Shown: positions 1-64,000 of the stretch, in pieces | Layout of the letters: each line of letters opens with the position of its first letter | Numbering within the stretch: the first letter of the stretch is position 1 | Assembly: GCF_026210795.1 (NCBI RefSeq) | Contig: NC_089439.1 | Coordinates: 3,472,001 to 3,536,000, forward strand | DNA length: 64,000 bases | DNA from: Rhizophagus irregularis | Taxonomy: Eukaryota; Glomeromycota; Glomeromycetes; Glomerales; Glomeraceae | Reading direction: 5' to 3' | Position numbers and translations under genes: made by a program | The notes under the pieces: generated by a model | Seen by the model: only the letters and a program-made list of their open reading frames with translations | The model's database searches: none | What the model was told of the DNA's origin: nothing

Positions 1-860
1 CGGTCTGGTTTATATTAAAAGGAGAATTCAGGACCAGACCGGACTGGACCAGTTATTTTGGTCCAGTCCGGTCCGGTCCTATAATAAAAAAACGTTGCGC
101 AAACGTTTTTTCTAATTAAATATACTTAGAAAAAACGTTTCGCAACGTTTTTTCTTTTAATTAATTAGAAAAATGTTTCACAACGTTTTTTCTTTTAATT
201 AATTAGAAAAACGTTGCGCAAACATTTTTTCTAATTAAATATACTAAGAAAAAACGTTTTGCAACGTTTTTTCTAATTAAATATACTAAGAAAAAACGTT
301 TCGCAACGTTTTTTCTTTAAATTAATTAGAAAAACATTGCGCAAACGTTTTTTCTAATTAAATATACTAAGAAAAAACATTGCGCAACATTTTTTCTTTA
401 AATTAATTAGAAAAACGTTGCGGAAACATTTTTTCTAATTAAATATACTAAGAAAAAACGTTGCGCAACATTTTTTCTTTAAATTAATTAGAAAAATGTT
501 GCGCAAACGTTTTTTCTAATTAAATATACTAAGAATAATGTTGCGCAACGTTTTTTCTTTAAATTAATTAGAAAAACATTGCGCAAACATTTTTTTTATA
601 ATAATATGTTAAAAAAAACATTACGCAATGTTTTTTTATTTAATAATTAAATAATCGCAACGGTTTTAATATAAACCATTGCGAAAATATTTATCAGTCC
701 GGTCCGGTTCCAACCCGTTTTTTCAGTCCGGGTTAGATTTATAATCTGAAACCGGACTGGACCGGACCAAATATTTTGGTCCGGGTTGAAGCATCAACCC
801 AGACCGTACCAATCTGAATTTTCGGTCTGGGTTGTCGGATTAGGACCGACCTGATTAGAG
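1..860. repeat. Hairpin repeat with GGTCCGGTCC-type arms around a tandem array
   Basis: Both flanks (about 1-80 and 690-860) are comparatively GC-rich inverted runs built from GGACCGGAC and TTTGGTCC motifs that can pair with each other and locally. They enclose the tandem array at 82-655. The shape suggests a non-autonomous inverted-repeat element, but the left end lies outside the window, so neither termini nor a target duplication can be checked. Confidence 0.6.
82..655. repeat. Tandem palindromic array, about 80-bp period
   Basis: Repeats of a core AAAAAACGTTGCGCAACG with T-rich complement, separated by CTAATTAAATATACTAAG or TTAATTAATTAG spacers. The spacer recurs near 231, 272, 352, 436 and 514, giving mostly 78-84 bp spacing with some half units. 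Each unit can form a hairpin. CpG sites vary between copies as CG, CA or TG, consistent with deamination. Confidence 0.75.
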
Positions 861-867
861 CTTTATC

Positions 868-1065
868 CAAGATTTTACTATAGTTTTATTATAGTTTTGG
901 TAAGGTTTCGGCAGTTTCGGCATTTATAATAAGTTTCATCGGGTTTCGCTTTTCTCTAGAGTTTTGCTAATTTTTTAATAAGACTTTCATATAGTTTCAG
1001 CAATATTTCGCTATTTCGGCATTTCACCAACTTGCCAAAACCCCCTAGTTTCTCTAGCAACCTTA
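868..1065 (-). mobile_element. Degenerate copy of the TAAGGTTGCTTG MITE
   Basis: Diverged relic in the same orientation as the 60253-60496 copy. It keeps the run of gcagtttcggcatttataataagtt-like sequence and the right terminus CTAGCAACCTTA ending at 1065. The left terminal repeat is lost and no flanking duplication is seen. Confidence 0.7.
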
Positions 1066-1711
1066 GTCATAGGAATAGGGTTGAGATATTTTTTGGAACT
1101 GGGTAGTTGACCTGAAATTTTGCTTCTTGAAGATTTAAAGTTGAGGTATACGAATTAGGAACTCATAGTTTAGTTTTCTTTTCTATATGTACTTTTTTGT
1201 GCGACTATTTCATTTTTGTTATTTCTTATGTTTGTTATCTTCTATATGTTTTGAGTACACATAAATAATAAATAAAATATGACTGTTAGCCTATCAAATG
1301 TAAGTTGTATCAGTATTGTTCAGGATTCTATTATAGTATTAAATAGCAAATTAATAATAGTATTAAGTAATAATTAATAAGTAAATAATATTTATCATTT
1401 CTAATAATAATAGTTATTATTGCAAATAAAAATTTATTCTATAATAAATTTTATCATTTAATTCTAATCTAGTCTTTAAAATATTTGAAAAAATAATAGC
1501 AAATATATTTTGAAGAAATAAAATATCTAAGAAATAAAATGCCATTTTCTAGTTTTTTATAATTTTTACTAAGGAATGCGCCAGAAATCAGCTAATTTGA
1601 AAGGGTGGAGGAGTCAGCTTCAGATCAGGTCTATATATATCATGTGACATTTATATATCTAAATATACAGTAAATGTAAATAATTTAATTATTTTTATAT
1701 AGTTATTATAA
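1066..1711. other. AT-rich stretch without recognisable gene
   Basis: Mostly low-complexity A/T sequence with many stops in all frames. Nothing codon-like and no clear repeat termini were seen, apart from an isolated GC-containing patch near 1575-1630. Confidence 0.5.
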
Positions 1712-2008
1712 TGCAATTATCTTGACTTCTAGTGATCCAATTTTAATAAACTTTTTTTTAATTTATAGCTCTTATTTAGCTCTACAAATCTAGCTTTACA
1801 AAACAAAAAAAAATTGAATCACTAGAAGCTGTATTTACATTATAATAATTATTATAATGCAATTATCTTGACTTCTAGTGATCCAATTTTAATAAACTTT
1901 TTTTTTAATTTATAGCACTCATTTAGTTCTATAAATCTAGTTTTATAAAACAAAAAAACAAAAAAAGTTTGTTTAAATTGAATCACTAGAAGCCAAGATA
2001 ATTATATA
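1712..2008. repeat. Two adjacent foldback (MITE-like) repeats
   Basis: Two copies (about 1712-1832 and 1857-2008) each begin with an arm reading CTTGACTTCTAGTGATCCAA and end with its complement TTGAATCACTAGAAGC, with an AT-rich centre. The second copy also keeps the outer AAGATAATTAT arm. The copies are separated by about 25 bp and look like a local duplication or double insertion of one foldback family. Confidence 0.75.
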
Positions 2009-2516
2009 ATACTAATTATTATATATAATATTTAATATTTAATAGTAATAATTTTTTTAGCCAATCAGATTTCAATCAGGTAGGGGTGGCTACTAATTGA
2101 AAAATCAGCTGATTTCTGGCACACCCCTAAATGTAGCATTTTTATAATAATTGAGCAACAATTTAATGACAATGGTTTTAATAATTTTAGATAATTGGAC
2201 CAATTTTTAAATAATCAAATGACAATTTAATAATAATTTAGTAAATTTATCAATTTATTATGATTCTAAATTTTATAATATTTTATAATTTATCTAATTC
2301 TTCAATTATAATGTGTAATTAAGTTACAATGATGTCTTTTTGACCTGTATATATCTGATTTTTGATTTTGATTAGTGTATGTTAAAGCTAGTATATTTGA
2401 GAGTATATTAGAAATGTGGATTACTCCTAGTGCTCTACATGAGCCGAGCCAGCTTGTGAGCTTTTAAGCTGAGCTAAGCCAAGCCAAACCAAGTTGCAGT
2501 TATAGTTTGGCTTGAT

Positions 2517-2760
2517 TAAGGTTGCTTGCCGAAACCTAGGGGTTTAGGCAAGATGGCGTTTCGCCAAAAAGCGAAATTCTGCCAAAACTATATTAAAGTT
2601 ATATTAAAAAACTGGTGAAACTTTGGAGAAAGGCGAAACTGCCGAAACTTATTATAAATGCCGAAACTGCCAAAATTCTGCCGAAACTATAATAAATCTA
2701 TAGTAAAATTTTGACGAAACTAATCGTAAGATTTTGAAGAGGTTTAGACAAGCAACCTTA
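2517..2760 (+). mobile_element. TAAGGTTGCTTG hAT-type MITE, copy 1
   Basis: 244-bp element starting TAAGGTTGCTTG and ending with the perfect complement CAAGCAACCTTA. It is flanked by an exact 8-bp duplication GGCTTGAT (2509-2516 and 2761-2768). The TAAGG terminus fits the hAT YARNG consensus. Internal sequence repeats TGCCGAAAC-like motifs. It is nested in the 2428-3073 element, so it is the younger insertion. Confidence 0.9.
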
Positions 2761-2789
2761 GGCTTGATGTTAGCCTAACTCTATTTATT

Positions 2790-2957
2790 AAAAATTAAAA
2801 CTAAAGTTTCAAAACGTGATAACTTCACCAATATTACTCCAAATTTAATAAATTTACTACCATTCGATTCCTCTTGATGAGACGAATCTAATGGTAGTAA
2901 AATCATTAAATTTGGAGCAATATTGGCGAAGTTATCACATTTTGAAATTTTAGTTAT
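2790..2957. repeat. Near-perfect 168-bp palindrome
   Basis: Left arm AACTAAAGTTTCAAAACGTG runs through a long stem to a central GATTCCTCTTGATGAGACGAATC and returns as the complement ending TTTTGAAATTTTAGTT. It probably is a palindromic MITE inside the GAGCC element. A fragment resembling its centre is seen at about 27301-27340. Confidence 0.8.
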
Positions 2958-3073
2958 AATAAATTTTATATGATTTTGAAAATGAGCCAGTTTGTGAGCT
3001 TTTGGAACAAACCAAGCTAAGCCAAGCTGAGCTAGCCCTTGGCTCGGCTCAAGCTGGCTCATGTAGAGCTTTA

Positions 3074-3899
3074 ATTACTCCTGCTTATTCACTTCAGTCA
3101 TTTACTCATGTACTTCTTATGATTGCTCATTCACTTACTTTTTTCATTCACTTACTTTTACTCAGCCTAAAGATCTTACTTGTACATACAAAAAGGTAAT
3201 CTACTCACTAATTAGGAATGTAAAACTTACCTGCTAACTCAGTTTATTATCTCATCAGCTCAAACAAATAATTAGATTAAATTCTAAAAAAATTTTAAAT
3301 ATTCCAGATATGGCAGATTTAAAAGGTAAAAATAAAAGTTTTTCTGGAAGGTATGTTTTCTCAAATATTTCTGAAATATCTGCCATATCTGTTACATTCA
3401 GAACAACCTCTGATTACATTTATTTTTACTTTCTTTTTCTTTGTTTTCTGTTTTTGATTATATATATATTTCAGATGTTGTCCCAAATTGTAACAGATAT
3501 AAGGGTATAGCAGGATCCCGAACATTATATATAAAACTCAGATCTAGATTCAGATTTTTTAATATAACTTTATACACGTAGTTTTATTAAAAGCTTTATA
3601 CAAATCGGCATATAAGTTTAAATTTTACTATAAAATATACAATTTCAGATTTGAGTTTATGTGAAATCAAATTTTTATTTAATATTTAATAATTACATTA
3701 GTTTTGTGTAATTATACGAATTATTTCTTCTTTTTTAAAAAAATTGTAGCAAGTTTTTGCTTTATCTAATAATTGAAGAGTATTGTCAAATATCTGTATA
3801 TCCTATGTATCTAAATATTATAGAACATTTTTTGAACATTGATATGTAATTAAAACATGACCTCCTACAATCTCAGCTGAAAAAATATTGCGAATAGGA
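3074..3899. other. Gene-free AT-rich interval with an inverted repeat and an R1-like end
   Basis: Contains a perfect 14-bp inverted repeat (CAGATATGGCAGAT at 3305-3318 and its complement at 3378-3391). At about 3507 there is an AGGATCCCGAACATTATATA motif resembling the R1 left terminus, with no matching right end. The open frames here are short and show no recognisable protein. Confidence 0.5.
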
Positions 3900-4025
3900 A
3901 GGACCCCAAACAATATATATAAAGGTAGGTTTTGAGTTTGCTTAACCAACATATAAAAATTTTTCCTATGTAAGATTTATTATTGCTTATTTGATAACAT
4001 AATTTTTTAAATAGTCAGATATAAT

Positions 4026-5224
4026 GAAAACATACAATTCTACACTCATGTCGAACATTAGAGTACAGAATAACAACTACAATAACAATAACAAAGTAAA
4101 TTCAGAAAATATTGATAGTTTTTTGCTTAGTCAACATATACGATTTGAGAAACAACAAATGGATTTAGACGCGTTATACCTTACATTTCACATTGGAACC
4201 CACAACATCAACGGACTGGCAGGTGACAATGCAAAACTTTACGGAATACTAAATTGGATGCAAGAAAATCAAGTAGACATTATGGCCTTAAACGAAACTA
4301 ATCTAAACCAAAAGAACGGTGTTTTCAAAACTCCTGACAACTTTAAAGAGCAATTTTATATTTATTGGTCTAGTAAACAGTGCGACAAATATAAGGGATC
4401 AGGAGTGGCGTTAATATGTTCAAGGAAATGGAATAAATATTATCAATGACACAAAATCCATTCACCATATTTGCTCTCAGTATACTTTTTATTTAGAAAT
4501 GTCCTATTTTGTATCTGGATTGTTTACGCGGCACCACAAAACAAAACAATCCTCCCCAAGACTCTGGAACAACTTAAAAGAGAAATGCGCGATGAAACTA
4601 TATATAAAAAATCAAATAATATAATACATATATTAATGGGAGACTTTAATTTAATTACAAACGGCCTTATCGATCGTACTCCACCACAATACATTTCCAG
4701 ACCCAAATTTTTTAATGATCTAGAAACATTGGGCCTTATAAATTCATATAGGAAACTTGATGAAGAAGCGCAAGGCAACACTTATCACAAAGAAAGTGTT
4801 AGCACGAGAATAGACCAAATTTGGGTATCAGAAACCCATAGCAATAAATTAGTGAATTTTTCAATTACTCCCTCAACGTTTATCACACATAGTGATCACA
4901 ATATAATCACATTAACTATGGACACCTCTGACCTTATACGAAACAATAGGAAAAACACAGTATATGACAAATTACCTACAGGTAATACCCACTCCAGAGT
5001 TATGTATGATTGTGACAACATCGAAATGGAAAGGTGGGATAACTTTCGGCTTAATATAAAAAATCAACTAAACTCTCTTGATCAAGATTTACTTGAGGAT
5101 AGAGCCAACTTCAAGGAGTATTCCCAAGAAGATATAGATAGATATTGGGACAAACTCAATAGTATTATAGTATATGCAGCGGATACAGAGCTCCCTAGAA
5201 AAGACATTAGGTACCATAAAACCT
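4026..5224 (+). pseudogene. LINE1 ORF2 part 1: endonuclease domain
   Basis: Apurinic/apyrimidinic-endonuclease-like domain that would nick target DNA for target-primed reverse transcription. Visible motifs are HNINGL near the N terminus, LNETN (catalytic Glu region), GDFNLI and SDHNIITL (the Asp/His active-site pair), in family order. An N-rich leader precedes the domain. An in-frame TGA interrupts it at 4447-4449, and the same frame continues on both sides. The reading frame ends where the DDE transposon at about 5225 is inserted, inside the linker between endonuclease and reverse transcriptase. Confidence 0.88.
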
Positions 5225-5349
5225 TTAATTCGTGATCCGTGTAACGATCGGAGCATGTGATCAAAATTTAATAATAAATCGCGGGGTTAATAAAACATAG
5301 CAAAAATAAAATTTTTTCAAATCTCCGTTTCTTTACTAATTAACTTTTT

Positions 5350-8300
5350 ATGTCTTCCACAAAACTAACAATACAACTTCTTGCTAGTGGTAGTCTAGTT
5401 TCAAGACTTCATTATGGCATATATGCGGTAAACTGGTGGACTTTTATTGATAAAAAAATGCCCAATGAAGAGAAACAAATATGTATACCGCTAAGGCTAA
5501 ACATGAGAGTCCAGTCAGAACTTAATAAAACCAAATTTATTGTTCGTATTGTTAGTGCAGAAGATGGTATTAAACCAGGTTATGTCTGTGAATCTGACGT
5601 AGCTGCAAAAGTTTATCTATCTGCTTCAGAAGCTATAAATAAAACCTACAACAACCTTTTCAATAACAAAACACGATATCCAGGACCTTCCATTTTAGGG
5701 TTTGATAACGAAACTATTATTCAAGAACTATTATCCGATGTTTTGTTTTTTCCTTTCAAAATAATGGTCGACAAACTTTCTATTTTAGTTATAAAATTTG
5801 GTGATTCAAAAAAAAAATATGGTTGGGTATCAATCAAGTTTTATGTACAAATACAAGGAAAAGCAAAGTCTTTTTTTACAAAAAATTGAAAGTAAAAATT
5901 ATTGTATAGAGGTATTTCAAAAGAAAGAAAGAATCGCATATTACATTGATATTTCACCAACTGAAGTTTGGAAGAAAACGGGAATACTGAAAAATTATAA
6001 TGGCAATGTTTTATTTGGAATCGAGCATCCCATTACGATCAATGTTTTGAAAAATTATGAAAAATTACCAATATGTAGCGTGAATGAATGGGATAATATT
6101 GAAATAATAACCCAAGCATTCGAACAGCATCTAAAACGTAGAACTATTGCTGATCTTAATTGGCATAAGTTTTTTATTGAGTGGAAAGAGCAAGAGTCAA
6201 GTATTATAGAATTTATGACGCATCTTAAACCACTATATCCACCAAACTATGAATTTACTGATCGGGAATTACGCGCTTGGAGAAAGATGATGAAAAGCGT
6301 AGGCTGTACAAATATAACGCCCTATAAAAAGGAAGAGTCTAAGGTAAGTTTTTCAAATTAATCAATTGTATCTTTACAAAATTCAAATTTGATTAAAAAC
6401 AAGTTGATCGTGTGGATTTTTACTAATAAAAATTTACTTTTCACTATAGCCTGAATTTTGGACTTGTGCTGTTGATCCCAGTAGTGATCACGCTGCACTT
6501 CTATACTTGTTTGACAAGGGTTTATTAAATGGTGTTTATAAAAATGAACCTGAGTTTATAGAAAAAAACAATCAATTGAAAGTAATAATCGATAAATTCT
6601 GGAATTGTTTTAAAGAAGCGATTGGAGTTAATAAATGCGGACTGGATGGAAAGCAACGGATTCTTTCTATTATTACAGAAACTTTTGGATTTAGAGAAAT
6701 ACAAAAAAAATTGCAGGTAAATTTCGAATATAATGTTGTTATTTCATTTTTTTTCATAAATAAAATAAACTTACTGCAATTTCTTTTAGATTTCTAATGA
6801 TTTAATTAGTACTGCAAAGAAATATAGTCGCGTAAATGGTCCAGGATGTCCTGCAAAAATTAAACCGGTTGTAACACGAAACTATATTTCTGAAATAAAA
6901 GACAAAGAATTCGAGAGCTTTTTTTCTGATAAAGATAATGTCACAATGAGTTCTTATCGTGTTGATCCAAAAACCAGCCTGCCGTTACTATATCTAAAAG
7001 ATAGTAAAGAAACCCTTTGGCAAAAATTCGAAGCAGCTTATCCTGATGGAATAAAGAGGACTTCTTTTATGGCACGCTTATCTAGTGGTCGTTATGTTTA
7101 TCGAAAAGACTTGGGTGGATTATGTAATATATGTAATGAATACTGTTACGAAGTGTTTGATACGTTAATTAATTTGGTACGACTACATGTAAAAAAGGAA
7201 TCACGGGTATAACAACTAGAATAAAAATTTTTGTTTAATGAGTTTATTATAAAAAAAATTGAAAAAATAATTTTTTAAAAAACATATACTCTAATTAAAT
7301 TTTTTTAAATCACAAAAATTTCAAGAATACATTGGTAAATAAACTTGAGGAATTACGCCACCATCTAAGACGAGGCTTCGAAAATGAGCTTATTGTAAAT
7401 GAAGATGGCACAGTATCACATACTGATATAATTAACCACTGCTTATTATACGCGTTTGGAGAATGTATTCAAGAACATAAGTCTCGTTGTGCCATGTGTG
7501 ATCAACTGTTCGTGCTTATTGACCATTTAACTGTGGTACTTCCAGAAGATTTTCAACCTACAATTGAAGAATCACGAAATAAAATTTATTATTTTCTAGC
7601 TCACCAAGCAAGAAAAGTTTATTTAAACAATCAATTTAAAGCAAAGCTTTCAGAGCTTGACGATGATGGCGCAATCTTAGTATGTGATTACAAAATGAGA
7701 ATCTTACCAAAAAGTGCTCGTGAAACTAAGGAGCAGTTCTTTGGAAAACGTGGGTGGACACTTCATACAATTTTGGTGTTTACAAAACGTGATGCCTTGC
7801 AACTAGACGTACAAGCATTTGATCACTGGTCTACCGATACCAAACAAGATGCTTGGTTTACGGCATCATCCTTTGATGCTGTTTTCGAAACGTTAGATCC
7901 AAAACCTAAGTGGATCAAAATTTTCTCTGATAATGGTGGCCATTATCACAATTCGGAATTAATGGCCATTGTTGCAAATTGGAATCAATGGTACAACATC
8001 GATGTCCGTGGATGGCACTTTTTTGAACCTGGAGAGGCGAAATCTAGTGTTGATTCACATCACGCACAGGTAAGTTATGATTTCATTTGTTGACGGATGA
8101 AAATATTGAATTCGTACCACAAACTATTATAATAACTGTGTGTAATTATTCCCTTTTTAGATAGCTCATTCCATCAAGAGATATGTAAGAGTTGGGTATA
8201 ACTTAGATAATGGTGAGAAAATAGAGGACGCTATAAAGAATCTGGGCGGAACTTCCGTTGCTCATCTGGAACCAAAACGAAATCATGTGCCTGTTAAAAC

Positions 8301-9101
8301 TATATCTGGCATTACCAAATTATCATATTTTGAATGGCCAAATGAAGGTTCATTCATCGGTTATATTCAAGCTCAGACCTTACCGCAAATAGGTGAATGG
8401 TTACGTTATTCTCCAACTGATGTCTCAAAGTTAATCAAAGAACCTTTGCACAAGCCAACTCCCGATATTTCTACTCATACCAAACCAGTTTTACCATGGA
8501 GTTTTCCTATAATTCGAATTAAAGGTATGTCATAAATGATGAATATTTTAGTTCAAAGGTTATAAATGATAAATGATTTTTTTTTACAGATAAAGTAAAT
8601 AGAAATACTTTGGAAACTGAAAGTAATGATCAAGCCTGTTCTCTAGGTAGGTACAGTACGTTGCGCTACATTTTTTCACACAAAATATAGTTTAGAATTA
8701 TCGCTGGAACGTCCATTTTTGTAGATATAAGTGATAAATTTCAGTTAGAAAAAGGATGGGCGCTCAAGAGTAACCAGAAATATGGTCAACGGGGTAGTGG
8801 AAAGCGTATAACAATAACCGTAAAAGCTTATTTGGAAGGGTTTTTTTTGGCAGGGAATGTGAATAAAACAGATCGAATGTCTGCAAAAGATATGGTTACA
8901 GAGCTAAAAAAATTAGCAGAAGAAGGTGAAATTCAAAATGACGAGGTGCCAGAAATAAAAACAATTGAAGGATGGATAACAAGATATTCGGCAAGCTTGC
9001 GCAAAGAATCAGCAGAGCAAAGAGTAATAAGTGAAACTAATAAAAGACTTGAAAAAGAAGATAGTAATAATAAAAGTAGTCATAAGCGGCAGAAAAGATA
9101 A
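5350..9101 (+). CDS. DDE1 transposase, seven exons, one apparent frameshift
   Basis: Predicted introns at 6344-6449, 6717-6789, 7207-7325, 8070-8160, 8525-8589 and 8647-8744 all have GT..AG ends and join open exons. A DDE catalytic core is suggested by VCDYKMRI, FSDNGGHYHN and EPGEAKSSVD in the 7326-8160 exons, which are the candidate D, D and E residues. CNICNEYC and CAMCDQ are possible zinc ligands. The C terminus is lysine-rich and probably nuclear. A one-base slip in the A run near 5880-5886 breaks exon 1; without it the frame is open throughout. I do not recognise the superfamily. It may be KDZ-like or a separate lineage, and the function is inferred only from the DDE pattern. Confidence 0.7.
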
Positions 9102-9398
9102 TAATTCTGTAATAAAAATTAATAAAATTTTGAATTTCACTTTATTTTAACATACTCAAATCTCCGTTTCCGCCATATAAAAGTTTTTAAATAGAAAACG
9201 TAAGAGACTTACAAACGAATAAATTAAAACTTTCAGATTCAATTTATCGTTTCGTCAAACCTTTTTTTTTTCAATTATATAATATTTTGTGCAATATATG
9301 TCACGTGAATACTGCGCATTAGAGATTATTTATATGATGATCGCCCCAAATTTATCATATAAATCTGCTCCGATTGATCGGCGAATTAGCAATTAAAT
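9102..9398 (+). other. 3' non-coding end of DDE1
   Basis: AT-rich sequence after the transposase stop, ending in the inverted terminal motif with TGCTCCGAT. No ORF or further repeat was seen. Confidence 0.5.
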
Positions 9399-10169
9399 GT
9401 TATAACAAGAAAAAATCGAGACCAGAACGACATACAAATAAATTACTTAAGCTATTACATAACTATTACTATGGAAACTGACAAATGATCACAACCGAAA
9501 ATGCCAAATCCAGATGGACAAGTAAAACTGCTAAATATAATCAAGACTATGTTACATCGACTGAGGACAATTACAAGTGTAACATAACCACGCATGGCAT
9601 ATTTTCGGAAGAGTGGTTTGATACTCTTAAAACAAAAGTGAATTACCGCCTGAGAGCAGATTACAAAAAATACAAATTAGCAGAAACGAAGTCTATTAAA
9701 GATAGAATAGACAAGAGAGTAGAAATTACATGAGATTATCAAACAACATGGCTATCCAGCATATTAGATAGAAACACTCTTACTAATATAGTTATAGATA
9801 AAGTGTTAGTAAATGAGGAAACAGGAATTTCGACTAAAAGACTAGCTACAGAACTGAGAGAAGTTAAGAAAGCAGTGGACAATGATTTCGCGAACATGTT
9901 TAGGAAAAGAAACACACTGCTGGATACAATGACACCAATTTGGCGACAAATTTATGAACCCGTAGGTAAATTCAAAGAAGTGATGGAATCTACAATAGAA
10001 AAGATCACTATGGCAGAATGGAATAATACCGTTAAAGAATTAAATAAAGAGTTGGCTGCGGGGTTGTCTGGTATAAATTACAGAATCATCTTACAATTGC
10101 CTGAGGAATTAATCCTCTTCATGGTCAAGTTCGGAAACTTGACACTACAAACTGGACTTGTGCCTATGG
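9399..10169 (+). pseudogene. LINE1 ORF2 part 2: linker before reverse transcriptase
   Basis: Resumes the LINE1 frame after DDE1 and runs to the hAT insertion point. It includes AKSRWTSKTAKYNQDY-like basic sequence and the start of the reverse transcriptase region (ELAAGLSGINYRII, like the AxGxDxI segment before the fingers). In-frame TGA codons occur at 9479-9481 and 9731-9733, and both sit where Arg would suit. Joining this segment to 13201 after removing the hAT and one duplication keeps the frame. Confidence 0.8.
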
Positions 10170-13100
10170 CAGTGTTGGGTTTTGGACATGTCCAAATGCT
10201 TTTTTCGATTGGACAGTTTTGGACAGTTTTGGACATGTCCAAAACTGTCCAAAACTGTCCAAAAGTCTATGAGTTTTGGACTGTCCAAATTTAATTTAGG
10301 ATTGTCCTAAACTAATTTTGGACTGTCCAAAACTGTCCTAAACTAGTTTTGAACAGATTTTGCCGATCGTTAAATACAAGATAATCTTTTTTTTATATAT
10401 ATTTAGCAAGTTTATATTTACAGTAAGAAGATATTAAATAAAATAAATCCAGGTGACAAAGACCGGCAATGTGTATGTACAGCATGTGCAGAAGTTTTAA
10501 AAGAAAATGCTAAAAGTATTATAAATAGAAAAGAAAGAATCAAAAAACATTTGAAAAACTGTGAATATTTTTTAATTAAATATTGAAGAAGCTGAGGAGA
10601 TACTGAAAGATAGTGATAGTGAAGATGAACTTTTTTCAAGTAAACGAATGCGTCTTGATGGTAAATCTTAAATTTTTTAAGAAATTCTTTTTCTTCTTAA
10701 GAAAAATACTAATAAATTTATTTTTAATAGATGACGCTACATCTATTTCAAGTTTTCGCACAAATTTTACACATGCATCATCAAGTAGTCAATCAAGTTT
10801 TTCTAGTAAAAAAGTACAGTCAACGCTAACTAAACATTCTGTACGAAATATTTCTAAATCTGAAATACCTACATTTTACAATTTTTTAATTAGAATGACA
10901 GTAGCTAATGGTTGGGCTTTTCATTGGGTTAATAATCCTTCAACTCTTGGATTTTTTAATTGGTTAAATCCAAAATTGAAATTACCAGATCGAAAACAAT
11001 TAGCTGGTCCAATTTTAGATCAGGCTATTGAAAATATTGAAAATTTACGTCAGGAAAAGTTAAATCAAATACACGAAAAAGCTGGTATTACCCTTTCATT
11101 TGATGGGTGGAAAAACATCATAAATCAAGAATTATTTGGTGTTATGATTGTACTGCCTTCTGGTGAGACATTAGTGTGGAAAGCAGTTGATATAAGTGGT
11201 CAAAGAGAGCGTGCAATTGATATTATACCACACATTGAACAAATTATCGGGGAATTAAAAGAAAAATCAATTAAAATAGCTGCAATCGTAAGTGATAGTG
11301 CTGCTGCATATGCTTCGGCACGGTAAGAATTTTTTAATTATTAATTAATAATTTTATAATAATTAATAAATATGATACTTATTCTTATATATTTTATTAT
11401 ATAGACGGCAACTTCGTCTTAAATACCCTGAATATGTCTTTTTGCCGTGTTTTGCACATCAATGTAATCTGGCTGTTGGCGAAATTTTTAAAGAATCCAG
11501 TACTTTGGCAAAAGCATCAGCTGATGCTGTTAAACTATTTCTTTACTTTACTCAACCGAATAATGCATATTTTATTGGGAAATTAAGAAAAATACAACTA
11601 GAACTTTATAATAAACGTTATGCAATAATCAAACCTGGGGATACACGATGGAATTCTTATTATGAATGTTATAAAAGTTTAATTCGAACTAAGCAAGCAC
11701 TAAGAGTAAGTAAATTTTATTGTTTTTGAATATTGAAAATTAATATATTAATTGGTATTTTTTTTAAAAAGAACTTAGCTACACGATACGAACCTCTTGA
11801 AGCAACTTCTTCAAGATCTACTGAATTATACCTTCCAACTAATATCTGCCAAATAATTATGAATGATTCTTTTTGGTCACAAATTTCGCAACTTGCAACA
11901 TTGATGAAACCTTATTGTGGAGCACTTGACAAATTACAGGCAGATAAAGCTCGGCTATTTGATGTTGCTCTAGCTTTTGGATATTTTATTAAATTTTGGG
12001 AAGAAAATGGAGATCGATCTTTGGCTGAGGGCATGATTTCACATCTTAAAAAACGTTGGAAGGATTGGGAGCAGCCATTGTTGCTACTTGCATTGATTCT
12101 TCATCCTAAATATAGGCTTGATAAGTTTAATCCTGATTTAGAATCAATTAATTTTGTAGTGATGGGAGACTGGCTTTGCTATTATTATCAGGCATGGACA
12201 TCTCAAAAGCCAACAAAACTACTTTTTGAATTTGAATCTTATCGAATTAAAAAATCACCTTTTAATAATGATACATTTGAACAATTTGAAAATGATATCT
12301 TAGCATACTGGTATTATTGTTCTACATTGTATAAGGAATTAGGTCTTATTGCTACAAAAATTTTTAGTATTTGTGTGAACTCAGCTTCTGTTGAAAGATT
12401 ATTTTCATCAATGGGATTTTTGCATACTCCACGAAGAAATAAATTAAAGGTATATATTTTAACATATTGTATTCATTATTTTATAAATTTAATTATAACA
12501 TACATTTAAATTTTATTAACTTATTTTAGTATGAAAAAGTTGTAGCTATGGCTCAACTTCGTGCTGATATCCATCAAACTGAAAATGAAAAGAAGCGAAA
12601 ATGTGAATCTAAAAAATTACAATTATTACTAATTATTAAACAAAATAATCAAGAAATCAATAATGAAAATGAAGAATCACAAGCTAATGTTCAAGAAATG
12701 CTTGAAGATCTTCAGGATGAGACTGGTTATATAACTACTGAGGAAGATTGGCAAGAAAGATTGGAAGAATGGTAGGAATTATTGGCTTTAGAAGAAACAC
12801 AATCTTTTACTGGTATAAATAATGGTGAACTTATCAATAATGATCTATTGAGTTCATATACACATCCTGCTGTTGATATTAATGCAAAGTGGGATTTACG
12901 TGATATTTTTATTAGAGAATTGGAAAAACCTGAGTTTATTTCTTTATCTTCAGAGTTTAATTGAAATTTTTTATAATAAAGTAACTCAATTTTGTTCTAA
13001 TTAAAATAAACATAACAGATAATAAAACAATTTTAGTTTTCATATTGATTAAAATTAATATTTCGATAAAATTAATTAATTAAAATCACGTGATTGTCCA

Positions 13101-13200
13101 AAACCTGTCCATTCAGAAATGGGTTTTGGTTTTGGACATGTTTTGGACAGGGTTTTGGACAAATGTCCAAAACGTGAATTTGTCCAATTGCCCAACACTG
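10170..13200 (+). mobile_element. hAT transposon (autonomous type) inside LINE1
   Basis: Ends CAGTGTTGGG and complement CCCAACACTG, with subterminal TTTGGACA/TGTCC repeats. It is flanked by an exact 8-bp duplication GCCTATGG (10162-10169 and 13201-13208). Removing the element and one duplication restores the LINE1 reverse transcriptase reading frame. The size (3.03 kb), YARNG ends and transposase all agree with the hAT superfamily. Confidence 0.95.
10424..12964 (+). pseudogene. hAT transposase with BED finger, nearly intact
   Basis: A BED-type finger (CTAC, then H-L-K-N-C) is encoded near 10470-10563. The RNase H-like core includes IVSDSAAAYA (candidate Asp) and GDTRWNSYYE. The C-terminal dimerisation region has SASVERLFSSMGFLHTPRR. 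Predicted introns are 10661-10730, 11323-11404, 11706-11771 and 12450-12529. Defects are few: a frame slip just after the BED finger near 10580 and an in-frame TAG at 12773-12775, where CAG (Gln) would fit. The cut-and-paste enzyme acts in the nucleus on the CAGTG ends. The low decay suggests a relatively recent insertion. Confidence 0.9.
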
Positions 13201-16200
13201 GCCTATGGCCAGGGAAAACAGTAAAGAACTATGGGTCCTCACACAGGATATGAAAAAGACGTTTGACTCAGTGGGATTAGAGGTTTTAAAATGAGCCATG
13301 CTTCGTATTGACATCCCAGCATCATTGGTTGAATGGATTATAGCCCTCTTCAAACACAGACACCTTAAAGTAGCCACAGCGTATGGACTACGTGATGGGT
13401 TCACCGGAAATGACGGAATTGATCAGGGCGACGCACTTTCCCCACTATTGTGGCGAATTTTTTATGATCTGCTGTTGATAAGAATACAGCAAATCAAAGA
13501 CAGCGGATATGAAATGAAGGTTACCTGGCCGAATGATATTAATGACCCTATCACATGGACGCAATACAGGCTTCAGGTCCTCGTATGTGCATATATGGAT
13601 GATACGATATTCTTAGAATCATCAAGATTTAGAATGCAAAATATAGTAGATATAGCAAATGAATTCTATATAATTAATGATATTGATATCAACGCTAAGA
13701 AGTCAGAATTGATAATCATCAACCCAACTGTGGAACGGCACGAACAAAATATTGAACTAGGTCGTGATCGTTCTATAATTCAAGCCACAAATGAGGAAAT
13801 AAGGTATCTCAGAGTCTGGTTCTCCAATAAACCGAGCAGACGATGATGGATGCAACGCCTATCTATGATAGTCAACGATTTTTGTACTATAGTCCGTAGG
13901 AAATTCGTTTCAGCTGGTCAATGCATTTACCTAATCAATAGAGTATTAATACCTAGACTAATATATACAGCTCAAATTATGGACATTATCGAGCGTGATT
14001 GGAATCACATATTTGCTCCGGTAATGAAGGTGGTAAAAAATTGATTGAAATTACCTAAGAACACACCTTCGTCATTATTATTTCATGAGGGATGTCTCGG
14101 TATGGATCATCCATGGAAACTCCACTGCATCAATACCATAACAGACTTAACGATTAGATTGAATAGTGATTCATACGCAGCGACATCAACACAGATTAGA
14201 CTCAGAGACGCGCAGCTTAAATCACTCATCACAGATCTGATTTTTGACTGCGATCTTCAAGTAATGCCTTGGATAAAGCCTCAAGTCTGGAAAAACGTCT
14301 TATTTAATGCATTGGTAATAGCTAAGACCCTCGACATGACAATGGCGATAGACCCGATTAATAGATCAATCTGGAGTGTATTAGGGGGAAAGAGCCGATA
14401 TTAAAGTTCTTTAAACAATATCAACTTACAAAATACATATATCAGATAAACCAAAGCCCACATTACCCAATATTCTATATTGATCAATTATTTATCAGGG
14501 GTACACATCTTATGACATGGAAACAATATCGTAAATTAGTATTACTCCCAGTACAAGGAAGAGTAGCCAGATGGTATCGTGATGTGACCCATTTGTGCAC
14601 ATCCAGAATAGATAATTTAACGGTAAATGATGATTTGGAGCTTGCTAAAGTTAACCATTGGGCCTTTTTAATGGATATCACACCAGACGCACGCCGTAAA
14701 CAAGTTGTCTATGTTCGGGAACCTTTGGCTAATTCAGACGTATGGTCAATAGCCAAAGTTAACAAAATACTCTGACATGAACAGGAAATTTTAGTGAATT
14801 ATCGACTGGGATACAATAATAACAGAATCATAGGATGGCAGGACACGGGACGATCCATACCGGCTTACTATTGCAAGGTGGCAATATTAGAAAAAAGTTC
14901 TAATATGCGCGGTTGGAGTTTTCCTAGTGAATGGTTGTCATCAACTCATCGATCTAACACCATGATACCTGATGATATGGTACCAACAGCGGCCCTAAAT
15001 CCTATAATTAGTTTACCATTGGTTCAAGACATATGGATTCACAGATGGATAGATGATGATAACCTAAAAGCTCAACTAATAGATATTAGAAATATACTAG
15101 CAGAGAGAACAGAGGTAGAATATTACACAGATGGTTCGCTCATGCCAAGTATCCCTACATCAGTGGGCAAACAAAACCCTAATCTAGTGTACACAAATAT
15201 GGGTGCAGCGTTTTGTGTTAATAATGAACCTGCTTTGTCAACCTAAACAAATTTATCATTATGGCCCTCATCTACACGTGCAGAATTAGTGGCCATTTTT
15301 CTGGCATTACTCACAGGTCCTATAAATGCAAAAATCAGGATCTATACAGACAGTCAAAGCGCCATCTACATGATCAATAATCAACATAATAAATCAGGCA
15401 GGAAACTACTAAAACAGACTAATTCTTTAATCTTACTCAAGATAGATATTCTTTTACAAGAAAAAAAGATGGATCTAGAATTAGTGAAAGTTAAGAAACA
15501 TAGTGGAGATGTTATGAATGAAATGGTAGATGAATTAGCTAAAAATACAAGTAACAACAGCTGCTACTTTAACAATAGGTTTAGCTATAGTAGTAGGACA
15601 GTTAGATTTTTTCCAATTTTCAAACAGATCCCAATAGAGTACAATTTAAGGAAATTTATCAAAACTCTAATGAATGCTAGAGTGGCAGCAGAATGGTCAA
15701 TGTTAAAAACCAATGGACATGAAATACCAATTGCCTGGAATATAACATGGAATTTAATTCATAGATATAAAGGGTTTAATTGTATTTCAGTTAAAAAACA
15801 CTGGCATTTAATTTTTATTATTAAACTATTTGCTAAACTTCTTCCTATAGGTACTATCCTGTTACAGCGAAAACCAAATATATACAAAGATTTTGTTTGT
15901 CCCAGGTGCAATGCTAATAAAGAAGAATACAGATATCATTTTATTGAATGTGATGCCAATAAGGATCTATGGCCTATAATTAAAAGTAGAATGCAAGATG
16001 ATGTGATTCCTATAATTCAAAAATGGAGTAACATACCAGAAAACACACCTAAAGCCATAAGTGAGAAATTAAACCAGATACTAGGATTACAACATGATAA
16101 CAAAAAATTTATTGATTTTAGCTCATTGGCCTTGGAAGCTAAAATTAACACCAATATTTCCAAAATTTCAAAACAAACATTTGGATTCTCAGAATCAAAA

Positions 16201-16662
16201 AACATTTTATTCTTGGCTTCACTTTTGGACTCCTTTATTATTCACTTTAAAGAACTAATTTGGATACCAAGATGTAATGCTACTATTGCATGGGAAAAGA
16301 CTAGAAATATTGGAAGAAAAGAAAAATTAAATGAATCTGAAAATATGGATCGTTACTTCAAATCCTCTCACCAACAGGTTAAACACTTAAAACAGGATAA
16401 ACAAACTTTAAAGAAGAACAATTATTCAGATTTACAGGAAGATCAAATTGCAGTACTTGATGATATTTCAATTGAGTTGGATTCAGTGCAGTCTGAAAAT
16501 TCATTAAATGAAAATCACATTATATCAAAGTGTTATAGAGTGGAAAAAAAAGCTCAAGATCAGATGAGTTTACTAATTAGTAATAACTGGTGGTATAGCT
16601 GGGCATATAAGAAAACAAAAAATATTATTAACAATGTTATAATAGATCTAATAACAACATAA
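13201..16662 (+). pseudogene. LINE1 ORF2 part 3: reverse transcriptase, RNase H, C-terminal zinc region
   Basis: Reverse transcriptase motifs in order: QDMKKTFDSVG (motif A), GIDQGDALSPLLW (motif B), AYMDDT (motif C) and SELIIIN. The thumb region follows. RNase H motifs are YYTDGS, RAELVAIFLALL, IYTDSQSA and NEMVDELAK. A CPRCNANKEEYRYHFIEC zinc-binding segment comes next, then a long charged C terminus. Broken by TGA at 13292, 13844, 14042 and 14773, TAA at 15244 and a frameshift near 14395; the other stops lie in a frame that otherwise stays open. The enzyme would have copied LINE RNA at the target. RNase H places it in an I/Tad-like group (inference). Confidence 0.92.
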
Positions 16663-16890
16663 TTAATTTTACTCTGAACTTAAATTCATTAATTTTGAAA
16701 GGAAAAAAAAAAAAACCTCAAATCTTGTAGTTCAAATTAATTGGTATAGTATCAACTATCATTTTTCTTTTATTATCTATATTTTGATGATTGCATCCTG
16801 CTGGGTGGATATAGCTCATGATAATTTGTTTGTATGGTATATAAACTTAATATCAATAAAGCATATATAAATCATTAAAAAAAAAAAAAA
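16663..16890 (+). other. LINE1 3' untranslated region with poly(A) tail
   Basis: Contains AATAAA at 16855-16860 and ends in 14 adenines directly before the target duplication, which marks the true 3' end of the copy. Confidence 0.85.
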
Positions 16891-16974
16891 TAGTCAGATA
16901 TAATTATCGTAGTAGAGCATTAAATTATTAATAGTCAGATATATATTTGAGTAGCAGGATAGAATTTTTTAATA

Positions 16975-18256
16975 CAGTGTGTTGCAAAAAAAACTGGAAT
17001 TTTATTCACATGACATAAATCAGACTTACGTACCCAATTTGTATCCGATTTGGAAAATCTAAAATGGAAAATCGACATGACGATCATAACCATAAATCCC
17101 GACCTAATTCGTAAATAATATATTTATGTTTTTCCGAGCTACTGCGCCACAAAATGACAGTTTCAAAGAAAGAAAGGCAGCGACAAACAATTTTACAATT
17201 GTGGAGTGAGGGTATGCGTAAAGGGACTGAAATACACAAGATTACACGCATCCCACTCTCCACTATATATGATAATATTAAAAAGTTAAAAGAGGATAAC
17301 ATAGTAAACCGAAAAAAGGGAAGTGGTCGCCCAAGGAAAATTACCGGCAAATTTTCCAGGTCCCTCGGACAAAGTATCCGAAGAGATACATCAGTTCCAA
17401 CGAGGACTTTGGCCAAAAAATTGGGCCAAATGGGCCTTGAAGTATCCCACTCGACAGTTTCAAGGCACTTAACTGTCCATGGCTATAAAAAATCACTTCC
17501 AAGGGCGACCCCAATGCTTACTGCTGCGCATAAGCAAAAACGTATCGAATGGGCGCAGCAGCACATTAATGATAATTGGAACACAACACTTTTTTCGGAT
17601 GAAATGGCCTTCCAACTCTTCTGGAACACTGTGAAGCGTTGGCATAAGAAAATTCAGCCAATACGCCCCATGCCAAAAGACAGAACAAAGATTTTTACAT
17701 GGGGCGGATTTTGCGTAACGGGCAAAACAAGTTTGTTTTGCTTCCGTCGAATAATGAATGCCGAATTTTATGTTGAGATCCTTGAAAATCATATTCCGGA
17801 GATTGATGCAATGCTCGGTGATGATTGGCGGCTCCAGCAAGACAATGACCCGAAGCATACTAGCCGTCTTGCTAAAGAATTCCTCCAAAACAATGTCCCG
17901 GAAGTCATGGATTGGCCCTCAAATAGTCCTGACTTAAATCTGATAGAAAATTTATGGGCTATTGTTAAGGGGAATGTGAAGCGCCGAATGCCAAAAAATC
18001 TCAATGAATTGGAGAGTTTTATGGCAGAGGAATGGTCGGCAATTCCGGATACCGTGATAAAGAATCTCGCCGGTTCAATGAAACGACGTTGCGAGCTAAT
18101 TATCGAAAATAATGGAGAACGAATCTCCTATTAAATTATATTAATAGAAAGAGCTGGTTTCTAGCTCTTAAATAAAAAAAAATTTACTATGTTTTTATAT
18201 TCTCAATGTGAAGTTATGGCCGTTTACTTTATTCCGGTTTTTTTTGCAACACACTG
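16975..18256 (+). mobile_element. Tc1-like transposon, structurally complete
   Basis: 1282 bp flanked by TA. Left end CAGTGTGTTGCAAAAAAAAC and right end its complement, about 30 bp of terminal repeat with few mismatches. It is inserted in a TA-rich tract of R1 copy 1. One uninterrupted transposase ORF fills the centre. Confidence 0.95.
17154..18134 (+). CDS. Tc1-type DD34E transposase, intact
   Basis: 326 residues without stop or intron, the normal length for Tc1 transposases (about 340). Two helix-turn-helix units lie at about residues 10-55 and 65-105 (LSTIYDNIKKLK; VSHSTVSRHL). Catalytic residues are FSDEMAFQ (D1), QQDNDPKHTS (D2) and SPDLNLIENLW (E), with 34 residues between D2 and E by count. 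The GRPRK-like segment GSGRPRK at about residue 50-60 resembles the family's AT-hook. It cuts and pastes at TA sites. As the only uninterrupted full-length transposase in the window, it may be active or recently active. Confidence 0.93.
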   Translation: MTVSKKERQRQTILQLWSEGMRKGTEIHKITRIPLSTIYDNIKKLKEDNIVNRKKGSGRPRKITGKFSRSLGQSIRRDTSVPTRTLAKKLGQMGLEVSHSTVSRHLTVHGYKKSLPRATPMLTAAHKQKRIEWAQQHINDNWNTTLFSDEMAFQLFWNTVKRWHKKIQPIRPMPKDRTKIFTWGGFCVTGKTSLFCFRRIMNAEFYVEILENHIPEIDAMLGDDWRLQQDNDPKHTSRLAKEFLQNNVPEVMDWPSNSPDLNLIENLWAIVKGNVKRRMPKNLNELESFMAEEWSAIPDTVIKNLAGSMKRRCELIIENNGERISY

Positions 18257-18801
18257 TATATATATATAATATAATATATATTTACATTTTCACATTAAAA
18301 AAATCTAATAAAATATGTAAACAAAGTTATAAACATGTTTATATAAAAAAAATTTACTATTTTTAATACAAAGAATAAGTTAATTGTATACGTAATACAG
18401 AGAACATTTTTAGACGTGATCATGTAACGTGTTTTTAATAAAACAAATACGCGTCCACGTAACATTAAAATCATAAATCATATACGCGTCCATGTAACAT
18501 TTAAAAAATATATATTTAAAATAAGAGCAACAGGTGGGTGGGAAGGGAAAAATAAGTGTTTTTCTGTTTTTTTATAATTTTACACTATAATTTTTGTAAT
18601 AATCAATAAAAGTTATTTCATTTTTACTTAGAAAATTTTTTAAAAATATTTTTTTTAACAAATTTTACAGTAAATTTTAAAAATAAAAATTCCGCGTATT
18701 GGTAGCGTTACAAAAAACATGAATAAATCCATAAATATCTATTCAATCATGATAAAATTTATATATAAGTAGATTCAAACCTGTTGAACAACTTTACTTA
18801 C
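18257..18801 (+). repeat. R1 copy 1, right-hand internal segment
   Basis: About 545 bp matching 39047-39576 of R1 copy 2 with small differences. It contains CACGTGTTT-like and ACGCGTCC motifs and no ORF. Differences between copies are often C/T or G/A at CpG positions. Confidence 0.8.
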
Positions 18802-18816
18802 ACTAGTCAAAAACCA

Positions 18817-19215
18817 GGCAAACATGGCATAGTAGCCTTTATCTTTATTAAATTTATTCGAACTTTACAGTTTACAAGAAATTAAAAAGAAAATTAAAAA
18901 ATAAAACTAACTAAAAACAAAGCTATATAGTCTCCTAAGAAAAAATAAAGTAAAAAATTAATCTAAAAAAAAGAAAAATCGCATTACACTAAATTTCCCC
19001 AGATCTTCCCCCTTGATATATTCCAACCAAAGTAGAAGCAACTATGCTAACAAAATAACGAATAGCGCGCCCACTATAAAAATTGACACTCCATCCTGCA
19101 AAAGCTGTTATTAAGTAGCACCGTTAGACGACCCATAAAACCTGAAAAGTGATTAAATCAAGGCAAACCATATTTCATCGAGTTCTTCAACCAATCGGTT
19201 CCAGAGTCACGTGAA
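18817..19215 (-). other. LINE2 3' end and decayed C-terminal coding tail
   Basis: After the last stop at 19216 the minus strand still shows short stretches that look coding in shifted frames, then AT-rich sequence to the target duplication. No poly(A) run is present. Confidence 0.5.
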
Positions 19216-22200
19216 TCATGTAGGGTCGGAGGTGGTAAAGATGAGTAAGGTATGAGGCAAATTAGATGGCTTCAGGGTAGTTTTCAACTTATAGGTAATG
19301 TTCATCGCGTTTTCCCATCTACATTTCTCATAAGAACGCAGATTCCAAATTCGTCTTCTGAATTTCTGAACAAAATTGTTATGAATAGCAGCGATAACCT
19401 TAATCGCAGAGGTTCTCGGAATAGATAAATTGACAAATAAGTCAATAAAAAGTTTGGGTAAACAACCACGGACAAGGGCATAGGAGGACCAATTTGGTAA
19501 AGAATTAAGGTACGAGCGTAGAGAAGTAAGTTTAGCAATAAGTGGAGTAGGATCAATGTCAGCCGATTTACCGGCTTCCAAAAGTTTAGAAATTAAGTGA
19601 TTTTGATAAGATTGAAGAATTTGTTGCATAGGTAGACGATGTCTTTTGTACATAAAAAGGTGCATGAGGTCTTCCATGCGGTCGATACAAGAACGGCAAG
19701 TTAATTTGTCTATGTATAAGTCTGGTCGGATCCGTTTAAGCTTTTCCAATGTAGGCAAATCATCCAAGAAAAGTTTGAATTTAAAGGTTAGGTGTCTTGA
19801 AGCGTGCTCAGGAGTAAAAGATGCATCATGAGAAGGCTTGAAATTCAAAGTGAACCAAGTAAGTTCCCAGTCGACAATATAATCTATATTAGATGATAAT
19901 AAATAGGTAAAACGAAATCGCGTTAGATTTAACAAATCACGCATTAACTGCGTTTGATAATATTGTTTGAGAAGGTGTCACAGATTAGATTCACAAACGA
20001 CATCATTGTCATAAATTAAGACAAAATCATGGGCAGAAGCAAGGTCTATGCCAGAAATCAAAATACTGGATGACGCAGTATGAGCAGTGTTGGCCAAGGA
20101 ATCAGCAAAATCGTTTAAATAATTGCCAGAGTGAGCTTTGACTTTGACAGGAAAAACTGTCAAATTCTTGGAAAGGATAGTTCGTTCAATGATAGCCCAA
20201 AGTTCAAAATTTGTTGTTTTGTAGTAAAGGCGGCTATTCGAGTACACATAGGAAGAACAACTTCGAAGGCCGTCAATGGCAGTTTGCGAGTCAGTATAAA
20301 TAGTAACTTCTGAGTCACGAGGAGAGATGGTTAAAACTGCGTAAATAGCTGCAGCTTCAGCTCGTGAAGAAGAAGGATTATCTCGAATAAGGCCGTGAGC
20401 ATAAGTGGCAATGGAGTTAGGAAAACCTGCATCAGGAACAATTTGCATCCAGGACCAGCCCATAGAAACATCAGGAGCGCCTAAATTGGTAAGAGATCCA
20501 TCAGTGAAAAAGATGTAACGCGAGTCCAAAGACATGACCAACGGGGAATTTGCAAAAACAGCAGCAGCTGAGGATTCAATAGTGACAGGAGTGGCAGGGG
20601 CTATGACGGTATCTGTAGAAGGGGAATCAAAATCAAAATCCAATCTACTATAATAAAGACACCATCTTCTATATCAGCCCAAGTAAGAGGGGAAGTCACT
20701 TCAGAAGTAGTACGTCTAATTCGCTGATTGGTAGTGGGCAGAATAAGCGAATGTTGTAGAGAGATTGTGGACGTACAAAGGGTTAAATCAGCATTCCGTT
20801 TTTTGGAAGGAGGCAAAGGAGTATGAGCAGCGCAACCAGGGCAAGGAGAAAGTCTAATAAGATCACCAGGCGAAGATTCACATTCAGGAGAAATCCAGTG
20901 AACAATAGAACAAGTACCACGACTTGCTTGGACCAAAAGTTGTTTGCCAAAGATGGGAGAATTATGATCGTCCAACATGACAATCCAATTTTTTGTAGTG
21001 GGAGGAGAGGATAGGCAAGAAGCCAATTCATAAAATGAAGAGTCATTCGTATGTGTAATAACAAAACGATCCAGCAGACGATTATTGGAGTCAGGAACAG
21101 TGGTAACTTGTTGAATATCTTTGTACCAAAAAGGGATACGGCCGGGACCACGTCGTCCAACTAAATTGTCATAGTAAGCCTTCCAGGAAATTAAATGAGA
21201 TCCTTGGGGAGTAACAAGCTGAGATAGATAAAACAGTTGTCATTTTCGCAAAATAGGGAAATAGGCTTTAAAGGCCTTAGGTGTCATGCATTCAAATAAA
21301 GGAACGCGTCCATCTAACAAGGATAGGTTCGGAAGCTTCGAAAGTTGAGTATGAAGCAAACGAAAAGGAGTAGAAGTTAAGAGAGCAATAGTGCAAGCGA
21401 TATAATCTTTCTTAAAAGAAAATAAAGAAGACCATATAGACCAATCCTTAATTAAAAGAGGAGAAATAGGAATCAAAAAATTATATTGAATTAAACACAA
21501 TCTATAAATAAAAAGAGATTGAATAAAAGAAGAAGAAGAATTAGCCATTAAAAATAAATTGGTAATATGACATTGACATTGATGAGCAAACAAATTAATT
21601 AAGCCCAAGGCTTGAGACAAAAATAAAATGGGATTGGGTAAAGAACGAGAAAAATTTGCTTTATGCTTCACAACAGATCGTATACTTCTCGTTATTAGGT
21701 GGCAGTCAGATTCAGACAAGTGAGTAACTTGCATCCGGTATTCGAGTTTCGGTATAAGAACAGCATTATGTAAATACACAACTTGTTTGGGAGTGAGCTT
21801 TGCCGGTCGGATGGTCGCAGCAAAGGAGCAGCATTCGCGTTTAAGTTGCTTTCTGACAAAATCACGGAAACTCTTAATGTTAAACCAGACACCTAAAAAA
21901 CGAAAAGAAGTTGTCATGGAAATTGGGGTGATAGTAATAGAAGGAACACTATTTAAAGAGGATAAATCCAAATTAAAAGTAATAGGAGATAAAGTGGAAT
22001 TCGAAGTCATAGGCAACGAATTAGTAATTAACACATATTTGTTGTGATTGGCAGAAGTGTTGTTGATCTGATAAAATTCTTCAGTAATGGATAACATAAA
22101 TTCCATGCCAGCTTTTGACGAGGAAATAAGAGTAGAGTCATCCATAAAAACTAAATTATTAATCTTCAAATCAGGAGAAGGAGTTGGAGAATTAATTAAA

Positions 22201-24684
22201 GACGGTGTAAAAAGAACATAAGGGTCCATCATTTCATTCTTCAAAACAGTAAGTAAGGGATCAATATAAATAACCCATAAAAGAGGAGAGATAACTTCGC
22301 CTTGGTCAATACCAATGCGAACCCTATAAGCAGGCGTAGATCCATGAGCAGTGAAAACGCGATTGGTGCGTTTCGTGAAAGTGAAAGGATAAACTTAACA
22401 GCGGAAGCTGGAAGGCGGATACGTTCTAGAGCAAAACGTAACATAGTCAGATCGACCGAGTCAAAAGCCTTAGAAATATCTTGGGAAAGAATCCAAAGTG
22501 GATTTTTATTAATATCAGCATCATGGATAATAGATTCTAGAGTAATGATAGGGTCACGGCAAGAACCACCGGGAAGACCAGCGAAGTTACCACCTTTAAG
22601 GACATCATGTGAAGCCATAATAGTAGAAAGGCGATTATAAAAAAGTTTGACAAGGGATTTTCTAATCACTTCGAGTAAAGTAATAGGACGAGTATTTTTT
22701 AATTGACATTTCCATTCGTGAGGTTTGGGGATGGGAAAAACCATTGCTTGTCACCATAAATCGGGAATATCAGCTTTGGAAAGGCATGCTTGAATTAAAA
22801 TAAGTAGCAAAGCCGAGGTGCGGGTACCAAGATGTTTAAGCATTTCATAGATAATCATGGAAGGACCAGAGGCTTTACCGTTAGGAGTGGAAGAAACGGT
22901 GGATAACCATTCATCAAGGGTAGGGGGATTCATTAAAGAATCATAGATGGAGGAGGACACATCATCCATAGGCTGGTAGGCAGCGGACCATTTAGCCGGT
23001 AGTGTATCAAAAGACACCAGCGGAGTGGACTTTATAGGTACAAAGTTTTGGAAATGGTTAATAACCGCATCATCTATGTTCTTAGAATCAGTTAACAACT
23101 GAGGGTGAGTGGGATGGTCGATAAAGATACGGTCCAAAGTAATACAGCGACGGGTGCGAGAAAGCGCTAAATCAATAAAGGAGGAAAGGTCAGTTTCAAA
23201 ATTATTATTTCTATCATCCAAATGGGCACGGATGGAGGAATCTTGAAATTCTTTTTCTTGAAGCAACTGAAGTCCACGTAAGGATTTTGATATAGTAGAT
23301 AAATCATCAAGAAGTAATTTGAAGTTATCTTGTCGACATGATGAAAGAGAAGAGGGCAAAATAGGAATGAAAGTAAATACATTCTTATATAATTGTAAAA
23401 TGTTTTGAAGTCTAATTAAATGAGTAGACCACTTATGTTCATGGGCAACAGAATAAGTTGAAGGATGTTTGCGCAATATACGTAGCGAATGCATCAGGCG
23501 ATTTAAAAACCGATAATGTTGAGTTAAAATTTCCAGATCTTTAGGGACCTTAGGAGTATAATTGTTGCCAACTATAGAAGAAGGTAAAGTAGCGTTGCCA
23601 GCTTTAAGGATTCATGATTGAAGATATTCGCACATTTGGTTGATATGCAAGAAGGAAAAGGTTGAAGGTGAAACATCACATAAAGCATCAGTTTTGTTAG
23701 CGAATTCCGTCCATTGAATATCAGTTACAGAATCAAATTTGAAGACGCGACAGGTTTGACGCTTAAGTTGTCGAGTGCGAGCCAATTTGGTAGAGGCAAA
23801 AAGTAAAGACATATCATAGTATGTGATGATAGGGTTATGATCAGATGTGCAAATGTCTTGAGCATTAAAAATGCAAGCAGTAAGGGCATATCTTTTGAGG
23901 AGAGGGCAAGACCATACATAATCAACGCGAGTAATTTGGTCATTGCGATGAAAGGTACCTAAGGAGTTGGAAAGATTAATAGGAGTATAGTCTTCATATC
24001 CATGAGAAAGGAGATGAAAAAATAATCGGTGAATATGTTTTGAAGCAATTTGAGGTTGATTAAAGTAAATAGGATAGTATTTATCTAATGCATATTAAAA
24101 TCGCCACAAACAGCATGGTAAAAACCAGCTTGTTTAGTAAGGGTAAGTTGTTGAATAAGCAAATCAATAGTGTCAGTGCGCAAAACACTTTCAGCAGGGG
24201 GAGGAATATAAATAACGAATATACGCAATTTAATATTGCCTTTAAAATATAAGTCAACAGAAAGCAAACGTGAAGAATGGGATTGAAAATCTTGTACATG
24301 TGAAGCAAGAGAATTTTCTATAAAAAGAGAAACACCACCAGAGGAAAGAATTTGTTTAGAAGTATCTAAATTAGAAGAGAACACAGTATAATTAGAAATG
24401 CGCTTGGATAAAAACTTCATTTGTTTAGGGTGAAGATGAGTATCAACGATACCACCAAAAGAAATATGTTTCAAGGAAAAGAAAGTAGAAATTTCATCTA
24501 ATTTAGTCTGACCATGCATTTTAAGGCCGTTAACATTAAAGGAGGAAATATTGAATGAATTGGGGATAGGAGAAGTGTTACTAGAGGAAGAAAATAACAA
24601 TTCATGTAAAAAAATTTCCGTAACATTATCGGGGTTGGGAGGGTTTCGTACAAAGGTGTCATAATTAAAATTATTGTCCGACAT
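19216..24684 (-). pseudogene. LINE2 ORF2: endonuclease, reverse transcriptase, RNase H
   Basis: Order on the minus strand: endonuclease (SFNVNGLKMHG, CGDFNMH, TSDHNPIITY), linker, reverse transcriptase (QDISKAFDSVDL motif A, GIDQGEVISPLLW motif B, FMDDST motif C), then RNase H (FFTDGSLTNLG, SRAEAAAIYAVL, IYTDSQTAIDG, NDFADSLAN) and a Cys-containing tail (CRSCIDRMEDLMHLF). Breaks are frameshifts near 24088, 22370 and 20650 and in-frame TGA at 23612, 22751, 21240, 19978 and 19216. All five nonsense codons are TGA. It would nick and copy at the target site. It follows ORF1 with a gap of about 50 bp and is clearly less eroded than LINE1. Confidence 0.93.
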
Positions 24685-24734
24685 TAAAACACAATGATAA
24701 AAACAGTCGGGGAGTTAAAATTTTAAGAAGAAAA

Positions 24735-25127
24735 TTAAACAGAAGAAGCTGAATCAGCTTGTTCCAGGGGAGCACCACCAAGGGAGCCAATGAATTGTTT
24801 GATATGACCAGTGAGTTGGTCCAATTTACTTTCAATAACGACTCTACTATTTTTGAGATCGTTAATTTCTTCTTGCGTGGAGGAGAGAGGGGTAAAAGGA
24901 GGAGCATTTGGGGAAAGGTGAGAAGGAGGGAGCGACGTGTTAGGAACAATAGTGATTATAGGCGAAGGTCGCATTAAAATACTTTTGGGGGGCAAAGAAG
25001 ATTTAGTGGAAGACTGAATATTAAGCGGAACATGAGTAACAGGGGTATCTTCTTGCATGAGATCCGGTTCAAGCTCATTAGGCGAAGGAAGTGGATCGAG
25101 GCCAAGGTGTGATTCAATACGAGACAT
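24735..25127 (-). CDS. LINE2 ORF1 C-terminal extension (coiled-coil-like)
   Basis: 130 codons in the same frame as ORF1, directly after a TAG at 25128-25130. It holds a proline/serine-rich stretch and a helical segment (TQEEINDLKNSRVVIESKLD) that looks coiled-coil. Either the TAG is a CAG-to-TAG lesion and the original ORF1 was about 707 codons, or this is a separate small ORF. The perfect frame match and zero gap favour the lesion. Confidence 0.6.
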   Translation of the reverse strand: MSRIESHLGLDPLPSPNELEPDLMQEDTPVTHVPLNIQSSTKSSLPPKSILMRPSPIITIVPNTSLPPSHLSPNAPPFTPLSSTQEEINDLKNSRVVIESKLDQLTGHIKQFIGSLGGAPLEQADSASSV

Positions 25128-26858
25128 CTATTGATCAGCAAGTTCAAGAGCGGAGATGCGTTTGTGAAAGTTGGCTACTTCACATTGTAATTCACGCAAA
25201 AGGTTTAGAATGTTATTAGCATCATCAGGAGATAATGCAGAGTTAGGAGTTTGTCGGGGCGGGGGACGTGCTGTAGAACGAGAGGAGGAAGAAAAGGAGA
25301 CTGATCGTTCTTTGCTATTATGGCGGGCACGTTGGGAGATATTGGGAGCGGGTTTGTTATGATTTTTATCATTATTAGTGCGGTCATGGGAAATGTTGTT
25401 ATCACGTCCAGAATTGGAAGCAGATCGATCTTTAGATTTGGAGCGAGATCGGGAGCGAGAACGTGCATTAGCAGTCTTTGAATTGGAGCGGCGAGATTGA
25501 TTGACATTAAAACGTTCTTTGAGTTTTGCAACAGGGTCGCAAGTGCGACTTCTGCCTCTAGTTTGTTTAAATGGGCAGAAATTCGGGGCGCAACCTAATT
25601 TGCCACATCTGTGACAAAGTTTATTAGTATTATCTGGGGAGGACCAGAAAAGTACATGGCCTTGGAAGCTAATAGTTTGTTCCATAGCAGCATCCATGGT
25701 TTCTTGGGAGTTGAAGGTGACATAAGCCCATCTTTTGGGTTTGTAAGAATTCAGAGAAAGTGGCACATTAACAGCTTTGGCGCCAAGATTACGAGTAAGA
25801 GGAGCCAAGTTGATATCCTTAAACATTAGGGGGAAGCTGAGTGAGAGTGCGACGTATTGACAGCGCGCAGCCTTTTGATCTACAGTATAGAAACATGGGG
25901 TGATTCTGAGGCAGGTGGAAAAACAGTATACAGCCCATTGATCGGTAAAATGAGCAATTGAATCAGTGTGATCATATACAATACGGGCTTGCTGGACTTT
26001 GGCATTGGGCCTGGAGAAGAGGCGGCAAGAGGTGATATTACCAAATTTTTTAAAATAAGCCAACAAGTTGTCCTTTTTAATGAAAAAAGGAATATCGGTA
26101 ACTTGGATGGCCCGGAAATCTTCATTGGATCGGAGTTGGCGAGGGTCATGTGCATGAAAGATTAAGTCAGGGAACTCAGAATGAGTGGAACCAACGCACA
26201 AATCGCGTGCTTCAGCGGTATGGAAGTGGATAACGAGGCGTTTGGCTTCACCAGAACCAGTCATACGCGCTTTTCCAGTAAATGACTCGTAAGTTTCTAA
26301 AAAAAGGTTATTAACAGCCTCAATAAGGGCTTTATTGGTAGGGAACTTCTTAAGAGATTCAGGGGCAGCATTCGGCGCAGCCGCAGCCTGAAAATCATCT
26401 CTGGTTATGGCGAAGGTCACCACTGGATCTGAAGTATGATCGTCATCTGGAACACCATTGGTATCAAAATTGGGTGATGCGTTAGGGGGTTGTTGCAAGT
26501 CTTTGTTTGAAGGTGCATGCATGGACGCGTCTACATTTCCAGAAGACGCGACGTGACTTGGTGCAGTTGGCGCAGCAGATTTTTTCGGGAAGGAGGTCAA
26601 AGTATTTTCGCCAGAGATATTTTGTTGAGGAGAAGAGGAAGGTCCATCTACTCCAACGTCAGCTGTCTGGTCATCGGCAACGTAGTCTTCTTCCATAGAA
26701 TCTTCAGTAATCGTACGATTACGTTTCTGCTGGACAGTATTTTCACCATCGGAGCTTGAGTTATCAGAGTTATTATTATTTTTTCGTTCTTGACGGGAAG
26801 CTTTCCTACTGTTAGGGTTATGACTTCCACGGCCTCTCTTGGCATAGTTACCAGACAT
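25128..26858 (-). CDS. LINE2 ORF1 nucleic-acid-binding protein
   Basis: 576 codons, open. The N terminus is basic and low-complexity (KRGRGSHNPNSRKASRQER), followed by acidic/serine regions. The middle has two RNA-recognition-like stretches (for example IQVTDIPFFIKKDNLLAYFK and KRWAYVTFNSQETMDAAM). A zinc knuckle CHRCGKLGCAPNFC and an arginine/serine-rich segment (NARSRSRSRSKSKDRSASNS) follow. The architecture is typical of LINE ORF1 proteins that coat the element RNA and travel with it to the nucleus. ATG at 26858 lies about 130 bp inside the 5' end. No stop interrupts it before the TAG. Confidence 0.9.
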   Translation of the reverse strand: MSGNYAKRGRGSHNPNSRKASRQERKNNNNSDNSSSDGENTVQQKRNRTITEDSMEEDYVADDQTADVGVDGPSSSPQQNISGENTLTSFPKKSAAPTAPSHVASSGNVDASMHAPSNKDLQQPPNASPNFDTNGVPDDDHTSDPVVTFAITRDDFQAAAAPNAAPESLKKFPTNKALIEAVNNLFLETYESFTGKARMTGSGEAKRLVIHFHTAEARDLCVGSTHSEFPDLIFHAHDPRQLRSNEDFRAIQVTDIPFFIKKDNLLAYFKKFGNITSCRLFSRPNAKVQQARIVYDHTDSIAHFTDQWAVYCFSTCLRITPCFYTVDQKAARCQYVALSLSFPLMFKDINLAPLTRNLGAKAVNVPLSLNSYKPKRWAYVTFNSQETMDAAMEQTISFQGHVLFWSSPDNTNKLCHRCGKLGCAPNFCPFKQTRGRSRTCDPVAKLKERFNVNQSRRSNSKTANARSRSRSRSKSKDRSASNSGRDNNISHDRTNNDKNHNKPAPNISQRARHNSKERSVSFSSSSRSTARPPPRQTPNSALSPDDANNILNLLRELQCEVANFHKRISALELADQ

Positions 26859-26990
26859 AGTAGAGGGCTTTGAGTTGGGAATATATAAAATATAAAATTT
26901 TATTAGTAGCTTGTATTATTTTTTAAAAATAATAAAAAATTATTATCGTCGGAAATTTTCGTTTTTGAAAAATTCAGGAGAGAGTTCACT

Positions 26991-27283
26991 ACTAGTCAAA
27001 AACCAATATATCGGGTAGCAGATATATATCAGATATGTACCCGATATGTGTAATATTAATGCAGAAAATCAGGTACCCGATATGTGTAAGATATGTGTAA
27101 ATATATATATCGTCTACATATCATATACATATTATATATATATCGGTACCCGATATGTATATGATATATATATTTACATATATTTTACACATATCGGGTA
27201 CCCGATTTTCAGCATTAATACTACACATATCGGGTACATATCTGATACATATCTGCTACCCGATATATTGGTTTTTGACCAGT
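26991..27283. mobile_element. Long palindromic MITE (CACTGGTC family)
   Basis: Arms of about 145 bp: ACTAGTCAAAAACCAATATA then TCGGGTAGCAGATAT and GTACCCGATATGTG motifs on the left, mirrored to TATATTGGTTTTTGACCAGT on the right. If LINE2 is removed, the ancestral left border reads TTA-CACTAGTC and the right border GACCAGTA-TTA, so the target duplication is probably TTA. Related ACTGGTC ends recur at 49006, 51822, 55735 and 55905. Confidence 0.85.
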
Positions 27284-27483
27284 ATTAATCCTAGAAATGC
27301 GATTTTACAACCATTAGATTCGTCTTGCTGAGACGATTCCAATAAGCTATATTTCATTTTTTTCTGATCACTGGATTAAAAGTTAGCAAACTGCCTGATT
27401 GGTGACTGATTGATGCCTGATTTTTCACTTTTCGACCTGTGTAATGTTTGTTAAATATAAATATAAAAAATTTGAAGGTAATG
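27284..27483. other. Short gap with a palindrome fragment
   Basis: Contains ACCATTAGATTCGTCTTGCTG near 27311, like the centre of the 2790-2957 palindrome. Otherwise AT-rich and without a gene. Confidence 0.4.
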
Positions 27484-28367
27484 TTTTACCTTCAAAACTA
27501 ACGTCCAAAACCATTCTTTGGCGTCCAGCCAGGACCTAAAAAAAAATAAAAAAATGAACGTAAGTAACGTTTGTTAAATAATAATATAAAAAAAATAATT
27601 CAAAAGTAAAGGTTTTACATTCGAAATTAATGTCTGGAGCCATTCATTGGCATCCAGGACCTATAAAATATAAAAATGAACATTTAGTAATGTTTGTTGA
27701 AATAAAATTAAAAAAATAATTTGAAGGTAAAGTTTACCTTCGAAATTAGAGTCTGGAGCCATTATTTGGTGTCCAGGACCTAAATAAAATATAAAAACGA
27801 ACGTTTAGCGACGTTCGTTAAATGAAGTTAAAATATAAAAAAAATGAACATTTACTACTGTTCGTTAAATTAAAAATATAAATTAAAAAAATTCGAAATG
27901 AAGTCCAGAGCTGTACTTTAGCTTCCAGGACTTAAAAATATGAAAAACGAACATTAGTGGCGTTTATTAAATAAAAAAAATTATTTATTAAGATTCAGAA
28001 GTTAACATACCTCCGAATTTTAAAATCATCAATAGGTTCCATTTGGAATCTATAATATATATTGTTTTTTTAAAAAAAATAAATTAAAGATTTGGAAGTA
28101 AAGCATACATCCGAATTTCAAAATCATCGATAGGTTCTATCTGGAACCTATATAATATAATAAAAATTATTATTTTTTTTTTAAAATAAATTAAAGATTC
28201 AGAAGTTAATATACCTCCGAATTTTAAAATCATCAATAGGTTCCATCCAGAACCTATATGATATAAAAAAAAAATTTTTTTTTTTAAAAATAAATTAAAA
28301 TTTGGAGGTAAGCATACCTCTGAATTCCAAACTAAATCATCGATAGATTCCATCCAGAACCTTATAA
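27484..28367 (-). repeat. Tandem splice-module array C, left part
   Basis: Read on the minus strand, each unit is a T-rich tract ending TAG, a short conserved exon-like segment, then a donor (GTAAAA, GTAAAC, GTATGT or GTATGC). Candidate micro-exons: 27490-27535 (46), 27619-27660 (42), 27738-27779 (42), 28011-28049 (39), 28109-28147 (39), 28215-28253 (39) and 28318-28360 (43). Candidate introns are 59-83 nt where adjacent. Branch-like ACTAAA or CACTAAT lies in the spacers. Two subfamilies are visible (before and after about 27990). The array continues at 32899 after the DDE2 insertion. Confidence 0.75.
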
Positions 28368-28776
28368 GGCCAAATAAATAAAATAGTTAGTTTCTTATAA
28401 AAATAAATAATAAAATTTGACACGGCTGCCTGGAAAAAAAATTTATTTTAAAAAAAAATTTATCCAATTTCTGAAAGATGATTGGTTAGCTCTGTGAATA
28501 AATTTTTCCCCCACCTGGTGACCCAGGCTCAAAATTTTATAATTTTTTATTCACCCAGCGACCCAGATAAAAAATTTATTAAAAAAATGAAATTTTTTTC
28601 CACCCGGTGACCTGAGAAAAAAAGTTATTACAAATAAAAAACTTTTTTCCCACCCTTTAATTACGATTAGATGTTGAAATAATCTTTTTTTTAGCTAAAG
28701 CTGCTAAATTTCTAATGGTAATAGTTTAGTCTTTCCTTTTTTCTTGTCTATTGAAAGTTAAAATAAAATTTAAAAA

Positions 28777-31700
28777 ATGCCTTCTGTAAGTGTAAAAGTT
28801 ACATTAAGTAGTAGAAAAGAAATACTTAGATGGCAGATACATCTTGTTATTGAAAATCCTTCATTGTATGATTTTTTTCGTTCATTGGCTTCTGGACAAA
28901 TCTCATCAGGAAGTTTTTATCAATAAATAAAGATTATCATGATTTTTTATTAAAAGCAAAAGTAGGAAATTCGATAAAAAGGGAGTTTGTTGATGTTAAT
29001 ATTCAATGTGAGCTTAATGAAATTTTACAGACTTTTGGGAATTTTATTTTATTTGAGTTACAAATTCCAGAAGACTATCAACCATCTTCTATACAAAGAG
29101 AAAACAATGCATTTAAAGTGCTTATTTCTAATTCTACTCAACTAGCTTTGCCTTCCTTCAAATTACCAAAAAAGCCAAACAAAAAGGATTTATTGCGCCA
29201 GGACTTGGTTGCATAGATAAAAAATAATGGTGGAGGTTAGAAAGGAAAACTTGCTGCAGAATCAACAGGAAAATCTTTTATAAATTATTTATGGAATTCT
29301 ATATGGTATGTAGATATGTGTGGTGTTGAAAAATTAAAAGGAAGGTCAATATATCCCTCTAAAGAATTTGAAGAATTTTTTAATAGATCAGATCCATCAA
29401 ACTATAAAAATGCTAGGCCAAAGTTTAATTATGATTGTTTAAATCGACATGCAAATTTACTTTTTGGACATTTGAATACGCCATAGATGGATAATTTCCA
29501 ATTTACTTCAATTTATCCTGTAATAGAAAGATTTTCGAAATGTTTGAATGAATATTCCACATATTTAAAAGAACAAGATATCAAAATGAGTGAGAATCAT
29601 AATCTATCAATTCCAGTTAGATCAATAGATGATTTAATTAGTGTGAAAGTTTATGACAGAATTCAATTTAATTCTAACTCTTATAATAGACAAAAATATG
29701 CAAGTTTAAATAATAAGTTGTCTACTATACCTTGCTGGGAAGTGATGGATGTTGAACCGTTTGTACCTTCAGAACCAAGGTAAATAGTGTGAAAATGAAT
29801 TTAAAAATTATTGTTTATGCTATAAATTAAATTACTAAATAAAAATATATTACTTAGCAAAAAATACACGTTTATTCACAACTTACCTGAAAATATGTGT
29901 CAAAAATTTGGTATTTTTCGTTATTCATCTGGTAATAATGCATTTAACGCATGTTTCCTGTGGCGTGTTGATGAAAGTCTAAATAATGAAGAAATAATGA
30001 ACAAATCCTATACAATTTGTAACTGCTTAAAAAGTGAAATGCCAACTTATCATATACAATTTATGCGTAAACAATTCCAACACAAAGCCGACTTAATTTT
30101 GGATATGCCAACCAAATATCATCAGGCACGCGCTTTATATCAAGATTTAACTGGTAATTCCAGCTTAGCTACTAATATGACAGAAAAACAAATAATGCTA
30201 AAACAATTACTTATTAATGGAGATGACAAGGTAATAGTTGATTTGCGTAACTTAAACAAAGGTAGACCTGAACGCTATGCTGAGTTTTGAAAATATGTTG
30301 AAAAATATCTTGAAGAACATGTGGCAGTTGATGATAGGTGGCATGGAACAGTGGTACATTTATCACATGCAATATCAGTACGAGATTTGATTGCTCAAGT
30401 TACAAAAATTTGTCCACCTAATACTTCAGTTCCATCAAAACAATGGTTACGAATGCAATTTGGTCCTAATAATGAAACTGTAAAGGTATCTGAGTATTAT
30501 ACGGGAAGGCTAAATATTAAATATATGGTTCAAGCACGCCAGTTGCGAGTTGACCATCCTGATTTTCATTATGCATCAGCATTATTCCGATATGAAAGAG
30601 AAATGGCAGTCAGATATAGAGAATATTCCAATTTAATTTTTATGGATGATAAACATCGTTGCAAAGTTGGAGAACCAGGTTACCCTGTAGCTGCTGTAGA
30701 ACAGGAAAATCAGTAATTGTAGCTAATGGAGCAACATTTGCTGTTGCTGACCATGATTTTACGAAATGTGGACTCATACCAAGTGTCATAATGCATGCCA
30801 AAATACCACAATTGATTGATGAATTATTTTATTGTGGTAAGGTTTATGTGGACTTAAAAGATCCAGTATTTGAACCATCAAATGCAGCTAGACATGCTAC
30901 GGAACTCTATGAAATAGTAGCTAAAACAAATAAACCTTATCTGTTATTTTTATATACGGATGGTGGTCCAGACCATCAAGTAAAGTTTATTAAAACACAA
31001 TTAGCATTAATTAGTTTATTTTTAGCATTAGATTTAAATTACTTAGTAGCTGTACGCACACCACCTGGCCATTCCTGGAAAAATCCAGTGGAAAGAATTA
31101 TGTCTATTTTAAATTTAGGATTACAATGTGTTAGTCTTATGCGTTAAGAAATGGATGTGGAGTTAGAAGAAATCATGTTAAAATGTAATAGCATGAATGA
31201 TATTAGAAAGATGGCAGAAAAAACTCCCAGTCTAAAAGAAGGTCTCAAACAAAACTTGAATCCTATGATTACTTTATTAAATGATGTATTTGAACAATTG
31301 CAATTAAAGGATGAAAATTTTAAAATCTTTGAAGATGCATCAGAGTTGGATATAGATATATTGTGGAATTCAATGCTTCAATTAGATCCTACATTAACTA
31401 AAGATGATAGAAATTGGGCAAATATAAAAAATAATGTTAAGTATAAAAATTGTAATTAATATACGAATTTAATTTATTTACTTTTATATTTTATATACAG
31501 CCAATTAGTAATTTCTTTAACCACTGTTGTCATTCGCATTCCTATTTTTTTTCAATAAAAAAATGTGGCAAAGATGACTGTGAGATTTGTTTACCAATTA
31601 GAAGTTCACAAGATATTTTTAATACATTAGACCATTTGCCTGATCCAGTTCCAGCAAATAATGAACATTATAAAAACTTTAGTGATGTTTATCATATGGA

Positions 31701-32636
31701 TACCAGTGAATCATATTGTCCATCCATACAGGCACGTAAAGCAAAATTAGACAAATATAAAAAAAAACAAAGGCGTGATAAGCAAATGCCATGGACAGGA
31801 AATGCACAAAGAGCTATACATGCCACCCAAATTATTTTGGATTGCTGTAATTATAAGTGAAATCCCAAATTCAATTATGGCATCCCAAATTATTTTGGCA
31901 CTTTACATAGTAAATTATATATAAACCGAATGAATTATGGCATCCCAAATTATAATTATGGCATCCCAAAATAATTTGGGCAGCATGTATACAAAGAGCA
32001 AAAAATGTAGGCATGACTGTAACATGTATAGATTGTAATAAATCAAGATGTTTATATGCTTCAAAAAAAATTACAGAAGATGAAAAGAAAATTTTAATGG
32101 CACACCTTGATACAGTATGTTATACATGTGGTACCACCTTTTCTCAAAATGATAATGGTTTTAAAATGGAATTGGAGGATGATTCTTTAGAAGAATCATC
32201 TCGAAAATGACATAGAGAAGAGTTAGATTGTGATAACATTTTGTCTGATATGGAATCAGCAGAAGAGGAAGAGGAAGAGACAGAAAGAGATGAAAGCCCT
32301 ATCCAAGTAGAAGACAGAGACATATGCACTAAGCGAAATGATATGAATCAAGAGTTAAAAAATATTTTATCAAAAGTATTTGTAAATGCTTCGCTAGAGT
32401 GTTATGATGAAATGGAAAAGGCTTATTATTCAGCTAATTTTCTACCTGTATGTTTTAACTGTGGTTCATCTGAATATATTACGCCTGTACCTGAAAAACA
32501 ATATTCTTACTGTGAAGCGTACACCACAGATCTAAACGTATCGATTAAAACAGGTAAAGGATTAAATTTTTCAGATAGTACTCAATCTCAGAGACTTCAG
32601 AGCAAAAGAAAAGGGAAAAAAGTGAGAAAAGATTGA
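28777..32636 (+). pseudogene. DDE2 transposase, eroded
   Basis: The coding trace starts at ATG 28777 and runs through frameshifts near 28920 and 30705 and stops at about 29214, 29484, 30287, 31145 and 32208. One intron lies near 29780-29858. The catalytic core is NLIFMDDKHRCKVGEPG (D), LFLYTDGGPDHQVKF (D) and SWKNPVERIMSILN (E). The C terminus has Cys pairs (CIDCNKSRC, CYTCG, CFNCG) that could bind zinc. The VGEPGYPVAAVE segment recalls a transposase-like family found scattered in fungi and animals, but I cannot name the superfamily. A MITE interrupts the C-terminal part at about 31823-31983. Confidence 0.8.
31823..31983. mobile_element. Small palindromic MITE inside DDE2
   Basis: Ends CCCAAATTATTTTGG and complement CCAAAATAATTTGGG, with internal copies of ATGGCATCCCAAATTAT. 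It separates AIHA from CIQRAKNVGMTV in the transposase reading. Possible 4-bp CATG flanks are too short to be decisive. Confidence 0.75.
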
Positions 32637-32898
32637 TGATATCATATACGGAAAGGGAAAAATGCTGAGATATATTATATAATTATAATAGCAATTTAGT
32701 GATATCGTAAATAATAAATTTTATTACCATTAGCATATTAATATATTAATAATAAATATATATAAAAATTTTTTTCTAAGACAATATTTTACATCCAGCC
32801 GGTGTTATATGACTAAAAAAAATAAATTTTTTTTTCATTACACGACATTCACATGACCCGCACGGGGATAAGAAACTAACTATTTTATTTATTTGGCC

Positions 32899-33130
32899 TA
32901 ATATGAAAAAATTATTTTTTTTTAAAAAAAAAAAAAATTAAGTTTCGAAACCATCAATAGGTTCCATCTGGAACCTGTAATATATAAAAAAATTTTTTTT
33001 TCTCTAAAAAAAATTAAAGTTTCAGAGGTGATATACCTCCAAATTAAAAGTGACAATAAGAACTTTTCTTGACTTATGAACTGAACGTTAACTAACATTC
33101 ATTAAAAAAAATTTTTTTTTTCAAAGAAGA
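32899..33130 (-). repeat. Tandem splice-module array C, right part
   Basis: Two further units matching the 28011-28360 subfamily: ATCAATAGGTTCCATCTGGA with an acceptor at 32974-32975, and CAGAGGTGATATACCTCC with a donor at 33031-33036. They were separated from the left part by DDE2. Confidence 0.7.
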
Positions 33131-33770
33131 AAAAAAAGGAATACGACTCCTTTTTTAGTTCTGATTTTCCTGCATGTTGCAGATTATGTGCCGAATGTTG
33201 GACAAATTTGCCTTAAAGACTCCGAACCTTGCAAAAAATTTTTCTGATAAGCTTCGAAGCTTAAAAAATAATAGAAATATTTTTTCTTTGGAATCTTTAA
33301 CAGATTATTTCCTAAAAGGTGTTGTAGAAAAAATTATTTCACAAAATTTTTTTCTTTAGTAATAAGTGTTGTAGAAAAAATTATTTTTTTAAAGTTTTGT
33401 AAAGTTTTTTTTTTTAAAGAGTATTGTAGAAAAAATCATTTAGGTATTAAATCAAATTAGAGTTAATTAAAGTTTAAATATTAAATCAATGATGAAATTG
33501 CAGATCGAACTGATATTTTAATGAAAAAAAAGCAAAAATCTGCAAAATTGCAGACTTCACATAAAAAAAAGCAGAAATCTGCAAAATCGCAGATTACTGC
33601 AGAAATTCATACATAAAAAATTGAAAACTTGCAAAATTGCAGATTATTGCATAACTTTGTAAAAAATAAAAGCAGAAATCTGCAAAATCGCAGACTTCTG
33701 CATAAATTCACAAAAAAAATGCAGAAATTTGCTAATTTTACAAATCTTCACAGTTCTGCATCTTAAAAAA
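33131..33770. repeat. Low-complexity DNA with GCAGAAATCTGC repeats
   Basis: 33131-33480 is T/A-rich with GTTGTAGAAAAAATTATTT repeated three times. 33525-33760 holds repeated AGCAGAAATCTGCAAAATCGCAG units at irregular 55-70 bp spacing, each self-complementary around GCAGA..TCTGC. No gene is apparent. Confidence 0.6.
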
Positions 33771-35429
33771 TTTCCTGATGTATATAATATTTTCAGGTTT
33801 ATTCCTTTTGTTCTCAAAAGATTACAAATAGATGCATAATAAATAGCACCAGCACTGTGTTGAGTATAGGTGAAAGGTTGAAATCAATCAAGATTAAAGA
33901 AAAGGCCCAGATGTATTGTCGCAGTTTCTGGTGTAAAGAAGGTATCACCATTAAATGGGAAAGTTTTCTATACCTTACTATCATAAATATCTGAATAGGT
34001 ATTAACCCCTCCTCTTTGAATTCCTGATAATTCCAGCATATGTATAACATACTTAATTGCTGACGAATATTTGGTTTAGGGTAAATCATACGAGGTATAG
34101 CAATTATTTCACCCTTTCTTTTTTTAAGAATAGAAAGTGGATTGTTGCATTTATTACAACGACTAGGTACTGGATTATTTGGGAATTCTTTATGTAGGCA
34201 ATTTGCAATAGCAGCTTTTCCTTCTTCTTTATATTCAATAATATTTCTAATATTATACAATTTATGACAATTGTTGCATAAAGCTAACTGCATTTTTAGT
34301 TGAAAGATATTTAACATTTTTTTTGCAAGATATAAGGATGCTGGAAAATTTTTAAATTGTGATTTATCTAAATGAGTAAATACAATATGTAAGAATTTTA
34401 TTAATACTTCAAGTGCTATATCTGGAAGTCTAAATCTTTATTGAAATTTAAATACCCATAGAATAATTTCAGTTTCTATGGAGTCATTTAAACTTTTTAT
34501 CACAAATACTTCATCATTACCAATTTTAGGAGATGAAAAAAATTCTTCTATATCCTCCTCCTCCTCCTCATCATCTCCATCATCATCATCATCATTTTCT
34601 TCTTCATTATAATCGCCTTCATCTTCACCACCATTATTTTCAGCACCATTATTCTCATCGCCATCATCCTTATCACCGTCATTTTCATCACCGTCATTCT
34701 CATCACTGTCATCCTCATCACCGTCATCCTCATCATCATCATTTTCTTCTTCTTCATTGTAATATATATATTCATCATTATCCTTATTTTCATTAGGTGC
34801 TAGAACATGAAAATAAGAAGGATTTGGCAATAATGGTGATGATGAAAATAATGTATGTATGTTTTCATTATTATTTGGTTGAGTATCTTCATTGAAAGGA
34901 TTAAAGCCACTATTATATTGGGAAGAATCAAGATTAGAACTTGATGCCCTTTTTCGCTTTTTTGTAAAGTTTACATCTTAAATAATGATTAATCTTTTTT
35001 GTTTTCTTGCTGTAATAGACTAATAGTATCTTCCTGATTTTTCCTAGTATCCTTTGAGTTCCACAAACTTTCATCATTTGTATGATTTTCTTGAGTGCGA
35101 AAATCAATCTCTGCGCCGTCACAACGAATATAGTGGCATGGATACAAATACCTTTTTCTGGGTTTCATTAAATCAGCCATTTTTGGTTTTTTTGATTTTA
35201 TTGAATTGGCTGTTTTAGATTTTATTAAATCAGATACAAAGGTAGAGATTTCAATTTTAGTTTTTTTGAATTTTATTAAATCAAACACGGAGGCAGAAGT
35301 TTCAATTTTACTTTTTCTGGATTTTACTAAATCAGAAACAGAGGTAGAGGTTTCAATTTTACTTTTTTTGTGTTTTACTAAATCAGACACAGAGTTAAAA
35401 GTTTCAATTTTACTTTTTTTATTATTCAT
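33771..35429 (-). pseudogene. Plavaka/TNP2-like transposase, N-terminal half
   Basis: Starts at ATG 35429 with five imperfect repeats of KSKIETSTSVSDLVK, then CHYIRCDGAEIDFRTQENH (possible zinc site). A strongly acidic Asp/Glu/Asn run follows at 34560-34750, then FRLPDIALEVLIKFLH-like sequence, CNNCHKLYN, FPNNPVPSRCNKCNNPL and RMIYPKPNIRQQLS. This order matches my memory of CACTA-related Plavaka/TNP2 transposases of fungi. Frame changes occur near 34980, 34440 and 34010, with Trp-to-stop changes near 33955 and 33888. The reading ends abruptly near 33771, so the catalytic C-terminal half is missing. Confidence 0.75.
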
Positions 35430-35886
35430 TTTGTATTTTATGAAATAGCTAAGAAAGTTAAGGTTACAATTACTTAAATGAAGTATGCTTATTAAAAAAT
35501 TTTCAAAAAAATTATCAATTCAATTTTTCCAAAATCAGGTTCTTCAATTACTTTTTTAGGATCAGGAACAAGTTCACGTTCAATTCTTCAATTTTGTGTT
35601 CAACCTTTCTTTTAGAATCAGATACACGTTCAATTATTCCTTAAGATTAAGATTAGTTTCACGTTTAATTCCTATTTCAAAATCAGTTTCACGTTTTTGG
35701 TAAAATAAAATAAACATTTAATTATTCTTTTAGATCAGATTCACGTGCAGTTCTTCAAAATCAAGTTCACATATCTTGCGTTATTCATTTGTGTAGTCAA
35801 ATTTTAACAACTTCGAAATCTATAAATTTGCACACAAATCTTTTTTCACAAATTCCTTTTCTCAATCAAAGCAATCAAAGTAGGCA
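35430..35886. other. Intergenic, repetitive TTC/TCA-rich stretch
   Basis: Irregular repeats of TTCAATT and AGATTCACGTTC-like segments, about 30 bp apart, between 35520 and 35760. No gene seen. Confidence 0.45.
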
Positions 35887-36380
35887 ATGATGGATAGTGA
35901 TCAAGAATCTAGCTCCTCATCTTCCTCATCATCTTCTACCTATTCATCTTCGTCTTTGTCAGACAATGCTATTCATTTGAATCAAAACATGTATTGAACA
36001 ATTAAAGTAAGTATGTTTTTATTATCTGTTATTGAATTTTCCCAAATATTTATGTTTATTTATTATTTATAGAAAGAAGTCTTTATCTGGGTAGATTCTG
36101 AATTAAAGAATATATATGAGATCGATAATGAACGTACGTGGCTTGAGCAGAAAGAAACTATCATTACAAAATTACTTCCACCAGGACCCCGAACAATATA
36201 TATAAAGGTAGGTTTTGAGTTTGCTTAACCAACATATAAAAATTTTTCCTATGTGAGATTTATTATTGCTTATTTGATACCATAATTTTTAAATAGTCAG
36301 ATATAATTATGCGTAGCAGAGTATTAAATTATTAATAGTCAAATATATATTTGTGTAGCAGGATAGATTTTTTTAATATA

Positions 36381-39046
36381 CAGTCAACCCCCTCTATAAT
36401 CACACCCCTCGGGACCATTAAATTGTGTGATTATAGAGGGGTGTGCTTATAAATTATATATTCACGTATATATAAATTTTTAGTTTTGTGTGATTATATA
36501 TAAAATCGTACTGTAATGTTGATTGCAGCACTAACACGTGATAATTGATTGCAAAAAAAATTTTCATCCATCCTATCCATCCATTTCCTTCGGAATTTTG
36601 TAAATTTTACACACGAACTTAAATTATTTGTATTAGTTACATAGATATATTTTATTATTCCTAATTACATCCAAAAACCTATTTATTATTACGATAAAAT
36701 ACTATATTATTATGATAAAATACTACAAAATTATATTATAAATGTTATAAATGTTATAAATGTTACTAAAACTAATAAAATCCATAGATATTATATTATT
36801 ATTTTTTAAAAAACATATCAAGTGTACTTTGCCCTTTCGAATTAAACTCCTGAGTTCTAGCAATTCATAAATATTTTCTGAAAACACGCAAATCGTCAAT
36901 ATTAAATTCGGAATTATCTTGCTGTTCAAAATAATTAATAAACAATTTTAACCCACTGACTGCCTTTTTTACCGATACCAAAGGTATTTCATCATCCTCA
37001 TCATCATCATCATCATTTAAATTTCCTCCTTCTTTTTCGAATTGTACTAAATTAACAATCTCTTCGTCAGTAAGATTTTCTTCAGTTGGAATTTCGTGAT
37101 CAAGCATCTGAAAGTATTCTATAATATCATCAGAATTTGGCAAATTATCAAGAAAATCTTCAATATCATCACCATCTAAATCTGATTCAAGATCATCCTC
37201 ATCTATATCACCATCATTATCGTCATCATAAGTTGGAAGTATACCTGTTTTGATCTAACAATTCCGAATTGTCTTCTGGGTAACGTTATTCCACCCTTCA
37301 GCAATGTAATCAATTGCTTCTTTAAGATTTAACTTGTTTCTAAGTATAATTATTAATATTAAAAGTAATAAATAGTGTATCTTATTTAATTAAAAACAAA
37401 GCACTTTCTATACTTACTCTATATGATCTATTCCAGAATCAAATTGACGAATGATATGTTTACAAAATTCCTTCTTGTACTTGGCTTTAAAACTATGAAT
37501 AATCCCTGCATCCATGGGTTGAAGGTGTGCAGTTGTATTTGGTGGTAGATAAATGAGTTTAATATTAGTGAGATTAGGTATCATTTTTTTATTTTTACCA
37601 TTTTTTTTTTGATTTTTTTTTTATTTTGATTTTGATTTGATTCTTGCTCACTATCAGAATTATTTTTGCCAGTATTTGTTGTTTCATCATCATCATTTTC
37701 CTCGAGTCTTATTGTATTAAAATGGGAACCTGCATTATCAATGAGAAGTAAAATCTTTCGATCCAATGTGCGAAAATAATTGTCAAGATGTCTTAACCAT
37801 TCAACAAAAATATCAGATCTCATCCAAGCCTTTGAATTAGCTCGATATATAACAGGAAGAGCTGATTTGTTGAAATTTTTGAAGCATCGGGGATTGAGTG
37901 ACTTTCCAATTACAAGAGGACGTAGTTTATGCGAACCTGTAGCATTAGCACAAAAAAGAATGAAAACTCGGCTTTTATCCTATAAAATAAAATAAATTTA
38001 ATATTAAATTATGTGTTGAAATTTAAAAAATTTTTGTATGCGCAATGCGCACATTAACACTAAAATAAAACAAACCAATCATATTATAAAATAATTTTCT
38101 TACTTTTTTGCGTCCTGCAACTGCACCAGTACTAAGTGTTTGATTTGGCTCCATTCGAAAAAAAAGACCTGTTTCATCTGCATTATAAATGTCTTCTGCA
38201 TCATATTTGGCTAAAAGTGCACGTAAACGCACACGTTCTGCTGGAAGACTTTCAATTGGAGCACTATTAGCTTCTCCTGAAAAATTAACTTTTTGAAGAC
38301 CATTACGCAATTTAAATCTATACACCCAACCATTGGCACACTTTAATTGGTCATGAATATTTAAATTTTCAGCAAATTCTATTCCTTTTTGTTGTAATAT
38401 TCCATCTGTTAAAGGAATTCCACTAGCTACTGCTTGTGAAGCCCACATTTGCATAGCTTTGTCAAGTTCTGGATATTGAACAGGCCGTTACCGAAATGTA
38501 TGCGCAGTCTGTGAGTTAGAAAGAACTGCTAGCCACTTTTCCCGATCTTTCCATATTTTATTAATAGTTGTTCTTTGAATATCTAAGCCAGCATATTTTG
38601 TATTAAAAAAAGAAGCAACAGTAGCTTGATTTACGTTGGGATTTGCCACCATATATTCACAAATCTCCTTTTTTATATCAATACTAATAGCAGTACGGTT
38701 CTTGTTATTTTTTCCAAACGAATAGGCGGCATTATAATAAATAGTGAAATGTTAAACAAGTAAACAAGACTGCGCGAACTGCGCAAATTATGCAATTCGC
38801 GTCATGTATATTATATATTATTGCAATTGTACAACCTATCTTATCACGTGTTATGATGTGATTATAAATGGGGAAATTCTCTTATGTTTACTATAGTACG
38901 GGACCGATAATAAATGTGATTATGCTTATAACTAATACTGTGACTATAAAAGAGGTGTTTCTTATATAAAAAATTTGGGACTAAATAAAATGTGCTTAAA
39001 TAAGGGGAGTGATTATATAGGAGGTGATTATAAAGGGGGTCGACTG
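36381..39046 (-). mobile_element. pogo/Tigger element 1
   Basis: Ends CAGTCAACCCCCTCTATAAT and complement TATAAAGGGGGTCGACTG, flanked by TA. It is inserted in the same TA-rich tract of R1 where copy 1 carries the Tc1 element. Multiple internal CTATAATCAC-type repeats occur near both ends. The transposase is on the minus strand. Confidence 0.92.
36865..38732 (-). pseudogene. pogo/Tigger transposase 1
   Basis: The N terminus has two DNA-binding helix-turn-helix parts (Psq-like near 38640-38520; CENP-B-like WASQAVASGIPLTDGILQQK, ANGWVYRFKLRNGL). The DDE_1 core shows DIYNADETGLFFRM (D1), KILLLIDNAGSH (D2) and HLQPMDAGIIHSFK (D3), the DDxD arrangement of pogo enzymes. A GTAAG..TATAG intron lies at 37980-38103. 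The C terminus is strongly acidic. Defects are a frame slip after MPPIRLEK, TAA near 38486 and TAG near 37257 in the NC-x-KTGIL motif, where Trp is usual. An unusual Lys/Asn-rich insertion lies between D2 and D3 (about 37580-37690). Confidence 0.9.
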
Positions 39047-40820
39047 TATATATATAATATAATATATATTTACATTTTTCACATTAAAAAAATTTAATAA
39101 AATATGTAAACAAAGTTATAAACATGTTTGTGTAAAAAAAATTTACTATTTTTAATACAAAGAATAAGTTAATTGTATACGTAATACAGGAATCATTTTT
39201 AGACGTGATTGTGTAAGGTGTTTTTGATAAAACAAATACGTGTCCGCGTAACATTAAAATTATAAATCATATACACGTCCGTGTAACAGTAAAAAAATAT
39301 ATATTAAAAATGAGAGCAAGAAAAATAAGCGTTTTTCTGTTTTTTTATAATTTTACACTATAATTTTTGTAATAATCAGTAAAAGTTATTTCATTTTTAC
39401 TTAGAAAATTTTTTAAAAATATTTTTTTTAACAAATTTTACAGTAAATTTTAAAAATAAAAATTCCGCGTATTGGTGGCGTTACAAAAAACATGAATAAA
39501 TCCATAAATATTTATTCAATCGTGATAAAAATTTATATGTAAGTAGATTCGAACCTGCTGAACAACTTTACTTAAGAAGGTTTTGGATGTTTCCTTTGAC
39601 TAAAGTGCCTAAATTACGCCCTGAAGTCACAGAACAGATATACGAAATATTAATAAGAAACATTTATAAGTTGTAATATTACAAAAAAATAATAATAGCT
39701 TTATCCATACTTTATTTCAAAAATTTTTGTTTTTTTAGTTTTTTTTATATACATATTTTATAAAAAAAATTATATATAAATATATATATGTCATAAAATA
39801 AATTGCTTAGCAGTGTAAAAAATTTATGGGTTAGATAAAAGTTTGCTTAGCAGACATGAAAAATATTTGCTTATTGACCTTAGTAAATTTTGAATTTTTT
39901 ATCTGACCTATATATATATTGTTCGGGGTCCTCTTCCACCGCTTTATAAGTTAGTCAACAAAAAATATAATGTTTCAAACAGTGATATCTTAAAGATGTT
40001 ACATGGACATTGACGTTCACGCCGCCATGTAAGCAATATAAAGAAGCAAGGAGACGACAAAGTGAAAATGGATAGGAGGAGATTAAAGAAGAATTCAAGA
40101 ACTATAGACGTTAGTAACCATTTTATTAATATGAAGTGGAAATTTAGTTAATTTTATTTAATTTTATAATTATTTATTATTATTAGAAAAAAAAAAGAAG
40201 AGCTCAAGCGGCAAACTATTTAATAGAAAATAATGATAAATACATTCATAGATACCCGGAGAAAGAGCTTGTATGAATTCTTAAGGAATCTGATTATCAT
40301 TTAGAGGAGTGGAAGGAAACCAATTCTGATGAAGAAAATGATATAATTGGTGAAGAATCTGCTGTTAAAGAAAAGACAATGTCAATTCATATATATGAAA
40401 CATGGTGGTGTTCTTCTGCAGTATGTACTATATATTTATGATTATTTTTTTTATTTTATTTATTTTATTTATTAATAGTAATTATTTATTAAAGCTTCAG
40501 CATTTATTACATGATCGGATTGATCTGACCGTTGAAAAACTGACGAAAAAACCTCGAATTCTAAAAATTAAAAGAGTTCAAAGATGTAAAACAACAACAA
40601 GTATGCCTCCAGTGGATACACCAAATTGGTGTTTGACCAACGAGGCTCTTAAAAGATTTAATCATTCAACAAATGAAATTCCAACATATGATTATAATAC
40701 TGATCAAGATGAAGAAAGTGACGAATATCATAACGATGAATATGAAAATAAAAAAACAAAAAATAAAAAAAACAAAAAAAGCAAAAAAAAGGTAAAAAAC
40801 ATAAAAATAATAATATTATG

Positions 40821-41079
40821 ATTAAATACTTTTATTAGGTTATTCTTATCAATTGGCATTTATACGAATTGATTAAAATAAAGTTGTATGTAAGATTAAT
40901 TTGAACATTCAATCCAATTAATTTTAAAATAAAATATGTATATTTTTAATATTTTCGTCAGTTATTCGTGATATCAGAAAAAATAAAAAAAAATTGAAAA
41001 TAAGGGGTTTTATATGAATAAATGATTATCTTTAATATTAAAATACTTTTTTTAGTAATAATTTTAATATACCTCTTTG
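40821..41079. other. AT-rich gap without gene
   Basis: No ORF, repeat terminus or RNA gene is recognisable between the hypothetical gene and element X. Confidence 0.4.
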
Positions 41080-41532
41080 AGGACCCCGGACATCACATAT
41101 ATAACTCACATTTGAGTTTTAGCAAATTCAATTAAAATTAGGTTAAACTCATAATTTTAGAAAGAGCAAATTGATTGAAAATTAATTAATAGTCATAATT
41201 ATGAGTTTTAGCAAATTGTATTGATTTTACAAAGTCATATTTTATATTTGAGCAAATTGGTACTTTTTTTTAAATTTAACTTATCCTTTGTTTTTAACTT
41301 TATAAATAATATTTTTAAAAATATTAGTTTCAGGGTCCGGTCATATTTTGGCCAAAATTAAGCATAATGTGGGCCAAAAACCATCCGTTTAGTTTCGCAA
41401 CATTTTATTTTTTAATAATTATTTATTTAATTTATTATTTTTATTAATTATTATTTTATCTATAATCTACATATTTTAATTATAAAAATTGGCAGTTTAA
41501 TTTATATTAATCATTTATTTTTTTATTGATAA

Positions 41533-44500
41533 CTAGCTGTAGCCCGCTGCTTCGCATCGGGTTTTTCAGGTCGGTGGTGCAACAACAATAAATTGAAACA
41601 ATAAAAACGTGATAATGAAAATCTTAAAATTTGAATTCAATGTATACACATGACAATGATAATCTTCATACATACACATGACAAAGATAATCAAAATCCG
41701 AAAAAAGAGAAAAAAAAATCGATTATTAACTTATTAACTTGTACAATTTCGTACATAGGGTCACTTTTTACACAATAAATTTTCTCAGTGAAAATTTTCG
41801 TAAAAGGTAATAAAATTGTTATTATAAAATTCTAATATTATACAAAAAGACATACAATTCTTAAGCAAACACTTCCTTATAAACCACATTCTGAGTCTGA
41901 CCTTTCTGAGATTTCACACTACTGTTATCTATATGAACCTTAATGTTCTGATATGAAGTGATTCTCGACAATGCAACATACAGTTGGCCATGAGAAAAAA
42001 CTGGTTGTGGCAAATAAAGACCAACACGACTTAATGTTTGACCCTGAGCTTTGTTAATAGTTAGAGAAAAAGCCACACGAATGGAAAACTGACGTCGTTT
42101 CAGAATAAAAGGTAAGTTGCTGTCAGAAGGGCTTAGTGTCATTCGAGGGATAAAAACACGGCTGCCAACATGAGAGCCAGAGATAATTTCGGCCTCAATT
42201 ACTTTGTTCTAAAGAGCTCGACAGATCAGCCTAGTTCCATTACACAGACCTTGAGATGGAGCTAAGTTTCGTAATAAGATAATAGGCGCTCCCACCTTCA
42301 ACTTCAATTCACCAGGAGGAACATTAGGAATTTTTAAGGATCTTAAAAACTCAGGTGAATATACTTGAGGTTGGGATGTATTGCCTTCATCAGATAAATC
42401 TACAGAGTCAGCACTGGGATAGATTATTAAATCACTAGGTAATTGATCTAACACCAGCTCAGAAATCTTTTCAACATCAACATTTTTGGGCATCAAGATT
42501 GCTTTTCTGACCATATAATCCACATTTTCATAATTCTCAATCAAGCGTGAATAAACAAAATTGATAAGTGCTGGTAAACCTCCTTTAGCCATCACCAAAT
42601 CAAAAGGTAAGTTTATACTATCTTCTGTACCAGGAACAATGTAATAATTACCATCTCCAATATCCAAAAGAAATTCGGCAAATTTCTTTTGCTTTATGGT
42701 CTCCTGTGGATCAAGATCTTGACGAAGTCTCATATTAATAGTTAATTTCATTACTCTCAAGTGTTTCCATAAAAAAGAGCGAGTCAAGCATGATGAGACA
42801 ACTTCAGCTCTAAGGGAACATGGTATAACTGGTAAAACCTGCCTAAAATCACCTCCAAATACAAAAACCTTTTCACCAAAAGGCTTATCAACGCAAGTAA
42901 TATCACGTAAAGTCCTATCCACAGCTTCAAAGGCGAACTTATATAGCATTGGAGCTTCATCCCAGATGAAAAGCTTAGCTGCATTAATTAAACGGGCTTC
43001 TCTACTTCTACGGAAAATGTTGCAGGTTGAAAGTTCATGTAATTTCAGAGGAATTCTAAAGCGTGAATGGGCAGTTCTTCCACCATCAATTAAAAGTGCT
43101 GAAATACCCAAAGAAGCTACAGCTAAAGCGATTTCTCCACAGGATCTAACAGTTGCCAGCAAGGTATTATACAAAAAAGTCTTACCGGTACCACCAGGAC
43201 CATCAACAAAGAAGCAGGTACACGTATCATGAATAGAAGACAAAACAGCATAATAAATAGCTCGCTGGTCTTTATTCAGCAAAGGAACATTTTGATTTAA
43301 TGCAGTTTGCAATAGTGTAATATCATAAGACATTTCTTCTCGAATCAGTTGGTTTAACGCATCAGGACCATTAAGAAATCCAAAGCCTCCCAAAAAAAGA
43401 GGTATATCAGGAAAATCGTTTAGTGATTTTGCATTCAACTGCAAGTAAGATTCCAATTGTCTCAAGGCTTCCTGTTTAACTGCATCATTTATATCACTAT
43501 AAAGATCACGATTCTGATATAAAATGTCTTCACAAAGAGCAAGTTTATGATTATTCCACAGAATTTCAGATGCAGCGGGCTGACAAAAGATAAGAATGGT
43601 CGCAAAAAAAAGACGTAATTGTTAACCCATTCTTATATAACAAACATGCTTCTCTCAAACAGACATCCCATTCGGTATCATCTTGAAGAAGGCCTAAACG
43701 AATACAGGCTTCCTTAAAACTTGCACATACATGACCTTCAACTGTCCTCAAGTCATCAAAACTGGAAGCACCTCTTACATGAGTAAGCAACATTCGCAAA
43801 TAGTAACGTTTACCTTCCGAAGGTTGCACCATATACAGTCTCCCAATCGCACGCGTAGCTGTTTTTCGTATATTTCACTTATGATCAGACAAATTCCAAG
43901 TATAATAAAGTGGAAAGTCAACATATTTGTAATTATGAGCAGCGGGATTATCAGCATTTTCTTTAAACCAAGCAACTAAGGTAGTTACATGAGAGTCAGC
44001 ACGATCTATAACTTGATGCAAATTATCATCATTATGGAAAGTAATAAACTGCTTCTCAGGAAGATGAATCGCCAACCTTTGAACATTTGGAGAACGGCCA
44101 TGCATCCTGTAATGAAAAATTCTTCAAATCGCCTCTAAAGACAAAATGTACCTCACGTCAAGATACATCTTTATCTTGTCAACGGGCTCTTTATCAGGTG
44201 GACGCAAGTCGGTAGCACTGTCAGGTTATGAGAGCGCAACAGTAGCTCGATCGTGACCTTTGTATATGTATTTATACAGGTATTTAATAGCCAAAACTGA
44301 ATTACAGATTTCAACATTGATATGGGCGTCATATTTTTCTACCAATTCAACATTATGAGGAACCACCCATCGATTATCTAAACGGACGCCACGCCTAACT
44401 TCAACAAAAGAACCATTATCACGCCTATGGTAAAGAGGATATCCATCACAATTGTCCTGTGTGGAGGATTGAAAAGATTTTGGATAATGCTTCTGGCAGA

Positions 44501-46362
44501 ACCCATCTTTCATACACGGAGCTGAAGGATTAAGTATACCACACGGACCATGCATCATAGATGATATAACGGTCTCGTAAGCAAGAGGGTGAACATTAGG
44601 ATCAGGGATTTCTGCAGAAACAATTGAATCATAATCATCCGCAGAATGAAGCTTTGAATCTTGCGAAAGAATCAGAAAAATATGAGCATGCGGTAAACCG
44701 CGTTTCTGAAATTTGATCACGTAAACAAATGCGGCAACTTTACCGAGGCAGTGTTTTTCACATAAATCCTTTAACAATTCTCGTAGTTTTATATGAAAAA
44801 CACGTGCCGTCAAGTCAGGTCTATCCATGGCAGTTTGATGTAACAACAATTTTCTTGTAACCTCTTGCCACTTGGGATTACATGTGAAGGTGACAAAAAG
44901 GTCAGGCTTTTCAAAGTGACTCACGATGGCCATAGCATCTTGATATAGTTGGTACATCTGACGCGGATCACCAATAAACGATGAAGAAAGAATTATTCAA
45001 CGTCCAATATTTTGTCCAACGTGTCCAGCATCTCTATCATCAGCATCTCTGTCATCTGCATGTATGGCATCGGCAACTCCTTTATACAAATCCAAGCGAA
45101 GGGATGATTGATTAAATCTGAGATAATTCAAACGATGCTGTTCTATTTTTGAATACTGGTCTACAATATACTGCTGATACAAATGGCTAGCACATTGCAA
45201 CCAATTACTGGGTCTAATCTGTAACCTGTAAGAATAGAATTGCATAGGAGTCACCATATCTCTTTAAGTATTTAATTGAGGATTATCTGTAAGCGGTATA
45301 TCAAGATGCCATCCATCATCACCGTTTGGGAACAGCAGCACGTATTGAAGAGGATCATAGAAAGGATGCAATCGGATATTCTTTGTAAAGTCCCATCACG
45401 GAAGTTAAGAATAATATCCCGATTAGAAGGTTTAACTTCATAACCATCACCAACCATAATCGCAGCAACATCAGAAGCAGCGGGACCATTATAGCGGCAG
45501 GCATCATTCAATCGATCACAATAAATCCGCATCGAAATATCAGCTGAATCAGCATCATTTTGAAGCAAATCTCTCACTTGGCGAAAATTCTGGATATATG
45601 GGTTGTAAGTATCCAACATATTCTGCAAATTCTGCAATATTTTGGCATTCAGATCACGCATAATGCGAAGCCGATTGTTATTTTCATGATCGCTGTCATA
45701 GATATAGAGCTGAGCAAATACCGGTTTCTGTCCTTCATCCAGCATCAAAGATCCTATGCGATGATAAATTCGGCCATGGATTTTAAAATTCGATACACCT
45801 TGACCTTGAAAGCTTTCGTCAATATTAGCACCAAAAGAAGAGCATGCCAAAATTCCGTTGTAAGCTCTGATATTTTTTTGAAAACTTATTGCTTCCGAAT
45901 GGAAGGAAGTATATAAATCAAGTAGATAAGGAGGAGGATCAAGCACAGGAGGTAAATGGACCTTGCCACCCGCACAACACATAGCAAACCTAGGAGAAGA
46001 TAGGCTGCTGTTCCGATTCTTCTTACACAACCAAAATCTCGTGCCACAATGTAAACACGTTTGATCGATGATTTCCAGATCAAAACGCCCTCCATCAAAT
46101 CTCCTTTGTTGGTGACATTCAACTCTCTCTCTTTGCAGTCTTCTTTTATGTGATACAGGAGTCTCGCTTGTAGAAGACATATTGGAGCAGTCAAAGAAAG
46201 ATTAGCGTCAAGGACAAAATATAAGATAACATCGTGCAAATTGGGCAACGTGCATAAATTAACATATGAACACGTGAAGAAAAAGGAAATCAGGGTATCA
46301 GCACAACGGCATGGGGAAGAATACAACAAAACGAAGGATTAGCATGGTACAAATAAAAAAGA
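41533..46362 (-). mobile_element. Helitron, minus strand
   Basis: The 3' end (low coordinate) has the hairpin CCCGATGCGAAGCAGCGGG about 10 nt before CTAG at 41533-41536, followed by T: the standard CTRR end in an AT target. A TC start preceded by A fits at 46362, but this 5' border is a choice among possibilities. It encodes a fused Rep and PIF1-like helicase protein, as rolling-circle Helitrons do. It is inserted within element X. Confidence 0.88.
41861..46180 (-). pseudogene. Helitron Rep-helicase protein
   Basis: Begins at ATG 46180 (MSSTSETPVSHKRR) with a zinc-finger-like CLHCGTRFW. The Helitron-like Rep domain follows: VTFTCNPKWQEV, the HUH motif GLPHAHIFLIL and the tyrosine motif KYLYKYIYKGHD. 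The helicase shows Walker A DGPGGTGKTFLYN, FIWDEAPML, FGGDFRQVLPVIP and, at the C terminus, TINKAQGQTLSRVG with YVALSRI. Rep would nick and join DNA, and the helicase would unwind it. Breaks are a frameshift near 45265, TGA at 44997, TAA at 44226, TGA at 43875, a frameshift near 43615 and TAG at 42209. No introns are evident. Length before damage is about 1,430 codons, normal for the family. Confidence 0.92.
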
Positions 46363-46762
46363 TAATTAAAGCAATATTTTTTTTCGGATTACATTGGAAA
46401 AAAGTAGTTTTTTTCAAACAACTTTATTATAATCAAATTAAAATTTATTCAAAAAATTCATTTTTTTAAACAACTTTATTATAATAAAATTAAACTTGAT
46501 TTGAAAAACATTAAAATAATCATTAACTACAAAAACGGTAAATCAACAATTTATACAATGTTATACACTTATAAATAAGCAATAATTAATTTACCAACGT
46601 TATTACTTAAAATATGTTTAAGGAACAGATAATGTTAACTAATTTTCTAGAAATAAAAAAAATAAAATAAAATAAAAAATCACTTTTAAAATGTTTATTT
46701 TTTACAAAAGGAACGTTTATTTTTTACAAAAGCAACACGAATTAATACAAAATTAATATATA
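46363..46762. other. Element X interior, AT-rich
   Basis: Short repeats such as CAACTTTATTATAATAAAATTAAA near 46420 and 46475. No gene. Confidence 0.45.
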
Positions 46763-48348
46763 CAATCCTCTCTCGATATAACGAACCCTAGGTTCCAGCT
46801 GATCAGGGCTTCGTTATAAGCAACTTCGTTAACACTATAACGAATTATTCGGTATTGTATAATGAATTCTTCGGTATAGGAATATCGGTTATACAGATCA
46901 TGTGACTTGTTGATCTGATTACCGATAATTTAACATTTTTTTTAATCTTTTTTTTATAGGGGTGCTTTCTAAACTTCAAAATAGATGCCTAGAATGAGAA
47001 GTAAGTGGGAACTGGGGGGTTTTTTATATTAATTTCGTTTAAAAACATTTACTAATGTTCTTTTTTTATTTTTTTATTATAGGGAACTTCCTGGACTTCG
47101 AAATGGACGCTTGAAACAAGAAGTAAGTGGGGAACTCGATTTTTTTTATTAATTTCATTTAAGAACATTTACTAATGTTCTTTTTTATTTTTTTTATTGT
47201 AGGGACTTCGAAATGGACGCTTGAGACAAGAAGTAAGTGGGGAACTCGATTTTTTTTATTAATTTCGTTTAAAAACATTTACTAATGTTCTTTTTTATTT
47301 TTTTTATTGTAGGGACTTCGAAATAGACGCTTGAGACAAGAAGTAAGTGGGGAACTCGATTTTTTTTATTAATTTCGTTTAAGAACATTTACTAATGTTC
47401 TTTTTTATTTTTTTTATTGTAGGGACTTCGAAATGGACGCTTGATGTTACGAAGTGTGGGACAACTCAATTTTTTCTTTTAATTTCGTTTAAGAACATTT
47501 ACTAATGTTCTTTTATTTTTTTTATTGTAGGGACTTCGAAATGGACGCTTGAGACAAGTAAGTAAGGGGACAACTCAATTTTTTCTTTTAATTTCGTTTA
47601 AGAACATTTACTAATATTCTTTTTTATTTTTTTTTATTGTAGGGACTTCGAAATGAACGCTTGAGACAAGAAGTAAGTGGGACAACTCAATTTTTTCTTT
47701 TAATTTCGTTTAAGAACATTTACTAATGTTCTTTTTTTATTTTTTTATTATAGGGAATGCTTCCTGAAGTGTTCTATATAAAAATGTTTATTATAATTCC
47801 TTTTTTTTGTAGGAATGCTGTTTAACAATAACTGACTATATAATAAATAAATTATTAATGATATATTAATTTAACTAGGAGTGTCCTTACCCCTGTGATA
47901 AATATAAATTAATAACAATTCACATCGAATCCTAATACAACTGAATTAATGTAAATTAATGTAATTCTGCCTAAATATTAAATAAAATAGCCAGAATTAT
48001 TAATCCCGATACGATCCCGATACAATCCTGATCCATAATTTAAATATAAAACACAGGGGTGATATTTAATGTCATAATGCATCAATATTTATTAATAATT
48101 ACATTTAATTATAAAGAAATTCTTCGTTATAACTGAAAAAAATTCATTATAAAAAAAATCCGTTATATCGAAAGGCATTTTTATATAAGAAATTCACACA
48201 CTTTACTTCGTACTACGTTATATGGTAAATAAATAGTAAACTTCGTTATATCAAGGTTTTTTTCATATTTAAAATCGGTACCACACTGTATGATCCGTTA
48301 TATCATGTTATTCGCTATATCGAGGTTCGCTGTAGAGAGGGGTGACTG
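46763..48348. mobile_element. Non-autonomous Tigger-type element carrying array A
   Basis: Right end complement reads CAGTCACCCCTCTCTACAGC; left end CAATCCTCTCTCGATATAAC; both are flanked by TA. Repeated GTTATA/CGTTATATCG motifs fill the ends, as in Tigger-derived elements. It has no transposase. The centre is the tandem array at 46960-47820. Confidence 0.8.
46960..47820 (+). repeat. Tandem splice-module array A
   Basis: Each unit has, in order, TTTTTATTGTAG, a micro-exon GGACTTCGAAATGGACGCTT plus GAGACAAGAA, donor GTAAGT, and a hairpin AAGAACATT-TACT-AATGTTCTT exposing the branch site TACTAAT. Predicted internal exons: 47083-47122 (40 nt), 47203-47232 (30), 47313-47342 (30), about 47423-47452 (30), 47531-47557 (27) and 47643-47672 (30). 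Predicted introns: 47001-47082, 47123-47202, 47233-47312, 47343-47422, about 47453-47530, 47558-47642 and 47673-47753 (78-85 nt). TACTAAT starts 25-32 nt before each acceptor. In most units the exon length is a multiple of three. Confidence 0.85.
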
Positions 48349-48679
48349 TATACAAACAAAACTCAACTAATCAGGTTTATTAAAAAAAAAACGTGAAAGT
48401 AGTAAAAAACGTGAACAAAATAGCGATGATGAAACAAAGAAAATGGCGTAAACAAAGGGGGTGACACAACTGTATAATTATTTATACAGGTAATCTTAAC
48501 GTTACAAATTTTTTTAATTATATAGATAAAAAAAAAGATTATTAACTCATATTTTGAGTTTTAGCAAATTAGTATAGATTTGAAATGTGATAATTTGATT
48601 TTTAGCAAATTAGGTCTATTTTAGCAGGAGCAAAAAGTACTTAAATTCATACAGATCAGTTATGAATTATATATGTGAT

Positions 48680-48923
48680 TAAGGTTGCTTGCCGAAACCT
48701 AGGGGTTTATGCAAGATGGCATTTTGCCGAAAAGTGAAATTCTGCCGAAATTATATTAAAGTTATATTAAAAAACTGGTGAAACTTTGGAGAAAGGCGAA
48801 ACTGCCAAAACTTATTATAAATGCCGAAACTGCCGAAACTTCACTAAAACTATAATAAATCTATAGTAAAATTTTGACGAAACTAATCGTAGGATTTTGA
48901 AGAGGTTTAGACAAGCAACCTTA
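48680..48923 (+). mobile_element. TAAGGTTGCTTG hAT-type MITE, copy 2
   Basis: Same ends as the 2517-2760 copy (TAAGGTTGCTTG..CAAGCAACCTTA) and the same 244-bp length. It is flanked by an exact 8-bp duplication TATGTGAT (48672-48679 and 48924-48931). It interrupts the right terminal repeat of element X. Confidence 0.93.
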
Positions 48924-49380
48924 TATGTGATGTCTGAGGTCCTTCTCTTTGGATTATATAATACAAATACAATAAATAAATATTTTACATATCGGTACCC
49001 GATATCACTGGTCAAAATAGTCCAAATCGGCCAAAATTCAACCAGCCAATTTTAGGCTAATTTATGGTCTAATGCTGGTCGAACTTTAGCTGATTTTTTG
49101 GCTGCAGTTCGCTGCCACTCACCTAAAGTTCGGCTTGAAATTTCGGCCAAAATTCAATTAACATTCGGAACAATTTCAGATAGCAAATTTTGGTGAATAG
49201 TTTTCCGAATGTTACTTAATTTATGTTGCAAATTTGTACTAAATTTATTTACTAATATTCAGCCACAACTCATTTTATTTAATATTCACAATAAATCACA
49301 ACTTTATTTATAAATGCATATTACAAATAAGTATTACTAATCTACAATTCCACAATCACATAATTCATGTATTCATATAT

Positions 49381-51490
49381 ACTTACAAATCTTGATCTTT
49401 TGGAAACCCACCGAAACTATAAAAAAAAAGAAAAGAACGGTTAGTAACCGTTCCATAATATTAAAAAAAAGCAAAAAAACCCAAGATTCTACTTACGAAT
49501 CTTTGGTTTTTTTCTGTTTATCAGAACCCACCCGAGACACCAAACCTATAAAAAAGAAAAAAAGAGCGGTTATTAATAACCGTTCATAATAATATTAAAA
49601 AAAAATAAAAAATAAACCAAGATTCGTAAGTACGAATCTTGGTTCCACTTTTCTAAAGATCCCAAAACCTACAAAAAGAAAAGAACGGTTATTAGTAAAC
49701 CATTCGTAGTAATAAAAAATAAAAATAAAAAATAAAAAAAGAACCAAGATTCGTACTTACTTACGAATCTTGGTTTTCCGTTGTTCTTCGAAAGCCCACT
49801 GAATCTAAAAAAATAAAATAAGAACGGTTTATCAGTAACCGTTCGTTAATATTATAAAAAAAAATAAAATAAAACCAAGATTCGTACTAATCTTGGTTTT
49901 TTCCATTCTTCGAAAGACACCGACCTAAAAAAAAAGAAAAAGAACGGTTAGAAACCGTTCGTAATAATAAACAAAAATAAAAAAATAAAGATTCATACCG
50001 AATCTTTAGTTTTTTCCGTTCCTTGGAAAGACGGAATCCACCTGAACCTATAAAAAAAAAATCAAAAGAACGGTTAGTAACCGTTCCATAACATTAAAAA
50101 AAAAAGATTCGTAAGTATATTACTTACGAATCTTTATCTTTGGGTTTTCGTTCGTTCCCGGAGCCCACCGCACCTAAAAAATAAAGAAAAAAACGGTTAT
50201 TAGTAACCGTTCGTAATAAAGAAAAAACAAAAAAAAATTATAAAGTAAAGATTCGTACTTACGAATCTTTATCTTTGGGTTTTCATTTTTCGGAAGCCCA
50301 CCTGATCCTATAAAAAAAAAGAAAAAATGGTTAGTAAACTATTCGTAATAATAATAAATAAATAAATAAATTAAAGATTCTTACGAATCTTTGGGTTTTC
50401 GTTCTTCGGAAGCCCACCCAATTCTAAAAAAAGAAAAGAACGGTTATTAGTAAACCGTTCATATATTAAAAAAAAAAACAAAAAAAATTAAACCAAGATT
50501 CGTACTTACTTACGAATCTTAGTTTCTTAGTTTTCCGTTCTTCGGAAGCCTACCAGATCCTAAAAAATAGAAAAGAACGGTTATTAGTAACCGTTCGTAA
50601 TATTTTTTTAAAAAAATAAAAAAAAAAATCCAAGATTCTTACGAATCTTTGGAATTTTCCCATTCTTCGGAACACGGAAGCCCACCTGAACCTATAAAAA
50701 ATAAAAGAACGGTTATTAGTAACCGTTCGTAACATTTTTTTTAAAAAAAATAAAAAAAAATCCAAGATTCTTATGAATCTTGGAATTTTCCCGTTCTTTA
50801 GAACACGGAAGCACATCCGAACCTATAAAAAATAAAAAAACGGTTATTAGTAACCGTTCGTAATATTTTTTTTTAAAAAAAATAAAAAAAAAATCCAAGA
50901 TTTTTACGAATCTTGGAATTATCCCGTTCTTCGGAACATGGAAGCACACCCGAACCTATAAAAAATAAAAGAACGGTTATTAGTAACCGTTTGTAATATT
51001 TTTTTTTAAAAGAAATAAAAAAAATCTAAGATTCTTACGAATCTTGGAATTTTCCCGTTCTTCAGAACATCCGATCTTAAAAAAAAGTAAAGAACGGTTA
51101 TTAATAACCGTTCATAATATTAAAAATAAACAAAAAAAAAAATAACCAAGTTTCGTACTTATGAAACTTGGTTTTTCCATACTTCGGAAGCCCACCCGAA
51201 CGGCTGAACCTAAAAAAAAAGTAAAAAAAAGAACGGTTAGTAACCGTTCATATTAAATTAAATTAAAAAAATAAAAAAAAAATAAACCAAGTTTTGTATT
51301 TACAAAACTTGGTTTTTCCATACTTCGGAAGCCTACCCGAACGGCCGAACCTAAAAAAAAAGTAAAAAAAGAACGGTTAGTAACCGTTCATATTAAAAAA
51401 AAATAAAATAAACTCCAAAGAATTCATACTTACGAATCTTTGGAGTTTCTATACTTTGGAAGCCCACCCGAAAGCTGAACCTATAAAAAA
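49381..51490 (-). repeat. Tandem splice-module array B, about 16 units of 115-140 bp
   Basis: Read on the minus strand, each unit has TTTTTTATAG, a micro-exon (GTTCAGGTGGGCTTCCG-like, 30-49 nt), then a donor GTAAG within a palindrome such as AAGATTCGTAAGAATCTT. A hairpin GAACGGTTACTAATAACCGTTC then exposes TACTAAT or TACTAAC. Well-formed examples: exon 49387-49416 (30 nt), exon 49497-49545 (49 nt), and the 80-nt intron between them (49417-49496). Hairpin copies lie near 49438, 49568, 49685, 49826, 49945, 50069, 50195, 50328, 50440, 50578, 50708, 50840, 50972, 51097, 51233 and 51371. Confidence 0.85.
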
Positions 51491-51503
51491 AAAGTAAAAA
51501 AAG

Positions 51504-51600
51504 TGAAAGGGGGAAGGGGAAGGGGAAGGAAGGAAAAGGGAAAGAAGGGGAAACGGGGAGGGAAGGGGAACGAAGGAAAGGAAAGGGAGGGAAGAAAAAA
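51504..51600 (+). other. Polypurine tract with G-quadruplex potential
   Basis: About 95 nt of almost pure A/G on the plus strand, with only two C residues near 51554 and 51571. It includes GGGGGAAGGGGAAGGGG. It could form a G-quadruplex or triplex. It sits directly after array B. Confidence 0.8.
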
Positions 51601-51601
51601 A

Positions 51602-51655
51602 TTATTAAAAGTTTAAAAAAGGATGTATAAGATGATCCTTTTTTAAACTTTTAAT
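51602..51655. repeat. Strong hairpin
   Basis: Perfect stem of about 21 bp (ATTAAAAGTTTAAAAAAGGA paired with its complement) around a 10-nt loop GTATAAGATG. It lies at the end of the array B element and could stall or terminate transcription (inference). Confidence 0.75.
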
Positions 51656-51861
51656 ACGCGTAATGCGTAATGCGTAACGTTTGATTAACAAAATTAATAA
51701 ATCGACCATAAATCATATATGTCGAAATTTGGCCGATTTTTAATAATTTACGAAATTTGGCCGAAATGTGTGACAGATCAGCCGATTTGTCACATGACCG
51801 AAAGTTTTGATTTCGACCAGTGTATGTGTAAGATTGATTCAGTGTTACATATCAGTGACTA

Positions 51862-52018
51862 AGGGCAGTGACATTTATTACGTAATATTTTAGGGGGTGG
51901 GAGGGTATTTAAAGGTCATATAACATATAAGTGTAACGTAAGATTTTTCATATTACATGGGGGTGGGGGAGTATGGGCTTATAGTAAATAGATATTACGT
52001 AATAAATGTCACTGCCCT
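51862..52018. mobile_element. 157-bp palindromic MITE
   Basis: Arms AGGGCAGTGACATTTATTAC plus GTAATAT and their complement at the other end, 27 bp nearly perfect, with GGGGGTGGG in the middle. The flanking duplication is unclear. Confidence 0.8.
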
Positions 52019-52165
52019 AATCGTTTAGATATCGGGAATCCAATTTTTAGGCATATTTGATATGTTACATATTGGGTACCTGATATGTAATAAATGTCCG
52101 ATATGTATCTGATTAGTCACTGATATATAGGTACCTGATATTTATCCGGTATTCCGTGATTTTTT

Positions 52166-53190
52166 CTGGTTTTTTTATAATTAACGATGAATATAATAAA
52201 ACGTGTATCAGGCATTAAAATCGTGTATCAGCCATTTGTATCAGGCATTATTTATATTATTGAGAAATTGCAATTAAAACCATTACAAATAATTAATTAT
52301 AAATAGAACAGTTTTTATAATAATTTTTATTTATGATAATTGTTTTTCTCTTCTTCTTTTTGCTTGACGTATTTGATTCGGAAAGAGAAAATTCTTGCAA
52401 TGGCCTTTTATTTTCTTGTTCAATAATTGTGAGGCCTTGCTAAAACCACTATTAGGTGACTATAAATCAGATTAGGTGTTAACATATAAAACTTTTGTTA
52501 TTATATAAAATTCTATATCATATGTGCCGATTTTTGGAATTAGTCTAAATTAAGATTTTTATAAAAATTTAATATTTTAGTAAGATTAACATTACACAAA
52601 TCTAAATTAAATATGTGTTACATATTTACGTAACTCAGATTTAATAAAAATTTTTTTAATCAATATTCAAAAATAATGGTAATAACCACTTCTTTTTCCC
52701 CATCACTGCCCATCACTTTTCCATCATTTTTCTATTCACTTTTATTAAATATGACAAAAAAGTTTATAAGCAAATATAGCAGTTATTTTTAAGTGGTAAG
52801 TAAAAGAAAAAACTTAATATTTTATATACATAGATAAGACATATTTTTTCATAATTTTTAGCTTTAATTTATTGTTTTTTCTTTGTAAAAAATACATGCA
52901 AATAAAAAATAATTATGATGTAAAATAGTTGTAAAATGAATAATAAGATATTCTTTTTTTTCAAAATAACTAATTATATATTTGTTTTTTATCTTTTAAA
53001 ATTATTTTATTAGATTTATTCTACTAAAATCCTTAAATGGCAAATAAAATCTTTTAAATAAAGTAAAAGAATTTGGGATTCTCTTATGAAAGCATTTTTT
53101 GGTAAGAAATAAAATTTTCAGATCGGACTTTATGCAGGTGACAAAATCGTGCATTATTATTCCTGGAGATATGCTAACGTCATCATTTTA
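52166..53190. other. Gene-free AT-rich stretch
   Basis: No ORF of note, no repeat termini and no RNA gene. 52330-52480 has a slightly higher GC content and short Ser/Lys-type codon runs but no convincing frame. Confidence 0.45.
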
Positions 53191-53780
53191 CATTCATTTG
53201 AAAGCTGAGAATTTGCCCTATCGTAAGAATCAAAGATCAGGAAAATTGGATCACTGGATGAGGCGTAATTAACGATCAAAGTCAAATCAAATTTAAAAAT
53301 TAAAAATAAATATATTAGACGTAATTATTCACAATCCAGTGATTCAATTTATTTGATTTTAGGCTTATTAGATAGACCTCAATTTTCTCTTTCAAATGAA
53401 TATAATTTCATTCGTGTAGCTTGCATCTACAGGTATTTAATAAATTTTTTTATATCAGATTTTATCAAACTTATAAAATTTTATATTAATAATATAATTG
53501 ATGATTCCTAAACATCTACATATATTAAACGAATTATTTTAAATTTATTTTCAAGATAAAAGTTGGCATCACCTTAGGGAGCAAAGATCATTCAAATTGA
53601 ATCACTACATGTGAAGTAATTAATGATCAAATTTAGATAAAATTCAATAAATATACTGAACGTGATTACTGAACAACTAGTAATTCAATTCACTTGATTT
53701 TAGATTCATTAGATAGATCTCGATTTTCTCTTTCAAATGAATGTAAATTTATTTGTATAGCTTATTTCTACGAAGAATTA
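53191..53780. repeat. Two related inverted-repeat elements
   Basis: First copy about 53191-53440: left ACATTCATTTGAAAGCTGAG mirrored by CTTTCAAATGAATATAA, with inner arms ATTGGATCACTGGAT and ATCCAGTGATTCAATT. Second, more degraded copy about 53570-53770, with TTGAATCACTACATG, CTAGTAATTCAATT and TTCTCTTTCAAATGAATG. Both share TTAGATAGATCTCGATTTTC-like sequence, so they are one MITE family. Confidence 0.7.
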
Positions 53781-54163
53781 TCAATGATTTTGTCATGAGA
53801 GTTATATTTGATCTTTTAAATTTTAATGATATCTTATATTAAAAAAAAATTAAAAATTATATAATTAATTAGTTTTTTTTGCATTATCTAGTATAAATTT
53901 ATTATTCTTATATAAATGATAATTTATATTTGCTTTAATAAAATTATTTTTGTGTAAAAAAATTAGATTCCAAGGATCAGCCCATATGTATTAAAAATGT
54001 AAAAAACCTCTTTATCTTTTGATGCTTCATTTTTATTAATAGTATTAGATTTGGGCAACTGTAATTTAGATCAAATGTTAATATGTAATATTTTTGTTAA
54101 TATGTAAAATTTTAAATAACAAAAATGTAAAATACCTCTTTATCTTCTAATACTTCATCTTTG

Positions 54164-55411
54164 TTACAAAGTATTAGATTCTGTCAACCTTTGTACGACT
54201 GAGTTAAGGATATTTCTTTTTTTCTCCTTTGTCACTTTAAGGTAATTTCGTACACCAGCTGATGAATTATGTCCTGAAATAGCCATAGCTTCAATTTCTT
54301 CATTACCAGCATCAAATATTGATTGAATTGCCGTATTTCGACCTAAATAATTAGAGATATTTCTTCCAGATATATCAATATCACATACTAAACAAATTTT
54401 CCGAAACATTCCTCTAATCCGTTTTTCACCAAGTGCCCGATTAAGATACCATTGTCCTTTATAGAAATTTTAAAAACAAATAAAAATTAAAAGATAAATT
54501 AAAATTCATTTAAAAATTAATTACAAATATCAATAAATCTCAATTTACCTGATGCATTCGAAATTCCTAAGTAAAATTCCTTGGTAGTACAATTTGGAGG
54601 CCTCATTGAAATATACTTACGAATATCTGCATTAGGTTCAACTTTATCGGCAATATCTGATGGAAATAGTATTTCAAAAGTATGCTGATTTCCTTCTAAT
54701 CCTCCTTGATCATTTTTTTGTTGGAATTTTTTAAAAATGAATCCCTTTTCTGTGTCTTCAAATTGATCAATTAGTAGTTTGTAATGTTCACCACCTCGTG
54801 GACATCCCAGCAGACAGATCCACAAGAAAACCCTTCTAAGCAATCCTTCAGGTTTATTGGAAGACATGGAATCATGTTATAAGATATGCTTTACTTCCTC
54901 ATTCGTCAAACCTTCATGTAGTTTTGCAGCGCCTATTCCTAGTCTCTTCATTTCTGCCATCGAGTGTAGCATAAAGTTTTGGAAAACTGTTCTTGTCTAA
55001 AAGATTATAGTTCCAATATAGTATTGAATTTTTAAGGTGACGACTTATTGAAGCAACTGCATTTTTAAGTGATGCTCTTGAATATTTATCACCTTTCTTT
55101 GTTCTAACACCATATAAAAATTCACACATTTCCTTTTCAATTTGTTCATTAGAAGAAAGTGATTCAAGTGTATACATATAACCAACATTTTGATGATTTT
55201 GCCAAGAATTCAAAATATTGACCCATTTTTCAGTACACCTAGTTGTATTTAATGGTACGCAGCTTTGTTGAACTTTTGCAAGCTCTTCAGCCGTTGGTTT
55301 GAAATATGACTAAAATATTATATCAGATATTATTAATTTTGAAAATATTAATAACAATAATAATTTAAATATAAAACTCACATTGTCGTTATTAAAATTA
55401 ATATTTTCCAT
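54164..55411 (-). pseudogene. Crypton-like tyrosine recombinase
   Basis: Starts at ATG 55411. Introns at 55310-55381 (GTGAGT..TTTTAG) and 54458-54548 (GTAAAT..ATAAAG). The N-terminal SAM-like part includes YSRASLKNAVASISRHL. Catalytic residues fit the tyrosine recombinase pattern: Arg in CPRGGEH, His in ISGHNSSAGV and the nucleophile Tyr in VRNYLK. The C terminus is short and basic. One frameshift (near 54960) and one TAA (near 54886, where CAA would suit) break it. It would act by site-specific recombination like Cryptons, leaving no terminal repeats. Related genes are numerous in mycorrhizal fungi as I recall them, often also described as domesticated. Confidence 0.8.
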
Positions 55412-55529
55412 TAGAAGAGTCAAGAGACGATTAAAATGTTTATTTAATAAAAAAAAAAGTTTATCAAGAAGAAAAAGTCTAAAAATGGCAAAAAAAAAGC
55501 TTAAATGTTACGTATAAATCACGTGATAC

Positions 55530-55725
55530 CGGATAAATCACTTATTCGGCACTTTGAGTCGAATAACTAACGCTACCTAAAGGTAGCTTATTATATTGGG
55601 AATCAAATTTGTTCAGTTGATCTCGAGCTCCTGCGGAGCCCAGATCAACCAATCAAATTTGATTTACCCAATATAACAGTTATTCGGCACTTCATGCCGA
55701 ATAACTATTAAGTATCTGATAGCAT
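55530..55725. repeat. Nested hairpins around TTATTCGGC
   Basis: Outer arms TTATTCGGCACTTTGAGTCG and AGTTATTCGGCACTTCATG, middle arms TATATTGGGAATCAAATTTG and complement CAAATTTGATTTACCCAATA. The core hairpin is GTTGATCTCGAGCTCC-TGC-GGAGCCCAGATCAAC. Probably a palindromic MITE inside another repeat. Not a tRNA: no cloverleaf fits. Confidence 0.65.
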
Positions 55726-55905
55726 CAATTTTGACCAGTGTATGTATCTGATATGTATAATATATGTGTCCGAATTTTTACATTTGTACTACACATATCG
55801 GGTACCTGATATGTGTAGTATTGTTAAATATTACACATATATCTCATACATATCAGGCACATATCAGGTAGATGATATGTGTCCGATAACATCAATTTTG
55901 ACCAG
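55717..55905. repeat. CACTGGTC-type repeat with direct copies of its end
   Basis: CATCAATTTTGACCAGTG occurs at 55723-55740 and again at 55888-55905, enclosing GATATGTG/CACATATC motifs as in the 26991 element. It abuts the start of the Plavaka-like 3' fragment, so it marks the truncation point. Confidence 0.65.
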
Positions 55906-57174
55906 TGCTTGGATTGATGCTCAGTATAGACTGGTTTTAACCCTTTAAAAATTTTCAATATAGTACTGGTGCAATTTATGCTACTATTTGCAATTTGCCC
56001 TGAAATGAAAGGTTTAAACCTTCTAATATAATAACATTAGCACTGATTCCAGGTTTAAAAGAACTGATATTATATTATTTGAATCATTATCTGGCTGAAC
56101 AATTAATTGAACTATAGCGTATTATAGATTTATTGAAAACTTTTGAATCCTCTAATGGAAAAAAAATTAGAAGTGCGATTATATGCTATTCTTGTGACAT
56201 ACCTGCCGTAAGAAAGTTTTGTGAATATATATCTGTAAGAATTGCATGCCGCCGATGCCTTAAATATGCCAGTTTTGATAAAAGAAATCAACCAAATTTT
56301 AAAGAAATGGATAATATAGATGACTGGTTTGTAGAAAAAAATGCTGAAGAAATTAAAATAATGTTTTAGCATAGAAAGATTGCAAAACAAATGATCAATG
56401 CCAGAAACATGTATCTAAAACTTTAGTACAATAGTCTGAAATTCATCGTTTACCTTACTTCAATCCAGTACATTTTTTAGTTATAGATCCTATGCATTGT
56501 TTTTTTTTAGACATTGCTAAATAGATCGTGATGAGACTATGAATTGAAGAAGGAAAATTAACATTACAGAATCTTTTGTTAATGCAAAAGAGAGTTAATC
56601 AAATTCAGGTATCAGCAGATATTAGTAGATTTCTAAACAAAATATCGACAAGAAAAAGCTTTTCTGGGTTTTTTGCTGGCCAATAGAAAACATTCATATT
56701 AATATATACAACATCTATTACTTGGAACCTTTTGAAAGAGTCTGACCGAAAAATTCTGGCAAACTTTATCCACGCTTGTCATATTTTGGTATGCAGAATA
56801 GTATCAAAAAACAATCTTATAGAAGCTCACTAGCATTTAATAGCAATGGTTAAGAAAATTGAAAAAACTTACAGACCTAAAAAAATAACTTCCAATTTGT
56901 ATTTATGCATGCATTTATGTAAGTGTTCATTAGATTATAGACCCTTATATGCATATTGGTATTACCCAATAGAACGAATAAATGGCTTGTTAGGTAACTT
57001 GATAATGCTGATTGATGAATCTACTAGAATTTACTAATAATATTTTAAATATAATTTTAGGATCATTTCATAATAGTCAGCGAAATATTGAACAAGAACT
57101 TATAAAAATTGTACAAAATAATACCATTCTCGATAAATTGACGTCTCATACTGATTAAAATCAATACCTTCAGA

Positions 57175-58600
57175 TAAGGATGGGCCCTCAAATGATTTTT
57201 CAAATCCGCAATATTGCAGATTTTGGAGTCAAATTGCAGTTAGTAATCCGCAATTCCACAATTCTGATTGGCTAATATTTTTAAATAATAAATTATTTTT
57301 TAAATGTTTATAACGATAAATAAATAAAAATGTTTTTTAAATCAATATAATAAATTTATTTATTTATTTATTTATTTGTTTATCATTCGTCTTAAATATA
57401 GACTGATATTTTTCTAAATTGCATAACTGTGCCGTTTCTCAGAAAAAATTCTGGACAATTTTGTCCATTTTTAAAATAAGTCTCCTCGCTATATATATTT
57501 TCATCCAGCAACCCTATAAAAAGAAAAGAAATGTTAGTGACATTTCTTTTTAAAGAAAATTAGCAATAAACATCTTTTCCTTCGGTTCTCCCTTACCTCA
57601 ATTTCAAAATTCTGGTCATGTCTAATTATTAAAACCTTACGAAAAGAAAAAAAAATAAATTAATTAAATTTATCAAAAAAAAATAATGAAAATTTTCTGG
57701 TCCTCCCTTATCTCAATCCAGAATTCTGGTCATACTTTTCGTCTGGCAACTTTACAAAAATGAAAAAAAAAATAAATTAGTGAAAATTATTAAAAAAAAG
57801 TAACAAAATTCCTTCCCAGTCCTCCCTTACCTCAATTCCAGAAGTTTGGTCATGCTTTTCGTTTGGCAACTCTACAAAAATGAAAAAAAAATAAATTAGT
57901 TTGAAAATATTAAAAAAAAAAAGCAACAAAAACCCTTCCCGGTCCTTCCTTACCTTAATTTCAAAAGTCCAGTCATACTTTTCTTCCGGCAACTCAACAA
58001 AAACAAAAAAAAATAAATTAGTTATTAAAAAAAATAACAAAAACCCTTCCCGGTCTTCCCTTATCTTGAAAAAATGAAAAAAAAATAAATTAAAAAAAAA
58101 ATAACAAAAATCCTTCCCGGTCCTTCTCTTACCTCAATTTTAAAAGTCCAGCCATACTTTTCGTCCGGCAACTCTACAAAATCAAAAAAAAAATAAATTT
58201 ATTAAAAAAAACAACTTGCTGTTCGGTTTCTCCTTATCTACATGACTCCATTTTAAAAAGTTCAGTCATAATTTTTGTCTGGAAACTTCAATAAAAAAGA
58301 AAAAGAAATCATCAGATGATTTGTACTATGCAATTCATCTGATAATCTGTGTCAGACTGGTGGACTATTATTGGCAAATCCGCAAATCTGCAAATGTTCT
58401 GCAATTTTGTAAAGTACTGCAATTGTACCGCAATTGAATTGCGATACTTTAGATTATTTGCGGAATTGCGGAATATTTGCAAAATTGCAAACAATTGCAA
58501 ATTGCGGATTTGCAGATATTTAGACTTCAAAATCCGCAATGTTTCGCAATACCGCAAATTGCAATTATTCCGCAATTGTCTATTTGCGGCGTCATTCTTA
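57175..58600. mobile_element. hAT-type non-autonomous element carrying array D
   Basis: Ends TAAGGATGGGCCC and (complemented) TAAGAATGACGCC, both YARNG. The 8-bp flanks are CCTTCAGA (57167-57174) and CTTTCAGA (58601-58608), 7 of 8. Subterminal regions are dense in CCGCAAT/ATTGCGG motifs (57210-57260, 58370-58590). Removing it rejoins the interrupted Plavaka-like coding region. Confidence 0.83.
57514..58175 (-). repeat. Tandem splice-module array D
   Basis: On the minus strand: TTTTTGTAG, micro-exon AGTTGCC..GGAATTGAG, donor GTAAGG, branch-like CACTAAC/ACTAAT. Well-formed exons of exactly 41 nt lie at 57831-57871 and 58133-58173. Introns 57514-57596 (83 nt, with CACTAAC) and 57872-57953 (82 nt) have GT..AG ends. 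Other units have mutated donors (for example ATAAGG near 57711) or acceptors. Confidence 0.78.
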
Positions 58601-59623
58601 CTTTCAGAAGAGTCTTGAAATATTAAAGTTTAAAGATTCAGTTAGAAGTTTTTCTATATATGATGATTATTCTAATGAAGATTATTAAACATTTCGCTTA
58701 TTATCAGCAAATATACTAAAAGAAGGTGCAGCTTTCAGCAATGAACCATTCACAGATTCTTTATTAGGTCCGTTAAATAAAGATGCATATTTACAGCAAG
58801 ATATTTTGCTTTTATTAGCAGATTTTTATCATAATATATACAATAAAGATTTTGTGATACTATTGCAACTTCACAATACTTCAGATGAATCTATTCCTGT
58901 TCTTCCAAAAGTTAATTAATTTAGTCGATTAAAAATTGGAACTGAGATATTTGGTTTAACATTTTCTTTTCGGTATGCAAGATTAACTAAGATTTTAGCT
59001 CATTTTATTTTAAGTGATAATACTACTGACGTATATTCTGGGCAGATCCAATTTTTCTTTGAACATACCATTTGATTACCAGGAGATTTTAAGACATATT
59101 ATTTAGCTTTTATAAGATGGTATAAGCTAACAGAAAACCAAAAGATAAGATTTCATTGTAAAATAAATGATGATGATAAATCTTGTAATATTGAGTTGTG
59201 GAAATCAGAATTTTTTAAAATGGGAAGAGATTGTATAATTTTTATACATAATATTTTATGTCAATTTGTTTCAGAAAGTCTTAAAGTAGGACCAAAAAAA
59301 AATTGAAAAAAATATATGTCAATTATTTCAATAAATAGAAAATTTTACATTTAAATATTTATTGTTTTGCAAAAATACTTTTATTATAATATGTACTGCT
59401 TACTTTAGTATTCTATGTATTTTGCAAAAAAAAATACAGTCAAACCTCCATAATTGCACACCCTCGGGACTGAGCGTAAGCGTGCAATTAGAGAGGGTGT
59501 GCAATTATAGAATTACATATATCACGTGATTTTTATATAAAGTTGTAACGTCACATTTATTTATTATGAATTATTACTAAAAACTACAAAATTAAAACTA
59601 TTATCATTATAAAATTAAAACAT

Positions 59624-61599
59624 TTATACGAAATATTGATCTATAGTAGTCTGCTGCATTGAATTGAATTTCCTTTTTCTAATAAATTTCTCAATTTTAC
59701 CCGCTAATTTTATCTGTTCACCTGCATTTTCTTGTTGAAGTAAAAACAAATTTACAGTTTTCAAGCTTCGTAATGCTTCATTGATATGAATGATTTCCAT
59801 TTCAGAACTATCATCTACTTCATCTGGATGATCTGTAGTCCCACTTTTAAACATATCTTCGAATTCTGAAATATTAAGAAATTCATATATTACATCTTCT
59901 TCAGGAATAGTTAGAAATTCTTTCACTTGCATCATGTCGGATAAATGAAGAGCTTCAATTGCTCTATTAAGTTCACTGTCAATATTTGAATCATCATTTT
60001 CGTCATTATCTCTAGGAATAGCATCTGAAAGGATTTTGACATGATTCCAACAATTTTTGATAGTATCAGCCGTAACTTCATTCCAATCTTGAATAATATA
60101 TTGAATTGCTTGCAAAACATTCATTTTTAAATCCTGTATAAGCTGGCCTGCTTCAACTTGTTCTAATATCTATCTAAAATAAAATATGTATATTAAATTT
60201 GCAATATAGTAGATTTGAAAAAACCCAACTTACCGGATGTATGTGGTGATGCTAAGGTTGCTTGTCTAAATCTCTTCAAAATCCTACGATTAGTTTCATC
60301 AAAATTTTACTATAGATTTATTATAGTTTCGGCAGAGTTTCGGCAGTTTCGGCATTTATAATAAGTTTCGGCAGTTTCACCTTTCTCCAAAGTTTCGCCA
60401 GTTTTTTAATATAACTTTAATATAGTTTCGGCAGAATTTCGCTTTTTGGCGAAACGCCATCTTGCCTAAACTCCTAGGTTTCGGCAAGCAACCTTAGGTG
60501 ATGCCGATAATGCTTGTTGAAGTTTTGAAGTCGTATTAGGTGGCAAAAAATAAATTTCAATATTTTCAAGAACTAAATTATTTATTTTATGGCTTGTACA
60601 ATTATCAAGAAGCAGCAAAACACGCTATTTATCATGTTTTATGCCAACTTGATAATCAAATTCCTGAAGCCACTTTTGAAAAATGGTTGCTAACATCCAA
60701 GCTTTAGCATTATTCCGATAGGACATTGGCAAATTGCCAATATTAACATTTTTAAAGCATCACGGATTTGCATATTTACCAATTATTAAAGGAGGCAGCT
60801 TATGTGATCCATCAGCATTTGCACATAAAGCAACTGATAGCCGTTCCTTACTTTTTTTACGTCCAGAAAGCCGCTTTGTAGCTAATGTTCAGTCTGGTTC
60901 TAACCTAAAAGAATATGTATTAGTTATTAATAATGAGAAGAGATTACAAATATAACATATAAATATTAAATACCTACCGATAAAAAAGCCCTGTCTCATC
61001 CATATTGTAAATACGATCAGGAGGATATTCTGCACATTTATTTTGTAATAAAGGTAGAGCTTCAGCAATAGCATTTTCATCAGCAGAATTTGCCTCTCCA
61101 TGAAGCTTTACTTGACGAATACTGTTACGCTCCTTAAATTTTTGGAGCCATCCGTTGGAAAACTATAAATAAATAATAAAATAGTGATCAAACAAACATT
61201 ATAATAAATTATTAAATATAAATTATTAAAAAAAAATGTTTAACTTGTAATGTTTCTTGAGGAACTTCTAGTTCATTGGCTAGTAATTTAGCCTTCTCAA
61301 TTAATATAGCATCACTTAAAATTGTTTTATGCTGATAACATAAAACAAATTCTTTTAGGGCAAGTTCAAGTTCCGGGACAGCAACAGGTTTATGACGTTT
61401 TACTTCTGGATTTGCAAGTTCTGTGGTAAGTCGTTTCTCTTTACTTTGCAAGGTTCTTGTAATTGTAGATTCATTAACTCTGATTCCACTTTTGTTCAAC
61501 CCAGTCCACATACTGAGTTCGAGTTTTCTTGTTATCACGAGCATAAAGACAAAGCTCATATTTCTGAATATCTGATAAAGAAATGTTTTTTTTAGGCAT
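59624..61599 (-). pseudogene. pogo/Tigger transposase 2
   Basis: Starts at ATG 61599 (MPKKNISLSDIQKYELC), with Psq/CENP-B-type helix-turn-helix sequence down to about 61130, a frameshift in between and an intron-like gap near 61160-61240. Catalytic motifs IYNMDETGLFYR (D1) and LLLLDNCTSHKINN (D2) are present. ADGSHKLPPLIIGKYANP and MSYRNNAKAWM lie between them. The MITE at 60253-60496 enters just after LPPNTTSKLQ, and the usual third catalytic Asp segment is no longer visible. The C-terminal 60124-59624 part (VLQAIQYIIQDWNEVTADTIKNCW) is acidic. It is clearly dead and more eroded than the transposase at 36865-38732. Confidence 0.85.
60253..60496 (-). mobile_element. TAAGGTTGCTTG hAT-type MITE, copy 3
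   Basis: Same 244-bp family in the opposite orientation (TAAGGTTGCTTGTCTAAA first). It is flanked by an exact 8-bp duplication GGTGATGC (60245-60252 and 60497-60504). It disrupts the Tigger 2 transposase. Confidence 0.93.
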
Positions 61600-61861
61600 A
61601 GTGAGAATGCGAAATGTTAATCAAACTGCGCGTACTGCACGTACTGCGCGCACTGCGCGTTATTATATAAGTTTGGAAGGTTCAGAAAGTCATGTGCGTG
61701 CATTTATGGAGAATAGGACAATATAATCGTACTAAAAAATCATTGCACGTGTAGAGTACGGAGGGTGTGCAATTAGCATTAAGTCCCAAAGTTGTGAACG
61801 AATCAAAGGGTGCAATTACGAAGGGTGTACAATTATGGAGAGTGCAATTATGGAGACACAC

Positions 61862-62347
61862 GTCAAATAAGTAAAAATCGGTCAAATATCGGACTGCCGA
61901 TTTTTGGCTGTATTTGTCCGATTCGTGGCTTTATTCAGCCGATTTTATGGCGCGAATTGCTAAAAATAGAAATTCCTCTTTTTAATGACAAAAAATAGGA
62001 ATGCCGCATTTTAAACCATCATGCCGATTCAAATAATAATCGGACTGCCGACTTGTAAATAAATTTACAAAATATCATCACAATCAGACTGCCGGCATGA
62101 AAATAAACATGCTGATTCATAACATATAGAAGTGCCGATTTTTAAATCAGAACAACAAACATTTTATATTACCTGCCGATTCTTCAATAATCTCCCAAAT
62201 CGGACTGCCTATTGTACCGATTCGTATAATAATTTTTCAAAAAATAAGTGCCGATTTATAAATTGGCACAACAGACTAACACTACCATGCAGATTCATGC
62301 AGTAATCATCCAAAATCGGACTGCGATAATCATGCCATTCTCACAAA
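61862..62347. repeat. Degenerate repeats of ATCGGACTGCCGATT
   Basis: Scattered copies of ATCGGACTGCCGA and TGCCGATTTATA-like motifs at 30-70 bp spacing lead into the regular array at 62348. No gene. Confidence 0.6.
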
Positions 62348-62752
62348 TAGAAATGCCGATATATAGATCAGTAAGAACAATACTTAAAATAACATATGCC
62401 TGTTTTTATTTCGATCACAAATAGATTTGAAAAGGAATGCCGATTCATAGATCGGTAAGAGCAATACTTAAAATAACATATGCCTGTTTTTATTTCGATC
62501 ACAAATAGATTTGAAAAGGAATGCCGATTCAATAGATCAGTAACAATCAAAATAACAAAATAGCTGCCTGTTTTTATTTCGATCTCAAATAGTTTTGAAA
62601 AGGAATGCCGATTCATAGATCAGTAAGAACAATACTTAAAATAACATATGCCTGTTTTTATTTCGATCACAAATAGATTTGAATAGAAATGCCGATTCAT
62701 AGATCAGTAAGAGCAATACTTAAAATAATCTATGCCTGTTTTTATTTCGAGT
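62348..62752 (+). repeat. 84-bp tandem array, five copies
   Basis: Units read AATGCCGATTCATAGATCAG, then TAAGAGCAATACTTAAAATA and CATATGCCTGTTTTTATTTC, ending in GATCACAAATAGATTTGAAA. Five copies; the third is diverged in the middle and the fifth truncated. No splice-module pattern is obvious here. Confidence 0.85.
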
Positions 62753-62937
62753 AAGCCAGAATCTTTCTATTTTTTTGATTTTTTCGTAATTCATCATTAC
62801 CCGTTTTTTTCTATTATTGACCGATTTTAATTTATATGAACACATTGTAATATACGTTTTTTTATTTTGCAGTTTATGATATATTTATTATTATATTCTT
62901 GCTATATTTATTATTACTATGTGCTATAATCATCTTA

Positions 62938-63979
62938 CTATTTTCTTTCACTTTTTAAAAGAGAACATTTTTTAGTAGTTGATCTCCTAATAATTTCTTT
63001 TGGAACCACTAGTTGAAATGGATCATCCTTTTCATCGCTGTCATCGATAAAAATATAATCATTATTATCAGTTTTCTTATCGTCATCATTCTTATCGTCA
63101 TCATTCTTATCGTTATTATCATTGTTAACGTTATTGTCGTTTTTATCGTTACTAGCATTGTTTTTATCTTTGTCGTTATTGTCGTCATTGTTATCGTCAT
63201 TGTTATCGTCGTCACTATTATCCTCTTCATCACCATCTTCGTCGGATTCTTGTGCAACCCAGCTTGACGAAATCCACTAACTGGGAATGTTCTCCTTTGG
63301 TTTGCTTTTTTTATCAAAATTTTCATCTGAGCGGTAACGTGGACGACTTAAACCAGATCCGATGCTAATACCAATTTCTTCCGATCGATGTAGAATTTTT
63401 TGAATCTAATAAAAATTTATAATTTATTAAGCATAAATGTTATATTCATTAATAACATCACGACTTCGCATACTCCCGACGACCGCCGCTTGTCGTAAAT
63501 CTTTATTACTGAATTATTGTTAATTAATCGACCTGATCTTGTATTTTTACTGCGTTCTTTGTTTGCTAATTCCTCGTCTTCTGTGGACCATTCGTCCGAG
63601 TGTATGTCGAAGTATTAGTCGCCTTTATACAATCTTTGATAAATTCTTCCCATTTTAAGTTACGAGGTTGGCATTCAGTCAAAAGTTTGTCTCGTGTCGA
63701 TATCATGTGCTGCAATCCTCTTCTGTGCCGGGGACATCTTCTATTGAAGAGTAAATTAAAAAATTAATTAATTGTATATGTTTTTATTATTAAATAATGA
63801 ATTTTATACCTGATCCCTTCTGGATATCGTGTGTTGTCTTTTGGTATGTTCCGGCATTTTACCTCTTTTTGCAGTTTCCAAATCTCTCGGCGAGATTTAT
63901 GCAATTGTTTTATGATTCTTACTATCTCTATATCATATGCTACAATAGAAGGATTCATGGCCGATTTTACTGCTGGCAA
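62938..63979 (-). pseudogene. Hypothetical protein with acidic Asp/Asn repeat, 5' end outside the window
   Basis: The upstream exon (about 63975-63800) reads NPSIVAYDIEIVRIIKQLHK and SRREIWKLQKEVKCRNIPKD. A middle part (63740-63480) has HDIDTR, SDEWSTEDEELANKERSKN and TRSGR across a frame change. An intron-like boundary occurs at 63406-63407 (TTTATTAG). The last part has ILHRSEEIGISIGSGLSRPR, a stop near 63277, then a long Asp/Asn/Lys run (GATGAC-type repeats, 63040-63235) and the C terminus FQLVVPKEIIRRSTTKK, ending at TAG 62938. I do not recognise a domain; it resembles a lineage-specific fungal family. The repeat may be a slippage-prone microsatellite. Confidence 0.45.
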
Positions 63980-64000
63980 AAGTTTTCTTTCTATTGTTTT

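Follow-up and report, generated by a model that had tools for sequence, protein, structure and literature searches.

A non-autonomous transposon of 1.59 kb with terminal inverted repeats (TIRs) lies on the forward strand at 46763..48348 of the window, the 64,000-nt stretch of Rhizophagus irregularis DNA analyzed here, and carries a tandem array of exon-intron modules, array A. It is delimited by ends that it shares with its copies and by flanking TA (46761-46762 on the left, 48349-48350 on the right). The left TIR, CAATCCTCTCTCGATATAACGAACC, occupies 46763..46787 (+) and the right TIR, which reads CAGTCACCCCTCTCTACAGCGAACC on the minus strand, 48324..48348 (-); most other copies start on the left with CAGTCCCC instead of the window's CAATCCTCTCTCGATATAACGAACC. 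Ahead of the array stands a lone 3' splice site, TTATAG (46955..46960, +), to which no donor was assigned within the array, followed by a first exon of 40 nt (46961..47000, +) ending AATGAGAA and then GTAAGT. An earlier note on this DNA had described seven successive modules at 46960-47820 with donor, TACTAAT and acceptor in that order, and reading of the sequence confirmed them. The seven predicted introns, all on the forward strand, span 47001..47082, 47123..47202, 47233..47312, 47343..47422, 47454..47530, 47558..47642 and 47673..47753, with donors at the first and acceptors ending at the last position of each (the sixth donor may instead be 47562), and TACTAAT lies at 47050, 47170, 47280, 47390, 47500, 47609 and 47721, respectively. 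Donor, branch site and acceptor are all consensus in six of the seven modules, and the remaining one, that of intron 5, has a degenerate donor (GTGTGG). An additional TTGTAG ends at 47812, after the seventh acceptor, within the terminal exon region (47754..47847, +), which contains a TAA stop at 47823-47825 in the frame of the P0001 gene model and AATAAA at 47842-47847. The inner exon lengths are mostly those given earlier, except that use of the GTGTGG donor makes them 40, 30, 30, 31, 27 and 30 nt, so that four of the six are multiples of three and two (40 and 31 nt) are not. The 9-bp hairpin claimed to hold the branch site in its loop exists (AAGAACATT/AATGTTCTT), but the predicted loop is TACT only; the AAT of TACTAAT, and with it the adenosine expected as branch nucleotide, falls in the predicted stem. 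No Rfam match was found in the window.

The genome searched comprised 146.75 Mb in 32 contigs. A search with the array sequence returned at least 47 matches (40 of 111 first-look candidates scored), which after joining of adjacent matches gave at least 40 places including the window's own, and all 40 were fetched. The outer limits are the same as those of the window's element in most of these dispersed places; both TIRs are present in 39 of the 40 (L043 is without the right end), and TA stands on both sides in 37 of the 39 elements with both ends, the exceptions being L023 and L030. The outer 10-nt flanks have a mean identity of 32-33%, with one pair at 90%, whereas over most of their length the copies themselves share about 90-96% identity; four diverged copies (L042, L043, L045 and L046) reach about 72-79% over their best stretches. 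Because the ends are common, the flanks different and TA present on both sides, array A is assigned as cargo carried inside a DNA transposon 1.59 kb long whose ends are inverted repeats, and the involvement of a transposon suggested earlier is thus borne out by about 40 copies of a TIR element enclosing the array.

The ends are fixed while the number of modules varies between copies, the 39 elements carrying 1, 2, 3, 4, 5, 6, 7, 8 or 14 branch-site motifs. A typical module is 110-120 nt long and consists of an exon of 30 or 40 nt followed by an intron of about 71-85 nt with GTAAGT, TACTAAT, a T-tract and TAG. Across copies most introns are 71-84 nt and most exons either 40 or about 30 nt, and decayed donors account for the outliers. 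The shorter exon, of 30 nt, seems to be the derived one, since in the parts read of the diverged relatives L042, L045, L046 and L053 only exons of 39-40 nt occur. In 13 segments of diverged relatives, of which two are no array modules and one belongs to another type, identity to the window is 69-100% in the donor columns and 77-100% in the branch columns, which is short of perfect conservation. Different intron-exon chains are carried by other elements whose ends are similar: L049 and L050 have GTATGG introns and one A-type module, and L054, with both ends, and L051 and L052, with the left end only in the fetched stretch, match array B of the window (see below) at 66-73% over stretches of 117-337 bp.

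At least 163 matches to the DDE_1 transposase domain were found in the genome (150 of 469 candidates scored). Inverted ends resembling those of the element were seen in two of eight fetched DDE_1 loci, with 3 and 4 mismatches (L069) and 3 and 5 mismatches (L073) to the 27 positions of the element's left end, and the other six loci have other ends. On the strength of these two loci a pogo/Tigger-type parent with a DDE_1 transposase is the likely mobilizer. Two further mobile-element signatures were noted in the window: PIF1-like helicase and Helitron_like_N domains at 42209-44996 (-), beside the transposon, representing a Helitron-type element, and a Tc1/mariner-like transposase frame (HTH_Tnp_Tc3_2, DDE_3) at 17115-18134 (+).

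The window holds further arrays, of which B is clear and C and D are weaker. Array B (49330..51560, -) consists of about 15 exon-intron modules and is separate from the array A transposon; its donors lie in hairpins such as AAGATTCGTAAGTACGAATCTT and its branch sites in AACGGTTACTAATAACCGTT. Array C (27440-28420, -) has exons starting GTCCTGG or GTTCTGG and donors in palindromes such as GAAGGTAAACTTTACCTTC, and array D (57400-58300, -) has a repeated exon like AGTTGCCAGACGAAAAGTATGACC with GTAAGG donors and is 67-68% identical over about 600 bp to the arrays in the TIR elements L049 and L050. Arrays C and D each show repeated exons, donors and T-tract acceptors, their branch sites are mostly degenerate, and the motif scan did not cluster them. 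For the window's arrays B, C and D, a simple pattern search found no TIRs. Tandem repeats are common within the window, among them an 81/161-bp repeat at 88-636 with repeated AAAACGTTGCGCAACGTTTT-like palindromes. On contig C1, 13 apparent intron-exon arrays were counted by eye among 29 loci with evenly spaced TACTAAY, based on the 100 matches listed (0.28-6.6 Mb; places within 1 kb merged), and, as a rough extrapolation, a few hundred arrays may exist genome-wide. Exon-intron modules were present in each of ten fetched C1 stretches, five examined as marked-up sequence and five as parsed B-type arrays, and relatives of array B on this contig are L057, L058, L061, L063 and L065. Seven of the 29 C1 loci (278822, 2877215, 3011436, 3530126, 3929449, 5135207 and 5545304) contain a dispersed repeat in which several TACTAAY occur together with CTTTGCAGGTAT. 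A second chain with a different intron type, having GTGAGTAAA donors, TACTAACC and short C-rich tails, was observed at L056:150-620, immediately upstream of a typical array.

The earlier note remarked that a random AT-rich satellite would have no need of the ordered splice triplet, and the strict consensus does exceed chance: none of 20,000 dinucleotide-shuffled units contains it, and genome-wide the strict triplet was found 705 + 548 times, compared with 20 + 15 for the pattern read backwards. At middle strictness the triplet occurs in 0.135% of 20,000 shuffled units. The loose triplet is present in 9.4% of shuffled units and in the reversed unit too, and its frequency in shuffles limits the informative value to the strict consensus. 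Three TACTAAY at 90-120 nt spacing are likewise enriched (796 + 642 versus 62 + 42 in the control), although many of these places are plain satellites.

The branch sites were also compared with regard to local folding. For 88 unique branch sites (array A, array B and other arrays) the mean local fold was -5.6 kcal/mol, and -2.9 kcal/mol (sd 0.23, 200 permutations) when the right flanks of the same sites were swapped between sources; for 62 strict introns from among the 100 genome matches listed the values were -5.8 and -2.7 kcal/mol (sd 0.25, 300 permutations). At least six predicted pairs surround the branch site in 47 of the 62 strict introns (swaps 59%, maximum 73%), and 15 of the 62 sites are without such a hairpin. 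An uninterrupted stem of at least five pairs outside the motif occurs at 37 of 70 unique sites (53%; swaps 19%, maximum 31%), and these 37 sites use 22 different stems, many of which vary on both sides; in all of these hairpin statistics related sites are counted several times and the events are not independent. The predicted folds suggest that branch sites tend to lie in hairpins whose stems vary yet remain paired. Two gene-like stretches of the window, scanned for candidate introns, yielded no more than two, of which one has a predicted fold and the other has none. The donor hairpins of B-type arrays show a modest effect (mean -8.4 versus -7.0 kcal/mol, sd 0.30, with swapped flanks).

Conservation was determined on 212 units from the elements, which are related to each other and not independent, and which were cut at the acceptors, so that the acceptor columns are circular. 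Of the 212 units, 203 retain the donor GTAAGT and 205 retain TACTAAT, whereas the intact fraction is 42-74% for exon 6-mers clear of the donor (partly since two exon types are mixed), 0 to 89% for spacer 6-mers, about 85% for the hairpin arms and up to 98% for T-tracts. When only G/C columns not in CpG are considered, the three that belong to the motifs rank higher than 20 others (one-sided Mann-Whitney p = 0.02). These peaks at donor and branch site bear on the possibility that array A is a passive minisatellite, in which a captured or held exon-intron fragment was duplicated in tandem, splicing has no role, and the signals persist only through the youth of the copies and homogenization of the arrays. 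The 90-96% identity of the copies is in keeping with such an origin, as are the richness of the window in tandem repeats and the small contrast between motif and background within 30-nt-exon units (donor 0.984 and branch 0.992 compared with exon 0.948 and spacer 0.955, in the 132 units that measure 106-113 nt). Duplication alone, however, does not explain why many arrays of differing sequence share the ordered signals, nor why hairpins with different stems remain paired, and with the conservation peaks located where they are this origin is considered rather unlikely.

The earlier note had also proposed a peptide of variable repeat number, and a gene for a selected repeat protein (TSKWTLETRR or GLRNGRLRQE), similar to a small modular effector, was considered. 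Public R. irregularis gene-model proteins do join exons at the predicted sites (5 A-type and 31 B-type), some with TSKWTLETRR/GLRNGRLRQE-type repeats, although such models are annotation and possibly the output of ab initio prediction. R. irregularis is the named species for every one of the 36 proteins matching the array peptides. P0005 contains RNIGYTDH, encodable by the element's own 5' part, and then NEKELPGLRNGRLRREGTSWTSKWTLETRR; P0001 ends at the terminal stop, and its first donor is apparently shifted. Spliced in silico, 18 of 38 copies stay open through the parsed array, including those with the most branch sites among the open copies (L022 with 14 and L019 with 8), but several of these open copies are short or interrupted where a donor was lost, and the other 20 contain a stop; one further copy was without an anchor for this procedure. 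The third-position excess expected of coding sequence is absent from both open frames, the codon-position identities being 0.963/0.836/0.884 for TSKWTLETR and 0.831/0.875/0.966 for GLRNGRLRQE. B-type exons are stop-free in all frames in 25 of 53 cases (300 dinucleotide shuffles gave 15.5 on average and 24 at most), but stops are just as scarce on the antisense strand (27 of 53), so that composition accounts for their scarcity. The missing coding signature and the stops met by 20 of the 38 copies after splicing suggest that what is kept is the signals for splicing and not the peptide; a peptide under selection is not supported, and a repeat-protein gene is regarded as improbable. The arrays explain some public R. 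irregularis gene models, and the reading of these as ordinary proteins is probably wrong. Highly improbable is an introner, a mobile intron seeding introns in genes, as in the intron spawning raised earlier: introner families often have TIRs or target-site duplications (PMC9860276) and symmetrical fungal introner-like introns form hairpins (PMC8469720), but the transposon ends lie outside the array and not at intron ends, and among the 100 places listed for the hairpin core (162 in total) 99 are within copies of the element and one (C10:2207555) is in another array.

The reading favored here, with moderate confidence, is that of a transposon with about 40 copies and 1 to 14 branch-site modules. 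Splicing of transcripts that cross it is predicted to proceed one module at a time. Transcription would come from a neighboring gene or start inside the element; the lone 5' acceptor would take an upstream donor, each module would then splice to the next, and the message would end in the terminal exon with its TAA stop and AATAAA. No exit donor was identified in the element, and insertion could therefore truncate host transcripts. The pogo/Tigger-type DDE_1 transposase would act in trans on the element. Whole modules may be added or removed by unequal exchange or slippage, and such changes would be tolerated, each module supplying the signals for removing its own intron. Since the predicted introns are likely to be removed singly, a change in the length of the element could leave its message intact. 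Selection on the transposon lineage would thus act on the splice signals rather than on the peptide, and these are kept most likely because the transcript remains processable at any module number; the arrays would persist for the same reason, gain or loss of modules leaving the transcript processable. Spliced retro-copies were rejected as proof of splicing, no exon-exon junction being found as genomic DNA in the genome (≤1 mismatch). More tentatively, the element may belong to a class of transposons and arrays that amplify complete exon-intron modules with the branch site in a hairpin and the RNA structure under selection, a nursery possibly delivering ready-spliced, length-adjustable multi-exon genes to new sites.

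The origin of new introns and of multi-exon genes is an open question, to which a mobile chain of self-contained exon-intron modules, variable in number and with its signals kept, would offer a direct answer open to testing; hairpins that stay paired although their stems differ widely would be an unusual case of RNA structure at the branch site of short introns. No title or abstract describing such arrays was found in the open-access literature, most subscription papers being outside its scope. Introners are mobile DNA tied to intron sequence, some of them TIR elements (PMC9860276), and in this link they resemble the present element, whereas the intron of array A forms a repeat within a larger element, with no isolated copy among the places listed; the name "Rhizophagus" is absent from the main text of that survey. 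The internally symmetrical stwintrons of Hypoxylaceae are likewise sequence-related fungal introns with inverted symmetry and predicted hairpins, but their inverted repeats are described as intron-terminal and 45-55 nt long (PMC8469720), compared with a short stem of about 6-11 bp around the branch site here. The SP7-like effectors, also of R. irregularis, have imperfect tandem repeats and a conserved intron before the first repeat (PMC11333574), whereas here one intron per repeat is predicted; no link to them as a source of the arrays was found in the literature. Pack-TYPE transposons are non-autonomous TIR elements with gene-like content. In the present element the content consists of tandem modules, and a donor host gene was not found. 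The element resembles pogo/Tigger-type non-autonomous (MITE-like) TIR transposons in its inverted ends starting CAGTC, its flanking TA, its many copies with no transposase inside, and the DDE_1 elements with similar ends in this genome; it differs from these in its cargo, an expandable array of exon-intron modules.
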